In this document: piece by piece, positions 1 to 64,000 of the stretch
Numbering within the stretch: the stretch's first letter is position 1
Layout: every line of letters begins with the position of its first letter
Assembly (NCBI RefSeq): GCF_004766125.1
Contig: NZ_SJSA01000001.1
Span: forward strand, 558,001-622,000
DNA: 64,000 nt
From: Duncaniella freteri
GTDB lineage: Bacteria; Bacteroidota; Bacteroidia; Bacteroidales; Muribaculaceae
Reading direction: 5' to 3'
Notes under the pieces: generated by a model
What the model saw: the letters and a program-made list of their open reading frames with translations, nothing else
Database searches by the model: none
Told to the model about the DNA's origin: nothing
Made by a program: the position numbers and the translations under genes

Positions 1-1019
1 ACCTCGCCTTCGTCGCGCCGATCGCGGTCGACAATACCATAGGCATTAAGATTGTGAAATGAGCGCAGGGAATTGAATGTGCGGGTCGACTCTATCACCC
101 GGTCACAGCCTCCGAGCGATTTCACAGTGTAATCCTCGAATATAAGCGGGTACAGGCGGGCATCAATGGAATGCACGCCGTCACCCTCAATGAACAGCAC
201 CGGCTTGCGTGCCCCGATTATGGCAAGGTACACCTCATCATTTATGCCGTCGGTTGCGGTCAGGAAATCATAGTCCCATTCCCCTTTCACCGGATTGCAG
301 TTCTTGACCCATATGGTGTTGCCCTGACCGCGAGTCGATGCGAACTGTAAATCATGTGTCACATAAATGAATGTACAGTCAGGACGGCTGTTCTCGATGC
401 TGTTCCATAGCGAGGCTATGGAGGATGGATGGAGGAACATTTCGGGAGAGTCGACAAGTATCGTGGAGGCTTTCGGGGCGAAAGTCACTGCTCCGAGATA
501 ATACAGGACGGTCTTTTCTCCATCGGAGAGCTTGGAGGGGGAATAAGCGTCGGACGATATGTCACGGCTGAAGAGCATACGTCCGCTCTCGACGAGCACG
601 CGGTTGCCCGGAAACACTTTCTGCCACTGCTCCATCACTCTGTCAAGCCTCGTGTGATGCATCTTTCGCTTGTCGCCCGAGTACTTGTACTGGATGAGGC
701 TGAGCATCTCCTCATTGACCATAAGACCTATCATGCGTTCAAACTCACCTTTAAGATCAGGGCGAAGCAGCGATGAGCCCGACACAGCCTGGCGGTAGAG
801 CATGTCAATAGAATTGTCGGAAGCATCCTCGCTGTCCTTGTTGTAAAGAGCCTTGATGGCTGAGAGGCGGAACGCCTGTCCGCCAAGATCGGCGGCAAGC
901 CTGTTGGCAAAACGTGTCTTTCCAGAGCCGTTTGCTCCTATGATAACTACGTGGTGCAGACCGGATGTATCGATCTCAAGAGGCTGTGAGCCTTTACGCG
1001 GAGGGAGAGTGATATTCAT
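1..1019 (-). CDS. AAA family ATPase with C-terminal DUF4435 domain, partial (3' end beyond window)
   Basis: The visible 339 residues start at ATG 1019. A Walker A loop (GANGSGKT) lies at about residues 28-35. Further on are an ABC-type signature region (LSDGEKT), a Walker B strand (STILVDSPEMFLHPS) and a switch histidine (THD). These mark an ABC/OLD-like AAA ATPase. The last about 65 visible residues, beginning PVLFIEGDGVHSIDARLY and running to NAYGIVDRDRRDEGE, fit DUF4435, a TOPRIM-like domain. The ATG overlaps the TGA of the upstream AraC gene (ATGA, 1016-1019), so the two are probably translationally coupled. Substrate and role are unknown; relatives include OLD-type nucleases and uncharacterised ATPases. 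The C-terminus is outside the window. Confidence 0.85.
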   Translation of the reverse strand, partial: MNITLPPRKGSQPLEIDTSGLHHVVIIGANGSGKTRFANRLAADLGGQAFRLSAIKALYNKDSEDASDNSIDMLYRQAVSGSSLLRPDLKGEFERMIGLMVNEEMLSLIQYKYSGDKRKMHHTRLDRVMEQWQKVFPGNRVLVESGRMLFSRDISSDAYSPSKLSDGEKTVLYYLGAVTFAPKASTILVDSPEMFLHPSSIASLWNSIENSRPDCTFIYVTHDLQFASTRGQGNTIWVKNCNPVKGEWDYDFLTATDGINDEVYLAIIGARKPVLFIEGDGVHSIDARLYPLIFEDYTVKSLGGCDRVIESTRTFNSLRSFHNLNAYGIVDRDRRDEGE

Positions 1020-1957
1020 GATCTCTGATATTCTGAAGGTGACATTCCGGTGAGATGCTTGAAATATTTTCCGAATGATGACTGGTTGGGAAAATTGAGT
1101 TCGTAAGCCACCTGCTGTATATTCTTGCCTGAGAATCTCAAAAGATTCTTTGCTTCAAGCACTACATATGAGTCTATAACATCTGTTGCCGACTTGCCTG
1201 TGCTTTCCTTTATGATGAGCGAAAGATACTTGGGGGAGATAAAGAGCTTGCCTGCATAGAAAGCCACCGAACGCTCCCGTGTGTGATGCTCATGAACGAG
1301 CCTCATGAACTCATTGACATATGTGGTGCGCCTCGAACGCGGCATCTTCGACTCTGAATTGTCCTTGATACGCCTTGTCACCATCTGCAACACCTGATAG
1401 GTGAGCGCGGCTATCACACAGCGCACAATGGACTTAGTGTATATGCTGCCGTTCTCTGTTGCCGAATTACGGTGGAGAAGCTTGAAATAATCACGCAGGG
1501 TATCAGCCTCCTCCTCGGTGATCTGCATCATGTTGCCCATAAGGGAATCGTTGCCGAGACGCGTCGCCGATCCAAGCACATTGAGATCAAAGTTGATATC
1601 CTTCATAAACTCGGTCGACACAAACAGCATATAGCAATCAAGACCGTCGCGTTCGAGGTCCTTCATCTCGATCATCGATCCCGGTGTGGTGACAGCAATA
1701 CAGTTGGCGGTGAGTGTGATGGGCTTGAGATTGATCTCCAACTCCATACGCCCCCTGAAACAAAGTATCCACGACATACCGTCAAGACGCCTTGGGCCAT
1801 CGATATACTCTATCTTGTTCATGGAGTCATAGCGCAACGCCTTGGAGATGCTGTCGGAGGTGATGCGAGTAAAAAGATAGTCGTCACTGAAATTGGAGAA
1901 TTCGGTAGAGAATCTTGCCAGTGACGTAAGTTGCTTCAGGTTGACTATATTTCCCAT
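1016..1957 (-). CDS. AraC family transcriptional regulator
   Basis: 313-residue regulator. Residues about 200-313 form the double helix-turn-helix AraC DNA-binding domain (FISPKYLSLIIKESTGKS, then NFPNQSSFGKYFKHLTGMSP, ending PSEYQRS). The N-terminal part looks like a cupin-type sensing domain (FRGRMELEINLKPITL). The frame stays open to 2080, but I chose ATG 1957: a good TAATTTTG promoter element lies at 1978-1985, inside the longer frame, and an AAGGAT sequence lies just before this ATG. The gene is upstream of and overlaps the AAA ATPase gene, so it may control its own operon. The effector is unknown. Confidence 0.85.
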   Translation of the reverse strand: MGNIVNLKQLTSLARFSTEFSNFSDDYLFTRITSDSISKALRYDSMNKIEYIDGPRRLDGMSWILCFRGRMELEINLKPITLTANCIAVTTPGSMIEMKDLERDGLDCYMLFVSTEFMKDINFDLNVLGSATRLGNDSLMGNMMQITEEEADTLRDYFKLLHRNSATENGSIYTKSIVRCVIAALTYQVLQMVTRRIKDNSESKMPRSRRTTYVNEFMRLVHEHHTRERSVAFYAGKLFISPKYLSLIIKESTGKSATDVIDSYVVLEAKNLLRFSGKNIQQVAYELNFPNQSSFGKYFKHLTGMSPSEYQRS

Positions 1958-1977
1958 ATCCGAGAATCCTTTTATCG

Positions 1978-2007
1978 CAAAATTAGTCAATAAATCCACA
2001 GAATCAA
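1978..2007 (-). promoter_or_regulatory. Bacteroidetes promoter for the AraC gene
   Basis: TAATTTTG at 1978-1985 and TTG at 2005-2007 on the minus strand, 19-nt spacer, matching the TTG-N19-21-TAnnTTTG consensus. The predicted leader to ATG 1957 is only about 15 nt. Confidence 0.65.
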
Positions 2008-2133
2008 TCGCATGGGTAAAGTTTTTGGCTTTTTTTGCTAATTTTAGCGATGTATGGACGATGACACACCAAAGATCCACGTATCAATCATCCCATGAAT
2101 GGTACATCAGCATCGAAGGAATCTGAACGTGCA

Positions 2134-2170
2134 GAAAAAATAAAAGAGCTAACTTCACAGCCAGCTCTTT
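2134..2170 (-). terminator. Rho-independent terminator
   Basis: The 8-bp stem aaagagct (2143-2150) / agctcttt (2163-2170) has a 12-nt loop. On the minus strand it is followed by a T-rich tail (TTATTTTTTC). It would end transcripts started at the promoter at 2273-2280, or read-through from the sirtuin gene. Confidence 0.7.
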
Positions 2171-2272
2171 CCTATTTTAACCTAACTTTTTTGTTGACTT
2201 TATAAGGTTGAAATTCTTGTTATATAGTGGAATAATATTCTTATTAATCTAATAATACGAATATGAGATGTG

Positions 2273-2308
2273 CAAAGTTAAAAATTAATCTGCAAATTAC
2301 CCCCCCCC
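2273..2308 (-). promoter_or_regulatory. Orphan promoter with a C9/G9 tract and no downstream ORF
   Basis: TAACTTTG lies at 2273-2280 on the minus strand. A run of nine C (nine G on the minus strand, 2300-2308) sits where the -33 element should be. The flank beyond the tract (GTTAA, 6 nt, TTAA, then G9) resembles that of the susC promoter at 23280. The 100 nt downstream are AT-rich, contain no ORF, and end at the terminator at 2134-2170. This could be a small RNA gene or the remnant of a lost susC-type leader. Confidence 0.4.
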
Positions 2309-2323
2309 ATTTGTTAATTTATG

Positions 2324-3016
2324 TTAACACGAAGAACAAAGCAATTTGCACAGCTGCTCAACTCCTGTTGTAGCTTTGTCCTTGATGACTGTGACATTGG
2401 ACGGGACCGATGCCGGATTTGGATCAATGTAATATACCGGAACTCCCGGACGCACATAATGGAGCAAGCTTGCCGCCGGATACACAACAAGGGATGTGCC
2501 GATCACAACAAATATATCAGCCTCGGATGCAAGCTGAACAGCGGCTTCCATATTGGGGACAGCCTCCTGGAAAAATACGATGTGAGGACGCACATGGTCA
2601 CCATACCTGTCAAGAGTCTCGGGAGTCGTCTCCAGATGTTCAATATCGAGAGTGTAGACACGGTCGGGATGAGGTATGGAACGCACCTTCATAAGCTCAC
2701 CATGAAGATGCAGCACATCGGAACTTCCCGCCCGTTCATGAAGATCGTCCACATTCTGAGTCACGATATACACATCATACCACTTTTCAAGCTCCACCAG
2801 AGCCATGTGGGCAGCATTAGGCTTACAATCAAGGAGTCCTTTGCGCCGCTCGTTATAGAACTTGTGCACTATGGCAGGATTACGCGCGAAGCCATCCGCG
2901 CTGCACACTTCCATGACAGGATAGTTCTCCCATAGCCCATCGGCATCACGGAAAGTGGATATGCCGCTTTCCGCACTTATACCTGCACCGGTGGAGATGA
3001 CAAGTTTCTTTTTCAT
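2324..3016 (-). CDS. cobB: NAD-dependent protein deacylase, sirtuin class III
   Basis: 230-residue Sir2-family enzyme that removes acyl groups from lysine using NAD+. Visible motifs are GAGISAESG (residues 10-18) for NAD binding, TQNVDDLHERAG (86-97), and HLHG with catalytic His105. Y54 and R57 in FYNERRK match the Tyr-x-x-Arg pair that lets SIRT5-like enzymes accept succinyl- or malonyl-lysine. The four zinc-binding cysteines of most sirtuins are absent between residues 107 and 150, as I recall for other Bacteroidales homologues. It lies 26 nt downstream of tadA on the same strand. Confidence 0.9.
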   Translation of the reverse strand: MKKKLVISTGAGISAESGISTFRDADGLWENYPVMEVCSADGFARNPAIVHKFYNERRKGLLDCKPNAAHMALVELEKWYDVYIVTQNVDDLHERAGSSDVLHLHGELMKVRSIPHPDRVYTLDIEHLETTPETLDRYGDHVRPHIVFFQEAVPNMEAAVQLASEADIFVVIGTSLVVYPAASLLHYVRPGVPVYYIDPNPASVPSNVTVIKDKATTGVEQLCKLLCSSC

Positions 3017-3042
3017 AAAGGCTGCTTTATATATCTATGCTA

Positions 3043-3495
3043 TTAACGTTTCGACTTGAAAAAAGATTGCATTAGTGCCGCACATTCTTCCTCAAGGACT
3101 CCTGGCGTGACAGTGGCACGCGGATGAAAAGGGGTGCATGAAGGCAGAAACGAACGGTAGCCTCGCTTGGGATCGGACGCACCGTATACTATCCTCGACA
3201 ACTGTGACCACCCTATCGCTCCTGCACACATCAGACAAGGCTCCACTGTGACATAAAGGGTGCAACCGGAAAGGTATTTTCCCCCAAGGGTGGCTGCCGC
3301 CGCTGTGAGAGCCTGCATCTCGGCATGTGCTGAGACATCCGACAATGCTTCCGTGAGATTGTGGCCTCGCCCTATCACTCGTCCTCGCGCTGAAACCACC
3401 ACCGCACCGATCGGCACCTCATCGGCATCATAAGCCTGCCTGGCTTCATCAAGCGCAATGCGCATGTACTGCTGGTCAGTTTCCGTCTGTGTCAT
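3043..3495 (-). CDS. tadA: tRNA-specific adenosine deaminase (A34 to inosine)
   Basis: 150-residue cytidine-deaminase-fold protein. HAE (His57, Glu59) and PCLMC (Cys87, Cys90) form the zinc site and proton shuttle. TadA converts A34 of tRNA-Arg(ACG) to inosine so that one tRNA reads CGU, CGC and CGA. The tRNA-Arg(ACG) gene itself lies 63 nt upstream on the same strand, which supports TadA over a nucleoside or guanine deaminase. A strong terminator sits between the two, so they are probably separate transcripts. Confidence 0.9.
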   Translation of the reverse strand: MTQTETDQQYMRIALDEARQAYDADEVPIGAVVVSARGRVIGRGHNLTEALSDVSAHAEMQALTAAAATLGGKYLSGCTLYVTVEPCLMCAGAIGWSQLSRIVYGASDPKRGYRSFLPSCTPFHPRATVTPGVLEEECAALMQSFFKSKR

Positions 3496-3516
3496 ATACT
3501 CTGAAAATGTAATAAA

Positions 3517-3550
3517 ACAAGACTCATCAGCAATGCTGATGAGTCTTTTA
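3517..3550 (-). terminator. Rho-independent terminator after tRNA-Arg
   Basis: A perfect 13-bp stem (3519-3531 with 3535-3547) with a 3-nt loop. On the minus strand it is followed by GTTTTATT. It lies between the tRNA 3' end and tadA. Confidence 0.85.
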
Positions 3551-3558
3551 ATGCTTTG

Positions 3559-3632
3559 TGACTCCTACAGGATTCAAACCTGTAACCTTCTGATCCGTAG
3601 TCAGATGCTCTATTCAGTTGAGCTAAGGAGCC
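3559..3632 (-). tRNA. tRNA-Arg (anticodon ACG)
   Basis: Cloverleaf read by eye on the minus strand. The acceptor stem is GGCTCCT (3632-3626) with AGGAGTC (3566-3560), containing one G-U pair, and the discriminator A is at 3559. The anticodon stem is TCTGA/TCAGA around loop CTACGGA, with anticodon ACG at 3598-3596. The T-arm contains GGTTTGAATCC-type sequence. CCA is not encoded. A34 is the target of TadA. Confidence 0.93.
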
Positions 3633-3721
3633 GTCTTTTTTTCTTTTGCGATGCAAAGTTAGGGACATTTTTGATACTGTGCAAATTTTTCGACAATTTT
3701 TTTCAAAAAAAATCGCATTTT

Positions 3722-3752
3722 TTGGAAAAGGAGCATTTTTAGCGTAATTTTG
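3722..3752 (+). promoter_or_regulatory. Bacteroidetes promoter for the barrel protein gene
   Basis: TTG at 3722-3724, 20-nt spacer, TAATTTTG at 3745-3752. It is followed by a short leader to ATG 3773. Confidence 0.7.
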
Positions 3753-3772
3753 AGGCATAAAAACACTGAAAA

Positions 3773-4525
3773 ATGCGCAGACAGCTAATTTCACTCCTTA
3801 TCATAATATCGGCAATATTCACTGCAATGGCGGAACAACCGATCTTTGCAGACCACAACCGTACAGAAAAATTCCTCGACATAGATATACATGCACTTGC
3901 GGGAGGTGGCATCATAACGGAAAACTACATGTCATGCTACCCCGAGATATCCGATATCAATACCAGAATGGGACCGGCATGCGGCATAGGTGCAGGAGCA
4001 AGATTCAATCTGAGAGAATTCCTCGGACTTGGCACAGAACTTAACTTCACACGCAACTCCGGAGAGACGGATATGGCCGTGTCAGGAAGCAACAGCCACA
4101 ACGTGTCGAAAGTATTCCAGACCAACACTTACTATAAACTTGACTTCCCTGTGTATGTATCCTTCATATTCAATATCTCAGGAAGCGTAAAATGGAATGT
4201 GGATACAGGGATGTACTACTCCTATGGGACAGGTGGCACCCAAAAGAACAGCATTCATGACACCAAGGCAAATAATATAGGACAGCTCGTAATGTCAGTA
4301 TCCGATCTCGAATCCGGTTTCTACAATGATCACAGCGGATTCATCAACTCATACCACCGCAGCGACATGGGGTTTCATCTGGCTACCGGCATCACGTTAG
4401 GCAGACATATGCGCATCGGAGCCAGAACCCAGATAGGTTTATCCAATATAGCGAACTCCACAGGCATTGTAAAACCTACATGCCGCACGCTTAATTTTCT
4501 CGGGACAATAGGCTGGCAATTCTGA
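3773..4525 (+). CDS. Outer-membrane beta-barrel protein (PorT/OmpW-like)
   Basis: 250 residues. A signal peptide (RRQLISLLIIISAIFTAMA) covers residues 2-20. The rest alternates glycine and aromatic residues in short amphipathic strands and ends in Gly-Trp-Gln-Phe; a C-terminal phenylalanine is typical of outer-membrane barrels. I place it with the PorT-like barrels common in Bacteroidales. No ligand or partner can be named. It is transcribed alone, converging with aroB 9 nt downstream. Confidence 0.7.
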   Translation: MRRQLISLLIIISAIFTAMAEQPIFADHNRTEKFLDIDIHALAGGGIITENYMSCYPEISDINTRMGPACGIGAGARFNLREFLGLGTELNFTRNSGETDMAVSGSNSHNVSKVFQTNTYYKLDFPVYVSFIFNISGSVKWNVDTGMYYSYGTGGTQKNSIHDTKANNIGQLVMSVSDLESGFYNDHSGFINSYHRSDMGFHLATGITLGRHMRIGARTQIGLSNIANSTGIVKPTCRTLNFLGTIGWQF

Positions 4526-4534
4526 ATCGAGAGC

Positions 4535-5578
4535 TTAACAGATGAGATCGCGGAATATATCAAGAGCCTCTTTGATCTGCGATTCCGTGGCACAACGGTC
4601 AATCAATGGTTCACCCGGAGATGAGAGAAGGGTGAAATTGATATGCTCAGCTGTTTCGTTCTTCTTGTCATGGCTCATGAGCTCAAGCAGGCGCGGATAG
4701 TCCTCACATGATATGTCGGGCGAACCGTAGCCATGCTCTTTCAGATATGACGCATAACGATACAGCTCAGCCGACGGAAATTGCTCTGAGATATGGGATA
4801 TCACCATTTCTGTCATCATTCCCCAGGCTACAGCATAGCCATGAGGCACAGGACAGCCTCTTTCCATTGCCAGCGACTCGAAAGCATGTCCTATAGTGTG
4901 GCCTAGATTCAATGCGCGGCGTATGCCCTTCTCGCGAGGGTCCTCATTCACAATACGCTCCTTCACCCTTACACTCTTTTCGAGCAACGGCAACAAGCGG
5001 TCCATGTCAGCATCAGCTATATCAAAATCAAGGAGTTCATGATAATCCTCCTCCGATGACAGCAACCCATGCTTGAGCATTTCGGCATATCCTGACAGCA
5101 TCTCTTCCTTAGGCAAGCTTGAGAATGTGGATGTAGAGATCACCACGGCATCTGCGGGAGCGAATGCTCCGATCTCATTTTTCAATCCCTCAAAATTTAT
5201 TCCGGTCTTGCCTCCTACGGCAGCATCAACCGCCGATAGAAGCGTGGTAGGCACATTGATAAACCTCACCCCCCGCTTGAATGTCGCGGCAGCAAATCCT
5301 CCCATATCAGTGACCACTCCGCCACCGATATTTATAACCACCGACTTTCGGGTGGCACCTCCGGCAATAAGCCCGCTCCATATCCGGGACAACGTGGAAA
5401 GGTTCTTAGCCACATCACCAGGCTCAGTGACAATCACCGGATAGGACAGAGAAAGAGCGGGAAGCACTTTGTCTCGGACATTGGCGTCAGTCACAATATG
5501 CACCGAAGAAGGGGCCATTTCCCCTATAAGCGACCTTAGTGCAGAGGATATATCGTTGGTGTAGAGAATCGTTTGCAT
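4535..5578 (-). CDS. aroB: 3-dehydroquinate synthase
   Basis: 347-residue enzyme that makes 3-dehydroquinate from DAHP, the second step of the shikimate pathway, using NAD+ and a divalent metal. Family motifs are GGGVVTDMGGFAA (NAD site), FINVPTTLLSAVDAAVGGKTG (about 106-126), and the metal-site histidines in GHTIGHAFE and PHGYAVAWGM. It is the last gene of the minus-strand series from tyrS, 33 nt after the HAD gene. aroC, acting later in the same pathway, is at 61250 in a separate cluster. Confidence 0.93.
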   Translation of the reverse strand: MQTILYTNDISSALRSLIGEMAPSSVHIVTDANVRDKVLPALSLSYPVIVTEPGDVAKNLSTLSRIWSGLIAGGATRKSVVINIGGGVVTDMGGFAAATFKRGVRFINVPTTLLSAVDAAVGGKTGINFEGLKNEIGAFAPADAVVISTSTFSSLPKEEMLSGYAEMLKHGLLSSEEDYHELLDFDIADADMDRLLPLLEKSVRVKERIVNEDPREKGIRRALNLGHTIGHAFESLAMERGCPVPHGYAVAWGMMTEMVISHISEQFPSAELYRYASYLKEHGYGSPDISCEDYPRLLELMSHDKKNETAEHINFTLLSSPGEPLIDRCATESQIKEALDIFRDLIC

Positions 5579-5611
5579 AGCATAATTAATTTAGAGGAGG
5601 TCCAACAAGCA

Positions 5612-6376
5612 TTAGAGAGGATCAATGGATGTAGAAAGGAGAGAAAATATAAGTGTAGGCAATGCTTCAGCAAAAGCCTCCATCGACGGGAACACTACAG
5701 CGGCTCCGGCGCGCTCCATCTCCTCGACAGGAATTGGCCCTGTAACCACTCCTACCGTGAAAGCTCCAGCCTTATTGCCGGCTTCAACTCCTAACGGCGC
5801 GTTCTCGACCACTATCGATTGCGAAGGGCTCACCCTGGCAAGCTGCATGGCTCGTATGAAAGGCTCGGGATGCGGCTTGCCATGCTTTACGTCGCGAGCT
5901 GTCACTCTCATTCCCGGGTCAAAAATACCGGGAAAGTCTGTGTCTATGCGCGACAGCAGACTGTTCTGCCCCGACCCTGTCACCAGCACCCTGCGCAACC
6001 CCATTTCCTTTAACAGATTCAACATCTCGAAAGCCCCGGGCATTGGCTCAACCGGAGGCAGTTCGTTGAAATATACTGTCTTTTTATGGTACATCTCAGT
6101 CTTCTCTTCGTCGGTGGCATCACGTCCCCAGGCTCGATTGACAAGAGCGTTTATTGTAGAGGCACCGGTACGCCCCTCATAGAGATAGAACTCATCGCGG
6201 GTGCATGGTATCCCTGCCTCGCTTATGAGACGATACCATGAAGCCGTATGATTCTTCATCGAGTCATACAGCGTACCGTCCATGTCGATGAGGGCTGCGC
6301 GCGGTGTCACGCGCTGATAGTGATGACGCTCAAGAAATCTCACTATCTCGGAATGAAATGGAAGCACAGTTGCCAT
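5612..6376 (-). CDS. HAD family hydrolase (beta-phosphoglucomutase-like)
   Basis: 254 residues. The nucleophile motif DMDGTLYDS is at about 31-39. LVTGSGQ supplies the second HAD motif, and KPHPEPFIRAM with VVENAPLGVEAG gives motifs III and IV. The all-alpha cap after the first motif places it in subfamily IA with phosphoglycolate phosphatase and beta-phosphoglucomutase-like enzymes. Substrate unknown. It starts 2 nt after the AsmA stop codon, so co-expression is likely. Confidence 0.85.
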   Translation of the reverse strand: MATVLPFHSEIVRFLERHHYQRVTPRAALIDMDGTLYDSMKNHTASWYRLISEAGIPCTRDEFYLYEGRTGASTINALVNRAWGRDATDEEKTEMYHKKTVYFNELPPVEPMPGAFEMLNLLKEMGLRRVLVTGSGQNSLLSRIDTDFPGIFDPGMRVTARDVKHGKPHPEPFIRAMQLARVSPSQSIVVENAPLGVEAGNKAGAFTVGVVTGPIPVEEMERAGAAVVFPSMEAFAEALPTLIFSLLSTSIDPL

Positions 6377-6378
6377 CG

Positions 6379-9300
6379 TTATCTCCTTTTCTTGATTTTC
6401 TTATTTTTCTGAAGCTGCGGTGCCATAGCTGCAACGGTGTCGGGTGCAGGTATCAGCCCCTCACGTATGAAATAAATGGAGTCGGCTCCTGAAATGGTAT
6501 CACCTTTCAGGTCATCCTCCATGACTGCCTGCCCTATCTTGGAAAAGTCCATCTGGCGTATCTTAGCATTACGCACACCACGGCTGAACACATTGCGTAT
6601 CTGCTCTACGAGATTGACTCTTGTGGTGTCGGCTATGGATATGCTCTTTGCCATATTCTTTTCATTGAACTTGGCTCTGCCCAGACGTATCTTCATATCG
6701 TCGGGATTGCCCGAAACATTTATGCCGAACTTGAACGGAAGTGGCGACTTAAGAACGGCAATATGATATTTGAAGTTCATCGCCAAGTCATTATTTCCCA
6801 TCACACCAAGCTTATAACGGTCAAGATTGAACATGAACGGGAACATCTGCATCTGCGAGTTGTCAACAATCATCTCCACTGTCATGCTGTCGATCATATT
6901 GTGGGTCTTATCCTTGAAAAGGAGCCACTTGCCTATAGTCCTGAATGTCTCTTCATCCATGACAACAAGAGAGTCGCCCGAGAGCTTCACAGCAGCCTTG
7001 AGAGACGGAATGTCAAGATTCATCGCAGTATCGATACGCGTGGTGGCGGCTATGTCGGCATTTATCACACCGTCGATACCATGGAGCATAGGCATAAGGG
7101 TGTCGAGCGACGGTACAAGATCAAGGAACTCACGGATACGGAATCCTTTGACATACATTCCGAACGCAAAGGATGCATCATACTTGGTGGGTGCGGTGTA
7201 GAGGGCGTTGAGATTGATAGAGCCCACATCAGAACGCGCACCGAGCCGTGACAGGTTGAGTGCGCCGTCAAAGGCATTGAGTGTGCCACGGAAATCCCTG
7301 AAAGCGAGATCGGAGTATATGATATTGCGTGCCCTGACATTCAGCTTAGCCTCAAGATTGGCAGGGATGATGAGCACAGAAGCTGAGTCGGAAGCCTCAA
7401 CAGCAATATCCACCGACGATTGAAGCGCGCTTTCGTCAGAGTTCTCATCCATATGTGACATCCCTGCCTCTGTACCGCTGTCGGCAAAAGCTGCCCCGGC
7501 AAACACTGCCTCGGCTATCTCATTGACATTTATGGTGTCACTTGTGAGATTGAAATTGACTTTAATTGACTGGGAGCCTCTACGCGATGTGAGAGAGCGA
7601 CTTATATTGGAAATGTAACCTTCAATCCTGAAATCACTCTTACCGACATTGACGTGTGTATCGTGTACAGCTATCGAATCGGTAGAAAAATCAAGGTCAA
7701 GACCGCTTATGCGATTACGCAATGGGAAAAGAGGTGTGAACACCCTGACTCGCTCCGCATGAAGGGAACCGTTGGCATCCCAGTTACGAAGTATGCGACG
7801 AACGGAATTGTCGACCTCGATTTTTTCACGCACGGATTCCGGCTGTGACACAGCTGCCGAATCTCTCTTTACACGTTTGCGGGATGCCCTGGCTATCGCC
7901 CGGCTCATAGCCGATATGGAATCATAGGTAAGATCCGGGAACAGACGGCGCAAAGAGTCGATGCGGGCACGCCGGCGTTCTGCCGCAGGTGTCGATGACG
8001 GATGCACCGTGAGCGACATGCGGGCATCAGAAAGCATGGCACGATTGACACGGTCGCCATACAATGCCCCTTTGGTGGCTATGTCAAGCCTGAGCTGCGG
8101 ACGACGCTTCTCCCCCTTGTAACGGAGCAATGCCCCTCCGATGGACGCATCACGAAGGTATATGCGAGAGGAATCCTCCGATGCACGCAACGAAAAACGC
8201 TGAGCGGATATCCTTCCTCCTATCGGGTTGATGGCAGTGGTGTCAATGCTCGAAGCCGTGTTGCGGCAACCTACCCCCATGAGAAGCCCACGACCCTGCA
8301 TATCCATTCCGTCAATGGCACACGAGATTGTGTCAACCTTAAGTGATGCGGTGAGGAGGGAATCCACCATAGCCCCACCGTTAACAAACGAAGAGTTCGT
8401 GCCAAGACGCAGCTCCACACTGCGTGCATACACACTTGCCGGCATGTCAGGCATATCCATCTCCAATCCGGTAAGAACAGCGTCGCCGGAAAGAAGGACA
8501 CGATGGAAGTTTTCGCGTGTGAGATAACTTTTACGAAAATCAAATGTGCAGTCGGCAACGAGCCTTCCCTTAACATCATAAGGGAGCTTGGCAAGAATAA
8601 TCTTCGGAAGATGCTCCACATTGAGACCTCCACGAAATGTTCCTGACACTTTCGCATCGGAGACCACATCCGTGACAGTGCCTGTGAGCGAGAATCCCAT
8701 ACCCTCTCCTTGTGCCACAAGGCGGGATATATTGAGCACTGAATTATCGGGCTTCACGCCATCAATCACAGCGTCGGCCTGAAGCTCAAACTGCTCCAGC
8801 TTCATACCGTCGTATGAGGCTGACCCCTTAGGCACGCTGACATTGATTTCAAAAGATGGTATCGAATCCACTCCCAGGGCGAACGGACCGGTGAGCTTAA
8901 GCCCAATGCCCAATGCCATGTCGGACTCCACCTTGGCAAGCTCGCCACGCATACCGGTAGGGATAACATCTATTATGTCACGAAACCGGGTAGGAGGGAG
9001 CGTGAGGTCAAATGACTCAAACATGAGTTCGTCCTCAAAATCCACTGTGGCATTGAGCGTGACAGAAACGTCACCTACCGCCAACCGGAAATCTTTCAGC
9101 GATGAGCGCAGGGGATGGCTGGCAGACCAATTGATGTCACCACCCATTCCCACCTGTAGACTGTTGACAACAATCTCGGAAACCGATGCTGATGTAAGCC
9201 CCTCGACAGAAAGGGAATACACCGGAGCGCCATCACCCTTAAGCCGCGTTGTGGCAAGGTTGACAGCAAGATCCATAGAGTCGGGGATGGAGACGTAACG

Positions 9301-9837
9301 TATGGGGAATCCTCCCTCTATCTCGAATGTGCCCATTGAGAAATCGGGTATCTCCAACGGTCCATCCTTAGAAGTGTCCTCCGCTGATGCCGGAAATATA
9401 TCAAGGCTCCAAGACTCCGGCGTAGCCTGTATGAGATTGACCTCAGGAGAGGTGATAGTGATATCATAAAGAGAGATGTTTCCAACTAAAAGAGCCGGAA
9501 TATTGACTGCGGCTTTCAGCCTGCCTACCGACAACAGGGAATCGGCATAGACAGGAAGCGTCATCCTCACATCGGAATGGAGCTTCTCAAAAGCCTTGGT
9601 GCGCACATCCAATCCCTGTACATCCAGATCAAATCGCGGGAAGGTGCTCCAGAAACTTATATCGATACGGTCGATACCCACCTCAGCATTAAGATACTCA
9701 TTGGCATACCGCTCTACAATCGGGGTAAGCTTCTCGGGCCTGAGATAGTTTACGGCGACTGTTATCACTGCCAACAGGAGCAGCACTACCGCAAGTATTG
9801 CCAACGCAACAACTTTAGCTATTTTCTTGATATTCAT
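6379..9837 (-). CDS. AsmA family protein (bridge-like lipid transfer family)
   Basis: 1152 residues. An N-terminal transmembrane anchor (residues about 8-29) is followed by the AsmA start region (LRPEKLTPIVERYANEYL), very long repetitive beta-strand sequence, and an AsmA C-terminal domain (about 1000-1080). It ends in a basic lysine/arginine tail. Known AsmA-like proteins are anchored in the inner membrane and span the periplasm, where they help move phospholipid to the outer membrane or affect its assembly. Its start overlaps the DUF5715 stop by 4 nt. Confidence 0.85.
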   Translation of the reverse strand: MNIKKIAKVVALAILAVVLLLLAVITVAVNYLRPEKLTPIVERYANEYLNAEVGIDRIDISFWSTFPRFDLDVQGLDVRTKAFEKLHSDVRMTLPVYADSLLSVGRLKAAVNIPALLVGNISLYDITITSPEVNLIQATPESWSLDIFPASAEDTSKDGPLEIPDFSMGTFEIEGGFPIRYVSIPDSMDLAVNLATTRLKGDGAPVYSLSVEGLTSASVSEIVVNSLQVGMGGDINWSASHPLRSSLKDFRLAVGDVSVTLNATVDFEDELMFESFDLTLPPTRFRDIIDVIPTGMRGELAKVESDMALGIGLKLTGPFALGVDSIPSFEINVSVPKGSASYDGMKLEQFELQADAVIDGVKPDNSVLNISRLVAQGEGMGFSLTGTVTDVVSDAKVSGTFRGGLNVEHLPKIILAKLPYDVKGRLVADCTFDFRKSYLTRENFHRVLLSGDAVLTGLEMDMPDMPASVYARSVELRLGTNSSFVNGGAMVDSLLTASLKVDTISCAIDGMDMQGRGLLMGVGCRNTASSIDTTAINPIGGRISAQRFSLRASEDSSRIYLRDASIGGALLRYKGEKRRPQLRLDIATKGALYGDRVNRAMLSDARMSLTVHPSSTPAAERRRARIDSLRRLFPDLTYDSISAMSRAIARASRKRVKRDSAAVSQPESVREKIEVDNSVRRILRNWDANGSLHAERVRVFTPLFPLRNRISGLDLDFSTDSIAVHDTHVNVGKSDFRIEGYISNISRSLTSRRGSQSIKVNFNLTSDTINVNEIAEAVFAGAAFADSGTEAGMSHMDENSDESALQSSVDIAVEASDSASVLIIPANLEAKLNVRARNIIYSDLAFRDFRGTLNAFDGALNLSRLGARSDVGSINLNALYTAPTKYDASFAFGMYVKGFRIREFLDLVPSLDTLMPMLHGIDGVINADIAATTRIDTAMNLDIPSLKAAVKLSGDSLVVMDEETFRTIGKWLLFKDKTHNMIDSMTVEMIVDNSQMQMFPFMFNLDRYKLGVMGNNDLAMNFKYHIAVLKSPLPFKFGINVSGNPDDMKIRLGRAKFNEKNMAKSISIADTTRVNLVEQIRNVFSRGVRNAKIRQMDFSKIGQAVMEDDLKGDTISGADSIYFIREGLIPAPDTVAAMAPQLQKNKKIKKRR

Positions 9838-10718
9838 TCTGTGTCAGGTTTTCTTGCTGTGATATGGAAACATGGCTGTCCCACCTCGTACTTGACCCAT
9901 ATCTTATTCTCCTCACGCATAGCTTTCAGCACTTCGGAGAGTATGCCTTTGAGGTCGTCCACGCTACGTGCTGGAGATGGGGATGACGCCACGAACGAGG
10001 CGTAGGAGATATCAAACGTAGTGCCAAGCTGATGCACCGACGAATCGACAGCATTACGGTTGCGGCGGCGCAGACGCTTGACCGTGTGAGGTGTGCGAAG
10101 CAGGCTCGTCACCTTTATGCGGTAGTCACCGCCACCGCGCGCCGCTATGGTGTCACGGAACCTTTTTCCGATCTCCCTCAATGTTCCGGCTGCCTGCGGG
10201 ACAAGATAGGGGCGGGAATATATGAGTGTGTCAAGAAAATAGTCGGCACACGTAGTGACCTTGACTATCGGCCGGGCAATCTGCCAATGGGAACGGGTAT
10301 CGGTGAGCGGGCGTATACCGTAGCGGGCAGCCTCCTCCCAATGAATGTAGTTGGAATCATTGAAGAAAGGGCGCAAGTTGCCGAAATAATTTACCTTTAT
10401 ACGCTGAGTGGGTTCGGGCATCTTGTCGAGATGGCGCATATGGAAACTCACAGTATCCATGCGTTCAAGATCATAGACATCCGTCCCTGAGAATATCTCT
10501 ACCACAGGTGCGTCCTTTGCATCATCCTTAACATCCATCCCGGTCTCTATCCCAACACTCTCCCCTACCGGACCTTGAGAGGGCAAAGGCACACACATCA
10601 CCACACACATAGCAAAGAAAAGCAGCGTAGGCAATATCAGCCTAAGCACTTTCAACAGACTGATGTGACGCCGCCTTTCTCTTTTACCTGTATGTCTCTT
10701 AGTATCTTTTTCAGTCAT
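9834..10718 (-). CDS. DUF5715 family protein, M15 peptidase-like
   Basis: 294 residues. A basic N-terminus is followed by one transmembrane or signal-anchor segment (about 21-44), placing the rest in the periplasm. The region ITSLLRTPHTVKRLRRRN and then SSVHQLGTTFDISY resembles the SxHxxGxxxD zinc signature of M15 (DD/LD-carboxypeptidase-like) enzymes. This matches DUF5715. A murein or peptide substrate is possible but not shown. It overlaps asmA by ATGA and shares position 10718 with queC, so it sits inside an operon. Confidence 0.7.
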   Translation of the reverse strand: MTEKDTKRHTGKRERRRHISLLKVLRLILPTLLFFAMCVVMCVPLPSQGPVGESVGIETGMDVKDDAKDAPVVEIFSGTDVYDLERMDTVSFHMRHLDKMPEPTQRIKVNYFGNLRPFFNDSNYIHWEEAARYGIRPLTDTRSHWQIARPIVKVTTCADYFLDTLIYSRPYLVPQAAGTLREIGKRFRDTIAARGGGDYRIKVTSLLRTPHTVKRLRRRNRNAVDSSVHQLGTTFDISYASFVASSPSPARSVDDLKGILSEVLKAMREENKIWVKYEVGQPCFHITARKPDTE

Positions 10719-11383
10719 TAATCATCATTGAGTACAATGCCCGCATATCTGAGGGCTTCGGCACGCTCTACACATGTGCCGCATTTACCGCAGTGTTTCT
10801 CGCCACCTTTGTAGCAGGAGTATGTAAGCGAATAGTCAACTCCAAGCTCCTTGCCGCGCCTGGCAATCTCACCCTTGGATAACGAAGTGTAGGGTGCGAA
10901 AAGCTCCAGGTGTTCATAGGTGCCGTCGGCTATGGCGGCACCCATAGAACGGATGAATTCCGGACGGCAGTCAGGGTATATGGCATGGTCACCGGAATGG
11001 TTGGCAATCATCACTCCTGCAAGACCACGGCTCTCGGCAAGCCCGGCAGCCACAGCAAGCATGATACCGTTACGGAACGGCACAACCGTCGACTTCATGT
11101 TCTCATCGTCATAACTTCCTTCCGGTATAGCATCCGCCCCTTCGAGAAGAGAGCTGCTGAAATGGCTCGCCATGAAGGTCAGATCTATCTCGATCCATTC
11201 TATGCCAAGCCTCTCGCAATTAAGGCGCGCATAGTGGGCCTCCCGCCTGTTATGGTTTGACCCATACTGGAATGTCACGGCTGCGGCTATCCTTTCCCTA
11301 TAATCATAGAGCATAGTCACTGAATCCATCCCTCCTGAAAGTACCAACAGATATTCTTTACCTTGCATAATCTTTGAAATCAT
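10718..11383 (-). CDS. queC: 7-cyano-7-deazaguanine synthase
   Basis: 221 residues. The PP-loop motif SGGMDS (16-21) binds ATP. The C-terminal CYKGGEKHCGKCGTCVERA supplies four cysteines for zinc. QueC turns 7-carboxy-7-deazaguanine into preQ0, the queuosine precursor. queF, the next enzyme, lies immediately upstream. Met6 (ATG 11368) is an alternative start. queD and queE are not in this window. Confidence 0.93.
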   Translation of the reverse strand: MISKIMQGKEYLLVLSGGMDSVTMLYDYRERIAAAVTFQYGSNHNRREAHYARLNCERLGIEWIEIDLTFMASHFSSSLLEGADAIPEGSYDDENMKSTVVPFRNGIMLAVAAGLAESRGLAGVMIANHSGDHAIYPDCRPEFIRSMGAAIADGTYEHLELFAPYTSLSKGEIARRGKELGVDYSLTYSCYKGGEKHCGKCGTCVERAEALRYAGIVLNDD

Positions 11384-11406
11384 TATAAGTATGAACTTTA
11401 CCCGGT

Positions 11407-11874
11407 TTACTCATTGGGGAAGGAGGCAAGCAGCCTTGACTTCACAAGTCCCTGATGCTCGTCATCGCCCCAATTGGCGAACGGATGTATGGCAATGCCA
11501 CCGCGAGGGGTGAAAATGCCTTTGACCTCGATATATTTCGGATCCATAAGGCGTATCAGGTCCTTCATTATTATATTGACACAATCCTCATGGAAATCTC
11601 CGTGATTCCTGAAACTGAAAAGATAGAGCTTAAGGCTCTTGCTCTCCACCATCCTCTCTCTCGGAATATAGGAGATGAGTATCTTGGCAAAATCAGGCTG
11701 ACCGGTCTTCGGGCAGAGTGATGTGAATTCCGGACATGTGAACGTGACAAGATACTCGTTGCCCGGGTGCTTGTTGACAAAAGCCTCAAGCACCTCGGGG
11801 GTGTATTGGTCAGGGTATTTTACGTGTGTGTCACCAAGGAGTGTGACACCGTCCAACTCATTGGATGTACGCAT
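11407..11874 (-). CDS. queF: NADPH-dependent 7-cyano-7-deazaguanine reductase
   Basis: 155-residue, short (unimodular) QueF that reduces preQ0 to preQ1. The catalytic cysteine lies in [33 protein letters not shown] is the QueF signature with its substrate-binding glutamate. The frame extends to a TTG at 11880, but ATG 11874 is the likelier start. It lies 21 nt after tyrS and 23 nt before queC. Queuosine sits at the wobble position of tRNAs including tRNA-Tyr, so the company of tyrS is fitting. Confidence 0.93.
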
Positions 11875-11895
11875 ACGCAACGGTGTGTCGTTTTA

Positions 11896-13191
11896 TCAAT
11901 CAATTACTTTAAGCAGGAAATAGTTCTTCTTGCCGCGCTGCACAAGGATATACTTGTCATTGAGCAGCATGTCGGCACTCACAGGTGCGTAAGCGTCAGA
12001 GATCTTCTCTTTGTTGATGGACACTCCGCCACCCTGCACCATCTTGCGCATCTCTCCCTTTGAAGGGAACACTGCGGCATGGTCAGTGAGCAGGTCGGCA
12101 AGCTTGACACCTTCGGCAATCAGGGAACGTGATATCTCAAACTGAGGCACACCCTCCATTACAGCAAGCAGAGTAGCCTCGTCGATCCTGTGGAGTATCT
12201 CACCCGCCTTATTGCTGAAAAGTATCTGCGAGGCCTCCACCGCCATCTCATAATCCTCGGCAGAGTGCACCATAGTGGTGATCTCCTTGGCGAGACGCTT
12301 CTGAAGAGGGCGCAGCCCGGGATCCTTTGCCTGCTCCTCGACAAGAGCCTGCACCTCTTCGCGGGTGAGCTCAGTGAATATCTTGATATACTTCTCTGCA
12401 TCGGCATCCGATACATTGAGCCAGAACTGATAGAACTTGTAAGGAGAAGTGTAGCGCGGGTCAAGCCATACATTTCCGCTCTCGGTCTTGCCGAACTTAC
12501 CTCCGTCAGCTTTTGTGATGAGCGGGCAGGTAAGAGCATAAGCCTCTCCTCCCACAGTACGGCGTATCAGCTCGGTACCTGTAGTGATGTTTCCCCACTG
12601 GTCGGAACCTCCGAGTTGCAGACGACAGCCTTTCTCCTTATAAAGATGCAGAAAGTCGTAGCCCTGGCAGAGCTGATAGGAGAACTCGGTGAACGACATT
12701 CCCTGCTGCGATTCACCGCTGAGACGCTTCTTTACCGAATCTTTCGCCATCATGTAGTTGACAGTGATGTGCTTGCCTACATCGCGGATGAAGTCAAGAA
12801 ACGAGAAATTCTTCATCCAGTCATAATTGTTGACCATCTCGGCGGCATTTGGTGCGGCTGAGTCGAAGTCAAGGAACTTGCTAAGCTGATTTTTGATTGC
12901 CTCCTGATTGTGACGAAGGGTCTCCTCGCTGAGAAGCTTACGCTCCTGACTCTTCATTGAAGGGTCACCGATCATACCGGTGGCACCGCCTACAAGAGCT
13001 ATAGGCTTGTGGCCGGCACGCTGGAAATGCTTAAGCATCATGACACCGACAAGGTGTCCTATGTGTAGAGAGTCAGCTGTAGGGTCGATGCCGAGGTATG
13101 CCACAGTCATCTCTTTCTTGAGCTGTTCATCGGTTCCGGGCATCATCTGGTGGATCATTCCACGCCAGGTGAGTTCTTCTATAAAATCCAT
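11896..13191 (-). CDS. tyrS: Tyrosine--tRNA ligase
   Basis: 431 residues, the usual bacterial length. The class I signature HIGH is at residues 43-46, and KFGKT (about 232-236) stands for [13 protein letters not shown] is the tyrosine/tRNA-binding loop. The C-terminal about 80 residues form an S4-like RNA-binding domain ([20 protein letters not shown]). It opens a tightly packed series ending at aroB. No clear TAnnTTTG box precedes it, so it may rely on read-through from aspC past the hairpin at 13221. Confidence 0.95.
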
Positions 13192-13220
13192 ATATTTATG
13201 GTAAATATTTTAAACTGCTC

Positions 13221-13253
13221 GTGCGCGGGACGGGGATCGCCCCACCCGCGCAC
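13221..13253 (-). terminator. Hairpin between aspC and tyrS, probable (partial) terminator
   Basis: A 9-bp GC-rich stem (13221-13229 with 13245-13253) with an extra inner GGGG/CCCC pairing. On the minus strand it is followed by GAGCAGTTTAAAATATT, only moderately T-rich, so termination may be incomplete. Confidence 0.5.
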
Positions 13254-13272
13254 AAGTGGAAATTAAATTCTT

Positions 13273-14472
13273 TTACTTCAACGCTGCAAAAGCTTCTGCC
13301 ATCCGGCGGAGAGCCTCGCGGATATTGTCATCGCTTGTGGCATAGCTAAGGCGTATGTAGCCTTCCATACCGAAAGCACCGCCATCAACAGTAGCCACAT
13401 GTCCGCTCTCAAGGAGATACATAGCGATATCGGCTGACGATCCTATCTTCTTGCCGTCGGGGGTTGTCTTGCCAATATATGCACTCACTTCCGGGAAGAG
13501 ATAGAATGCTCCGGTGGGACGGTTCACCTTGAGCCCGGGTATCTGTGAGGCAAGCTCCACTACGAGGTTGCGTCGACGCTCGAAAGCCTTGTTCATCTCT
13601 GCCACACATTCCTGCGAACCGGTATAAGCAGCCTCTGCCGCCTTCTGCGCAACTGACGATGCATTGGAGGTGTACTGTCCCTGAAGCTTGTTTACAGCCT
13701 TGGCGAGCCACAGAGGAGCCGCGCTATAACCGATACGCCATCCTGTCATCGCGTATGCCTTGGATACACCGTTTATGATGATAGTGCGGTCAGCTATCTC
13801 GGGGAACGACGCCATTGAGGTGAAAGAGCCTGTGAAATTGATGTGCTCATATATCTCATCGGCAAGAACAAGTATCTGAGGATGCTTTGCAAGCACACTT
13901 ACCAGCCCCTGGAGCTCTTCACGTGAGTACACGCTGCCTGTGGGATTGGACGGTGAGCAGAGAAGTATCATACGTGTTGCAGGGGTGATGGCTGACTCAA
14001 GCTGTGCAGGGGTGATCTTGAAGTCCTGCGAGATGTCGGCTTTGACTTCTACAGGCTTGCCCTCGGCGAGCTTGACCATCTCCACGTAGCTTACCCACGC
14101 AGGCATAGGGATAATCACTTCATCACCCTTGTTGATGGTTGCAAGAATCACATTGCACAGAGCCTGCTTGGCACCGTTTGACACAGTGATCTGCTCCGGG
14201 GCATAGTCAACGCCATTCTCATTTCTGAGCTTGTCGCTTATAGCCTTGCGAAGTGACATATAGCCGGGGACCGGAGTATAGAAAGTGAAATTGTCGTCGA
14301 TCGCTTTCTTGGCAGCCTCCTTGATGTGGCGAGGTGTCTCGAAGTCAGGCTCTCCCACTGAAAGATTGATCACATCAACGCCCTGAGCCTTAAGCTCATT
14401 GCTCTTCTGCGACATCGCCAAAGTGGCTGAAGGCGCAAGCGCGTTTACACGCTCTGATACGTGAGTACACAT
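13273..14472 (-). CDS. aspC: Aspartate aminotransferase (class I/II, PLP)
   Basis: 399 residues. The PLP-binding lysine lies in NGVSKAYAMTGWRIGYSA. LSVGEPDFETP and the SPSNPTGSVYS loop are typical of group Ib aspartate aminotransferases, which interconvert aspartate and oxaloacetate and may also use prephenate. The start ATG 14472 lies about 30 nt downstream of a good promoter (14504-14534). It is probably transcribed alone or reads through into tyrS. Confidence 0.88.
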   Translation of the reverse strand: MCTHVSERVNALAPSATLAMSQKSNELKAQGVDVINLSVGEPDFETPRHIKEAAKKAIDDNFTFYTPVPGYMSLRKAISDKLRNENGVDYAPEQITVSNGAKQALCNVILATINKGDEVIIPMPAWVSYVEMVKLAEGKPVEVKADISQDFKITPAQLESAITPATRMILLCSPSNPTGSVYSREELQGLVSVLAKHPQILVLADEIYEHINFTGSFTSMASFPEIADRTIIINGVSKAYAMTGWRIGYSAAPLWLAKAVNKLQGQYTSNASSVAQKAAEAAYTGSQECVAEMNKAFERRRNLVVELASQIPGLKVNRPTGAFYLFPEVSAYIGKTTPDGKKIGSSADIAMYLLESGHVATVDGGAFGMEGYIRLSYATSDDNIREALRRMAEAFAALK

Positions 14473-14503
14473 ATGATATATACTATATTTTGGTCTTGTG
14501 GTG

Positions 14504-14534
14504 CAAAGGTAATGTTTTTATCTGAGACTATCAA
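14504..14534 (-). promoter_or_regulatory. Bacteroidetes promoter for aspC
   Basis: TTG at 14532-14534, 20-nt spacer, TACCTTTG at 14504-14511 on the minus strand. Confidence 0.7.
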
Positions 14535-14551
14535 CCGTAACACAAACGAGT

Positions 14552-14983
14552 TCAGTCAAACCGGATCTCGGCTTGCGTCATTTCGTCGTATCCTTCCCAT
14601 CCTGGATCGTTCTCACAATACACGGTGATAGGCAGAAGAGGGAACGGCTCAAGAGCCTGATTGAGCTTCTTGCCGAAGATGTGGGTCGACACCGAATAGA
14701 ACACCCACTCACGCTTGCCGTCGCCGGTGAATATGCCGGTAAGGATCGCCACAGGGTCCTTCCTGAACTCGGTCTGCAAGGCTTCCTGCACCTGCTCCAT
14801 AAGTTCCGATGTCGCTGTGTCGGGCATTCCTGATGCATCTCCCGTGTAATTCCATGAAACCTCAATACGGATACAAAAACGCGGGTTGCTGCGAAATTTT
14901 GCCACATCCTTGTTGCCTGTCACCATTATGAGATGTCCGTCCTCGCTCTCTGCCGGGGCTGTCCACCAAGAATCTTTTTCCAT
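14552..14983 (-). CDS. DUF695 domain-containing protein
   Basis: 143 residues. There is no signal peptide or membrane segment. The overall pattern (WWTAPAESEDGHLIMV at the start, a central VAILTGIFTGDGKREWVFYS, and a C-terminal WEGYDEM) resembles DUF695, a small cytoplasmic domain of unknown function. The frame is open to a TTG at 15007, but that codon lies in the TAATTTTG promoter element, so I use ATG 14983. It is divergent from lgt. Confidence 0.65.
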   Translation of the reverse strand: MEKDSWWTAPAESEDGHLIMVTGNKDVAKFRSNPRFCIRIEVSWNYTGDASGMPDTATSELMEQVQEALQTEFRKDPVAILTGIFTGDGKREWVFYSVSTHIFGKKLNQALEPFPLLPITVYCENDPGWEGYDEMTQAEIRFD

Positions 14984-15004
14984 AAAACTGCGTGTTAATT
15001 TAAG

Positions 15005-15012
15005 CAAAATTA
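15005..15012 (-). promoter_or_regulatory. -7 element for the DUF695 gene
   Basis: TAATTTTG on the minus strand, 22 nt before ATG 14983. No convincing TTG partner was seen. Confidence 0.45.
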
Positions 15013-15022
15013 CTGAAGATTT

Positions 15023-15053
15023 TTGATATAACCCACGATTGTAACTAATTTTG
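15023..15053 (+). promoter_or_regulatory. Bacteroidetes promoter for lgt
   Basis: TTG at 15023-15025, 20-nt spacer, TAATTTTG at 15046-15053. It overlaps the divergent DUF695 promoter region. Confidence 0.7.
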
Positions 15054-15078
15054 TGAAAAATTTAACTCGACTTTCGCA

Positions 15079-15948
15079 ATGCTTGATTTCATCACATGGA
15101 CGGCTGACCCTGTGTGGTTTCATATAGGTCCGCTCGCCATACGCTGGTACAGCCTCGCCTTTATGGTGGGATTTCTTGTAGGATATGAGATTGAAGCCCG
15201 TATATACCGTCATGAGGGCGCACCAGAGCGATGGCTCGGCATACTACTTATGTGGACTGTGGCAGGCACCATAATCGGGGCACGTCTGGGTCACGTGTTT
15301 TTCTATGAATGGGACATGTACAAGCATAATCCCATAAGTATCCTTTACGTCTGGCACGGAGGTCTGGCAAGCCACGGAGGCACCATAGGTATAATAATAG
15401 GCGTGATCCTTTACTCGCTCATCACCACCAAGCGCAATCCGTTATGGACGTTCGACAGGCTTGTGATCCCGGTGGCACTTGTAGGAGGCCTTATCCGACT
15501 CGGCAACCTCATGAACTCGGAGATATTCGGTCATGCCACAACTTTGCCATGGGGATTCATGTTTCTGCGCTCCCGGGAATGGAACGAACTCTATTACGGT
15601 CAGGCGTGCCATCCGACCCAGATCTATGAAGCTCTCTGTTACTTCTCTCTCTTCGCCGTGCTCATGTGGATGTACTGGAAGAAGAATGCAGAGGAGCGTA
15701 CAGGACTGATATTCGGAGTATTCCTGACAGGCATATTCCTTCCTCGTTTCCTTATAGAGTTCATAAAGAATGACCAGGTTGATTTCGAGGCGACAATGGC
15801 TCTGAATATGGGACAATGGCTAAGCATACCATTTGTGCTCATAGGCATCGGACTGGTGATATACGCCATGCGCCGTCCCAGAATCAGAATTGATTTCCCT
15901 GACCGCTTTGCCGACGAGGATGAGAAACCTCGTAAAAAGAATAAATAA
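15079..15948 (+). CDS. lgt: Phosphatidylglycerol--prolipoprotein diacylglyceryl transferase
   Basis: 289-residue inner-membrane enzyme that adds diacylglycerol to the lipobox cysteine of prolipoproteins. About seven hydrophobic segments are visible. The Lgt signature VALVGGLIRLGNLMNSEIFG is at about 133-153, and HGGLASHGG (about 94-102) carries family-conserved residues. The C-terminus is basic and cytoplasmic (EDEKPRKKNK). Lipoproteins in this window that depend on it include SusD, ApbE, the SPOR protein, PCMD and DUF4925. Confidence 0.95.
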   Translation: MLDFITWTADPVWFHIGPLAIRWYSLAFMVGFLVGYEIEARIYRHEGAPERWLGILLMWTVAGTIIGARLGHVFFYEWDMYKHNPISILYVWHGGLASHGGTIGIIIGVILYSLITTKRNPLWTFDRLVIPVALVGGLIRLGNLMNSEIFGHATTLPWGFMFLRSREWNELYYGQACHPTQIYEALCYFSLFAVLMWMYWKKNAEERTGLIFGVFLTGIFLPRFLIEFIKNDQVDFEATMALNMGQWLSIPFVLIGIGLVIYAMRRPRIRIDFPDRFADEDEKPRKKNK

Positions 15949-15964
15949 TTAGCAGAAATTTCGC

Positions 15965-15972
15965 TAAATTTG
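15965..15972 (+). promoter_or_regulatory. -7 element for pheS
   Basis: TAAATTTG 24 nt before ATG 15996. No clear TTG partner. Confidence 0.45.
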
Positions 15973-15995
15973 CACAGAATTTTTGACAAGAGAAT

Positions 15996-17015
15996 ATGAT
16001 TGACAAGATAAATCAGCTCAAAGCTGAAATAGAGGCAGTCACAGCCGCAAATATTGATGAGGTAGAAGCCCTCCGCATAAAATACCTGAGCAAAAAAGGT
16101 GCGATAACATCTCTCATGCAGGATTTCCGCACCGTGCCGGCAGAACAGAAACGTGAGCTCGGGCAAAAGCTCAACGAACTCAAGACTATTGCAACCGAAC
16201 GTCTTGCCGCCCTGCGCGAGGCACTTGAGAACAGCGACACCGTCGACTCGGATCTCGACCTCACTCGCACAGCAGCCCCGCTCCCACTCGGTTCACGCCA
16301 TCCACTGTCGCTTGTCAAGGACGAAATCATAGCCATATTCTCACGCCTGGGGTTCACTATCGCCGAAGGTCCGGAGATCGAGGATGACTGGCATGTGTTC
16401 TCCTCGCTCAACTTTGCAGAGGATCATCCCGCACGCGACATGCAGGACACATTCTTCATCGAACACCACCCCGACATCGTGCTCCGGTCACACACATCAT
16501 CAGTGCAGTCACGAGTAATGGAGAGCAACCAGCCTCCGATACGCATCATATGCCCCGGACGAGTGTACCGCAACGAAGCTATCTCGGCACGCGCACACTG
16601 CTTCTTCCATCAGGTGGAAGCTCTGTATGTCGACGAGAACGTGTCGTTTGCCGACCTTCGACAGACACTCCTCTACTTCGCTCGTGAAATGTTCGGACCT
16701 GAAACCAAGATACGCCTGCGCCCGAGCTACTTCCCGTTCACCGAACCGTCAGCAGAGATGGATATCTCCTGCAACCTCTGCGGAGGCAAAGGATGCTCAT
16801 TCTGCAAGCACACCGGATGGGTGGAGATACTCGGATGCGGAATGGTAGACCCCAATGTGCTTGAGGCATGCGGCATAGACTCCAAGAAATACACCGGATT
16901 CGCACTTGGCATGGGTGTGGAGCGCATCACCAACCTGAAATACCAGATCAGCGACCTGAGGATGTTCTCGGAGAACGACCGTCGATTCCTTGAGCAGTTC
17001 CAGCCTGCACACTGA
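15996..17015 (+). CDS. pheS: Phenylalanine--tRNA ligase alpha subunit
   Basis: 339 residues. An N-terminal coiled coil (1-85) binds tRNA. The class II catalytic domain follows, with motif 2 around RVYRNEAISARAHCFFHQVE and motif 3 in ALGMGVERITNLKY. A four-cysteine insert (CNLCGGKGCSFC) is seen near residue 255. The beta subunit gene pheT is not adjacent here. nth follows after 6 nt. Confidence 0.95.
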   Translation: MIDKINQLKAEIEAVTAANIDEVEALRIKYLSKKGAITSLMQDFRTVPAEQKRELGQKLNELKTIATERLAALREALENSDTVDSDLDLTRTAAPLPLGSRHPLSLVKDEIIAIFSRLGFTIAEGPEIEDDWHVFSSLNFAEDHPARDMQDTFFIEHHPDIVLRSHTSSVQSRVMESNQPPIRIICPGRVYRNEAISARAHCFFHQVEALYVDENVSFADLRQTLLYFAREMFGPETKIRLRPSYFPFTEPSAEMDISCNLCGGKGCSFCKHTGWVEILGCGMVDPNVLEACGIDSKKYTGFALGMGVERITNLKYQISDLRMFSENDRRFLEQFQPAH

Positions 17016-17021
17016 TAACAG

Positions 17022-17672
17022 ATGACAATAAAGGAAAGATACCGAAGGGTGCTTGATCTGTTTGAAGCCGCCATGCCGGTGGCTGAGACGGAGCTTCATT
17101 ACGACAATCCTTACCAGCTGCTTGTAGCCGTGATACTCTCGGCGCAATGCACCGACAAGCGTGTCAACATGATCACCCCTGCCCTTTTCGAAGCCTACCC
17201 TACCGCCGAATCCATGGCGACAGCGACCGCGGAAGAAATCTATACTTACATCAAGAGCGTATCCTATCCCAACAACAAGGCAAAGTCACTTGCCGGAATG
17301 GCACGTATGCTTGTCGAGAAGTATCATGGCGAGGTGCCATCGGATATCGACAGCCTCATGGCTCTTCCCGGGGTGGGACGCAAGACTGCCAACGTCATTC
17401 TCGCCGTTGTGTTCAACAGGGCTGCCATGGCGGTTGACACCCATGTGTTTCGCGTGAGCGAACGCATAGGTCTCACCACCGGGAGCAAGACACCCCTCTC
17501 CACCGAAAAGGCACTCGTAAAATATATTCCTGAAGAAATAATCCCCAAGGCTCACCATTGGCTTATATTGCACGGCAGATATGTGTGCAAGGCACGCCGT
17601 CCTGAATGTCTTGACTGCGTGCTCACAGAGGTGTGCCGATATTATCAGAAAAATACCGGTAAAAATAATTAA
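17022..17672 (+). CDS. nth: Endonuclease III (DNA glycosylase/AP lyase)
   Basis: 216 residues. The helix-hairpin-helix LPGVGRKTANVIL (about 114-126) carries the catalytic lysine, and VDTHVFRVSER supplies the catalytic aspartate. The C-terminus ends with the [4Fe-4S] spacing C-x6-C-x2-C-x5-C (CKARRPECLDCVLTEVC). The enzyme removes oxidised pyrimidines in base excision repair. Its stop codon overlaps the next start (TAATG). Confidence 0.95.
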   Translation: MTIKERYRRVLDLFEAAMPVAETELHYDNPYQLLVAVILSAQCTDKRVNMITPALFEAYPTAESMATATAEEIYTYIKSVSYPNNKAKSLAGMARMLVEKYHGEVPSDIDSLMALPGVGRKTANVILAVVFNRAAMAVDTHVFRVSERIGLTTGSKTPLSTEKALVKYIPEEIIPKAHHWLILHGRYVCKARRPECLDCVLTEVCRYYQKNTGKNN

Positions 17673-18307
17673 TGGAAGCAACCCTGCTTTTTATTATTGA
17701 AGTCATCGGCACACTCGCATTTGCTGTCAGCGGCATACGCCTGGCTGCCAAAAAACATTTCGACTGGTTCGGAGCCTATACCATAGGAGTAGTAACCGCC
17801 ATAGGTGGTGGAACCATCCGTGACCTCCTGTTGGGAGCCCCAGTGTTCTGGATGTCGTCATGGATGTATCTCACAGTCACCGGACTCGCATTCATCATGG
17901 TGGTACTTTTCAAAAAAGTGCTCACATCCGATTCTCGTTCGCTCTTTATGTTTGACGCTTTCGGTCTGACCCTATTCGTGATCACCGGCATACAGAAGAG
18001 CCTTCTTTACGGCTACCCGATGTGGGTGGCTATAGTAATGGGCATGATCACAGGCTCATTCGGAGGCATAATGCGCGACGTGCTCATCAATGAGGAGCCA
18101 CTATTTTTCCGCAAGGATATCTACGCCACCGCATGTATAGCCGGAGGGTTTGTGTACTGGGCGACATGGATATGCGGCGGCGATGACCTGCTCCGTCAGT
18201 TGCTTTGCGCCCTCACTATACTCATCCTCCGATGGGGTGCGCTACGCTACGGATGGCATCTGCCTGAAATGAAAGAAGGGACCGCCTTCCGCCGCAACCG
18301 GAAGTGA
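17672..18307 (+). CDS. Trimeric intracellular cation channel (TRIC)/UPF0126 family membrane protein
   Basis: 211 residues with about seven hydrophobic segments. There are two repeats of a three-helix unit carrying glycine-rich loops (GVVTAIGGGTIRDLLLG, then GMITGSFGGIMRDVLI), diagnostic of UPF0126, whose bacterial members behave as TRIC-like potassium channels. It overlaps nth by one base and ends at the strong terminator at 18327. Confidence 0.85.
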   Translation: MEATLLFIIEVIGTLAFAVSGIRLAAKKHFDWFGAYTIGVVTAIGGGTIRDLLLGAPVFWMSSWMYLTVTGLAFIMVVLFKKVLTSDSRSLFMFDAFGLTLFVITGIQKSLLYGYPMWVAIVMGMITGSFGGIMRDVLINEEPLFFRKDIYATACIAGGFVYWATWICGGDDLLRQLLCALTILILRWGALRYGWHLPEMKEGTAFRRNRK

Positions 18308-18326
18308 CAGGCAATCACAGGAAGTA

Positions 18327-18373
18327 ATAACAACGCGACGGCTGAACTTGCTGTTCAGCCGTCGCGTTGTTAT
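18327..18373. terminator. Bidirectional terminator between the TRIC gene and susD
   Basis: A perfect 21-bp inverted repeat (18327-18347 with 18353-18373) with a 5-nt loop, between two convergent genes. Little T-run follows on either side. Confidence 0.75.
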
Positions 18374-18408
18374 CATTGGTTCACTATAGACCTACCCGAG
18401 CTGTGAGA

Positions 18409-19968
18409 CTAAAGTTTATCATATGGAGCATAAGTGTCATAATCGAGTGCTATACCCCACTGAGGATTGTATTTGAGGATAGCATTGTCGATATTGATAT
18501 GATTAAATACCGGTGATGATATAGGCGCGCTGTACTCCTTGTCGCCAATCCTATGTACAATGGTCTGTTTGCTCCAAGGTTTGCCGTTATCAAAGGCATA
18601 GCGTTTGAGGTCAACCGTACGCTGGAAAGATGCTATGTGCTGTTCGCGTCGACGTTCATTCAGAATCTCATTGAGAAGCTGATCCTGATCAAACGAACTA
18701 CCTCCAGGAAGATCGGTGACAGATCCTGAATAACGGTACTTACGTAAAGTGTTAAGACTAGCCAATGCATCCGTGATATTCCCGGTTCTAGCCTCCGCCT
18801 CCGCCTTTTCAAGAAGAATTATAGGATATGTCAGACCTGTAGTAGTCGACATATTCTCTCGTCTGTAATAGCTTATCTGTATTCCGTCGTCGTAGGTCTC
18901 GTCACCGACCTTTTTCTTAAAACCTTCGTCAGCAAGAGCAAAAAGGTCCCAACGTTTATCAGTCGATTTATCAAATATCGACTTCCAGTCATCAGAGGGA
19001 TAAAAACGCAAAGGTGATCCCCCATAGGCTGACGGACGATAAAGAAGATTCTCTCTGTTTTCAACCATATCAAAGCTAAGGTCCGGACCTCTGAACTCCA
19101 TGTATACGCGCGGATCAACCCCAGGAGCCGGATCTATCTCTGATATCTGCTCATAGTAGAAGTCATTGAAGTCATATATGAGATTATCGACCGATCCTTT
19201 GGCTGCAAGAGCCAGCCTCCACGCTTCCGAAATGTCCGAAAGCATATCATTCCAATTACGCATATACATATGATACTCTGCACGCAGCGCATAAGCGGCA
19301 GTCTTGTTTGCCCGGGCTGCGTTCGGGGTGAAATCAGGTGCATTCGCACAAGCGAAATCAAGGTCGGACTTCACCTGTTCAAACAATTGGGCTGTTGTAG
19401 CGAGAGGACCGTTTGACACAATAGGGTCACCACTGGTGCGAAGCGGAATGCATGGGGTATCATTCGGACCGTAAGGATCATACATAGGACCGTAAGTAAG
19501 AGCGGCATTCATATATATCCATGCCCTTCCTGCCATAGCCTGGGCTATCACTCCTCTGGAATATTCATCATTGACCCCTAAATCATTGATTCCGTCAATG
19601 ACATTGTTGAAATATGCAACTGCACCATATATCCCTGACGACCAAAAAAACGGCGTGACATTAGGCTGCACCAGTCTGTCATAGAATACATAGGCTGAAA
19701 GGACCTCCAGGTTAGGATGGCTCGGTATGTACTGATAATGAGCATGATTATAAGACAGGCACAGATTATCGCCCAATAACGCATAACAGCAACCGCTGTT
19801 GTTGTCCATCATAAAGTATCCTATAGTCTTGTCATTATTTAAAAGGTTCTCAAACTGTGATACCTCAGTGGGGATCATCTTTCCAACCGGCTTAACATCC
19901 AGATAGTCATCACACGATGTTGCCAATACTATAAATAGCAAGAAGATTATATGCTTGATAGTTTTCAT
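18409..19968 (-). CDS. RagB/SusD family nutrient-binding outer-membrane lipoprotein
   Basis: 519 residues. Lipoprotein signal with lipobox LATSC (Cys19), then DDYLDVKPVGKMIPTEV, a typical SusD N-terminus. TPR-like helices follow, and the C-terminal SusD region includes LNEILNERRREQHIASFQRTVDLKR. It forms the lid of a SusCD importer with the protein encoded 21 nt upstream. No glycoside hydrolase or sulfatase lies nearby, so the ligand is open; peptides (as for RagAB) are possible given the TlpA-like neighbour. Confidence 0.92.
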   Translation of the reverse strand: MKTIKHIIFLLFIVLATSCDDYLDVKPVGKMIPTEVSQFENLLNNDKTIGYFMMDNNSGCCYALLGDNLCLSYNHAHYQYIPSHPNLEVLSAYVFYDRLVQPNVTPFFWSSGIYGAVAYFNNVIDGINDLGVNDEYSRGVIAQAMAGRAWIYMNAALTYGPMYDPYGPNDTPCIPLRTSGDPIVSNGPLATTAQLFEQVKSDLDFACANAPDFTPNAARANKTAAYALRAEYHMYMRNWNDMLSDISEAWRLALAAKGSVDNLIYDFNDFYYEQISEIDPAPGVDPRVYMEFRGPDLSFDMVENRENLLYRPSAYGGSPLRFYPSDDWKSIFDKSTDKRWDLFALADEGFKKKVGDETYDDGIQISYYRRENMSTTTGLTYPIILLEKAEAEARTGNITDALASLNTLRKYRYSGSVTDLPGGSSFDQDQLLNEILNERRREQHIASFQRTVDLKRYAFDNGKPWSKQTIVHRIGDKEYSAPISSPVFNHINIDNAILKYNPQWGIALDYDTYAPYDKL

Positions 19969-19989
19969 AATTGTATCGTAGATATGTGA

Positions 19990-22900
19990 TTAAAAGCTGA
20001 AACTCAGTCCCACATAATATTCCGCAGAACGAGGCAGCACCGAAAAACCGGCATTAGACGAAGCTCCTACCCCATTGCTGTAGTCCATCTCCATTGTCTC
20101 GGGATCGATATCGACACCTTTAGCTGTGATACGGAACAGATTACGTCCCTGTAGGTATATACGTGCCTCGCTCATACCGATACTGTTGATCAGCGATCGG
20201 TCAAATGTATAGGCTATAGTAAGGTCTCGGAGCTTGGCATAACTTGCATTACCAATATTTACATCGCAATACGGAAAATAGAACAGGTCACTGTTCCAAG
20301 AACTCAGAGCCGGATATATGGTATGATTCTCGTCGCCAGGTTTCTGCCAACGCTGTGCCACAAAGCGGCTGTTTATGTTAGAACCCTGGAATACATCCTT
20401 ACGATACTTGTGACCAAGCTTGGCAATGAACATAAACGAAAGATCCCAGTTTCTGTACTTTAACGCATTTATAACTGATAGCTCGGTCGTTGGAACCGCT
20501 GTCCCGAGATATATAATATCATCGACATTGGCATTCTGTGCATACTTTACATCACCATCCTTACCATAGACCGTGACCATTCCACGATCATCTATGCCTG
20601 CAAAATTATAACCGAAGAGTCCGAACATAGGATGTCCTGCCGCATGTATAGCCTGACTCCATGCCCATGATGTCGGATAATTGCGTGCTACATTATATTC
20701 CACCACTTTATTTTTGTTGAAACTCATATTGAACATTATGTCCCAGCTGAAATCAGAACTGCGCACAGGGGTGCCGTGAAGCGAGATTTCCACGCCACGG
20801 TTATCAATCGCGCCAAGATTCCTGGTCATGCGGGATGTACCTGTGGTGGGATCGGTCGCATCCGCAGCAAGTATATCGGTCGACTTCTTGTAATAGTAGT
20901 CAAGACTGATGCCGAGACGGTTGCCGAACACATCAAAGTCCACACCCACATTAGTGGTCCTGGTCTTCTCCCATCGCAAAGAGTTGTTAGGGAATGATGA
21001 TATGCCATTTGACACACCTCCTGTAGTGGGATTAAAACTTCCTGCTGAAAGGATCAGATAAGGCCCCTCGGAAAGAGAAATGTTTCCGTTGACACCATAC
21101 GATGCCCTGAGATTAAGCCTGTCGACCCATCCGGCATTAAAGAAATCCTCATTGGCAATCTTCCATGTGCCACCCACAGACCACAAAGGTTTGTGACGGT
21201 ACTTTGGATCGGTACCGAAGAAGTTGGTGAGGTCCTCACGCACACTCCCGCTCACAAGGTAACGGTTGTTGAACTCGTAGGAACCATTGAAATACCATGA
21301 CACGAAACGATTGTCACGCAAAGAGTATTCACCATATTCAGGATAGAAACCTGCCGAACCACCTATCATATCGCTATTATATGTGCCGCTTGCAAGGTCC
21401 TTTATATTCACCGGAGAGAATGACCCTGCCGTGCTGTTATATCCGAAACGTGTGGCATATTGATTATTGTCATAGGATATGCGGCGCACCTCATTTCCGG
21501 CGAGCGCACTCACACGGTGCAACCCAAAGCTCTTGGAATAAGAGATCTGTGTGCGCAGTGTCCAGTCCTCGCTTGTATAACGAGTCTCATTGACAGCATC
21601 GCCGTCGGGGATGTAATGATTGGTGGGATTGCTCATCGAGGTCGAACTGTTGTAGGCATTACGCATCACATAACTGCCTGAGCCGAAGATGGCGCGATAG
21701 GTGGAATTGGAACGATTCCAGTTACCTCCGACCTCAGCATACAGTCCTTCCATTATATTGAACCGCACAAAGCCGTTGACTCGCGCCCCGAATGTCGCAG
21801 TCTTATTATATGAATCATACGAATCCTGTATGGGATTGTAGTACATATCCTTTGAACCTGCAATCCCGTCATAAAGCTGTTGAGACGCGTAGGACAAGGG
21901 CGTGAGATTGGTAAGATTGCCGTTTGCATCCATAAGCCGTGAATATGGCTTGATGTACTGACCATAGTTGGTATAGGTCTGCCATCCGGTGTTGGGTGCA
22001 TGCGAGCGCGAGTAAGAGATACTGGCTCCTACCCCCACGGTCAGGAACCGGAACGGCTTCCACTCGTTGTTAAGGTCAATGATAACGCGGTTGGAATGGG
22101 TGTTGATGAATGCCCCCTTTGTATTGGTGTAATTGACTGCAAGGTTGTAACGGTTGACCGACGAGCCTCCGCTTATGCCAAGATTGTGGGTCTGAGTAAG
22201 CTCGGTACGGAACATATACTTTTTCATATCGGCAAGAAAGTCATTCTGACGCAGAGCCTCGATACCGGCATTGTACTCAGCGTCGCTAATCATTCCTGCC
22301 TTATTTTTTGCTATAAGGGTGCTCACCTCGCTCATAGTGCCGCGATTGGCTATGGTAGTGCCTCCGGGGTTCTGGTTGTAAAGCTCTATCTCAGCGTCGA
22401 TATAGTCGCTTGCACCAGCCATATGCAGATAATCAAGATCAGGCTTCGGGAGCACCTTAAGTGAGCCTCGATAGCTCACTTTCATCTTGCCTTCCTCACC
22501 CTGCCTGGTAGAGACGATGATCACACCGTTGGCTGAACGTGAGCCATAGATTGAAGCCGCCACAGCATCCTTAAGTACTGTGATGTTGGATATATTGTCG
22601 GGGTTAAGGTCAGAGAGCTTAAGTTCGGTGGGATAACCGTCCACGACAACAAGCGGATCAGTCTCGGCATTGAGCGTTGCTCTGCCACGTATGCTCATGC
22701 TTCCGTCCTTATTGAGAACCACACCTGCCATCTGCCCTTCAAGACGGTCAGCAAGATTGGTTGCAAGTTTGGACTCAAGTTTCTTGGAGGAGATTGTGCC
22801 GAATGATCCGGTTGCCCTCTCCTTGCTCAGAGTGGCATAACCTGTCACAATCACTTCCTCAAGACGGTTATCGTCATCCTGGAGCCTTATCTCCACAGGT

Positions 22901-23178
22901 CCATTTATCATTGAGATCGCCATCTCCACAGGGCGCATTCCTATGTAGGAGACATGAATTTTCCCATCCTTCTTTGCAGCTGGAACTTTAAGGGTGAATC
23001 TACCATCAATATCCGTTGCCGTAGCGTTGGATGTGCCGGATACCGCGACTGTCGCTCCCGGCAACGGTTCTCCGTCATCGGCCAGTACCGATCCTGTTAT
23101 GACCACAGGATTCTGCGCTATGACTGCCGAAACAGTCACAAGCACAAGCAGCAAGCTTGCAAATAATCTTTTAATCAT
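19990..23178 (-). CDS. SusC/RagA family TonB-linked outer-membrane transporter
   Basis: 1062 residues from ATG 23178; the frame reaches a TTG at 23187. In order: signal peptide (1-22, ending VIAQ), carboxypeptidase-regulatory-like beta-sandwich domain (about 26-110), TonB-box/plug region with the SusC signature DNISNITVLKDAVAASIYGS, and a 22-strand barrel ending in phenylalanine (VGLSFSF). The receptor draws on TonB energy to import the ligand captured by SusD. Its promoter has an eight-G tract in the spacer, so expression could phase-vary. Confidence 0.93.
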   Translation of the reverse strand: MIKRLFASLLLVLVTVSAVIAQNPVVITGSVLADDGEPLPGATVAVSGTSNATATDIDGRFTLKVPAAKKDGKIHVSYIGMRPVEMAISMINGPVEIRLQDDDNRLEEVIVTGYATLSKERATGSFGTISSKKLESKLATNLADRLEGQMAGVVLNKDGSMSIRGRATLNAETDPLVVVDGYPTELKLSDLNPDNISNITVLKDAVAASIYGSRSANGVIIVSTRQGEEGKMKVSYRGSLKVLPKPDLDYLHMAGASDYIDAEIELYNQNPGGTTIANRGTMSEVSTLIAKNKAGMISDAEYNAGIEALRQNDFLADMKKYMFRTELTQTHNLGISGGSSVNRYNLAVNYTNTKGAFINTHSNRVIIDLNNEWKPFRFLTVGVGASISYSRSHAPNTGWQTYTNYGQYIKPYSRLMDANGNLTNLTPLSYASQQLYDGIAGSKDMYYNPIQDSYDSYNKTATFGARVNGFVRFNIMEGLYAEVGGNWNRSNSTYRAIFGSGSYVMRNAYNSSTSMSNPTNHYIPDGDAVNETRYTSEDWTLRTQISYSKSFGLHRVSALAGNEVRRISYDNNQYATRFGYNSTAGSFSPVNIKDLASGTYNSDMIGGSAGFYPEYGEYSLRDNRFVSWYFNGSYEFNNRYLVSGSVREDLTNFFGTDPKYRHKPLWSVGGTWKIANEDFFNAGWVDRLNLRASYGVNGNISLSEGPYLILSAGSFNPTTGGVSNGISSFPNNSLRWEKTRTTNVGVDFDVFGNRLGISLDYYYKKSTDILAADATDPTTGTSRMTRNLGAIDNRGVEISLHGTPVRSSDFSWDIMFNMSFNKNKVVEYNVARNYPTSWAWSQAIHAAGHPMFGLFGYNFAGIDDRGMVTVYGKDGDVKYAQNANVDDIIYLGTAVPTTELSVINALKYRNWDLSFMFIAKLGHKYRKDVFQGSNINSRFVAQRWQKPGDENHTIYPALSSWNSDLFYFPYCDVNIGNASYAKLRDLTIAYTFDRSLINSIGMSEARIYLQGRNLFRITAKGVDIDPETMEMDYSNGVGASSNAGFSVLPRSAEYYVGLSFSF

Positions 23179-23279
23179 GGTAAACAATTAATGAAATGTG
23201 ATAATTTAGAAAGGATATCTATAATTATTAACAATCATCTAAAATCCCACTCTTTAAATTAATAATTATAGCTTTTTGC

Positions 23280-23309
23280 CAAATGTAGTGAAAAAATCAC
23301 CCCCCCCAA
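23280..23309 (-). promoter_or_regulatory. susC promoter with a G8 tract in the -33/-7 spacer
   Basis: On the minus strand TTG (23309-23307) begins the G run, the spacer is exactly 19 nt, and TACATTTG is at 23287-23280. The eight G (C8 on plus, 23300-23307) occupy the -33 G and the next seven spacer bases. The leader to ATG 23178 is about 100 nt and AT-rich. Confidence 0.7.
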
Positions 23310-23343
23310 TTATTTAACATTCATTAACTAATATATAATATAA

Positions 23344-23374
23344 AGTCCCGCTACCGAATTCCGATAGCGGGACT
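23344..23374 (-). terminator. Rho-independent terminator after the TlpA-like gene
   Basis: A 10-bp stem agtcccgcta (23344-23353) / tagcgggact (23365-23374), extendable inward through G-U pairs. On the minus strand it is followed by TTATATTATA. It separates the TlpA-like gene from susC. Confidence 0.75.
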
Positions 23375-23401
23375 ATACTTTAGGTGAAATAACTGAGTGG
23401 A

Positions 23402-24535
23402 CTATCGTGCAAGAGCGTCATTGATAGCCTCGCGCACGGCATCGCCACGCAGGTGCTTGCGGAATATAGTTCCGTCAGATGCAATACATATGATGAAAGG
23501 AATGCCGTTGAAGCGATATGTCTTCATGGTCTCCTTACCGGAATCAGGCGCAAGAAGCTGCTCCCAGGGCATGTTCTCTGACTGGAGGGCTTTTAGCCAA
23601 TCCTCCTTTTCACTATCAATGGACACGCTCAGGAATGCAACCTTATCATTATCCTTGAAATCCTCATATATCTTTTTGAGCTTCGGAATCTCCGCACGGC
23701 ACGGTCCACACCAGCTTGCCCAAAAGTCAACTATCAGGACTTTGCCCTTGAATGCACTGAGGCTCATCGGTTTTCCATTTGCAGTATGGAAAGTAAGATC
23801 AGGAGCCGGGGCTCCGATCGCCACAAGATTTTCACGTGCCTTGCGCTCGTCGCGCTCCTTGCGATAGGTCTGAGCCACCTGCGAGCCCGGATTAGCCTTG
23901 ATTATGGCATCGAGAGTCTCTTCCATAAATGCAGAATCCTTGTCGGCGGAAAGATATGGGAAAAGAGCTATAACACTTGTGAGAGGTCCGTTGTCGCTTA
24001 TAATCTTGCGGGCATACTCGCCGTCCACATTACCTGCAGCATCGATAATAGATTTGCATACTGCCACCTTTCTGGCTTGAGGAAGCCGTTCGCTGTGCAC
24101 AAGGCTGTAGATATCCATTGATCTCTTATGGGACTGGGCACTCATAAAGTTAGCCCAGTTCATGATATCATTCTTCGGACCGCCATTTATATGTACAGGT
24201 TTTGAAGAGCGGGCTCCACCTTTTTCTGTACTCAAGCCCTCAAAATCCACATTTATATCTTCGTCCTCAATCCACACAGCCGCGCGCTGATAACGTCCGC
24301 AGGCAAGTGTGTGTATGCCTGCCTTCTCCACCGGCAGAGTCAATGAGTATGAACCGTCGGCATTGATGGGAGCCTCTCCGACCTTTTCTGACGAAAAGTC
24401 ACCAGGTCTGGTCAATGATATTTTATCACCTGATTTGAAGTTCCCTACTTTTCCATGCACTGTCACAGAATTCTGCCCTATCATCACCATAGGCAACAAC
24501 AGCATTGAAAGAGCTGATAACAAAGATTTTCTCAT
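23402..24535 (-). CDS. TlpA-like thioredoxin-fold protein with N-terminal DUF4369-type domain
   Basis: 377 residues. A signal peptide (1-20, ending MIGQ) exports it to the periplasm. Residues about 23-100 form a beta-rich domain like the DUF4369 region of Bacteroidales TlpA proteins, followed by a helical linker. A thioredoxin domain occupies about 240-377 with active site WCGPC (Cys276, Cys279). It should reduce or isomerise disulfides in exported proteins. It has its own promoter and terminator but shares the -7 sequence TACATTTGGCA with susC. Confidence 0.88.
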   Translation of the reverse strand: MRKSLLSALSMLLLPMVMIGQNSVTVHGKVGNFKSGDKISLTRPGDFSSEKVGEAPINADGSYSLTLPVEKAGIHTLACGRYQRAAVWIEDEDINVDFEGLSTEKGGARSSKPVHINGGPKNDIMNWANFMSAQSHKRSMDIYSLVHSERLPQARKVAVCKSIIDAAGNVDGEYARKIISDNGPLTSVIALFPYLSADKDSAFMEETLDAIIKANPGSQVAQTYRKERDERKARENLVAIGAPAPDLTFHTANGKPMSLSAFKGKVLIVDFWASWCGPCRAEIPKLKKIYEDFKDNDKVAFLSVSIDSEKEDWLKALQSENMPWEQLLAPDSGKETMKTYRFNGIPFIICIASDGTIFRKHLRGDAVREAINDALAR

Positions 24536-24605
24536 GTCCCGAAATTAGATTTATGATTGATAAGATTGTAGTGTTGACACTCATTTTGCCAACTATTCGT
24601 CCTGC

Positions 24606-24637
24606 CAAATGTACTAATTATTTTCACCTGCTGGCAA
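24606..24637 (-). promoter_or_regulatory. Bacteroidetes promoter for the TlpA-like gene
   Basis: TTG at 24635-24637, 21-nt spacer, TACATTTG at 24606-24613 on the minus strand. The eleven bases TACATTTGGCA are identical to those at the susC promoter. Confidence 0.65.
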
Positions 24638-24690
24638 GCAATTAAATCTTTTTAACCAAAAGGTGAGATTATCAGCAGTCATTACATGCA

Positions 24691-24739
24691 TAATCCGCGG
24701 ATAAGAAATGTCATTGCCGACATTCTTATCCACGGATTA
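24691..24739. other. Long hairpin downstream of two small ORFs
   Basis: The left arm 24691-24712 pairs with 24719-24739 (about 21 bp, one A bulge and one wobble) around a 6-nt loop. No T-run follows on either strand, so it looks more like an RNA-stabilising element than a standard terminator. It lies 64 nt past the 29-residue ORF. Confidence 0.55.
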
Positions 24740-24802
24740 TCCGTTGTTATGTTTATTCAAATTATGGAGTTTACTGTTGATATATCCCTGTCATATACGG
24801 AT

Positions 24803-24892
24803 TTACCACATTACATTGTTATGTCCGTACATAAGGACAGCCGCTTCACGATACGCATCGCGCACACGGCGATATACATTAATAAGTTTCAT
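24803..24892 (-). CDS. Candidate 29-residue small protein
   Basis: ATG 24892 to TAA 24803. The peptide begins MKLINVYRRVRDAYREAAVL and ends MYGHNNVMW. It has an amphipathic, arginine-rich helical pattern rather than random sequence. It lies 99 nt downstream of a 44-residue ORF on the same strand, with a hairpin between them. No promoter of its own was seen. I do not recognise the family. Coding status rests on composition and context only. Confidence 0.4.
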   Translation of the reverse strand: MKLINVYRRVRDAYREAAVLMYGHNNVMW

Positions 24893-24908
24893 TGTTCTTA
24901 ATTTTGTG

Positions 24909-24933
24909 AGGACGCTCGCAATGAGCGACCTCT
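24909..24933 (-). other. Hairpin between the two small ORFs
   Basis: On the minus strand GAGG-T-CGCTC, a short loop, GAGCG-T-CCTC forms a compact hairpin. It is not followed by a T-run, so it may be a structured intercistronic element. Confidence 0.45.
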
Positions 24934-24991
24934 GGTTTTTAGGATGAACCTGACATCCCTTCAAAAAGTTAGTTGAAATAGAGCAGCTTTC

Positions 24992-25126
24992 TTAGGCCTG
25001 ACGACAGTTTTCTTTGTTGACGTGATGGATGCTGCAATCGCCGGTGGTGCGGAAACTTTCTGACTCCGCAATGTGGTGAAGAACTTTCTTCACATCGGCA
25101 CGGAAAGATTTAAATGATACAGTCAT
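24992..25126 (-). CDS. Candidate 44-residue small protein
   Basis: ATG 25126 to TAA 24992. It begins MTVSFKSFRADVKKVLHHIA and has two cysteines near the end (GDCSIHHVNKENCRQA). A TACTTTTG promoter element lies at 25178-25185, giving a leader of about 45 nt. The mix of charged helix and Cys/His-rich tail is protein-like. An in-frame upstream start exists at 25180 but lies in the promoter. No family recognised and no signal peptide. Confidence 0.5.
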   Translation of the reverse strand: MTVSFKSFRADVKKVLHHIAESESFRTTGDCSIHHVNKENCRQA

Positions 25127-25177
25127 AAGCAGAATTTTTAATGGGTTAATACTTATGTGATTCATCATTAGAACGCA

Positions 25178-25185
25178 CAAAAGTA
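25178..25185 (-). promoter_or_regulatory. -7 element for the small-ORF region
   Basis: TACTTTTG on the minus strand. No TTG at the expected distance. Confidence 0.45.
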
Positions 25186-25276
25186 CATAAAAGTTCTACA
25201 ATAATGCTAAATAATTATGTTATAAAACATATTCCACCCTTAATATTCCGAGTTTTAGACTAAATATCATTCATAT

Positions 25277-26269
25277 TCACCTGAGGATTTCAGGAAATCC
25301 CGACGTAGTGATAACAGAATCCGCTGTCACGAGAAGCCCCTCAACATCGGGCAATGACTCTATCATCCGACACGCCTGCCGGGCAGTCAACGCCATGCAC
25401 GCCGTGGCGTAGGCGTCGGCAATCATACATGACGGAGCTATCACAGTAGCCGACAAAAGATCTGTCACAGCAGGTCTGCCGTCAACGGTACTGATAGTGT
25501 GCCATGTGCGTCCGTTCTTTGTCTCATGGTAATTCCTATAGTTGCCGGAAGTAGCCACGCCACAACCTGTAACAGCCACCACAGCCATGCGCTCGTGCAC
25601 AACAGCAGTGTCACAATCGACCGGCGCGTCTATCATCACCCTCCAGTCACCTCCCCGCGGAGATCTACCCGAAAGAGCTATCTCTCCACCTATCTCCACC
25701 ATATAATCCTCACAGCCGTTACGCCTGAGCATATCGCCCACAAGGTCACACCCATATCCTTTGGTGATGGCGGAGAAATTGAACTCCGTACCGGCGTGCT
25801 TCTTGCGGATATACCCATCGGAAGTCATGCTGCATTCATCAATCCCGACAAATGCCAGAAGAGAGTCGATGGCAACTTGCGTAGGCTCCACTCCGGCTGA
25901 CCGATATCCGTACCCCCAAAGATTTACCAATGGGGCCACTGTCGGATCAAACGCCCCACCGCTCCTCAGGTTGACTTCCTGCGATGCAGTAAAGATCCTG
26001 CGAAGGAGAGAATCCGCCTTGACCGAGTCTCCGCGATTGACAGCCGAAACAAGTGATTGCCCATCAAACGGACTCAGCGATCTCTCAACCTCTCTCATGA
26101 CCAGAAGAATAGAATCCTGCATGTCACGACCTGCCCTGTAGGTAACATGATAGGTAGTGTTCCACACACCACCTTCGACTGACCGATAGCTCTCCATCCC
26201 AGAGCAGCCTGACACCATGACACCCATCACAACAAGAGTGAATATATATATATAATGTATAATCCTCAT
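25277..26269 (-). CDS. apbE: FAD:protein FMN transferase (lipoprotein)
   Basis: 330 residues from ATG 26269; the frame reaches a TTG at 26302 that overlaps the promoter. Lipobox VSGCS (Cys22) follows a hydrophobic signal. ApbE signatures are visible: FDPTVAPLVNLWGYG, FSAITKGYGCDLVGDML, and TSGNYRNYHE near the FAD site, with metal-binding acidic residues in ADAYATACMAL. The enzyme attaches FMN to threonines of flavoproteins such as RnfG and RnfD. rnfB and rnfC lie 3.6 kb away, but rnfD and rnfG are not in the window. Confidence 0.92.
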   Translation of the reverse strand: MRIIHYIYIFTLVVMGVMVSGCSGMESYRSVEGGVWNTTYHVTYRAGRDMQDSILLVMREVERSLSPFDGQSLVSAVNRGDSVKADSLLRRIFTASQEVNLRSGGAFDPTVAPLVNLWGYGYRSAGVEPTQVAIDSLLAFVGIDECSMTSDGYIRKKHAGTEFNFSAITKGYGCDLVGDMLRRNGCEDYMVEIGGEIALSGRSPRGGDWRVMIDAPVDCDTAVVHERMAVVAVTGCGVATSGNYRNYHETKNGRTWHTISTVDGRPAVTDLLSATVIAPSCMIADAYATACMALTARQACRMIESLPDVEGLLVTADSVITTSGFPEILR

Positions 26270-26289
26270 AAAAACCAGCTTTATTACGG

Positions 26290-26297
26290 CAAAATTA
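26290..26297 (-). promoter_or_regulatory. -7 element for apbE
   Basis: TAATTTTG on the minus strand, about 20 nt before ATG 26269. Confidence 0.5.
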
Positions 26298-26320
26298 CGC
26301 AAAATTTTCCAAAAGAATCG

Positions 26321-26328
26321 TATATTTG
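26321..26328 (+). promoter_or_regulatory. -7 element for the DJ-1 gene
   Basis: TATATTTG on the plus strand. The leader to ATG 26406 is about 70 nt. It is divergent from apbE. Confidence 0.45.
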
Positions 26329-26405
26329 CAGAAACCCTCGGATCACGTTTATTGTTTACAACTCACTCTTCATATAACTTAACCCACTTCTTAACAACAC
26401 AAAAT

Positions 26406-26960
26406 ATGTCAAAGGCATACATATTTCTCGCTGACGGCTTTGAAGAGATCGAAGCCCTCGCCCCGGTTGACCTTCTGCGCCGTGCCGGAGTCAATGTCTC
26501 AACCGTGTCCATCACCCAGCAAAAGGAGGTGACCGGAGCCCATGGGGTCACCGTAGCAGCCGACACTGTAATCGCTGACGCAGATGCATCCGACGTTGAC
26601 CTCATTGTGTGTCCCGGTGGAATGCCAGGAGCAGCCAATCTCGCTGCATGCGAAGAGCTGAACAGAATGATAAGAGCTCAGCACACCTCCGGACGATACA
26701 TATCTGCCATATGTGCCGCCCCGGCTGTCACCCTATCCCCTCTCGGGATACTCTCAGGCAAAAATGCCACATGCTATCCAGGCTTTGAGAAGGCTCTATC
26801 CGAAGCTGGAGCCATCCATACTGCCGAGCGTGTTGTAAGGGACGGCAACATCATCACGTCAAACGGTCCTTCCTCTGCCATACAGTTCGGTCTTGCCCTT
26901 GTCGAAGCCTTATGCGGAGCTGACACCGCAAAGACAGTAGCATCAGGCATACTCTTATAG
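26406..26960 (+). CDS. DJ-1/PfpI family protein (DJ-1/YajL-like)
   Basis: 184 residues from ATG 26406; an upstream in-frame start at 26352 lies in the leader. The first strand AYIFLADGFEEIEAL carries the conserved Glu, and the nucleophile elbow ISAICAAPAV has the reactive cysteine, as in human DJ-1 and E. coli YajL. Proposed roles for this family are oxidative-stress protection and glyoxalase or deglycase activity; which applies here cannot be told. Thioredoxin follows. Confidence 0.88.
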   Translation: MSKAYIFLADGFEEIEALAPVDLLRRAGVNVSTVSITQQKEVTGAHGVTVAADTVIADADASDVDLIVCPGGMPGAANLAACEELNRMIRAQHTSGRYISAICAAPAVTLSPLGILSGKNATCYPGFEKALSEAGAIHTAERVVRDGNIITSNGPSSAIQFGLALVEALCGADTAKTVASGILL

Positions 26961-27047
26961 AACGACTACGCTCATTAGCTGTTAAACATTACAGGCTGCA
27001 TCCGCGTTATACATTGGCATGTGAAACCCTATAAACGATTAACAATC

Positions 27048-27344
27048 ATGAGCGAATTCAAAGATATCATCAACAACGGCAAGCCCACACTTGCGGACTT
27101 CTTCGCCACATGGTGCGGCCCCTGCAAGATGCAAGGTCCGATCCTTGAGCAGCTGAAACAGAAAATAGGTGACGACGCCAACATCATAAAAATCGATGTC
27201 GACCGCACCCCTGACCTTGCGGCGGAATATCAGATACGCAGCGTCCCGACCCTCATCATATTCAAGGACGGCACACCCCAATGGCGCGTATCGGGGCTAC
27301 AGCAGCTCGAAGTGCTCGAAGAGAAACTCCGGTCATACATGTGA
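27048..27344 (+). CDS. trxA: Thioredoxin
   Basis: 98 residues from ATG 27048. The single-domain thioredoxin fold has active site WCGPC in FFATWCGPCKMQGP, the cis-proline in RSVPTLIIFKDG, and no signal peptide, so it is cytoplasmic. It reduces protein disulfides. It follows the DJ-1 gene by 87 nt and ends at a hairpin at 27359. Confidence 0.92.
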   Translation: MSEFKDIINNGKPTLADFFATWCGPCKMQGPILEQLKQKIGDDANIIKIDVDRTPDLAAEYQIRSVPTLIIFKDGTPQWRVSGLQQLEVLEEKLRSYM

Positions 27345-27358
27345 TCCGGCATCTTTAC

Positions 27359-27417
27359 ATGACCGGCAAAAAGGATAGGCAGCTACACAATATACCATAA
27401 CCCTTTTTGCCGGTCAT
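27359..27417 (+). terminator. Terminator-like hairpin after trxA
   Basis: A 16-bp arm (27359-27374) pairs with 27402-27417 around a 27-nt loop. The right arm contains a T5 run. Confidence 0.55.
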
Positions 27418-27472
27418 CTCATAAACTGTACGGAGTGCTTTTTACGGCTTACTTACGCTGAAACAGATTTTT

Positions 27473-27503
27473 TTGCATAACTCCATCGGAATTTCTATTT
27501 TTG
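27473..27503 (+). promoter_or_regulatory. Bacteroidetes promoter for ilvA
   Basis: TTG at 27473-27475, 20-nt spacer, TATTTTTG at 27496-27503. Leader of about 15 nt. Confidence 0.65.
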
Positions 27504-27524
27504 CATGATTAAATCCTAAATATC

Positions 27525-28730
27525 ATGTCTGAACAGCTTGAAATTTCCGAGGTGTACCACGCAGCCCAGGTGCTTCGTGATGTGGCACGTCATCCCCGTC
27601 TTATAGGAGTAACCCACCTCAACCCCGAGTCACAGGTCTACTTAAAGCCTGAGAATCTTCAACACACAGGGGCTTTCAAACTCCGTGGTGCCTACTACAA
27701 GATATCACAGCTCACCCCCGAAGAGCGAGCCAAAGGCGTGATAGCCTGCTCCGCCGGCAACCACGCCCAGGGAGTAGCCCTTGCCGCCACACACAACGGC
27801 ATAAAATCGCTCATCTGCCTCCCCGCAGGAGCACCAATATCCAAGATCGAAGCAACAAAACGTCTAGGAGCAGAAGTGTGTCTCGTGCCCGGAGTGTATG
27901 ACGATGCCTACCAGAAAGCAATCGAGCTTCAGAAGGAGCACGGATACACATTCATTCATCCTTTCGATGATCTCAAAGTGATAGCCGGACAGGGCACCAT
28001 TGCGCTTGAGATACTTGAAGAGATGCCCGATGTAGAGGCAGTCATAGTCCCCATAGGCGGAGGCGGTCTCATCGCAGGCATGGCATTCACCCTCAAGCAA
28101 CTCAAACCCGACGTGAAAGTGTATGGCGTACAGGCTGAGGGCGCACCATCCATGTATGAATCAATCAAGGACGGCAAACGCGAGCACCTCAACTCAGTAT
28201 CGACCATAGCCGACGGCATAGCAGTCAAAGAGCCTGGTGTGAACACGTTCGAATTCTGTTCCAGATATGTCGACGAAATAGTCACCGTAACAGAGGACGA
28301 GATCGCCGCCTCAATCCTCGCTCTCATCGAACAGCAGAAACTTGTAGCCGAAGGAGCGGGAGCTGTAGCCGTTGCGGCTGCAATGTTCAACAAGGTCCCT
28401 ATCAAGGGGAAAAAGACTGTCTGCGTAGTATCCGGAGGCAACATCGATGTCACAATCCTCAACCGAGTGATCACCCGAGGGCTTGTGAAGAGCGGCCGTA
28501 ACTTCACCCTGAAGCTCGATGTGGGCGACAAGCCGGGACAGCTATCCGAGATATGCAGCATACTCGGCTCAAACGGGGCAAACATAATCTCCGTGACACA
28601 CGAACGCAACTCCAACACTACATCCATCAACGGTTGCATTCTGCGCATCGAAGTCGAGACCCGCAATCACGACCATATCTCATTGCTCAAAAAAGCTCTC
28701 GCTGATGCAGGTCACCATGTGGTTAACTGA
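27525..28730 (+). CDS. ilvA: Threonine ammonia-lyase (threonine deaminase)
   Basis: 401-residue fold-type II PLP enzyme. The PLP lysine lies in QHTGAFKLRGAYYK, the substrate/phosphate loop is SAGNHAQGVA, and PIGGGGLIAG binds PLP phosphate. A single C-terminal ACT domain (about 330-401, DVGDKPGQLSEICSILGSNG) suggests allosteric control. It makes 2-oxobutanoate from threonine. A single ACT-like domain fits the shorter, often catabolic or AMP-responsive forms. A SPOR lipoprotein gene starts 4 nt after the stop. Confidence 0.92.
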   Translation: MSEQLEISEVYHAAQVLRDVARHPRLIGVTHLNPESQVYLKPENLQHTGAFKLRGAYYKISQLTPEERAKGVIACSAGNHAQGVALAATHNGIKSLICLPAGAPISKIEATKRLGAEVCLVPGVYDDAYQKAIELQKEHGYTFIHPFDDLKVIAGQGTIALEILEEMPDVEAVIVPIGGGGLIAGMAFTLKQLKPDVKVYGVQAEGAPSMYESIKDGKREHLNSVSTIADGIAVKEPGVNTFEFCSRYVDEIVTVTEDEIAASILALIEQQKLVAEGAGAVAVAAAMFNKVPIKGKKTVCVVSGGNIDVTILNRVITRGLVKSGRNFTLKLDVGDKPGQLSEICSILGSNGANIISVTHERNSNTTSINGCILRIEVETRNHDHISLLKKALADAGHHVVN

Positions 28731-28734
28731 AACA

Positions 28735-29259
28735 ATGAAAAGATTCCCGATACTCATACTCCTCTCCGCCATACTCTCGGCGGTGGGGATAACATCCTGC
28801 AAGACCACTGAAGAAAATTACCGCAAAGCCTACGAGACTGCGGTGATACAGCGTCAGGAAGCAACAGGCATTGACTCCACCATCTACGGAAAGATACGCA
28901 ACAGTGCCAACACCTCCACTCTGCTTGTAGGGGGAGTAGAGCTGCCCATGCGCTCCGAATACATCGGATACGATGCCGATGGAGGCTCGTCACGCGACAA
29001 GGTGAAACTTTACAACATTGTGGTCGGACAATTCCGGCAGATATTCAATGCCAAACAGATGCGTCAGAGACTGCTTGATGCAGGCTATGACAGCGCGATG
29101 GTGGTGCACACTCGCGAACCGCTATATTACGTGATCACCGAGACATCATCAACCCCCGCCGAAGCACTTGAGGCATGGCGCAAAGTCAAATCCGACAAAG
29201 GGCTTGTGATCAAATCTCCTCTTCCGTTCATACTCCGGCCCGCCCATTTCCGAAATTAG
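28735..29259 (+). CDS. SPOR domain-containing lipoprotein
   Basis: 174 residues from ATG 28735. Signal with lipobox GITSC (Cys about 22). The C-terminal half (about 95-165) is a SPOR domain: NIVVGQFRQIFNAKQMRQRL, then GYDSAMVVHTREPLYYV. SPOR domains bind denuded peptidoglycan at division sites, so this is probably a cell-envelope protein. It is co-transcribed with ilvA by position, with no obvious functional link. Confidence 0.8.
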   Translation: MKRFPILILLSAILSAVGITSCKTTEENYRKAYETAVIQRQEATGIDSTIYGKIRNSANTSTLLVGGVELPMRSEYIGYDADGGSSRDKVKLYNIVVGQFRQIFNAKQMRQRLLDAGYDSAMVVHTREPLYYVITETSSTPAEALEAWRKVKSDKGLVIKSPLPFILRPAHFRN

Positions 29260-29287
29260 AGGGAAGACATATGTTGACATAACAAGC

Positions 29288-29322
29288 GATTAGCTGAAGG
29301 GCCTCAACTCTTCAGCTAATCA
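29288..29322 (+). terminator. Rho-independent-type hairpin after the SPOR gene
   Basis: A 12-bp inverted repeat (gattagctgaag ... cttcagctaatc) around a short loop, followed by CATTTGTC. Confidence 0.6.
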
Positions 29323-29347
29323 TTTGTCAGCAAACAAGCTCTAAAAG

Positions 29348-29378
29348 TTGCATTATAACCAGAAAATCTCTAACTTTG
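29348..29378 (+). promoter_or_regulatory. Bacteroidetes promoter for rseC-rnfB-rnfC
   Basis: TTG at 29348-29350, 20-nt spacer, TAACTTTG at 29371-29378. Close match to consensus. Confidence 0.75.
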
Positions 29379-29392
29379 CAGATATTTTCACC

Positions 29393-29818
29393 ATGAATAA
29401 AGACTACGTCACACATTCAGGAATAATTACTCGTATTGATGACGGCTCGCTTACTCTGCGAACAGAAGAAGCCTGCCGATGTGAAGGGTGTGCCGTAGCA
29501 TCACTATGCAACAAGGATTCATCCTCCGAACAGGAAAGCATCACAATAAACACCCCTGAATCCTCGCTCTACAATGTGGGAGAACGTGTCGAGGTAATAG
29601 CATCGTCAGGATCCACGCTCCGTGCCACCTGGTGGGCACTGATGCTGCCTACATTACTGTTCATAGGGATTGTGCTCGCAGTAAGGCTCATATGGCACAA
29701 CAGCGGGGCATGGTCGCTTGTGACCGGATTTGTGGTGCTCGCCATATACGATCTCTTCCTCTACCGCTTCCGCAAGCGGCTTGCGCAGAACATATCCTGG
29801 AAGGTCAGGCGGTTGTGA
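29393..29818 (+). CDS. rseC: SoxR-reducing/RseC family membrane protein
   Basis: 141 residues from ATG 29393. The N-terminal soluble part carries a cysteine cluster (ACRCEGCAVASLC), typical of RseC. Two transmembrane helices lie at about 76-98 and 103-122, followed by a basic tail. In Bacteroidetes this gene usually heads the Rnf operon, as it does here. It probably aids Rnf assembly or SoxR-type iron-sulfur chemistry. Confidence 0.85.
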   Translation: MNKDYVTHSGIITRIDDGSLTLRTEEACRCEGCAVASLCNKDSSSEQESITINTPESSLYNVGERVEVIASSGSTLRATWWALMLPTLLFIGIVLAVRLIWHNSGAWSLVTGFVVLAIYDLFLYRFRKRLAQNISWKVRRL

Positions 29819-29877
29819 GCCCCACCTTGTCAGTATCATAAACAATATTCCGAATCAATCTATTTTCAACACATACC

Positions 29878-30732
29878 ATGAATGTAATCATACTATCCAT
29901 CATCGTCCTCGGCATAATCGGGATTGTGGGTGCGGCAGTGCTTTACGCCGTAGCCCGTAAATTTTACGTGCAGGAAGACCCACGCATCGATCAGGTAGAG
30001 GCACTTCTTCCAGGAGCCAACTGCGGAGGATGCGGACGTAGCGGATGCCGCGACTTTGCAGCCGCATGTGTAGGGGCTGACACTCTTGACGGTCTGACAT
30101 GCCCATCTTCAAGCACAGAGACAATGAAGAAAATCGGTGAGATCGTAGGACTCGCTCCGGTAGCCGCCAAGCCCAAAATCGCTGTGATCAAATGTAACGG
30201 CACCTGCGAGCTGCGTCCCGCCCATGCCCGCTTCGAGGGGGCACCGTCATGTGCCGTTCTCTCATCGCTCGGCACAGGTCAGTCAGCCTGCCCCAACGGC
30301 TGTCTCGGGTGCGGCGACTGCGTAGAAGCATGTCCGTGGGGTGCCATGAGAATGAATCTTGAGACCGGACTGCCGGAAGTAATCGAGGACAAGTGCGTGG
30401 GCTGCGGTGCATGCGTAAAGGCTTGTCCGCGCTCGATAATCGAATTGCGCAACAAGGGTCCGCGAGGTATGCGCGTGTTCGTGGCATGCTCCAACAAGGA
30501 GAAAGGCGCGCTTGCGATGAAAGCATGCAAGGTAGCATGCATAGGATGCGGAAAGTGTGCCAAGAACTGTCCTCACGAAGCCATAGCAGTCAACTCCAAT
30601 CTTGCCTACATTGACTATGAGAAGTGTAAACTCTGCAAGAAATGTGTTGAGGTGTGCCCCACTCACTCAATCCATGCCGTGAATTTCCCGGTAAAGAAAG
30701 CCGAACCGGCAGCTACTGAATCCAAGGCATAA
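29878..30732 (+). CDS. rnfB: Rnf complex iron-sulfur subunit RnfB
   Basis: 284 residues. An N-terminal membrane anchor (about 3-25) precedes the four-Cys Fe-S motif of RnfB (GANCGGCGRSGCRDFA) and several ferredoxin-type CxxCxxCxxxC clusters (CLGCGDCVEACPWGA, CVGCGACVKACP, CIGCGKCAKNCP, CKLCKKCVEVCP). RnfB takes electrons from ferredoxin. It precedes rnfC by 30 nt. Confidence 0.93.
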   Translation: MNVIILSIIVLGIIGIVGAAVLYAVARKFYVQEDPRIDQVEALLPGANCGGCGRSGCRDFAAACVGADTLDGLTCPSSSTETMKKIGEIVGLAPVAAKPKIAVIKCNGTCELRPAHARFEGAPSCAVLSSLGTGQSACPNGCLGCGDCVEACPWGAMRMNLETGLPEVIEDKCVGCGACVKACPRSIIELRNKGPRGMRVFVACSNKEKGALAMKACKVACIGCGKCAKNCPHEAIAVNSNLAYIDYEKCKLCKKCVEVCPTHSIHAVNFPVKKAEPAATESKA

Positions 30733-30762
30733 CAATCTCATCTCCCATCCACGAAATCCAAT

Positions 30763-32103
30763 ATGAAACTTCATACATTCAAGACCGGCGGCGTACATCC
30801 CGCCGAGAATAAAATTGCGGCAGGCAAACCGATAATCAATCTGCCACTCCCTGCCGAGGTTGTGCTCCCGGTGTCACAGCACATCGGTGCCCCTGCCAAA
30901 CCTATAGTGCAGAAAGGTGACCACGTGAAGCGTGGCGACCGTGTTGCGGAGGCTGGAGGATTCGTCTCAGCCCATATACACACCCCGATCTCAGGAACAG
31001 TGGTCAAGATCGACACAGCCCGCACTCCGCAGGGCATGCCTGTCGAAGCTATATATATCAAAAGCGACGACGCCGACCGCGAAGCGGATGCAGCCTCAAT
31101 GGCAGACTCTGCACCTAAACGCACCGATGCCGAAATAGCCATTCTCGACTCCAAAGCTATAATCGACCTCATCAAGGATGCCGGCATAGTCGGACTCGGA
31201 GGAGCCACATTCCCCGCCCACGTAAAACTGATGCCACCTCCAGGCTCCAAGGCTGAAGTGGTAATAATCAATGCCGCGGAGTGCGAACCTTGCCTCTCTT
31301 GCGACGATATGCTAATGCGCGAGAACTCCAGAGAGATAGTCAAAGGAGTGCAACTGCTTGTAAAGGCAGCAGGTGTCAACCGTGGCATAATAGCCATCGA
31401 GAACAACAAGCCGGAAGCTATAGCCGCCCTAACGGCCGCCTCTTCATCCGCCCCAGGAATAGAGGTGATGCCCATGAAAGTCAAATATCCCCAAGGTGGT
31501 GAAAAACAGTTGATCGAGGCTGTGATCGGGAAAGAAGTACCATCAGGAGCTCTCCCTATAGCCACAGGCGCAATAGTTCAGAACGTAGCAACAGCCTATG
31601 CCGTATACCGGGCGGTATATCACAACGAACCCATCCTTGACCGTGTGCTCACAATCCACAACGGCACCGAAGGCAAAAACCTACGCGTACCTCTCGGAAC
31701 AATCCTGTCAACCCTCGTAGAAGGCAATGACTACGAAAAGATAATCATAGGCGGCCCGATGATGGGGCGTACAGCATCCACCCTCGACACCCCTATGATA
31801 AAGGGCACATCAGGCATACTTCTTGACTCGCGCTACGCACACCGCCGCCCCACAGAACCATGCATCAAGTGCGGAGCCTGCGTCAATGCATGCCCCATGG
31901 GTCTTGAGCCATACCTTGTGAGCACCCTGTCGCGCCTGAAGCAATGGGACGAAGCAGAGCAGGAAAAGATAGCCAACTGCATAGAGTGCGGCTCATGCAG
32001 CTACATATGCCCGGCATCGCGCCCGCTCGTCGACTACATACGTGTGGGCAAAGCAAAAGTAATGGCGGCAATCCGCGCACGCGCAGCCGCATCCAAATCG
32101 TAA
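30763..32103 (+). CDS. rnfC: Rnf complex NADH-interacting subunit RnfC
   Basis: 446 residues. The N-terminal GGVHPAENK motif is RnfC-specific. A biotinyl/lipoyl-like region and an NADH/FMN-binding Nqo1-like domain follow (GLGGATFPAHVK, then INAAECEPCLSCDD). Two [4Fe-4S] sites close the protein (CIKCGACVNACP, CIECGSCSYICP). It is full length, but it is followed by a terminator rather than rnfD, rnfG, rnfE and rnfA. Confidence 0.93.
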   Translation: MKLHTFKTGGVHPAENKIAAGKPIINLPLPAEVVLPVSQHIGAPAKPIVQKGDHVKRGDRVAEAGGFVSAHIHTPISGTVVKIDTARTPQGMPVEAIYIKSDDADREADAASMADSAPKRTDAEIAILDSKAIIDLIKDAGIVGLGGATFPAHVKLMPPPGSKAEVVIINAAECEPCLSCDDMLMRENSREIVKGVQLLVKAAGVNRGIIAIENNKPEAIAALTAASSSAPGIEVMPMKVKYPQGGEKQLIEAVIGKEVPSGALPIATGAIVQNVATAYAVYRAVYHNEPILDRVLTIHNGTEGKNLRVPLGTILSTLVEGNDYEKIIIGGPMMGRTASTLDTPMIKGTSGILLDSRYAHRRPTEPCIKCGACVNACPMGLEPYLVSTLSRLKQWDEAEQEKIANCIECGSCSYICPASRPLVDYIRVGKAKVMAAIRARAAASKS

Positions 32104-32160
32104 GTAAAAGCGGCAAGGAACACACTCTGTAACACCTATTCCGCATAACCAACAATACCA

Positions 32161-32200
32161 AAGAGGATATTCCACTTAATTGTGGCATATCCTCTTTTAT
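32161..32200 (+). terminator. Rho-independent terminator after rnfC
   Basis: The stem aagaggatat (32161-32170) / atatcctctt (32187-32196) has extra inner ccac/gtgg pairing, and a T-rich tail follows. Confidence 0.8.
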
Positions 32201-32288
32201 ATTGTGTTTTTTCAGAAAAATAAGCTCAATCAACATATTCCAGGTCACATTTTCCACCTAAATCCTTCAAATATCCGATAAATTAAGT

Positions 32289-32296
32289 TAACTTTG
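32289..32296 (+). promoter_or_regulatory. -7 element for the coiled-coil gene
   Basis: TAACTTTG, 38 nt before ATG 32334. Confidence 0.5.
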
Positions 32297-32333
32297 CCAA
32301 AACAAGTAACTACTCATTTAAAATCTCAACCAC

Positions 32334-33776
32334 ATGTCATTCTGGAAAGGTGTGAAGAGCGCGTTCGGATTCAGCGGTAGCGAAAGCGAAGAGGACGTCG
32401 AAGAGTACGACTCATCTCTCCCTACATATGCTGCACAGCCAACCCCTGCCGATCAGGAAACGGTCGGCAACCAACCCGACACACCTTCGCATGAACAATC
32501 CACACCTGACCCCGACATAACCATCAAGCCTGTCGATACTGCCGGCAACGAGCCAACCGAAACTCATGCCGACGACTCTCTTCCGGGCGACATATTCGAT
32601 GCCCTGATAGAACAATTCAACTCGTTCCAGCCCGAATTCGTAAAAGAATGCCTCTCTACCGAAGCACAGCGCACATACATATACAACTCTATTTCAGAGA
32701 ACCTGCGCTTACGAATCCAGAAAGCGACAGCCACGACTCAACAAACTGACGACAGCAGCAACCAGACTGAAATAGAACGTCTGAAACGACGAATATCCGT
32801 TCTTGAAGCTGAGGCAAAAGACACTGATAACATCCGTCAGGAAAACCACAAGCTACAGCTAAGCATCAAACGTCAGAAACGAGCTCTCCTTGACCGCATC
32901 AACGACCTTGAAGCCCAGGTAGCCAAGAACTATGCCGAGCGGGAAAAATTCTTCTCGGACAAACGCAATCCGGCTGATGCCGCTCTCATTGACTCCACCA
33001 ATGCCCGAGTAAAAGAACTCGAAGCCACCCTTGCCCAACGCGACGAAGAGATCGCAGCCCGCACAGGAGACATGGACCAGATGATGATGAAAATCAAGAT
33101 CGGCGACCAGATGATCACAGATCTGCGCAACCAGTCGGACGCTGCCCGAAACGAATACGAGGACACGTGCAACCAGCAGCAGATTGCCCTTGAGCAGATA
33201 CAGTTGCAGGTAGAAGCGTTCGAGCAGATAAAAGTCCGATACGAAGCACGCATTGCCGAGCTCAAGGATGCCATAAAGCAGGAGAAAGCACGCAACCTTG
33301 ACGAACAGATATCTCGACTCAACGAAGAGAACGCCTCTCTGCGTCACACTATAGAAAACAATCTGTACAATCAGGCAAGCAACGAGATGCGCCTGCGCAA
33401 CGAGATCAAACGGCTCAAGCAGGAACTCGAAAAAGCAACAGCGGCAGCAGCTCCACACCAGGACCCATCCTCCAGCAATACCCCGAGCCATCGCCTGCAT
33501 CATTCCAGTCTTCGGCTGTTTCAACCGACGCGGAAGCACAGTCCAAACAGAAGCAACCCCCACGCCGGCGCGGACGTCCCAAAAAAGCTAAACTTGACGA
33601 GGAACTCGACAACACAGAATGGTTCTCACAGACAGGACACAAGGAGGACCCTGATTTCGGTTACCACGAACCCCCGCGACGCCCATCCAACGACAACGCC
33701 GCACAGCTCTCGCTTTTCTGAGATGGGAAATGCCAACATATCGAACAACAAAGACTCAATCCACTTTTTTCAATAA
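32334..33776 (+). CDS. Coiled-coil protein, C-terminus apparently frameshifted
   Basis: The open frame encodes 480 residues: an acidic Pro/Thr-rich N-terminus, then heptad-rich coiled coil from about 115 to 370, with no signal peptide. After about residue 367 the sequence turns low-complexity. The -1 frame from 33434 instead encodes an AT-hook-like RRRGRPKK, an acidic ELDNTEWFSQ stretch, and DNAAQLSLF ending at TGA 33721. That frame looks like the native tail, so a base has probably been lost in or near the A5 run at 33430-33434. Function unknown. A DPP IV gene follows. Confidence 0.7.
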   Translation: MSFWKGVKSAFGFSGSESEEDVEEYDSSLPTYAAQPTPADQETVGNQPDTPSHEQSTPDPDITIKPVDTAGNEPTETHADDSLPGDIFDALIEQFNSFQPEFVKECLSTEAQRTYIYNSISENLRLRIQKATATTQQTDDSSNQTEIERLKRRISVLEAEAKDTDNIRQENHKLQLSIKRQKRALLDRINDLEAQVAKNYAEREKFFSDKRNPADAALIDSTNARVKELEATLAQRDEEIAARTGDMDQMMMKIKIGDQMITDLRNQSDAARNEYEDTCNQQQIALEQIQLQVEAFEQIKVRYEARIAELKDAIKQEKARNLDEQISRLNEENASLRHTIENNLYNQASNEMRLRNEIKRLKQELEKATAAAAPHQDPSSSNTPSHRLHHSSLRLFQPTRKHSPNRSNPHAGADVPKKLNLTRNSTTQNGSHRQDTRRTLISVTTNPRDAHPTTTPHSSRFSEMGNANISNNKDSIHFFQ

Positions 33777-33781
33777 TACCA

Positions 33782-35986
33782 ATGACCCGTCACCTCATAA
33801 CTCTTGCAGCGGCGAGCCTCATGACAATATCAGCCGCAGCTGCTCCAAAGGCTATAAATGTCAGCAACTTCGCCGACATGGCTCCATATGTACATCCCAA
33901 CAACGGAAGCAAATCGGTAGCTAAGCCTTATTTCATGCCCGACGGACAGTCCTACCTGCAACTTTCAGCTGACTCAAAACGCATCGTCAGGCATGACATA
34001 CGCAACGGAGCGGAAGCTGAGACCGTGATGGATGTGACCAATACCCGCGAAGCAAAAATCCCAGCTATCGAGAGCTTCCAATTAAGCCCCGATGGCTCCA
34101 AACTACTTCTCGCAACCGGCATAGAGCCCATCTACCGCCGCTCCTCCCGTGCATCACACTACATATACGAGATACGCACGCGAATACTCACGCCATTATC
34201 AGAGAGTCATCCTGTGCAGCGTTGTCCGGTATTTTCTCCTGACGGAAGAATGGTGGCATTTGTCGCTCCCGACAACAACATCTACCTAAAGAAACTCGAC
34301 TACGGCACAGAAGTGGCAGTCACAACCGACGGGGCCGTCGACCGTATCATCAACGGAGTCCCCGACTGGGTGTACGAAGAGGAGTTCTCAGCCACATGCT
34401 CAATGGCATGGTCGCCTGACTGTCTCACACTGTGCTATCTCAAATACAACGAGACCGAAGTGCCCGCCTATTCTTTCCCACTCTACGAAGGCTCATGCGA
34501 CCCCATGAAGCAGTATGCACTCTATCCGGGACAGTTCACCTACAAATATCCTGTAGCCGGACAACCCAACTCAGTTGTCACTCTTCACAGTTACGATATC
34601 GACAACCGCAAGACCAAGGACATCACTCTTCCCGGTTCCGACATAGAATACATCCCGCGTATCAGCTATGCCCACGACCCTGCCGGACGCCTTATGGTGA
34701 CCACACTCGACCGCTCGCAGACACGCATGGAGCTCCTTGCAGTCAATCCGCGTTCAGGCGTATCCAAATCTCTCATCACAGAGAAGAGCGAGGCATGGCT
34801 CAACGATGACACATACGAGAACATAACATATCTCCCCTCAGGATTCATCCTGCTGTCGGGGCGCAGCGGATTCACCCACGCCTATCTCTACAGCTACGAG
34901 GGACAGCTCATGCGCACCATCACTTCAGGCGATTTCGATATAAAAGACTTCTACGGAACTGACACCAAAGGCAACTGCTACTTCCAGTCCACAGTGTCAG
35001 GACCCATCAACCGAGTAGTGATGCGTGTCGACCCCAAAGGCATCACAAAGCGTCTCACCCCCGACTCGGGCAACGCTTCAGCATGGTTCTCCCCGACAAT
35101 GGATTACTATGCAGTCACCTACAGCAACTCCACCACACCACCTGCATGCACCCTCTACACAGCACCAGCCGACAAGAAGATAAGAGTGCTTGAGGACAAT
35201 GCCGGACTCGCCGAAAAATACGCATCGGCACCCAAGCCAGAATTCACTACCGTGACCACCTCCGAAGGGATCACAATGGATGCTTACATCATCAAGCCAT
35301 CCAATTTCGATCAGTCACGCCGCTACCCTCTCATCATCACCCAGTACAGCGGTCCCGGATCGCAGGAAGTGCTCAACCGATGGCGGATCGACTGGACCCA
35401 GTATGCAGCGATGCACGGCTATGTGGTGCTTTGTGTAGACGCGCGCGGCACAGGCGGTAAAGGAAGAGCCTGGGAGACCATAGTATACAAGAATCTCGGA
35501 CACTACGAGGCCATCGACCTTTGCGGAGCAGCCCGCTGGGCAGCGACCCTTCCATATGTCGATCCGGCACGCATAGGCCTCACCGGATGGAGCTACGGAG
35601 GCTACCAGACACTCATGACCATATCATCCCCGGCATCACCATTTGCCTGCGCAGTGGCAGTAGCACCTGTAACCGACTGGCGTTACTATGACACCGTATA
35701 TTCCGAAAGGTTCATGCTCACACCTCAGGAAAATCCCGACGGATACCGCGAATCATCACCAATCAACAAGGTGAAAGACATGAACATACCTCTGCTCATA
35801 ATGCATGGCACCGCCGACGACAATGTTCACCTCATGAACACTATGCAGTATGTCTCTGTTTTGCAGTCACACGGTCGCTTCTGCGACATGTTTCTATATC
35901 CTAACATGAATCACTCAATCTTGGGATGCGACTCTCGCCTTAATGTCTATTCCAAGATGCTTGACTATTTCGATAAGAATCTGTAA
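33782..35986 (+). CDS. Dipeptidyl peptidase IV family serine peptidase (S9B)
   Basis: 734 residues. Signal peptide (1-20, ending SAAAA), so periplasmic or surface. An eight-bladed propeller (DPPIV_N) occupies about 75-450, and the alpha/beta-hydrolase peptidase S9 domain about 520-734. The catalytic triad is visible: Ser604 in GWSYGGY, Asp679 in HGTADDNVH, His711 in NMNHS. The double-Glu signature YEEEFSA in the propeller anchors the substrate N-terminus. It cleaves X-Pro (or X-Ala) dipeptides. Its stop overlaps the next start (TAATG). Confidence 0.93.
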   Translation: MTRHLITLAAASLMTISAAAAPKAINVSNFADMAPYVHPNNGSKSVAKPYFMPDGQSYLQLSADSKRIVRHDIRNGAEAETVMDVTNTREAKIPAIESFQLSPDGSKLLLATGIEPIYRRSSRASHYIYEIRTRILTPLSESHPVQRCPVFSPDGRMVAFVAPDNNIYLKKLDYGTEVAVTTDGAVDRIINGVPDWVYEEEFSATCSMAWSPDCLTLCYLKYNETEVPAYSFPLYEGSCDPMKQYALYPGQFTYKYPVAGQPNSVVTLHSYDIDNRKTKDITLPGSDIEYIPRISYAHDPAGRLMVTTLDRSQTRMELLAVNPRSGVSKSLITEKSEAWLNDDTYENITYLPSGFILLSGRSGFTHAYLYSYEGQLMRTITSGDFDIKDFYGTDTKGNCYFQSTVSGPINRVVMRVDPKGITKRLTPDSGNASAWFSPTMDYYAVTYSNSTTPPACTLYTAPADKKIRVLEDNAGLAEKYASAPKPEFTTVTTSEGITMDAYIIKPSNFDQSRRYPLIITQYSGPGSQEVLNRWRIDWTQYAAMHGYVVLCVDARGTGGKGRAWETIVYKNLGHYEAIDLCGAARWAATLPYVDPARIGLTGWSYGGYQTLMTISSPASPFACAVAVAPVTDWRYYDTVYSERFMLTPQENPDGYRESSPINKVKDMNIPLLIMHGTADDNVHLMNTMQYVSVLQSHGRFCDMFLYPNMNHSILGCDSRLNVYSKMLDYFDKNL

Positions 35987-37317
35987 TGTCCTTAACAAAA
36001 AACACATCATACGAATCAGCACTCTTCGGACTATGGCTCAATTGGGTCATAGCCGGAGGTGTTCTCTTCATCCCCAATCTGGTAAGTGTCTACGCACCGC
36101 CACAGCTCATCCCCATAATCACATACGCGCTCGCCGGAGCCCTGTTCATATACAATAAATCCTCGCTGCGTTCGCGCAAAGCAGTGTGCCCGCTGCTACC
36201 AACAATAGCTATGCGCACCCTGTTCATGTCCGCCACGATAATGGTGATAATAAGCATCATATACCGCAGGGGGCTCATAACGTATTTCTACGACCAGAAC
36301 ACCATAAACTCGGCAAAGCCGTTTGTGACATCGCTTATCATATCACCTGTGGTTTTTGTCAACACCCTTTGGGCGAGTCTGCGGGGAAAGAAGTACAGCG
36401 CATGCCACACATGTTTTATCACCCTCGGGTCCAGCACCGAACGTGGATTTCTCGGCAAACTGTTCGTACAGGAGAGCCGTTACCAACGCCTCTTCCTTTT
36501 AGCCATAGCCACAGTGCTTACCATTGTCACATGGGGCTATTATACATTCTTCTATATAAACGTCAACATCAACATTCCTGACCGTTTCTTCTTCGGATGG
36601 GTTCCGGTGATACTCTTCCTCGTATCCATATTTTACATCGGGGCACGATGCTTCACCATATGGGCGTACAACTTCCAGGACACCGAGGGTTCATACAACC
36701 GTCTGGACGGCTCATCGAGTCTACGTATACTGATAATCTCAGGCGACACCATGTTTCTATCCCGCCAGGACGACATATCCGATTCCGACGATGATGACAA
36801 CTACTATGATACCCCTGCCTCACTTGCAATGCACTTCACCGAAAAGCTGTCAAAACAGAAAGCAGCACGGTTGCTGTGCGACATAAGCAAACTGAATGAA
36901 TCAGACTTCGAGCTGCGTTTCATGTACGCCTCATCCGAAGCGTCAGGGGAGCGCAACACATTCCACTACATATGCTGCCCCAATTCATCCGATGTGCTTG
37001 AAGAGTCGGGGTTCAAAGGCAAATGGTACAACCTGTCACAGATAGAACGCATGCTACACAACCGTGAGCTGACACCGATGCTTGCAGCCGAAATACATAG
37101 GCTTTACACTGTGACAATGGCATGGAAAACGTATGATGCCGACGGCAACCGTCTCTATAAGGTCAAGAACTATCATCCGTTATTCCGCCTCAACGGGATC
37201 TGTGACTGGGACGTAGACTTCAATTCACCGCTCTGGCTTGAAGTGTCGCGCTTCAACGAGGACAAGCCGCTATTCCGCTTCCGAAGGATGCTGCGTCGAA
37301 TTTTCGATGACCGATGA
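35986..37317 (+). CDS. Membrane protein of unknown function
   Basis: 443 residues. About six hydrophobic segments lie in the first 225 residues (about 14-32, 40-56, 67-87, 103-122, 165-186, 197-219). A soluble C-terminal domain follows, with an acidic Asp-rich stretch (SDSDDDDNYYD) and no motif I recognise. It overlaps the DPP IV gene by one base and miaA by ATGA (37314-37317), so it is cotranscribed and probably translationally coupled. No family recognised. Confidence 0.75.
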   Translation: MSLTKNTSYESALFGLWLNWVIAGGVLFIPNLVSVYAPPQLIPIITYALAGALFIYNKSSLRSRKAVCPLLPTIAMRTLFMSATIMVIISIIYRRGLITYFYDQNTINSAKPFVTSLIISPVVFVNTLWASLRGKKYSACHTCFITLGSSTERGFLGKLFVQESRYQRLFLLAIATVLTIVTWGYYTFFYINVNINIPDRFFFGWVPVILFLVSIFYIGARCFTIWAYNFQDTEGSYNRLDGSSSLRILIISGDTMFLSRQDDISDSDDDDNYYDTPASLAMHFTEKLSKQKAARLLCDISKLNESDFELRFMYASSEASGERNTFHYICCPNSSDVLEESGFKGKWYNLSQIERMLHNRELTPMLAAEIHRLYTVTMAWKTYDADGNRLYKVKNYHPLFRLNGICDWDVDFNSPLWLEVSRFNEDKPLFRFRRMLRRIFDDR

Positions 37318-38240
37318 CTGTTACCGACACTCTATCATTAATCGTTATCACCGGACCGACCGCCTCAGGCAAAACCCGCAGGGCGGTCGAGCTGGCTCGT
37401 GCAGTTGACGGTGAAATCATCAGTGCCGACTCGCGACAGGTATACCGCGGAATGGATCTCGGAACCGGTAAGGACCTTGAAGAATATGATGGAATACCGG
37501 TCCACCTCATCGACATATGCCCGGCAGGATACAAATACAACCTATATGAATATCTGCGCGACTACAGAAAGGCATATGACGGCATAGTGGCTCGCGGAAA
37601 AATGCCCATCTTATGCGGCGGCACAGGGCTATACGTCGAAAGTGTGCTCAAAGGGCTGTCACTGCCCGAAGTTCCGGAAAACACTCAGCTGCGACGTTCG
37701 CTGGAGAGTAAATCTCTCGCCGAACTAACCGAAATACTTGCATCGATGAAATCGCTCCACAACGTCACCGATGTCGATACTGTAAAGCGTGCTGTAAGGG
37801 CAATCGAGATACAGACCTATTACACCGAACATCCCGACATGTCAGAACAAGCCGAGCCGCATCCGCTCACTGACGCTCTAACCATTGGCGTGGAGGTCGA
37901 CCGCGAGACACGCCGACAGCGCATCACAGAGCGGCTCTATTCGCGCCTCAATGCCGGAATGCTCAACGAAGTGCGCCATCTGCTCGACACCGGAATCCCT
38001 GCTGACGATCTAATATACTACGGACTGGAATACAAATACCTCACGCTACACCTCATCGGACAGATCAGCTACGACGAGATGTTCACACAGCTTGAGATAG
38101 CAATACACCAGTTTGCCAAACGGCAGATGACATGGTTCAGAGGCATGGAACGCCGCGTGCCCACCTCTCCCATCCATTGGCTGCCATCCACCCTCTCGTC
38201 AGCCGACTTCACATCCGCCGTCCTTAGCCTCATCCCTTAA
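37314..38240 (+). CDS. miaA: tRNA dimethylallyltransferase
   Basis: 308 residues. The P-loop GPTASGKTRRAVELA (12-26) is followed by the family motif SADSRQVYRGMDLGTGK and by LCGGTGLYVESVLKG. The C-terminal part contains QFAKRQMTWFRG, typical of MiaA. It adds dimethylallyl to A37 of tRNAs reading UNN codons. Bacteroidales often carry two MiaA paralogues; this would be one. It ends at a strong bidirectional terminator. Confidence 0.93.
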   Translation: MTVTDTLSLIVITGPTASGKTRRAVELARAVDGEIISADSRQVYRGMDLGTGKDLEEYDGIPVHLIDICPAGYKYNLYEYLRDYRKAYDGIVARGKMPILCGGTGLYVESVLKGLSLPEVPENTQLRRSLESKSLAELTEILASMKSLHNVTDVDTVKRAVRAIEIQTYYTEHPDMSEQAEPHPLTDALTIGVEVDRETRRQRITERLYSRLNAGMLNEVRHLLDTGIPADDLIYYGLEYKYLTLHLIGQISYDEMFTQLEIAIHQFAKRQMTWFRGMERRVPTSPIHWLPSTLSSADFTSAVLSLIP

Positions 38241-38257
38241 GACATATGGCACAAATA

Positions 38258-38299
38258 AAATGCTCCCTGAAAGTCCGATAAAACTTTCAGGGAGCATTT
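38258..38299. terminator. Bidirectional terminator between miaA and metK
   Basis: A perfect 16-bp inverted repeat (38258-38273 with 38284-38299), loop 10 nt, with A/T at both edges so that it works in both directions. Confidence 0.85.
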
Positions 38300-38319
38300 A
38301 GTCTATATAGGCTGAATAC

Positions 38320-39642
38320 TTAAAGACCGAACGCCTTCTTCACAGCATCAACAGCATCGAGCTTCTCCCAGGTGAACAGCTCAACCTCCTTTGTGAAATC
38401 AGGCTCATAGCGGGAGTGGAAATGCTTGATGACCTTGCGTGGCTGACGCCCAAGATGACCGTAGCTCGCAGTCTCACGATATATGGGCTGACGCAGGTCA
38501 AAACGCTTCTCTATGGCATAAGGTGTCATGTCGAAACAGGGCATAGCCTTCACAATGTCAGCGATCTCGGAATCGGTCATGTCTATACGGGAGGTGCCGT
38601 AAGTGTTGACACACAGGCTCACAGGCTGTGCACATCCGATAGCGTATGCCACCTGCACGAGCACCTCGCGGGCAATCCCGGCAGCCACAAGATTCTTGGC
38701 GATATGACGCGCCGCATATGCGGCCGACCGATCCACCTTACTGGGGTCCTTGCCTGAGAAGGCACCTCCGCCATGGGCACCACGGCCTCCGTAAGTGTCG
38801 ACAATAATTTTTCGTCCTGTCAGTCCGGTATCACCATGAGGACCGCCTATCACAAACTTGCCTGTAGGGTTGACAAGAAGCTTGAAATCAGTGATGAGAT
38901 CAGCCACCTCGGCAGGAAGCTGAGCCTTGACGCGAGGTATAAGTATCTCACGTACATCCTTCTCTATACGAGCCTGCATAGCGCGGTCAGCTTCAGCCTG
39001 TGCCTCGGAAGTATCATCGGCCGGCTTTATGAACTCATCGTGCTGAGTGGAGATCACTATGGTGTCGACACGCAGAGGACGATTGTTCTCGTCATATTCC
39101 ACTGTGACCTGGCTCTTGGAGTCGGGACGCAGATAAGTGAACACTCGTCCGCGCTTCTCCCATGTCATATGCTCTGCCTCGCGGCGTATGTCGGCGAGCT
39201 CGCGAAGCAGACGATGGGAAAGATCAAGGGTGAGAGGCATATAATCGGGAGTCTCGTCGCAGGCATAGCCGAACATCATGCCCTGGTCGCCGGCACCCTG
39301 AGCCTCTGCATCCTCACGCTCGACACCACGGTTGATATCGGCACTCTGTTCATGCAGGGCTGAGAACACGCCGCATGCCTCTCCGTCAAACTTCAGCTCG
39401 CTCCGGTCATAACCTATGCTGCGGATCACCTGACGTGTCACATCCATAAGGTCGACATAAGCGTTGCTCTTGACCTCGCCTGCAACGACAACCTGACCTG
39501 TGGTGACAAGTGTCTCGCAAGCTACTTTCGATTTGGGATCACGTGCGAGAAACTCATCAAGCACGGCATCACTGATCTGGTCGGCAACCTTGTCGGGATG
39601 CCCTTCCGATACTGACTCGGATGTAAAAAGATATGTTTTCAT
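38320..39642 (-). CDS. metK: S-adenosylmethionine synthase
   Basis: 440 residues from ATG 39642; an in-frame extension to 39711 runs into the structured leader. Family motifs: [20 protein letters not shown] at the start, [12 protein letters not shown] for the active-site loop, and [19 protein letters not shown] near the C-terminal third. It makes SAM from methionine and ATP. The leader of about 205 nt contains a SAM-II-like aptamer, suggesting product feedback on expression. Confidence 0.95.
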
Positions 39643-39779
39643 AATGGTGTAAAAAAATATCGAAACAGTGCACGGAACCGAGAAATGGTGGTGGGGTGAC
39701 TGCTTCAACATTTTTCATCGTGTCTCCATAGGAATTATCCTACCGGACGGACAGATGTTTATCTCTAAAAAACTTTTTG

Positions 39780-39830
39780 CAGTTTTAGCATTTTTGAAGA
39801 GGTTGCAAGCAGCCAAATTTTTCCTCTCGT
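39780..39830 (-). promoter_or_regulatory. SAM-II-like riboswitch in the metK leader
   Basis: On the minus strand, P1 is GAGAGG (39828-39823) with CCTCTT (39802-39797). The loop holds TTTGGC (39817-39812), which can pair with GCTAAA (39789-39784) to form the H-type pseudoknot. The bases before P1's 3' strand read TTGCAA, and an A-rich linker leads to GCTAAAA. These are the SAM-II hallmarks as I remember them. An alternative AT-rich hairpin (CTAAAACT with AGTTTTTTAG) overlaps the pseudoknot strand and may be the switch. Family match is by eye. Confidence 0.65.
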
Positions 39831-39846
39831 CCCGAAAAAGACGGTG

Positions 39847-39877
39847 CAAAGGTAGGCATAAATTTCGTAACCGCCAA
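39847..39877 (-). promoter_or_regulatory. Bacteroidetes promoter for metK
   Basis: TTG at 39875-39877, 20-nt spacer, TACCTTTG at 39847-39854 on the minus strand. Confidence 0.75.
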
Positions 39878-40307
39878 TTTTAAAAAAGTTAAAAAGGATC
39901 CCTAATACCTTAAACACAATTTCCATTCAATATATCATTGAAAATCACACACCCCCATAAAACTCCCACTCATCCCATCCCCTCATCCTCCCGCCGATGA
40001 CAGCCAATATCACATTAGAATCAGCACCGAGATCATTAAAACAGGCAATATTTTATCGCGATGTAAAAATTTTATTCCGATCTCCCCTCTAAAACCCATC
40101 CTTTGTAAAAGGAATGTAAAAGCCATGTAAAAAATTGCACGTTTCGTTTTGAAACGAGATGTACGCGAAATAGAACACAACTCATTGATTCACACCTAAA
40201 TCACTATCAAACTTTCAATATTCAATTATGCACATTTCGTTTTACGCCCCATATATCCATCTGACCCAAACAAATCCCTATCAGCAACTTAGTATAGCAA
40301 ACTAATA
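39878..40307. other. Intergenic stretch without a recognised gene
   Basis: About 430 nt with no protein-like ORF. It holds a C-rich segment (39950-40000), two copies of TGCAC(A/G)TTTCGTTTT about 92 nt apart (near 40136 and 40229), and a small CGTTTC/GAAACG hairpin around the first. The copies may be binding sites. No promoter pointing to either neighbour was found here apart from that of metK. Confidence 0.4.
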
Positions 40308-40361
40308 AACACATACAGAGCCCGCAAAAAACAGTGTTTTTTTGCGGGCTCTGTATGTGTT
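40308..40361 (-). terminator. Rho-independent terminator for the caspase operon
   Basis: An about 24-bp inverted repeat (40308-40332 with 40336-40361) containing gagcccgc/gcgggctc and A/T runs, just past the barrel gene stop at 40397. Confidence 0.85.
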
Positions 40362-40396
40362 ATCTCTTTTTATAGCTATTTTGACGCACTACAATA

Positions 40397-41017
40397 TCAG
40401 AATTTGAAACCTACTGTGGCGTAGAAAGCGGCATTACGTATACTGCCTACTATATCTTCAAATTTCTTCTGTATGGATATGAAGCCTAACTCATATTCCA
40501 CACCAAACACGAATCGATGGTATTCAAAATCCACACCGAAATCAAGACCTGCGTCAAAACGTCTGCCTGAAGGTCCTTCATCATTGCTTGAGAAGAAATC
40601 CTCATCAAATGATTCACCTTCATATCCCCCCTTAATCTTACCGCTGATTGCATAAGCAAGATAGGGACCTGCTTTGAGCGCACAGTTCCAGTCATCGTTT
40701 ATGTTCACACGATAGGCTGCAACTACAGGAACCTGGATATAAAAGAGATCAAGAGTGCTCTTATATTCAAAACCTTTATCTGAAAATTTTTCTTCAGCAC
40801 CTTTCCATGCAACTTCAAGGGAGGGCATGAGTGACCAATTAGATGTCAGAGGTTTCTCAATACCTGCACCTATTTTACCTACAAAGTGACCTGAAAGCCC
40901 TTCAGCATCACCCCAACAATGTGCCAGACCAATACCACCTTTTGTGTTCCATGTGATTTGTGCCGATGCGCTCATTGCAACAAAAGCCACTACTAATAAA
41001 AACAATACTCTTTTCAT
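40397..41017 (-). CDS. Outer-membrane beta-barrel protein, last gene of the caspase operon
   Basis: 206 residues from ATG 41017; the open frame to 41080 overlaps the caspase gene. Signal peptide (1-20, VAMSASAQ). The mature part alternates hydrophobic and polar residues in barrel-type strands, with glycine-rich starts (TWNTKGGIGLAHCWGD) and a C-terminal FYATVGFKF, an outer-membrane barrel ending. It starts 42 nt after the caspase stop. It is similar in style to the barrels at 3773 and 54423. Partner or cargo unknown. Confidence 0.75.
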   Translation of the reverse strand: MKRVLFLLVVAFVAMSASAQITWNTKGGIGLAHCWGDAEGLSGHFVGKIGAGIEKPLTSNWSLMPSLEVAWKGAEEKFSDKGFEYKSTLDLFYIQVPVVAAYRVNINDDWNCALKAGPYLAYAISGKIKGGYEGESFDEDFFSSNDEGPSGRRFDAGLDFGVDFEYHRFVFGVEYELGFISIQKKFEDIVGSIRNAAFYATVGFKF

Positions 41018-41058
41018 GATGTAATTAATAATTGGTTGAAAAATGGATATATAAATAA

Positions 41059-42684
41059 TTAGAATTGAAGTTTTTTCCATTTGGGCTTCATGCTTGCCGA
41101 CACGTTAACCGATGGGGTCTGAAGCTTATCGTTCTCAAGCATAGAATTTTTCTTGACGTGAGTTGACAAAACCTGAAACATCTCACCAAACGAAGCATTG
41201 CCGCGAGTCTTCTTCAGATGGTCAAGCAGAAAGTATGTGAACATACCGTGACGCTTGTCCTTATACGCCAAGGCTGTCTCGTCATCTGATGTGGCTGTGA
41301 ATACCACCATATTACCAGGAATCGCTTCTGTCTTGGGCTTTATTGCTACACCGCGTGCTGCCACAAGAGCCTGACCAGAGCCACGTTTTACACCGCTGAA
41401 ACAAGCATCGAGTAACACTGTGACACTTTTACTTTTTAGATTACCAAGACGAGCATACATATCGCTGAGCTTAAAACATGTGGTGATATCTTTAGGAAAG
41501 CCGTCTGTAGGAATAAGATATGCCGTTTTATCCTTCTCATTTGGAATGCCATGACCTGCATAGTAGAATATCACCTTCGATTCGGCTCCTGAAATATCTG
41601 CCATTGTCTCGATCCAGTTAAGGGCCCTCTTTACATCGGTATATGATGCGTTTATGAATGATTTGACCTGTTTTTCCGGGATTCCGAGAGTCTTTATACA
41701 ATATTCCCTGAACACTTCGCCGTCACGTTCAGCATATTCCACCTCCGGCACATCTTCATATTTTTCATTTGCAATAATCACACAATAGGTATTATTATTT
41801 TTATCGGTACTCACTACAGGTATATCAATATCGACATCCACCGGAGGCAACTCTGGTATCACCGGGGCTGGAGCAGCGGCTATAAGCTGGGGCTGAGGCT
41901 GTTGAGTAACTATCTCCGGAGAGTCGTCACTCTCGTTAATACCGAAAAGTCCCTTGAAAGCACCTTTCATACCTCCAGATCTTTTCTTGCTTTTCCTCTC
42001 TTTTTCTTTATCCTTTTCACGCTGCTTTTCCTCCTTCTCCTTTTGCTTTGCGGCTTCAGCAAGGAGCTCTTCAGTTTCTCTAAGCAACTTCGCCTGCTCA
42101 AGAAGCTGGGCTTTGAGAGCCTCATTCTCTTTATCCTGCTGCTTTTTATTCTCTATTTCGTCCTGAGTTTCCTTCCTGCGTGAAGATATATCATATGAGG
42201 ACTTATTGGTTGCTGCTAAGTCAAATGTATTAGCATTTTTAATGAACAATTCCTGTCCGTTGCGGATAGCTGTCTCATCAATGCTCCCAGCCATATCGAA
42301 TTCCATACCACGATTATCGCGAAATGCATTCTTGCCGATATGTCTGATAGAATTAGGCAGCTTGACAGACACCAGTTTGCGAAATTCGTTGAAACAAAAT
42401 TTATCAATCTCTTCAATACCCTCCTCTATGGTGAGATAGACTGTGGAATAATTGACTCCATTGAGAAATGTGTTCACGGATTTCACTGGATAGGATATGC
42501 CTTTGTGTACAATAGAGGCAGGTATCGTTACCTCCTGTGTCTTGTGATTGAAACTTTTTATACATGCTACGCCGTCAGTAATCTTTCCTTTGAACTCCAC
42601 TCCGTTATATACATAACTGAATCCTTGTGCAATGATATGGAATGTGACGACGATGAAAGTGATGAACGTGATGATTCGTTTCAT
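41059..42684 (-). CDS. Exported caspase-family protein with BspA-type leucine-rich repeats
   Basis: 541 residues. Signal peptide (1-19, HIIAQ). Residues about 48-125 are BspA/LRR_5 repeats (VTIPASIVHKG, VSVKLPNSIRHIGKNAF). Residues about 170-235 are a highly charged Glu/Lys coiled coil, and 256-290 a Pro-rich linker. Residues about 298-520 are a caspase p20 (peptidase C14) domain with His378 in YYAGHG and Cys428 in DACFSG, so the dyad is intact. Exported caspase folds are less usual than cytoplasmic ones. It is third in a four-gene row of exported proteins. Confidence 0.88.
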   Translation of the reverse strand: MKRIITFITFIVVTFHIIAQGFSYVYNGVEFKGKITDGVACIKSFNHKTQEVTIPASIVHKGISYPVKSVNTFLNGVNYSTVYLTIEEGIEEIDKFCFNEFRKLVSVKLPNSIRHIGKNAFRDNRGMEFDMAGSIDETAIRNGQELFIKNANTFDLAATNKSSYDISSRRKETQDEIENKKQQDKENEALKAQLLEQAKLLRETEELLAEAAKQKEKEEKQREKDKEKERKSKKRSGGMKGAFKGLFGINESDDSPEIVTQQPQPQLIAAAPAPVIPELPPVDVDIDIPVVSTDKNNNTYCVIIANEKYEDVPEVEYAERDGEVFREYCIKTLGIPEKQVKSFINASYTDVKRALNWIETMADISGAESKVIFYYAGHGIPNEKDKTAYLIPTDGFPKDITTCFKLSDMYARLGNLKSKSVTVLLDACFSGVKRGSGQALVAARGVAIKPKTEAIPGNMVVFTATSDDETALAYKDKRHGMFTYFLLDHLKKTRGNASFGEMFQVLSTHVKKNSMLENDKLQTPSVNVSASMKPKWKKLQF

Positions 42685-42699
42685 AAAATATTAGATTGG

Positions 42700-43557
42700 C
42701 TATCGATTGGTTATTGTAACGAATTTGCGTATTATCTGCATTTCCGGGTCGCGTCTGCGACATTTGGTCAACCATTTATGAAATTCATTTTCAGGAAGTT
42801 CTCGCGGGAGCAGTTCCCCCTCGGTTTGACTGTCAAGAGCTTTTGTAAACTTTCGTGGAGAGAATATTATGTATATGATATTGTTTTCGGTTTCGCGAGA
42901 TGCTGTCAGACAATATTCTTCAATATATTCATCGCCAACAGTACTGTCAAACAACAGATATGATCTATTGCCCTTTATAGGAAAACTCGCATCGGTCTGT
43001 GAGGGATATGGAAGCAGACATGACACGGTCCCGGTGCCGTCAGAAAGATACACTGCGAGAAAGCCGTTGGTAGTGGATTGGAACATAAGATAGATCTGAT
43101 CACCTGCTATAAAACGGTCCGACTCATGTTTATGCGACTTGCCGTTACATAACACATGGGCTACACATTCGGAAGTCGACGACACAAGTTCCCTTGCCTT
43201 ACCTTTTACTGACACATAAATTGTGAACATTCCGTCAACAAAAGAAATATCGTAGACCGGAGCATCGGTATCTTCGAGCCATTCTCCTTTCACCTCACTC
43301 ATTCCTATGGTCTGAAAATCAACCTCAACAGTGCCTGTCGTGGAAATGTTTGTTATATTGGTCTGTGACACAATTGTACCGAATGCCGAGGCTAAAGCCT
43401 GAATGCGTGCTCGTTCAAGGGCCGTAGCCTTAGCCTGTTCGATGGTCTGACTTTCTGGGACATGATAGGTGTAGTCACCTGTCACAGTCTTGACTTTTTG
43501 AGCTGACAGTGATAGGACTCCACAAAACATTAGCAATATGGCAAGCAACAGACGCAT
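42700..43557 (-). CDS. Exported DUF4384 domain protein
   Basis: 285 residues from ATG 43557; a GTG lies 6 nt earlier. Signal peptide (VLSLSAQ, ending near residue 19). The N-terminal half has the pattern QAKATALERARIQALASAFG, like the FlgT/LPP20 fold. The C-terminal half (about 130-240) matches DUF4384 (RFIAGDQIYLMFQSTTNGFL, then PIKGNRSYLLFDS). DUF4384 is often found next to or fused with caspase-like domains, as here where the caspase gene follows after 15 nt. Confidence 0.75.
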   Translation of the reverse strand: MRLLLAILLMFCGVLSLSAQKVKTVTGDYTYHVPESQTIEQAKATALERARIQALASAFGTIVSQTNITNISTTGTVEVDFQTIGMSEVKGEWLEDTDAPVYDISFVDGMFTIYVSVKGKARELVSSTSECVAHVLCNGKSHKHESDRFIAGDQIYLMFQSTTNGFLAVYLSDGTGTVSCLLPYPSQTDASFPIKGNRSYLLFDSTVGDEYIEEYCLTASRETENNIIYIIFSPRKFTKALDSQTEGELLPRELPENEFHKWLTKCRRRDPEMQIIRKFVTITNR

Positions 43558-43559
43558 GA

Positions 43560-44237
43560 TCACCAGCCTAACATCTCATCCAACTTCCCGGCAAGGTCTT
43601 CACTCTCTTTTTCCAACTCAACGCGAAGTACATTTTTGGTTATCGCGCGAGCCTGATCCATACTGTAGAATGTCTGTACAAATACCTCGTAATTTCCGTT
43701 TGGAAGCTTGCGATAACGCTCGATGACAGGTATAGTCTGTCCGAGTTTTTTCGACATTATGGATTTGGAGCGGCTAAGCGTTTTTGCTACAGTGGTAGCA
43801 TCTTGGCTTGAGAGTTGATTATTGCTTATATTATTGTCTACCAACTGTGTTATATCGGACTCTATGCTTCCGATAAGATTTAGGCGGGCCATCTCTCGTG
43901 CCTGCATCATAGCTCCGTCATATACTGATCCAACTGACTGTCCGGAGCCATTTACAAATTTCGGTGTGACCAAATCTTCCTCAAACGAGTTTTCATAAAC
44001 GGCAGCACGTTCGTACTGCATCTCCAACGGAAGTGATCCAGATGCTTTCCACCCCTCTTTTTGATCCTCCTTCGCTCGTTTCTTGCTTGCTTTTGACACC
44101 TTGGTGTTCTGAAGCTTCTTGTTGAGTTTCAACATTTCCGATCGTTGCTTATAAGCATCCTTATTAATCTGTGCCGTGACAGTGACACCTGAGGATACAG
44201 CCATAAACAACGCGAGGACATAAATAACTGCTTTCAT
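43560..44237 (-). CDS. Exported LPP20-like protein, first gene of the caspase operon
   Basis: 225 residues from ATG 44237. The frame extends to 44402 but would run through the upstream structured RNA. Signal peptide (KAVIYVLALFMAVSSGVTVTAQ). A basic helical stretch (about 32-60) is followed by an LPP20-like domain (MMQAREMARLNLIGSIESDI, then GNYEVFVQTFYSMDQAR). No lipobox cysteine, so probably periplasmic. It ends 2 nt before the DUF4384 start codon. Confidence 0.7.
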   Translation of the reverse strand: MKAVIYVLALFMAVSSGVTVTAQINKDAYKQRSEMLKLNKKLQNTKVSKASKKRAKEDQKEGWKASGSLPLEMQYERAAVYENSFEEDLVTPKFVNGSGQSVGSVYDGAMMQAREMARLNLIGSIESDITQLVDNNISNNQLSSQDATTVAKTLSRSKSIMSKKLGQTIPVIERYRKLPNGNYEVFVQTFYSMDQARAITKNVLRVELEKESEDLAGKLDEMLGW

Positions 44238-44310
44238 ATTTATTATAATCATAAATATGTCCGTAGTTCCCCTCCGGACCTGTTGACCAAACAGAAATAC
44301 AAGCCATATA

Positions 44311-44642
44311 AAAAGAAAAGCGCAGGAACTGTACTTGCTACTTATCCTGCATACTGGGCCTTCGCATTGCCTTTGGTCAAGGATAAGCAACGCAGCGCCC
44401 ACGCCGATATGTCAGTCATACAATGATACCAACAACAGGGTGCGCTCGGAAAGCGACACCATGATACAGCATCAGTATGTTTGTAACATACCCATGAACA
44501 TCTACAATTGCTTTATCGTGTGACCGTATATTGAAGTTGCGAAGTTCAGTATGCCACAGATAAAACGTCAAGTAAACGTTTTCAAAATATATAGCGCAAC
44601 CCACCTACCCATCTACCATGAAAGGTATCGGCGTGGTATTGC
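44311..44642 (-). ncRNA. Structured RNA of unknown class upstream of the caspase operon
   Basis: Minus strand, about 330 nt, no protein-like ORF. The two ends of the first about 250 nt pair: GCAGCGC (44647-44641) with GCGCTGC (44398-44392), and an adjacent 11-bp helix (44636-44626 with 44409-44399), so 18 bp closing a large domain. Inside are a perfect GTATGTT-ACA-AACATAC hairpin and a bulged GGTGTCGCT stem. After it comes a long hairpin (TTGCTTATCCT with its complement). That hairpin competes with a GCAGGA/TCCTGC stem followed by GCTTTTCTTTTT, a possible terminator. It does not match tmRNA, RNase P or SRP RNA motifs that I know. Confidence 0.6.
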
Positions 44643-44646
44643 GCTG

Positions 44647-44654
44647 CAAATGTA
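44647..44654 (-). promoter_or_regulatory. -7 element for the structured RNA
   Basis: TACATTTG on the minus strand, directly before the predicted RNA 5' end. No clear TTG partner; upstream is AT-rich. Confidence 0.5.
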
Positions 44655-44816
44655 TGAAAAAATTATTAAATAGGAAAATCGGAATCATAAAAGTTCTAAA
44701 AAGTTTTTTCAACTTTTATTTTCATGAAACTCAGTTATGCACAATATCTTACAAAAAAACTAAAACAATAGTGTTTAATTAAAACAGACATCATGACTTT
44801 TAAGATCAACCAGGGA

Positions 44817-45509
44817 TCAGTCGGGGGTTTTGAGGAGCACTCCGCGAAGTGCGCGGCGTGAACGTACTCTAATCTCGGTGGGTGTATAATCGAGTATGCC
44901 ATGTGCCTTCATTCCGTCAAGAGCCGCTATGAATGACGAACGCTGCACACCGAACAGTGAATACAGGTCGCGCTGCTTGGCACTGAGCACTATGTCGTCC
45001 GAATCAATCTGGGTGAGGGCTATTATCCAGAATGCTATGCGCTCCTCAAGCGAACCTGACGTTATAGCCAATACTCCGTCGACCGCCTTCTGTGCGTTGC
45101 TCGACAGAATATTGAGATAATTGAAGAGAAACACATCATCGCTCTGGAGCAGCGGTATGAAATCCTTTTTTTCAATCTGCATTATCGATACTGTGTCGAT
45201 GGCTGTGGCAGAGGCTGGATAAAGGGTGTTGCGCCCGAAAAGAAAATCAGGAGATATCACAGCCGGTGAAGAGAGCGTCTGGCTAACTTTCACACGGTCA
45301 CTCTCATTGCATATGGTAAGGCGCACATGCCCTGAGATGACAAACTTTATGTGAGTGCACGGCTCTCCTGCACTAAGCATATGCTCTCCGGGAAGATATT
45401 TCAGAAATGCAAGCCGGGTATTCCCCACTATCTCTGACAGACGTGAGTAACTGACTCCTTTGAATAGAGGGAGAGTCATCAGATTTTCATACATGCTTCG
45501 TGGTGTCAT
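44817..45509 (-). CDS. Crp/Fnr family transcriptional regulator
   Basis: 230 residues. A cyclic-nucleotide-binding-like beta-roll (about 20-120; LPGEHMLSAGEPCTHIKFVISG) is followed by a helical linker and a winged-helix domain (KQRDLYSLFGVQRSSFIAAL). No cysteine cluster for an iron-sulfur centre, so not a classical FNR. The effector is unknown. It lies directly upstream of the structured RNA and caspase operon on the same strand and could regulate it, which is inference from position. Confidence 0.85.
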   Translation of the reverse strand: MTPRSMYENLMTLPLFKGVSYSRLSEIVGNTRLAFLKYLPGEHMLSAGEPCTHIKFVISGHVRLTICNESDRVKVSQTLSSPAVISPDFLFGRNTLYPASATAIDTVSIMQIEKKDFIPLLQSDDVFLFNYLNILSSNAQKAVDGVLAITSGSLEERIAFWIIALTQIDSDDIVLSAKQRDLYSLFGVQRSSFIAALDGMKAHGILDYTPTEIRVRSRRALRGVLLKTPD

Positions 45510-45830
45510 GACTTTCTTCGGGGACTTTTTATAAATTTAACGTTTCCTTTATCGTTTTGGTTCGTGCCTTTCCTAAGGAAACCACAATATCCTATGCCTT
45601 CAGCTCTACACTACTACCCCTATGCCCTGGAGATATAGCTGTGCTGAATTAATAGTGCCCTACCACCATTTATACTATGGAATAATATGGATTTCGATTA
45701 TCAACAATAAAGAATAGATCCCACCTATTATATTAATAGTGGGCAAATAAATAACTTAACTATTAGCTTCTTTGCAAAGATACTCAAAGATTTCAAACTA
45801 CGAAAGCAAAAAGGATAAAATTAGATACGG
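45510..45830. other. Intergenic stretch between the Crp/Fnr gene and the BASS transporter gene
   Basis: About 320 AT-rich nt without a protein-like ORF. A small hairpin (cccac...gtggg, about 45721-45744) lies beyond the transporter stop codon and may terminate it weakly on the minus strand. No clear TAnnTTTG box was found for the Crp/Fnr gene. Confidence 0.4.
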
Positions 45831-46736
45831 TCATATCCTATTTCTTTTTTTCCACAACTGACAGCTATTGATAATATTCTGCCATGCCACATAGGCAGCC
45901 GGGGCCACTGAGGCTATAGGATGGAGATATGTGAGAGCCATCCATATGGCAAGTACAGTGTTCTTCTGCCCAAGCCCCTGTGCTCCGGCAATCTTATCGC
46001 CGCATCGGCGTCCTATCCTCCGCCCTATATAGAACTGCGCACAGCATGCCACCAACGAGATTCCGGCAAGCCATAGCATTTCAGGTATCATCTCGGATGG
46101 CTCTGCCATAATAAAGCTGACAGCCCTCCCCACAACTATGAACAACGACACCGACCAGATATAGAATGATATCGACTGATGCGAGGCTATCTTGCTGTGG
46201 ACTTTTGGCATATACCTAAGCATGGCAAATGCCGTGAACAGCGGAAGTATGATCATCGGAACCACTCGGGTGGCTATGGTGGCAAGCGATTCGAAAAATG
46301 TGATATCAGCCTTACTCCCCATGAGAGAGAAAAGGACAGGGGCAAGAACCGCAACCGACACATTGGAGACTATGGAGAATGTGGCAAGCCGAGGGATACT
46401 GCCGCCAAGCATTCCGGTGATCACAGGAGCGGCTGTGGCTGTAGGACAGAATATACATATGAACGCACCCTCGGCAAGCTCACGATTGAACGGGAGCAGC
46501 GCGAGATATGCCAGTACCGATCCGAGAATCTGTACAAGTATCAGAGCCCCCGAGAGGCGCGTGACGCGAAATTCATGTGGCTTGACCTTGCAGAACGTTA
46601 TGAGGAGCATTACGAATATCAGATAAGGTGCCACAAAGGCTATCACTTCTATAAGGTTATGAAACAGTATGCCGCCAAGCATAGCTATAGGCAGCATCCA
46701 CGGTTTGAGCCGTTGTCTGATCAAAGCAGAATTCAT
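45831..46736 (-). CDS. Bile acid:sodium symporter (BASS) superfamily transporter
   Basis: 301 residues from ATG 46736; the open frame continues to 46934 through the promoter. Nine or ten hydrophobic segments. The FCPTATAAPVITGMLGG stretch resembles the crossover motif of BASS transporters, and GAQGLGQKNTVLAIW the second one. Members move bile acids, pantoate, or other organic anions with sodium. Substrate unknown. Confidence 0.8.
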   Translation of the reverse strand: MNSALIRQRLKPWMLPIAMLGGILFHNLIEVIAFVAPYLIFVMLLITFCKVKPHEFRVTRLSGALILVQILGSVLAYLALLPFNRELAEGAFICIFCPTATAAPVITGMLGGSIPRLATFSIVSNVSVAVLAPVLFSLMGSKADITFFESLATIATRVVPMIILPLFTAFAMLRYMPKVHSKIASHQSISFYIWSVSLFIVVGRAVSFIMAEPSEMIPEMLWLAGISLVACCAQFYIGRRIGRRCGDKIAGAQGLGQKNTVLAIWMALTYLHPIASVAPAAYVAWQNIINSCQLWKKRNRI

Positions 46737-46754
46737 TGTATCGGGAATCTTGTG

Positions 46755-46762
46755 CAAAATTA
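46755..46762 (-). promoter_or_regulatory. -7 element for the BASS transporter gene
   Basis: TAATTTTG on the minus strand, 19 nt before ATG 46736. Divergent from the element at 46775. Confidence 0.5.
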
Positions 46763-46774
46763 ATGAATTTTTCT

Positions 46775-46782
46775 TAAGTTTG
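46775..46782 (+). promoter_or_regulatory. -7 element for the gene at 46808
   Basis: TAAGTTTG on the plus strand, 25 nt before ATG 46808. A TTG lies 22 nt upstream. Confidence 0.45.
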
Positions 46783-46807
46783 CATTTGGTAAACGAGGTT
46801 ATAGAAT

Positions 46808-47290
46808 ATGGCTGACAATTATCTGGAAAGACGTATGGAAGAGTATCGCACCGGGCGTCTTGCATCCCACAGCAAGAGCACTCCGGGTATGCGCCGCCCT
46901 CACAAACAATGTGAGCTTGTGCTCTCATATCCACCTATGAACGTTATTGTAATAGGTCCATGCGATACACTCGCCACATTGGTGGCCGCTACGGTGTCGG
47001 CGTTCACCGGTGTCGGAAGCAAGGTAGCTTTCACGTCAGGCGATCCTAAGGGGAGCTCCATACTCGCCCAAAGGACCGGAGCACGCTATTATCCATCCTC
47101 ATTCACTCTTGATGCAATCGTCGGTGACATAGCCGAGAGATGGGGCGACATTGATGTCGTAGTGGACCTGCGCATCATAGGCCCGGAGAATGTTGACGAC
47201 AACCCTGCCGCAGACACAGCATCGGCGGCACGCCACATACTGTATCTCTCACACCCTGATAACACATGGCTCTGCGATGAATGGCTTTAA
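46808..47290 (+). CDS. Small conserved-looking protein, Rossmann-like
   Basis: 160 residues, no signal peptide. A basic N-terminal helix (ADNYLERRMEEYRTGRLASH) precedes an alternating beta/alpha pattern starting at MNVIVIGPCDTLATLVAATV, with DIDVVVDLRIIGPEN as a second strand-loop region. This looks like a shortened nucleotide-binding (SDR-like) fold without a clear catalytic Tyr-x-x-x-Lys. I do not recognise the family. Followed by ychF from its own promoter. Confidence 0.65.
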   Translation: MADNYLERRMEEYRTGRLASHSKSTPGMRRPHKQCELVLSYPPMNVIVIGPCDTLATLVAATVSAFTGVGSKVAFTSGDPKGSSILAQRTGARYYPSSFTLDAIVGDIAERWGDIDVVVDLRIIGPENVDDNPAADTASAARHILYLSHPDNTWLCDEWL

Positions 47291-47324
47291 AGGTGATTTT
47301 TATGGACGGTTGGAGAATAATTAG

Positions 47325-47332
47325 TAACTTTG
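47325..47332 (+). promoter_or_regulatory. -7 element for ychF
   Basis: TAACTTTG, 41 nt before ATG 47374. No TTG at the usual spacing. Confidence 0.5.
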
Positions 47333-47373
47333 CAGAAATTTTTTAATAACCGATCATTTAATCCCTTATATAA

Positions 47374-48477
47374 ATGGCACTACAATGTGGCATCGTGGGG
47401 CTTCCCAACGTGGGCAAGTCGACCCTCTTCAACTGCCTCTCAAATGCGAAGGCTCAGTCAGCCAACTTCCCTTTCTGCACCATAGAGCCCAATGTGGGCG
47501 TTATCACCGTGCCCGACGACCGTCTCAACAAGCTTGTGGAGATGTGCAATCCTCGTTCGGTAGTTCCTGCCACAGTAGAGATCGTGGATATCGCAGGACT
47601 TGTGCAGGGCGCAAGCAAGGGGGAAGGTCTTGGAAATAAATTCCTCGCCAACATACGTGAGACCGATGCCATACTCCATGTGCTCCGCTGCTTTGATGAC
47701 GACAATGTGACACATGTCCACAACACTGTCGACCCTGTCCGCGATAAGGAGATCATCGACTATGAGCTACAGCTCAAGGACCTTGAGACTATAGAAAGCC
47801 GCATAGCAAAGACCCAGAAACAGGCCCAGACAGGAGGAGACAAGGTAGCAAAGATGCAATATGAAGTGCTAAAGAAATATCATGAGGCACTTCTGCAGGG
47901 GAAACCGGCTCGCACCGTGATTCTTGAGACACCCGACGAACAGAAATTCGGACGTGAACTGTTCCTGCTCACATCCAAACCAGTGATGTATGTCTGCAAC
48001 GTGGACGACACATCGGCTGTCGACGGCAACAAGTACGTTGAAGCCGTACGTGAAGCCATCAAGGATGAAAATGCACAGCTTCTCATCGTGGCTGCCCAGA
48101 CCGAAAGCGAGATAGCCGAACTCGACACATATGAGGAACGACAGGAATTCCTTGCGGAAATAGGACTTAAAGAGTCGGGCGTGGCACGACTCATCCGTGC
48201 AGCCTACGCCCTTCTCAACCTACAGACATTCTTCACTGCCGGAGCCGACGAGGTACGCGCATGGACATTCATGCGTGGCAGCAAGGCTCCACAGTGTGCC
48301 GGCATAATCCACACGGACTTTGAAAAGGGATTCATCCGTGCCGAAGTAATAAAGTATGACGACTATGTGACTCTCGGCTCAGAATCAGCAGTCCGCGATG
48401 CCGGCAAGATGGCAATCGAGGGAAAGAACTACATCGCCCAGGACGGCGACATCATGCACTTCCTCTTCAATGTATAG
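47374..48477 (+). CDS. ychF: Redox-regulated ATPase YchF (Obg-like)
   Basis: 367 residues, full length. G1 loop [12 protein letters not shown] (8-19), G3 [20 protein letters not shown], and a G4 region NVDDTS in place of NKxD. That change is the reason YchF prefers ATP. A coiled-coil insert (about 128-165) and a C-terminal TGS domain follow ([20 protein letters not shown]). It binds ribosomes and modulates stress responses. Confidence 0.95.
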
Positions 48478-48494
48478 AAAGTGATTGCAACATA

Positions 48495-49135
48495 AACGAT
48501 TCCCTGAATGCAATCAATTCCGATCCATCAACACCTGAGATGATAAGAGAGCTTCAGAAAATCACTCTCAAGACCGACATGGCTGCCATGGTGACTCAGC
48601 TGCCAAATCATAATCCGTTACGGCATCATTTCAGCAGGCGAAACCCCCGACACCACTCGCCTCAGGCTCAGCGACACCAATATAGCCAATATTGTAAAGA
48701 GTGTGGGCTTCGATGAGCCCAAGCTTTTCATGGCTTCCGGTCATCCATTCGCCATGAGCATCGAGAATGTAGACTGGGCATCAAACGGTGCCGCTGACAC
48801 ACCTCTGGGTGATGCAGGCGTATATCAGAAAATTGCACGCAAGGCTTCTGCCGGCAGACTCTCAGATGAGGACCGCAATACTGTCAATAACCTGCGTTCA
48901 CCTTTCTATGGCGATGCTGTCAATGCCATAGACAAGGAATATCAGGCAAAACTAAAAGAATCCATGGATATCATACAGAAGGTACCTGATGTCTCACCCG
49001 AGAAAATCATCGAGGCAATCGTGGCTCCGCACAAGGGAAAAGGTAACTCGTGACGGAAAGATTGAAGGCCGTCCGGACCTCCGTGACCACGACCTGTTCA
49101 AAAAAACAATCATTGAAGAAGTGAACCGGAAATAG
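48495..49135 (+). pseudogene. Decayed gene of unknown family
   Basis: One protein-like sequence is spread over three frames. Frame 1 carries NAINSDPSTPEMIRELQKIT from about 48510 to about 48600. A +1 shift near 48605 leads into RYGIISAGETPDTTRLRLSD and the 116-residue ORF (48703-49053). A further +1 shift near 49052 gives GKIEGRPDLRDHDLFKKTII, ending at TAG 49133-49135. No start codon or promoter is evident at the 5' end, so it may also be truncated. I do not recognise the family. It ends before a bidirectional terminator. Confidence 0.6.
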
Positions 49136-49172
49136 ACCTAACCATCTTTTCATGGCAATTGACACATAGCAG

Positions 49173-49210
49173 AAACGGGAAGCAAGTCTGAACCGACTTG
49201 CTTCCCGCTT
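49173..49210. terminator. Bidirectional terminator before mscL
   Basis: A 16-bp inverted repeat with one mismatch (49173-49188 with 49195-49210) and a 6-nt loop, between convergent units. Confidence 0.8.
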
Positions 49211-49228
49211 ACTTATCTGTATGCGATA

Positions 49229-49660
49229 TCATTTCTTTTCTTTCAGCAGATCGCGTATCTCGGTGAGCAGTACCTCCTCCTTGGTAGGTTCCGGAGCCGG
49301 GGCGGGGGCGGGAGCCTCCTCCTGCTTGCGCTTAAGCTGATTGATGCCTTTTATGGCTATGAATATACAGAAAGCCACGATAAGGAAATCAACAACTGTC
49401 TGCACCCATGAACCCCAGTTCATTGTCACCTCAGGCTTGATAATCTCCTGAGTCTGACCGTCAATGACAGCCTGCTGGATCACAAACTTGTAATCGGTGA
49501 AATTGATTCCGCCGGTCACCACTCCCACAAGAGGCATTATGATATCGTCGACAAGCGACGAGATGATCTTACCGAAAGCCGCGCCTATCACTACACCGAC
49601 AGCCATGTCGATGACATTGCCACGCATCGCAAATTCCTTAAATTCCTTTAATAGTGCCAT
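49229..49660 (-). CDS. mscL: Large-conductance mechanosensitive channel
   Basis: 143 residues. [27 protein letters not shown] is the MscL N-terminal helix and pore-lining TM1 (given as residues 7-33). A periplasmic loop and TM2 (about 86-107) follow, then a Pro/Ala/Glu-rich linker and a charged C-terminal bundle helix ([15 protein letters not shown]). It opens under membrane tension to release solutes on osmotic downshock. Confidence 0.95.
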
Positions 49661-49830
49661 ATATTGAATTGTTTTAAATTATTTCGTAATACGCACAAAA
49701 TTAGCTAAAAAATCCAAACTTCTAATCCATAAGGCTAATAAATTAGTCATTCACGGACAAAATGTATAATTATTTATAAAAACGGCTTTAATTTTCTTGA
49801 AAAAAGTGACGTCCATTGGAAAAATATTTG

Positions 49831-49838
49831 TAATTTTG
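49831..49838 (+). promoter_or_regulatory. -7 element for gapA
   Basis: TAATTTTG, with an AT-rich leader of about 70 nt before ATG 49910. Confidence 0.5.
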
Positions 49839-49906
49839 TCCCGCTCAAAAAGCGTTTCCAAAGGAATTAATAATCAATTCTAAAAATATATCCAATTTAT
49901 TTTTAA

Positions 49907-50917
<1,011 letters not shown>

Positions 50918-50940
50918 TAAATAGTCCACAGACCATAATT

Positions 50941-50986
50941 CACACATCCGCCTCGGCTGAAATGAACAGCCGAGGCGGATTTTGTG
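50941..50986 (+). terminator. Rho-independent terminator after gapA
   Basis: A 14-bp GC-rich stem (50946-50959 with 50967-50980), 7-nt loop, followed by TTTTGTGTTT. Confidence 0.85.
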
Positions 50987-51151
50987 TTTAGATATGCCAC
51001 ATATTGTGTCAAGCACCGCTATTGTATAAGTCAGTATACCATTGATGATATGATGGCATCACTACTCTTTTAACACACATTTCAAAATCTTACCTCAAAG
51101 GGTTGATATGTTAATTTATGCAAATTGTACAATATTTTTAAGCATAAAAAT

Positions 51152-51181
51152 TTGCCATATCCAATATTCTCCCTAACTTTG
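51152..51181 (+). promoter_or_regulatory. Strong promoter of a candidate sRNA
   Basis: TTG at 51152-51154 (TTTG in full), 19-nt spacer, TAACTTTG at 51174-51181. Near-perfect consensus, with no ORF following. Confidence 0.65.
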
Positions 51182-51186
51182 CATCA

Positions 51187-51250
51187 GTTTTTCATGGTAT
51201 TAGATTTAAGGTAAGAAGATTATTCGTCGCGATGACGGATAATTTTTTTA
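51187..51250 (+). ncRNA. Candidate small RNA of about 65 nt
   Basis: It starts just after the promoter at 51152-51181. It ends at a hairpin (51219-51228 with 51234-51243, 9 of 10 pairs, GCGAT loop) followed by seven T: a full Rho-independent terminator. The first about 30 nt (CAGTTTTTCATGGTATTAGA onward) are unstructured and contain no useful ORF. It lies 140 nt upstream of the separate uvrA promoter. Class unknown. Confidence 0.5.
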
Positions 51251-51334
51251 TGTACCTGTACCAAATTCCCCGACTCCCACTCTATTATATCATAGAATAG
51301 CCTGTTAAATATACTTACCTCTATGGCACACGCT

Positions 51335-51364
51335 TTGAAATGAGACGAATAATGAGTAACTTTG
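51335..51364 (+). promoter_or_regulatory. Bacteroidetes promoter for uvrA
   Basis: TTG at 51335-51337, 19-nt spacer, TAACTTTG at 51357-51364. Leader of about 18 nt to ATG 51388. Confidence 0.7.
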
Positions 51365-51387
51365 TATGTTACATCGATTCCTGAGAA

Positions 51388-54273
51388 ATGCAGAACAACG
51401 AACAATATATCTCCGTTCAAGGAGCCAAGGTAAACAATCTCAAAGAAATTGACGTTGACATCCCTCGCGGCAGGCTCGTGGTGATAACAGGAGTGTCAGG
51501 CTCCGGAAAATCCTCACTTGCGTTCGACACTCTGTATGCCGAAGGGCAGCGCAGATATGTGGAAAGCCTGAGCAGCTATGCCCGCCAGTTCATGGGCAAG
51601 ATGCCAAAGCCCGAGTGCAAAGCAATCCTCGGACTTCCGCCTGCAATAGCCATAGAGCAGAAGGTCAACACCCGAAACCCTCGAAGCACCGTAGGGACAT
51701 CCACCGAGATATACGACTACCTGCGACTCCTCTATGGACGCGTAGGGCACACCTACTCACCAGTAAGCGGCGACGAGGTGCGCAAGCACACGGTCAACGA
51801 TGTGGTGGAGTTTGCCACATCCTACCCTGACGGCACCCGGCTGGCAGTACTCGCTCCGGTGGTACTCCCTGAGGGACGACGGCTCACATCGCAACTCGAT
51901 GTGTTCCTGAAAGCGGGATACGCCCGAGTGATGCACAACGGCTCCTTCCTCGAACTTGAAGACGTAATAGCCGAAATGAGGGAGGCTGGCGACGATATAG
52001 GCCGCTACAATCCCCAGGACTATATGCTCGTAGTGGACAGGCTTGCTGTGTCACATGAAAGCGACGAACTGAGCCGCCTTGCCGACTCAGCTGAGACAGC
52101 CTTCTTTGAAGGACGCGACAAGCTAACACTTATGGTATGGCTCCCTGAAGGGGGCACCATGACACGCGAATTCTCAAAGATATTCGAGGCCGACGGCATG
52201 CGTTTCGATGAGCCTACCGAGATGATGTTCAACTTCAACAATCCGGTAGGAGCATGTCCCACATGCGAAGGATTCGGACGCGTGCTCGGCATAGATGAAC
52301 GCCTCGTGGTGCCCAATGCATCTCTCTCCATCTACGACGAAGCTGTTGCCTGCTGGCGCGGAGAAAAAATGGGTGAATGGCGCACAGCATTCATCCACGA
52401 CTGCCAGCAGTTCGAATTCCCTATCCATACACCATATGCGGAACTCACCCAAGAGCAGAAGCATCTGCTTTGGCACGGACCGACACCCGAACAGGGTAAG
52501 AACGCCCGATACATGTATGGCGAATTCCCGAGCATCGACAACTTCTTCAAGATGGTCGACAGCAACCAATATAAGATACAGTATAGGGTGATGCGTGCGC
52601 GCTATCAGGGCAAGACCACCTGCCCCGCATGCAACGGTTCACGTCTGCGCCCTGAAGCCTCGTATGTCAAGGTAGGCGGAAAGAGCATCGGAGAACTGGT
52701 GAGAATGCCGGTAAGCGATCTGCAGGTTTTCTTCAGCACCCTCTCGCTCTGCGAACAAGATGCCAAGATTGCACGCCGCCTGCTCACCGAGATCAACAAC
52801 CGCATAGGCTATCTCGTTGAAGTCGGGCTCGGATATCTCACGCTCGACCGCCTTAGCAACACCCTGTCGGGCGGCGAGAGCCAGCGCATCAACCTCGCCA
52901 CTTCACTTGGAAGCAGTCTTGTAGGCTCGCTCTACATACTCGACGAGCCGTCCATCGGTCTGCACTCGCGTGACACAGGCCGTCTCATCACTGTGCTAAA
53001 GAAGCTCCGCGACCTCGGCAACACAGTGGTGGTGGTGGAGCATGACGAGGAGATAATGCGCGAAGCCGACTATCTGATAGACGTAGGTCCGGATGCCGGA
53101 CGCCTCGGCGGAGAAATCATCTTCCAAGGGGACCCATCAAGCATAGAGGAGCTCACGGAGACACCTGGAGCAGCCATAAGCTACACAGCGCGCTACCTCA
53201 GCGGCAGGCTCACCATCCCGGTGCCCGGCACTCGCCGACGCTGGCGCGACTCTATAGTCATAAAGGGTGCGCGTGAACATAACCTCAAGGATGTAGATGT
53301 GACATTCCCTCTCGGCGTGATGACTGTGGTCACCGGTGTGAGCGGCTCCGGAAAATCGACTCTTGTGCGCGACGTGCTCTACCGTGCCCTCAACCGCAAG
53401 CTCGGCAATCCCGGTGATGCTCCGGCATATCACCGCGAACTCTCGGGCGACATAGCCCGGCTGAGTGCAGTGGAGTTTGTTGACCAGAATCCCATAGGAA
53501 AATCCACCCGCTCCAATCCCGCCACCTACCTCAAGGCTTTCGATGAGATACGTAAGCTATTCGCCTCTACACAGGGCGCAAAGCAGATGGGATTCACAGC
53601 ATCGGATTTCTCCTTCAATTCCGACGGCGGACGCTGCGAGGCATGCAAAGGAGAGGGTGTGATAACAATCGAGATGCAGTTTATGGCCGACATCACCGTT
53701 CCATGTGAGGAATGCCATGGCAAGCGTTACCAGAAAGAGATCCTTGAGATAGAGTATCGCAGAAAGAACATATACGATATTCTTGAGATGACGATCAATC
53801 AGGCGATAGAATTCTTCGGAGAAACGGATGACACTCAGGAGAAGCGTATCATAAAACGATTGAAGCCGCTTCAGGATGTAGGGCTCGGATACATAAAGAT
53901 CGGACAGAACTCCTCATCTCTGTCCGGAGGTGAGAATCAGCGCGTAAAACTCGCGTCATTCTTCGCCGATGAGTCAAAACAGCCTACCATGTATATTTTC
54001 GACGAGCCTACCACAGGTCTGCATTTCAATGATATAGCCACACTTATGAAATCCTTTGACCGCCTCATCAGTATGGGACACACTGTACTGATAATCGAGC
54101 ACAACATGGATGTCATAAAGTGTGCCGATCATGTGATAGATATGGGTCCTGAAGGCGGAGATGCCGGAGGCTCATTGGTCATCGCAGGTACTCCCGAGGA
54201 GGTTGCATCGTGCCCGGCTTCCTATACAGGAAAATATCTCAAGGAAAAATTATCAGCTGGCAGTGATTTTTAG
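51388..54273 (+). CDS. uvrA: Excinuclease ABC subunit A
   Basis: 961 residues. Two ABC ATPase modules: Walker [13 protein letters not shown] (about 32-43) and [12 protein letters not shown] (about 650-661); signatures [12 protein letters not shown] and [12 protein letters not shown]. Zinc-finger modules [16 protein letters not shown] and [18 protein letters not shown]. It finds bulky DNA damage and loads UvrB in nucleotide excision repair. It is monocistronic, followed by a large inverted repeat. Confidence 0.97.
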
Positions 54274-54421
54274 ACCATAGAACCAGAGAGCTATAGACAG
54301 GAGAACAGGAGAACTTTTTGGAAGAGAACAATCTATAGAACACCTATAGTTCTATGGTTCTCTGGTCTAAAAAGTTCTCCTGTTCTCCTGTCTATCTTTA
54401 GCTCTCTGGTCCTTTGGTCTA
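54271..54421. repeat. About 150-bp imperfect inverted repeat between uvrA and the barrel gene
   Basis: The outer arms, about 54271-54319 and 54368-54421, match over about 50 bp with a few mismatches and a small insertion; both contain the unit gacaggagaacaggagaact. The middle (54320-54367) repeats the unit tctatag/ctatgg-ttctctggtcta again in inverted order. It overlaps the uvrA stop and reaches the convergent barrel gene. It may be a folded terminator or a mobile palindromic repeat. No ORF inside. Confidence 0.75.
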
Positions 54422-54422
54422 A

Positions 54423-55238
54423 TTAGAAAAGGTATCCGAAACCTACATTCAAGTATATAGGATACATTTTGAAACTAATTGTCTTGAATGATGATTCGAA
54501 TATACCGTTACATCCCCAGGCGAGGTTGGCATTCACGAGCAGATGCTTGTAAGCCGACCAGGACACTCCGCCCTGCATACCCCATTGAAATTTTCTGAGG
54601 TCATTGCTGAAGTTGTACGATGCCATCGCATCACCTTCGAACACATATTTGTCGCCGGTTGGATTACCCTCACGAAGATAACCGTCGGACACATAACCGT
54701 CAAAATCATTGTCAAACGCATATGACAGATAAGGTCCAAAGTTTACCTTAAGACGACGGTTTACACGATAGACCGCAGTGATAGGCACCACCAACTGCTG
54801 AGTATGATACTTGGTCTGTACCTTTCCGGTCCAGTTTCCTTTAAGAATCTTACCGTTTTCAAGAATTTCCATACCATAGTTCTTGACTGTGGCTTTGGTC
54901 TCCATTCCTTTGGTCTCAAAACGTATGCCCACTGCGGCACCCCATCTCTTTTCCACATCAAACCATTTTGTGGCAGTTCCACCAATCTGTAAGTTAAGGT
55001 TAGGGCTATAGGAGTTGATCTCCCTTATCTCTCCCGGGAGAGGCAGAGGCGCAGCTCCTCCTATATTGGTACCTGCATTGACTTCGAATTCCAACCCGAG
55101 TGCGATGATTCTGCCCGTTATGCCATCTCGCGCTTCACTTGGATTATAACCGGGGACAGGCTCTGCCATGGCGTTAACCGAGAATACCGCAAACAGCATG
55201 CCTAAAATGGCAAGCTTATGGAATATACTGATTTTCAT
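54423..55238 (-). CDS. Outer-membrane beta-barrel protein, partner of the PCMD lipoprotein
   Basis: 271 residues. Signal peptide (1-25, NAMAEP). The mature part has Gly/aromatic-rich barrel strands (WGAAVGIRFETKGM, RLKVNFGPYLSYAF) and ends in YLNVGFGYLF, a C-terminal phenylalanine. It starts 28 nt after the PCMD lipoprotein stop, so the two form an operon. Function unknown. Confidence 0.75.
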   Translation of the reverse strand: MKISIFHKLAILGMLFAVFSVNAMAEPVPGYNPSEARDGITGRIIALGLEFEVNAGTNIGGAAPLPLPGEIREINSYSPNLNLQIGGTATKWFDVEKRWGAAVGIRFETKGMETKATVKNYGMEILENGKILKGNWTGKVQTKYHTQQLVVPITAVYRVNRRLKVNFGPYLSYAFDNDFDGYVSDGYLREGNPTGDKYVFEGDAMASYNFSNDLRKFQWGMQGGVSWSAYKHLLVNANLAWGCNGIFESSFKTISFKMYPIYLNVGFGYLF

Positions 55239-55266
55239 AACTATATGCTTTTTAGTGTGTCGAGAT

Positions 55267-56402
55267 TCATTTATCTTCCAATGCGCAGGTGATCAGAAGT
55301 TCATCCACCATGAGCGTAGAGCCTATGGCTCCGCAGAAATAGTCACCATCCTGGCTTGAACTCATAACTACAGCCATATTATACGCACCGGATTTCAGTT
55401 TGAAGTGGTCTATCGATTTCCCTTCACGACATACGAAAGGAACATTGAATGGCACCCATTCATCGCTCGCATGACGGTCAGGAATTTCGGCTGTACCTAT
55501 AATATTGGGGTTATCTTTTGAAAGTACATTTGTACCATCGAGCCATTGCATAGACTCTGTCACCTCATACATAACAAGATAAAGGTTGAACATATCGGTC
55601 TTACCGGAAACAGGCACAAAATTTCCATTTGCATCAGTCTCACAATATGTTTCACCTGGTGTATACTTATAATATCCGCTGAATGCAGACGGCTCATTAT
55701 AAAATGGTGTTCCGAAATGAGTAGCACCCAATGGATTGCTCACTGCATTTTTGCCATCAAAAGTCCCTATAAACAGATTGCCAGCTGCAATAGGCTTATT
55801 CAGATTGGCTCCCCATTTTCCAGTAGATCTGGTAGTAAGCACAACACACTTACCTTTCACACCATTATCCCCTTGATAAGTTGGATATGTGTTGGGGGTC
55901 GAAGCTTGAAAAGAAAGTGCAAATGCTGAATTTGCACTTGACCACACAAGAGACACCAACCCATTTGAACCCACTTCATAAAATTCATCGTAGGAACTTA
56001 GCCCACCCATTGCTGATATCTGGTGAACATTTTCAAAACCGTAATCAAGATTTATGGTGTTGTTTTTCTGAACTTCTACAGTGTAGGTCTTACTCCATTC
56101 TCCATCCTCTGATGTGACAGTATAAGTCTGCGGAAACAGAAAATTAAGAGGCGTACCACTGGGGGGGTAATAGTAGCTCCCGGAGTAAGGATAAATTTTG
56201 GTGCAAGCGGTTCAAGCAACGACACATCATTCTTCACTATAAGAGTCACTTTATTATTACCTATTATCGGTTCACGGTTAAGCAGATTGCCATCGAGAGT
56301 CACAGCAGTGATGTCACACTCGGCATTGAGCGGCTCATCCTTTATGCACGACACCAGTGAGAGAAGAATCCCTAAGGCAACCGCTAAATTAAGAATTTTC
56401 AT
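55267..56402 (-). pseudogene. PCMD-domain surface lipoprotein gene, frame broken at a C7 tract (possibly phase-variable)
   Basis: The gene is read from ATG 56402 with lipobox LVSC (Cys18), then Ig-like DUF5018-type strands (NNKVTLIVKNDVSLLEPLAP). At PGATITPP the frame meets seven C on the minus strand (56167-56161) and shifts, stopping at 56076. Adding one C restores SGTPLNFLFPQTYTVTSEDG and joins directly to the downstream frame (to 55267). That frame holds the PCMD carbohydrate-metabolism domain (VVLTTRSTGKWGANLNKPIA, then SGYYKYTPGETY). The restored protein would be 378 residues. In this sequence the gene is off. Confidence 0.85.
56161..56167. repeat. Homopolymer G7 (C7 on the coding strand) at the PCMD frame break
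   Basis: Seven G on the plus strand. C8 or C5 on the coding strand would join the two halves of the lipoprotein gene in frame. Confidence 0.9.
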
Positions 56403-56478
56403 ACGAAATGTAATATATTTATAATCAACTGATTGGTAAATACTGTATAGAAAATACAATTTACTCCAAACTAATTCA

Positions 56479-56509
56479 CAAAAGTATGAAAAAAACTTAC
56501 ATTGACCAA
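56479..56509 (-). promoter_or_regulatory. Bacteroidetes promoter for the PCMD-barrel operon
   Basis: TTG at 56507-56509, 20-nt spacer, TACTTTTG at 56479-56486 on the minus strand. Leader of about 70 nt. Confidence 0.7.
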
Positions 56510-56571
56510 TTAATTATCCAAAATAGAGATAAAAATGGTATATTTCGAAAAAATAATTAACAAAATTTTAT

Positions 56572-56579
56572 TACCTTTG
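56572..56579 (+). promoter_or_regulatory. -7 element for the DUF4925 gene
   Basis: TACCTTTG. The leader is about 60 nt and AT-rich. Divergent from the PCMD operon. Confidence 0.5.
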
Positions 56580-56644
56580 TCCCCGAAATTCTCTAAAAGT
56601 CTAAATTTTAATAAATTCGTAACCAAATCATTAACACGAACACA

Positions 56645-57904
56645 ATGAAAAAATTCGCTTATTTATTTGCTGTAATCGGCATCGCCTGCATGTTCACAGC
56701 ATGTAGCAACGACGACGATCCTGCAATGCCCGGAGCAAGCATTCCCGCCAAGACCTATACAGCCGCCGACGGCCTAACCCTGAAACTCGACGGCACAGAA
56801 GCTGTCGGTCAGATAGTTTCGTTCACACCTTCCAACGACGGCAAAGCAACACTATCCATAAAAGGTGCACCTCTTGATATCAGCTCAATAATCGGCGGTA
56901 TGATGGGGGGGAGCAAAGCAGACCAAACTCCAAATCTCACACTTCCCACCTCATCCGTTATCCCCGGATCAGCAGAGGTGACAATACCTGTAGAGCTCAC
57001 CGGTGATGCCAGCAGCTGCTCATTTGCAGGCTCTACCGAAACCACATACTGCACATTCGCTTATGAGGGAAAGGTATCAGAAGGTGCTCTCGACCTCAAC
57101 CTCTCTGATATCAAGCTGAAGAACACTTCGATCGCCGGTACTTACGATCTGATGTCAGATGCCCCACTCAGAATCGTATGGGAAGGAGACGATTTCCAAT
57201 TTGAAGCATATGGTCAAAAAGTCGATTACAGGCTCAGCTACCTAATTCAAATGATGGTAGGAATGGCTCCGATGATTGACATTGATAATGAAAAAGTAAC
57301 CGTAACACAAGCACTTGCAGCTGTATTAAAGTCTGTCACTTTTGGAGAGGATGGCAGCGTGACTGCTGTATATGCTGACACTGAAACACCCGGACTCCCT
57401 GAGGTTACCGCTCCTAAAGGACTTGCTCGTTATGTTATCGACGGAAACAACACAATCAGACTATTCCTTTCCCCGGAAGCTATTATTGCCGCTCAAGCAA
57501 GCAAAGCTGACGACAATACAAATGAAGAATCGGAAGCATTTGATCCATCAGTGATTCTCGGGAAGATCAATATCGAGGGTCTGATATCAAAGGTTGTAAC
57601 CATGCTTTCAGCCGGTATTCCCCTTCATTACGGCGACGTAGTAAATGATGCTGTTGAACCGGACCCCAATGCTGTTTCATTCTACCTCGGCAAAGAAACC
57701 ATCTTACCTATCCTGAAAGACGTAGCTCCCATATGTGAAGATCCTGAATTAAGAAATCAGATTGTTGATTTAGCAATCTCTCAGGCTGGTGAAATGGGAC
57801 CATTGGCTCAAATGTTTATGGCTCCCGCTCTTGAGGCATTCCCGAATATCGTCAACAACACAACAACTGAAGTTCAGTTTGGGCTCAATCTGAAAAAACA
57901 GTAA
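56645..57904 (+). CDS. DUF4925 domain lipoprotein
   Basis: 419 residues. Lipobox MFTAC (Cys20) followed by SNDDD, typical of surface-exported Bacteroidetes lipoproteins with acidic residues after the cysteine. The remainder is beta-rich (KTYTAADGLTLKLDGTEAVG, then STETTYCTFAYEGKVSEGAL) and fits DUF4925. A seven-G tract (56905-56911) encodes the MetGlyGly of IGGMMGGSK and is in frame here; a one-base change would truncate the protein at about residue 90-100. Divergent from the PCMD operon. Confidence 0.8.
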   Translation: MKKFAYLFAVIGIACMFTACSNDDDPAMPGASIPAKTYTAADGLTLKLDGTEAVGQIVSFTPSNDGKATLSIKGAPLDISSIIGGMMGGSKADQTPNLTLPTSSVIPGSAEVTIPVELTGDASSCSFAGSTETTYCTFAYEGKVSEGALDLNLSDIKLKNTSIAGTYDLMSDAPLRIVWEGDDFQFEAYGQKVDYRLSYLIQMMVGMAPMIDIDNEKVTVTQALAAVLKSVTFGEDGSVTAVYADTETPGLPEVTAPKGLARYVIDGNNTIRLFLSPEAIIAAQASKADDNTNEESEAFDPSVILGKINIEGLISKVVTMLSAGIPLHYGDVVNDAVEPDPNAVSFYLGKETILPILKDVAPICEDPELRNQIVDLAISQAGEMGPLAQMFMAPALEAFPNIVNNTTTEVQFGLNLKKQ

Positions 57905-57930
57905 TGGCATAAGCTTTTACAATCCATACC

Positions 57931-57962
57931 CCGCGCCCCAGAGTCCAGACTCCGGGGCGCGC
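57931..57962 (+). terminator. Hairpin after the DUF4925 gene
   Basis: A 15-nt arm 57931-57945 pairs with 57948-57962, GC-rich with one A-C mismatch near the middle. No T-run follows. Confidence 0.5.
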
Positions 57963-58062
57963 TATGTATAGTCACTCTCAAATAAAATTTTAACTAAAAT
58001 GATTCAAACCGTCAGATTTCATAATGTGTTATTACTGTGAAATGTAATAAGAATATAACACT

Positions 58063-59547
58063 ATGGAACCGACGATTTACTCACGCTTCAAAGAGCTCGT
58101 CATATCTGACCCGGATCGTCCAGCAGTCATCGATGAGCGACTATGTGTAAACTATTCAGGACTTGACCGAATGGTCGACACACTCATATCGCGCTTCCCA
58201 TCATTCATACCTGCACGTGTGGGTGTGGTAATGGACCACAGCGTAGAGATGATAGCCGTTATCATGGCAATCATCAAGGCTGGCGCAGCTTTCGTGCCGG
58301 TCGAACCAGACTTCCCACCGGAACGCATGACGCGCTTTCTCACAGAATGCGGCGTCGATTTCGTGGTGACCCATGAGAGATACTCTTCACGTCTGAGAGA
58401 ATTCTCCCTTTTCATAGTGGGAGACGAGATCATAGTTGACCCCGCCCTGCATCCTCTGCCTGACCGTTGTCGTGCCGACCGCCCTGCATATATCATGTAC
58501 AGTTCAAGCATGTCAGGCTACCCCATAGGCGTAATGGTCGGCAACCGCCAGGTGGTGGAGATGGCTCAACGCTTCGGCAATACGTTCAACATATCTTCGG
58601 ATGACGTTCTACTGCAATATTCGGCAAGCATTGTCAATATATTCATCGAAGAGGTGTTCGGCACTCTGCTCAACGGCGCAATGCTCGTGATACCGTCAGC
58701 CGAAACACGCAATGATCCCGAAAGGCTCATAAAGTTTGCCGACGAACAATACGTCACCATCATGAGCGGATTCCCATATCTCCTACAGGAGATGAACCAC
58801 TTCGACTCGCTCCCTGTCACCCTGCGCATGCTCATAAGCGGAGGTGACCAGCTCAGCCCGGCATCAATAGGGCATCTGCTCGAACAGGTCACAGTCTACA
58901 ATACCTACGGACCGGCAGAGGGAACAGCTTTTACCACCTGTTACTGCTGTAACAACGGTTACGCGCTCCCTTCTGGTCACTACCCCATAGGCAAGCCACT
59001 CGAAGGGGTGGAAGTGCTTCTGCTCGACGACTCACTCAGCCCTGTGCCCGACGGAGAGGAGGGTGAGATATGCATCGCAGGATCAGGTGTAGCCGATTCC
59101 TTCACTGGCGACCACCGCGCCGAGCAGCTTGCATCCATAGCCCGGCTCTCCGACGGCACCCGAATAGTACGCACAGGCGACATAGGAATGCGCCTTGCCG
59201 ACGGCAACATCCGCTATATGCGCCGTAAAGAGAGCGAGGTAAGCATCCTCGGAAAACGAGTGGTGACCGGCGAAGTGGAACGCGCACTGCTCGCCACTGG
59301 CGAAGTGAACGACTGCGCAGTGGTACACTATCAGGATGAGAAAGGGTCAGCCTATCTGGTAGGATATGTCGTACCCGCCACACGCTCGTTCAGCCTGTCA
59401 TGGGTGAAGAACCGATTGGCACAGTATCTTCCCGCCTATATGATACCGGAGTTTTTCGTGCTGCTAAAGCAACTACCTGTAACCGCTTCAGGACAAGTCA
59501 ACACCCTCGCCCTGCCTGTAGTGCTCAAGGATTCAGCAGCAGGATAG
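58063..59547 (+). CDS. Stand-alone NRPS-like adenylation-domain protein with altered key residues
   Basis: 494 residues of the amino-acid adenylation fold with no carrier or condensation domain. Core motifs are recognisable but changed. A3 reads YSSSMSGYPIGVMV, with Ile155 where Lys is usual and SSMSG for SGSTG. A5 YGPAEGTAFTT is normal, and A7 RTGDIGMRLADG is good. A10 reads LPVTASGQVNTLAL, with Gln478 in place of the catalytic lysine. It may be a non-catalytic binder or use an altered reaction. It is monocistronic, with no biosynthetic neighbours. Confidence 0.8.
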   Translation: MEPTIYSRFKELVISDPDRPAVIDERLCVNYSGLDRMVDTLISRFPSFIPARVGVVMDHSVEMIAVIMAIIKAGAAFVPVEPDFPPERMTRFLTECGVDFVVTHERYSSRLREFSLFIVGDEIIVDPALHPLPDRCRADRPAYIMYSSSMSGYPIGVMVGNRQVVEMAQRFGNTFNISSDDVLLQYSASIVNIFIEEVFGTLLNGAMLVIPSAETRNDPERLIKFADEQYVTIMSGFPYLLQEMNHFDSLPVTLRMLISGGDQLSPASIGHLLEQVTVYNTYGPAEGTAFTTCYCCNNGYALPSGHYPIGKPLEGVEVLLLDDSLSPVPDGEEGEICIAGSGVADSFTGDHRAEQLASIARLSDGTRIVRTGDIGMRLADGNIRYMRRKESEVSILGKRVVTGEVERALLATGEVNDCAVVHYQDEKGSAYLVGYVVPATRSFSLSWVKNRLAQYLPAYMIPEFFVLLKQLPVTASGQVNTLALPVVLKDSAAG

Positions 59548-59566
59548 AAAAATATATACATAAAAC

Positions 59567-59612
59567 AAGCTCCTGACAGCGACGACCATTCCGGTTCTGC
59601 TGTCAGGAGCTT
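59567..59612. terminator. Bidirectional terminator between the adenylation-domain gene and upp
   Basis: A perfect 14-bp inverted repeat (59567-59580 with 59599-59612), loop 18 nt, between convergent genes. Confidence 0.75.
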
Positions 59613-59645
59613 ATTTGTTGCCAAATAATTGAAAGGTCAATACTG

Positions 59646-60299
59646 TCACTCTTTCACACCGTAGGCAAGATCGCCTGCGTCACCAAGACCCGGCACTATA
59701 TAGGAGTGAGAATTGATCTCGGCATCTATAGCTCCTACCCATACAGTAGTCTTGTCGGCAGGGAATGTAGATTTCACATAGTCAATCGCCGCCTGAGAAG
59801 CAATGATCGAAGCAATATGCACATGAGCCGGCTCGCCCTTGGTCAACAGCGCACGGTAAGCAAGCTCCATGGATGATCCGGTGGCAAGCATAGGATCGAC
59901 AAGCACGAGGGTCTTTCCGTCAAGACGCGGAGATGCGATATATTCGATGAACACATCGAAATTCTCCTTTTCGCGATACTTCCTGTAGGCTGACACAAAC
60001 GCATTCTGGGCACTGTCAAAGAAGTCCAGGAAACCCTGATGGAAAGGTATGCCGGCACGGAATATAGTGGCAAGCACTACCTTCTCGGCAAGCACATCGC
60101 TCTGCATAACGGCAAGAGGAGTGGTTATCTCCTCCTTGACGTAACTCATACGTCTGGAGATCTCATAAGCCATAATGCCGCCTATGCGCTGAAGATTGCG
60201 ACGAAACCTCAGCATATCCCCCTGAATATTCACGTCACGCAACTCGGTCATATACTGACTGACAAGTGACGGTGTCTCTGCAAAATTTATTATTTCCAT
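59646..60299 (-). CDS. upp: Uracil phosphoribosyltransferase
   Basis: 217 residues. PRPP-binding loop VDPMLATGSSMELAY (about 137-151) and the uracil-binding C-terminus YIVPGLGDAGDLAYG mark Upp, which salvages uracil to UMP. It starts 21 nt after the radical SAM gene ends, so the two may be cotranscribed. Confidence 0.95.
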   Translation of the reverse strand: MEIINFAETPSLVSQYMTELRDVNIQGDMLRFRRNLQRIGGIMAYEISRRMSYVKEEITTPLAVMQSDVLAEKVVLATIFRAGIPFHQGFLDFFDSAQNAFVSAYRKYREKENFDVFIEYIASPRLDGKTLVLVDPMLATGSSMELAYRALLTKGEPAHVHIASIIASQAAIDYVKSTFPADKTTVWVGAIDAEINSHSYIVPGLGDAGDLAYGVKE

Positions 60300-60320
60300 A
60301 ATCCTAAATATTAAATATCT

Positions 60321-61223
60321 TTATACCCTATCCATTTCACTTCTCATCCTTTTTATCTCCTTGTTGACTATCTCGGTAAACTGATAGTTCTTAAGACCCC
60401 AGCGGGGATAGATGAGCAATTCTGGCGGAGACTGCGACACGAATCTTTCTATGGCAATACCGGACCGCAACCGTTTTACTATCCCAGCACACAGCCGGGC
60501 ATAGCTTTCGGGGGTGAAACGCGGCACATCATACAACCCCTGCTCGACATCGACAGCCATACGGGTGCCGCGTATCAGTTGGAGCTGATGAAATTTCACC
60601 ACATCTACCGGCAATGCATTCACTGCATCGACCGTGGCAAGCATCATTTCCTCATTCTCACCTGGCAGACCGTTGATGAGATGCAGTCCACATGGGATTC
60701 CGGCACAGTGTGTACGTACAACCGCATCCACAGTATCACACCATGAATGGCAACGGTTAATGCGGTCGAGAGTAGTGTCGTGCGACGATTCCGCTCCATA
60801 CTCGACCATAACCCACGGAAGCTCCCTGAGCCTTTCAAGAAGAATATCGGGCATACAGTCAGGGCGAGTGCCTATTATAACACCGTCCACACCATCCACA
60901 CTGCATGCCTCATGATACAGGTCCATAAGCCTGTCCACATCAGCTGAGTGAGTGGATGTGTAAGCCTGGAAATAGGCAAGATAACGCATAGAAGGGTACT
61001 TGCGGGCAAAGAACTGCTTACCCTCTGCAAGCTGTTCTGCCACACTTCTTAGCGGACGGCAATATTCAGGGCTGAAGGATTGATTGTTGCAATATGTACA
61101 TCCACCTGTCCCGACTGTGCCGTCACGGTTGGGACAGGTGAATCCGGCATTCACTGACAGTTTCTGCATCTTGCCGTCAAAATGCTCTGCCAGGAAATCA
61201 GCAAAATCCTTATAATATTTCAT
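60321..61223 (-). CDS. TIGR01212 family radical SAM protein (YhcC-like)
   Basis: 300 residues. The cluster-binding cysteines lie in FTCPNRDGTVGTGGCTYCNN (about 28-47), with the spacing of the TIGR01212/YhcC group, which differs from plain CxxxCxxC. LHLINGLPGENEEMM and MAVDVEQGLYDVPRFTPESY are also family-like. The reaction is not established. 26 nt downstream of aroC on the same strand. Confidence 0.88.
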   Translation of the reverse strand: MKYYKDFADFLAEHFDGKMQKLSVNAGFTCPNRDGTVGTGGCTYCNNQSFSPEYCRPLRSVAEQLAEGKQFFARKYPSMRYLAYFQAYTSTHSADVDRLMDLYHEACSVDGVDGVIIGTRPDCMPDILLERLRELPWVMVEYGAESSHDTTLDRINRCHSWCDTVDAVVRTHCAGIPCGLHLINGLPGENEEMMLATVDAVNALPVDVVKFHQLQLIRGTRMAVDVEQGLYDVPRFTPESYARLCAGIVKRLRSGIAIERFVSQSPPELLIYPRWGLKNYQFTEIVNKEIKRMRSEMDRV

Positions 61224-61249
61224 ATCCGCAGCACAATACCGAGAGTCTC

Positions 61250-62326
61250 TTAGATTTTTGCTGCCCGGTTAAGCAATAAAGCATCCAGAATCACCATGGC
61301 TGCCATAGCCTCCACCACCGGGACAGCTCTCGGCACCACACACGGATCATGCCTCCCTTTTCCTTTTATCACTACAGGGTTGCCACTGCTATCTATGGTA
61401 GGCACATCTCGGATAAGTGTCGCCACCGGCTTGAACGCCACACGAAAATATATGTCCTCGCCATTGGAAATGCCTCCCTGAATGCCTCCCGAACGATTGG
61501 TAACGGTATGCACATGACCGTCATCATCTGTGACAAAACAGTCAATGGCTTCACTGCCACGCAGCTCCACACCCTTGAACCCCATGCCGTACTCGAATCC
61601 CTTGCTGGCATTTATACTCATCATAGCCTCAGCCAAGCGGGCATTAAGCCTGCCGAACACCGGATCACCAAGCCCGACCGGAACCCCTTTGACAACACAG
61701 GTCACCACTCCGCCGATGGTATCACCGGAATGCTTCACATCAAGTATCAGGCGTTCCATCTCCTCAGCAGTCTTTGTGTCAGGACATCTCACAGGATTGC
61801 TCTCCACGAGAGAAAGGTCAAGAGACGTGTATGGCTCAGTGACCTCTATGCTTCCCACCTGGGATGTATAGGCTCTGATGGTTATGCCCGACTGCTCCAG
61901 AGCCTGACGAGCAAAGGCTCCTGCCACGACCCGGGTCGCAGTCTCACGCGCACTCGACCTCCCGCCTCCGCGATGGTCACGCAGACCGTATTTGACGGTA
62001 TATGTATAATCGGCATGCGATGGGCGGAACGCATCACGCAGATGGTCATAATCGCCAGAATGCTGGTCGGAGTTACGTATAATGAAACCGATTGGGCATC
62101 CTGTGGTCACACCGTCCATCAGACCCGACAGCACCTCGACCGTATCGCTCTCCTTTCGTGCCGTAGTGACAGCCGACTGCCCCGGACGACGACGGTCGAG
62201 CTCACGCTGCACCGCTCCAAGGTCAATCCTCACCCTGGCAGGCATACCGTCGATCACACCGCCTACAGCAGTCCCATGGGACTCGCCGAATCCTGTGAAG
62301 CAGAATATCTTACCTATAGTATTCAT
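61250..62326 (-). CDS. aroC: Chorismate synthase
   Basis: 358 residues. Signatures [18 protein letters not shown] (15-32), [20 protein letters not shown] (FMN/phosphate site), and [15 protein letters not shown] near the C-terminal third are diagnostic. It makes chorismate from EPSP using reduced FMN. It is the last shikimate step; aroB is 57 kb away in this window. It starts 7 nt after the ybaK gene ends. Confidence 0.96.
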
Positions 62327-62333
62327 AATTCAA

Positions 62334-62834
62334 TCATTCAAAAAAAGTTGCCACTTCAGCGACCGTCGCACCACAGAACTGCACAAGCTGGCGCGGATCG
62401 ATCTTCAATTGAAGTCCCCGCACCCCGGCGGACACGTATATGAAATCATAATCCAGCACCGAAGAGTGGAAAAATGTAGGAAAAGGCTTCTTCATCCCTA
62501 TGGGCGAACATCCGCCACGGATATATCCTGTGAGCGGCAACAGCTCTTTCACATGTATCATCTCGGCTTTCTTGGCTCCCGCCACCTTAGCGGCTTTCTT
62601 AAGATCCACCTCCATGTTGCCAGGTATCACACATACGAAATGTCCGGACTTCTCGCCATGGAGCACAAGAGTCTTGAACACACGGTTGATATCCTCGCCA
62701 AGCTCCTCCGCCACATGATCAGCAGCAAGATTGTCGGGATCAACTGTGTAAGGTATCAGCTCATACCCTATTCCGGCACGGTCAAGCAGACGCGCTGCAT
62801 TGGTCTTGGATACTTTGTCTTTTGATGATGCCAT
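62334..62834 (-). CDS. ybaK: Cys-tRNA(Pro) deacylase (YbaK/EbsC)
   Basis: 166 residues from ATG 62834; an earlier in-frame start lies inside the promoter. The YbaK/ProX editing-domain fold is visible: RVFKTLVLHGE, the catalytic lysine region DLKKAAKVAGAKKAEM, and GCSPIGMKKPFPTFF. It hydrolyses mischarged Cys-tRNA(Pro). A TATCTTTG element at 62859-62866 is the likely promoter. Confidence 0.92.
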   Translation of the reverse strand: MASSKDKVSKTNAARLLDRAGIGYELIPYTVDPDNLAADHVAEELGEDINRVFKTLVLHGEKSGHFVCVIPGNMEVDLKKAAKVAGAKKAEMIHVKELLPLTGYIRGGCSPIGMKKPFPTFFHSSVLDYDFIYVSAGVRGLQLKIDPRQLVQFCGATVAEVATFFE

Positions 62835-62858
62835 ATAAGTGATTTGGTTACCTATATG

Positions 62859-62866
62859 CAAAGATA
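62859..62866 (-). promoter_or_regulatory. -7 element for the ybaK-aroC-radical SAM-upp cluster
   Basis: TATCTTTG on the minus strand, 24 nt before ATG 62834. No TTG at the usual spacing. Confidence 0.45.
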
Positions 62867-62989
62867 CATAGTAACGAAGTCCGATAAAAGTTAATGATAG
62901 TTAAACTCCGACAATGAACGTTTTATGTTTTACGGCAGGTTTTTGATTTATTTAAGTCTTACATAGTTAAATTATTGGGAAATAATTGT

Positions 62990-62997
62990 TAACTTTG
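62990..62997 (+). promoter_or_regulatory. -7 element for pnp
   Basis: TAACTTTG, with a leader of about 80 nt before ATG 63082. Confidence 0.55.
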
Positions 62998-63081
62998 CAA
63001 AATCTGTGACAACATAACGGTAATGATTGTCACATTAAGCTGCAAAAACGAAGAAAACACAAAAGCTGAATTAAAAATTTT

Positions 63082-64000
63082 ATGAATCCAATCAAAAAAA
63101 CCATCGCGCTTCCCGATGGCCGCACTATTACCCTTGAGACGGGTAAGCTCGCCAAGCAAGCCGATGGAGCGGTAGAACTCCGCATGGGCAACACCATGCT
63201 TCTCGCTACTGTCTGCTCAGCCAAAGAGGCTGGCGAAGGGGTCGACTTCATGCCCCTGACCGTCGAGTATAAAGAAAAATTCTCGTCCAACGGACGTTTC
63301 CCCGGCGGCTTCACCAAGCGTGAAGGCCGTGCCGGCGACTACGAAATCCTGACTTCCCGTCTTGTTGACCGTGCTCTCCGCCCCCTTTTCCCTGACAACT
63401 ACCACGCCGACACCATCGTGCAGGTCACTATGTACTCTGCAGATGGTCAGGATATGCCCGATGCTCTTGCCGGACTTGCAGCATCTGCCGCCATGGCGGT
63501 AAGCGATATCCCCTTCAACGGACCTATCTCGGAAGTGCGTGTAGCACGCGTTGACGGAGAATTCGTGATCAATCCCACATTCGAACAGTGTGACCGTGCC
63601 GATATCGAACTTATGGTAGGTGCCACTTACGAGAACATCATGATGGTGGAGGGTGAGATGAACGAAGTGAGCGAGACTGAACTCCTTGACGCTCTCCGTG
63701 TGGCTCACGAAGCTATCAAGGTTCAGTGCAAGGCTCAGATGGAACTCGCCGAAGAGGCAGGTGCCACCGTGAAACGCGAATACTGCCACGAGGTCAATGA
63801 CGAGGATCTCCGCAATGATGTCCGCGAAAAATGCTATGACAAGGCTTACGCAATCGCAAAGGCAGGATGCGCCGACAAGCACTGGCGTCAGGAAAGCTTC
63901 GACGCAATATGCGACGAATACATCGAATCACTCCCCGAAGAGGAGCGCGAAGAGAAAGCTCCCCTCGTGAAGCGTTACTACCATGATGTCGAGAAAGAGG
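63082..64000 (+). CDS. pnp: Polyribonucleotide nucleotidyltransferase, partial (3' end beyond window)
   Basis: 306 residues are visible from ATG 63082. The first RNase PH-like core domain is present: [20 protein letters not shown], then [20 protein letters not shown] and [15 protein letters not shown], followed by the start of the all-alpha domain. PNPase degrades RNA 3' to 5' with phosphate and belongs to the degradosome. Codons are biased, as for a well-expressed gene. The second core, KH and S1 domains lie outside the window. Confidence 0.97.

Follow-up and report, generated by a model that had tools for sequence, protein, structure and literature searches.

A recurring gene cluster of gut Bacteroidales suggests a caspase-type protease system of the cell envelope

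A recurring cluster of four genes, analysed here in a window of 64,000 nucleotides from Duncaniella freteri (contig NZ_SJSA01000001.1, positions 558,001 to 622,000), suggests that gut Bacteroidales possess a protease system that works in the envelope, because its apparently exported products recur together and one of them, the DUF4384 protein B, is never met without a caspase in the genomes searched. The best-studied bacterial caspases are cytoplasmic and act in defence or cell death. A caspase class that appears to be exported, has a partner of its own and can exchange its recognition modules would constitute a proteolytic signalling or effector system of the envelope in its own right, with export, dependence on B, cleavage after Arg or Lys and self-processing beside Arg434 as testable predictions.

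Gene organization and predicted export

Genes A, B, C and D (Table 1) are consecutive on the minus strand, separated by 2, 15 and 41 nt, and the set ends at a strong terminator-like hairpin. A sequence-only reading of this DNA had described a four-gene minus-strand cluster with signal peptides, which is confirmed in that all four products begin with a signal-peptide-like segment; its gaps of 2 and 15 nt are likewise correct, whereas the third, given as 42 nt, is 41 nt. The Bacteroidetes-type promoter (TTTG, gap, TAnnTTTG) has eight exact sites in the window, none of them at the operon, and Rfam at gathering score returned nothing within it.

Table 1. Features of the A-D cluster, in window coordinates.
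Feature	Position	Strand	Description
Gene A	43560..44237	-	225 aa; signal-peptide-like N-terminus; LPP20/Tip-alpha-like fold
Gene B	42700..43557	-	285 aa; N-terminus signal-peptide-like; carries DUF4384; most constant caspase partner
Gene C	41059..42684	-	541 aa LRR-caspase, predicted exported
Gene D	40397..41017	-	206 aa predicted exported outer-membrane beta-barrel; OMP_b-brl_2, 59.5 bits
C residues 20-145	42250..42627	-	beta-rich, few BspA-type leucine-rich repeats; LRR_5 at 81-132; model
C residues 167-233	41986..42186	-	one long helix in the model
C residues 285-541, caspase domain	41062..41832	-	Pfam and model
Catalytic His378 codon	41551..41553	-	H in 89/89 LRR-caspases and 59/60 diverse family caspases
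Catalytic Cys428 codon	41401..41403	-	C in 89/89 LRR-caspases and 59/60 diverse family caspases
C residues 432-451, disordered loop past the catalytic Cys	41332..41391	-	pLDDT under 50; candidate self-processing site
Terminator-like hairpin	40311..40358	.	20 pairs; both strands; between D and metK

Export was called with a strict home-made signal-peptide rule, which overlooks some obvious signal peptides (the G008 orthologue is one example) and is passed by 14 of 480 shuffled N-termini. It was positive for 80 of the 94 caspase ORFs of the named loci and, again in named loci, for protein B in 37 of 48 cases; among the other ORFs of the family loci 48 of 149 passed. A looser rule was dropped, with 81 of 149 controls positive. 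By this heuristic, C and most members of its class look exported, in line with the earlier proposal.

Domain assignments

Protein C combines LRR_5 and Peptidase_C14 with His378 and Cys428. Its matches to PF00656 (Peptidase C14; 82.4 bits, cut-off 21.4) and PF13306 (BspA-type LRR; 31.2 bits, cut-off 27.7) both exceed the cut-offs and the dyad is kept in all 89 relatives, which bears out the proposed fusion of a caspase with intact His and Cys to leucine-rich repeats. The caspase fold is present in the predicted model; PDB sequence searches with C returned LRR structures only, including 4gt6, which match its N-terminal region, and no caspase. In structure comparisons the model aligned over the whole caspase length, the post-Cys region included, with the paracaspase MALT1 as top Foldseek match (3.8e-12) and Asp-specific animal caspases at an almost equal Z. 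In the model, the long helix is followed by a mostly disordered linker reaching about residue 280, and across 30 aligned rows the stretch 150-282 of C varies from 50 to 159 residues. The idea that the charged coiled coil previously read in C is a functional element is weakened, because its length is not conserved.

Asp321 and Asp426 are invariant in the aligned caspases, and the loop 432-451 carries Arg or Lys at 434 and Arg at 444 in 60 of 60. Orthocaspases owe their Arg/Lys specificity to an acidic S1 pocket, and two pocket aspartates are described for them and for TbMC2 (PMC6426788, accessible part); by our own motif-based mapping these may correspond to Asp321 and Asp426. Together, the conserved acidic residues and the basic residue in the disordered post-Cys loop suggest that C cuts after Arg or Lys and processes itself in this loop; alternatively, Arg434 and Arg444 could be conserved for folding, and the almost equal Z of the Asp-specific animal caspases also counts against this reading.

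Protein A adopts an LPP20-type fold in the predicted model. The LPP20 family (PF02169) matches 2 of 30 relatives of A (best 6.9e-4), with the window protein not among them; as there is no sequence match over the cut-off, A is LPP20-like by fold and not a Pfam member, and the earlier assignment stands for the fold but not for the sequence. Protein B had been read as FlgT/LPP20 plus DUF4384. For DUF4384 (PF14326), all 39 relatives give matches at E up to 0.5, the window protein scoring 25.4 against a cut-off of 27 and its G008 orthologue 34.2. FlgT is matched by one of the 39 (E 0.0045). No relation was found between the profiles of A and B, and neither matched PDB sequences at E up to 1. Protein D is over the cut-off of PF13568 (59.5 bits, cut-off 27), in agreement with an outer-membrane barrel.

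Distribution and synteny

Within the family, B occurs in 35 of 119 genomes, all of which also carry a caspase, and the caspase domain in 36 of 119 (8 of 27 in the genus); 41 of 43 B genes have a caspase within 6 kb on the same strand. In the order, 25 of 294 genomes have B, again all with a caspase, and at least 72 of the 294 sampled have a caspase; 20 of 27 B places lie near a caspase among the matches listed (in one case on the other strand) and 7 do not. The synteny proposed for related genomes therefore recurs. Named carriers of the caspase class include Prevotella, Segatella and Muribaculum, and the cultured, non-pathogenic Muribaculum caecicola NM86_A22 has all four genes A-B-C-D. B need not adjoin every caspase: of 67 caspase places, 25 lack a B gene inside 6 kb, although 21 of these belong to genomes with B at another place, and on the caspase strand B is missing from 33 of 80 named loci, some of which are cut by contig ends.

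The N-terminal modules of the caspases vary between LRR, TPR, WG and Sel1. LRR_5 is matched by 15 of 60 family caspases, and the LRR of the fusion that had been placed at the core is only one of several exchangeable N-terminal modules. Further partners also differ between loci (barrel, WD40, transglutaminase-like protein). Of 18 named-locus caspase ORFs matching the LRR part of the window protein, the 8 closest, from 8 loci, all have gene D directly downstream. The barrel partner of the earlier reading is thus retained beside these LRR-caspases, but the most constant caspase partner is the DUF4384 protein B. The transglutaminase-like protein was rejected as a component of the window system: no copy turned up in this genome, and 10 of the 42 genomes (among 119) that encode it show no caspase match. 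In 14 same-genus genomes metK has other surroundings than in the window: an empty-site comparison of their metK regions, covering mostly the operon side, found neither A-D nor the four genes lying past them in the window (crp, 45831, 46808, ychF).

Proposed function and alternatives

The explanation we favour, with about even confidence, is that C is an exported, B-dependent caspase zymogen that acts with dedicated partners, either within the periplasm or at the outer membrane. C would be secreted via the Sec route, and its N-terminal module (LRR here; TPR, WG or Sel1 elsewhere) would bind an envelope or surface ligand; B would hold, scaffold or restrain the protease, A would join this assembly where the subtype is A-B-C, and D would dock the LRR-caspase at the outer membrane. 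Upon ligand binding or clustering, C would cut itself in the loop past Cys428, beside Arg434, and then cleave after Arg or Lys in an envelope protein. What the analysis establishes is how the genes are ordered and that they co-occur, the model-based assignment of domains and folds, the dyad, and the conservation of acidic residues and loop, and export has heuristic support; activation, specificity, the role of B, docking by D and the substrate are inferred. Taken as a whole, the envelope system of the sequence-only reading is partly supported.

We rate as rather unlikely that the protease is secreted or surface-located and serves to mature proteins or release nutrients, in the manner of gingipains or clostripains; A, B and D would then help in export, anchoring or folding, not in sensing. 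It would fit the heuristic export calls, the predicted basic-residue specificity and the barrel partner of the window type, and secreted clan CD clostripains and gingipains do process surface or host proteins (PMC3482391, accessible part), but interaction modules that can be exchanged, together with a near-constant partner that has no known enzyme domain, favour regulation over bulk digestion, and C ends with the caspase domain, with no T9SS C-terminal sorting domain evident by inspection. Envelope defence or altruistic death against phages or competitors, as a periplasmic counterpart of cytoplasmic caspase effectors, we consider unlikely. The patchy occurrence (36 of 119 family and 8 of 27 genus genomes) would agree with it, as would the match of one PADLOC caspase model to C (2.3e-10) and an AbiGi-type protein (PF10899) downstream of the caspase in locus L083, with its cluster mate in L050. 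Against defence, A, B and D match no PADLOC model at E up to 0.1, so that the four genes scanned show no other protein of a described caspase system, and tblastn found no relative of C in plasmid and phage collections (limits 1e-20 and 1e-10).

That C is part of a polymorphic toxin, its caspase acting as releasing peptidase or as C-terminal toxin delivered to rivals, is highly improbable: secreted polymorphic toxins of Bacteroidetes do have caspase domains, some of them C-terminal (PMC3482391, accessible part), and C appears exported with its caspase at the C-terminus, but no toxin domain follows it, the 60 family loci showed no conspicuous constant neighbour of immunity type, and the most constant neighbour, B, is itself signal-peptide-like (37 of 48, as above). 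The favoured caspase zymogen could also be extended, by analogy with animal inflammasome-type scaffolds, to a periplasmic and decidedly unlikely wider scheme: an extracytoplasmic caspase pathway of gut Bacteroidales, in which each genome would have one or two core caspases linked to B, and some genomes also several B-free ones with other sensor modules, all sharing an outer-membrane A/B platform, with A in a ring-former fold, and clustering would activate the zymogens by Arg/Lys cuts.

Comparison with known systems

A metacaspase survey mentions N-terminal helices that are possibly signal peptides, and operons with cell-surface functions and OmpA (PMC3501461); the LPP20/DUF4384/LRR-caspase/barrel operon is not described in the accessible part of that article, nor was a description of an A-B-C-D operon found in the open PMC literature, including the accessible parts of PMC3482391, PMC6426788, PMC7475262, PMC12222027 and PMC5756287. 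C shares Peptidase C14 with orthocaspases and metacaspases (PF00656) such as Geobacter GSU0716 (3bij) and cyanobacterial MaOC1, but differs from them in the signal-peptide-like N-terminus of most members found here, in repeat-type N-terminal modules and in a DUF4384 partner with a gene of its own. Orthocaspases in the strict sense have a p20 domain and no p10; the alignment of the model of C covers the full caspase length, as given above. MALT1, which is Arg-specific, eukaryotic and cytoplasmic and carries Ig domains, is comparable with C in the caspase domain only.

The fold of A resembles Helicobacter Lpp20/Tip-alpha, Vibrio FlgT and Campylobacter FlgP, all SHS2-like. FlgP and FlgT form outer-membrane-associated rings; among 20 operon proteins scanned, none matched any flagellar family. 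The insert that separates helix and second strand in A is helical in the model, in contrast to the ring-forming hairpin of FlgP.

The window operon

The four-gene operon proposed in the sequence-only reading was confirmed and generalises to other genomes. Its genes encode an LPP20/Tip-alpha-like fold protein (A), a DUF4384 protein (B), an LRR-caspase (C) and an outer-membrane barrel (D), with gaps of 2, 15 and 41 nt; 579 nt separate the 5' side of A from a Crp-like gene ending at 44817. In Pfam searches, C matched Peptidase_C14 and LRR_5, D an outer-membrane barrel, and B DUF4384 slightly below cut-off, while A had no credible match. The predicted dyad of C, His378 and Cys428, is present at those positions, and C alone was found by Peptidase_C14 in this genome. 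It belongs with the known C14 caspases as a new variant, and searches of open-access literature found no description of it. Nearby, a SAM-II riboswitch (RF01726, 56.5 bits) lies upstream of an S-adenosylmethionine synthetase gene.

Features of the window operon and of related loci (L, locus handle)
Feature	Location	Strand	Remark
Gene A	window 43560-44237	minus	
Gene B	window 42700-43557	minus	
Gene C	window 41059-42684	minus	
Gene D	window 40397-41017	minus	
Terminator-like hairpin	window 40311-40358		20 pairs, 3' of D
SAM-II riboswitch	window 39775-39832	minus	
Transglutaminase-like protein	L032:4044-5528	minus	23 cluster mates
WG-repeat caspase homologue	L091:196-2466	minus	both catalytic residues absent
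AbiGi-type protein	L083:6592-7302	plus	PF10899
Cluster mate of the AbiGi-type protein	L050:4815-5525	minus	
Small exported-looking protein	L082:5539-6009	minus	
Tandem caspase genes	L041:5303-7611	plus	5 nt between

Co-occurrence of B and caspase

Searches for relatives gave at least 3616 matches to C among 8000 candidates scored, 258 to B and 26 to A; among the matches to C listed, Peptidase_C14 was present in 120/120 and LRR_5 in 108/120. By profile searches of the family sample (119 genomes), a caspase domain was found in 36 genomes and B in 35, all of which also carry a caspase; G048, an 81% complete genome, is the single caspase genome without B. A caspase lies within 6 kb of 41 of the 43 B places, on the same strand in all 41; the contigs of the other two carry no caspase, and one of these two B places begins at the first base of its contig. 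Conversely, B is near 42 of the 67 caspase places, the remaining 25 being in genomes with B elsewhere (21) or in G048 (4). A occurs in 25 family genomes, with B near 24 of its 28 places. Across the order sample (294 genomes), B was found in 25 genomes and a caspase in at least 72, including all 25 with B, or 21/21 when the four caspase genomes shared with the family sample are left out; among the caspase matches listed, one lies near at least 20 of the 27 B places, in at least 19 cases on the same strand.

The constant core is B plus caspase. The proposed idea of an envelope proteolytic system is consistent with these data, but its LRR, its coiled coil and its barrel mark one subtype and not this core.

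Named-genome loci and the LRR-barrel subtype

The best 80 of 569 confirmed candidates in named genomes, five of which duplicate family loci, span Prevotella, Segatella, Xylanibacter, Muribaculum, Alistipes, Paludibacteraceae, Salinivirgaceae and Lentimicrobiaceae. Partners on the caspase strand in these 80 were B (47), A (38), the transglutaminase-like protein (19) and WD40 (8), and 22 loci held a lone caspase without any profiled partner.

Eighteen of their caspase ORFs match the window LRR part (E up to 1e-3). A D homologue follows at 5-81 nt in 8/8 of the best matches (E up to 1.4e-24; L093-L098, L100, L105) and was not found by the D search at the other 10, a split drawn after the result was known; one of these 10, L142, has a barrel of another type. 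A and B are present in 6/8 of the best loci and the transglutaminase-like protein in 4/8; in L105 the D region is spread over two reading frames. The caspase domain of L099 is close to that of C, with a different N-terminus and a next gene that is not a barrel. Counted over 151 distinct caspases, 11/21 of the LRR type have a barrel no more than 350 nt away, versus 17/130 others (Fisher 1.4e-4); in those 17 the barrel is placed upstream, by script.

Export

Signal-peptide-like N-termini were scored with a strict home-made rule rather than SignalP; several of the ORFs that this rule misses show visible signal peptides, and others have wrong starts. The rule accepted 80/94 caspases, 38/39 A, 37/48 B and 15/19 transglutaminase-like ORFs of the named loci and 48/59 family-locus caspases, compared with 14/480 shuffled N-termini and 48/149 other family-locus ORFs of at least 250 aa, which probably include truly exported proteins.

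Catalysis and specificity

The dyad motif is intact in 146/150 distinct caspase ORFs, and D321 and D426 are invariant in 89/89 LRR-caspases and 60/60 diverse caspases. Within the latter, R444 is invariant, and position 434, six residues past the catalytic Cys within a disordered loop, is Arg in 55 and Lys in 5 while its neighbours vary. Two papers describe conserved acidic pocket residues in orthocaspases (PMC6426788), and autocatalysis at Arg219 with Arg/Lys preference (PMC7475262). Taken with these descriptions, the conserved residues suggest that the present caspases would cut after Arg/Lys and self-process.

Modular design and other subtypes

Sixty family caspases, window included, carry Peptidase_C14 (60), LRR_5 (15), Sel1 (5) and WG repeats (5), and up to 18 match a single TPR model. 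Labelling members as B-linked or B-free requires 10 changes on a 63-domain caspase tree, a number as low as which was reached in 0/500 shuffles, and the two kinds are thus clustered without forming two clean clades; the window caspase groups with its G008 orthologue (87% identity). A larger subtype, recurring in L067 and similar loci, has the order CHASE2, small exported-looking protein, WD40, TPR caspase, B, A-like and transglutaminase-like protein.

Many caspase operons end in the gene for the transglutaminase-like protein (about 490 residues). The cluster of this protein has invariant Cys, His and Asp, with Transglut_core weakly matched in 10/22, and a search of the window's genome did not find the protein. 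The WG-repeat homologue of L091, in an A-B-caspase operon, is possibly a pseudo-enzyme. AbiGi-type cluster members lie downstream of the caspase in L083, from which the PF10899 match comes, and in L050. In L082, the small protein between the caspase and transglutaminase-like genes presumably resembles an L,D-transpeptidase, judging by motif, and L041 holds two caspase genes in tandem.
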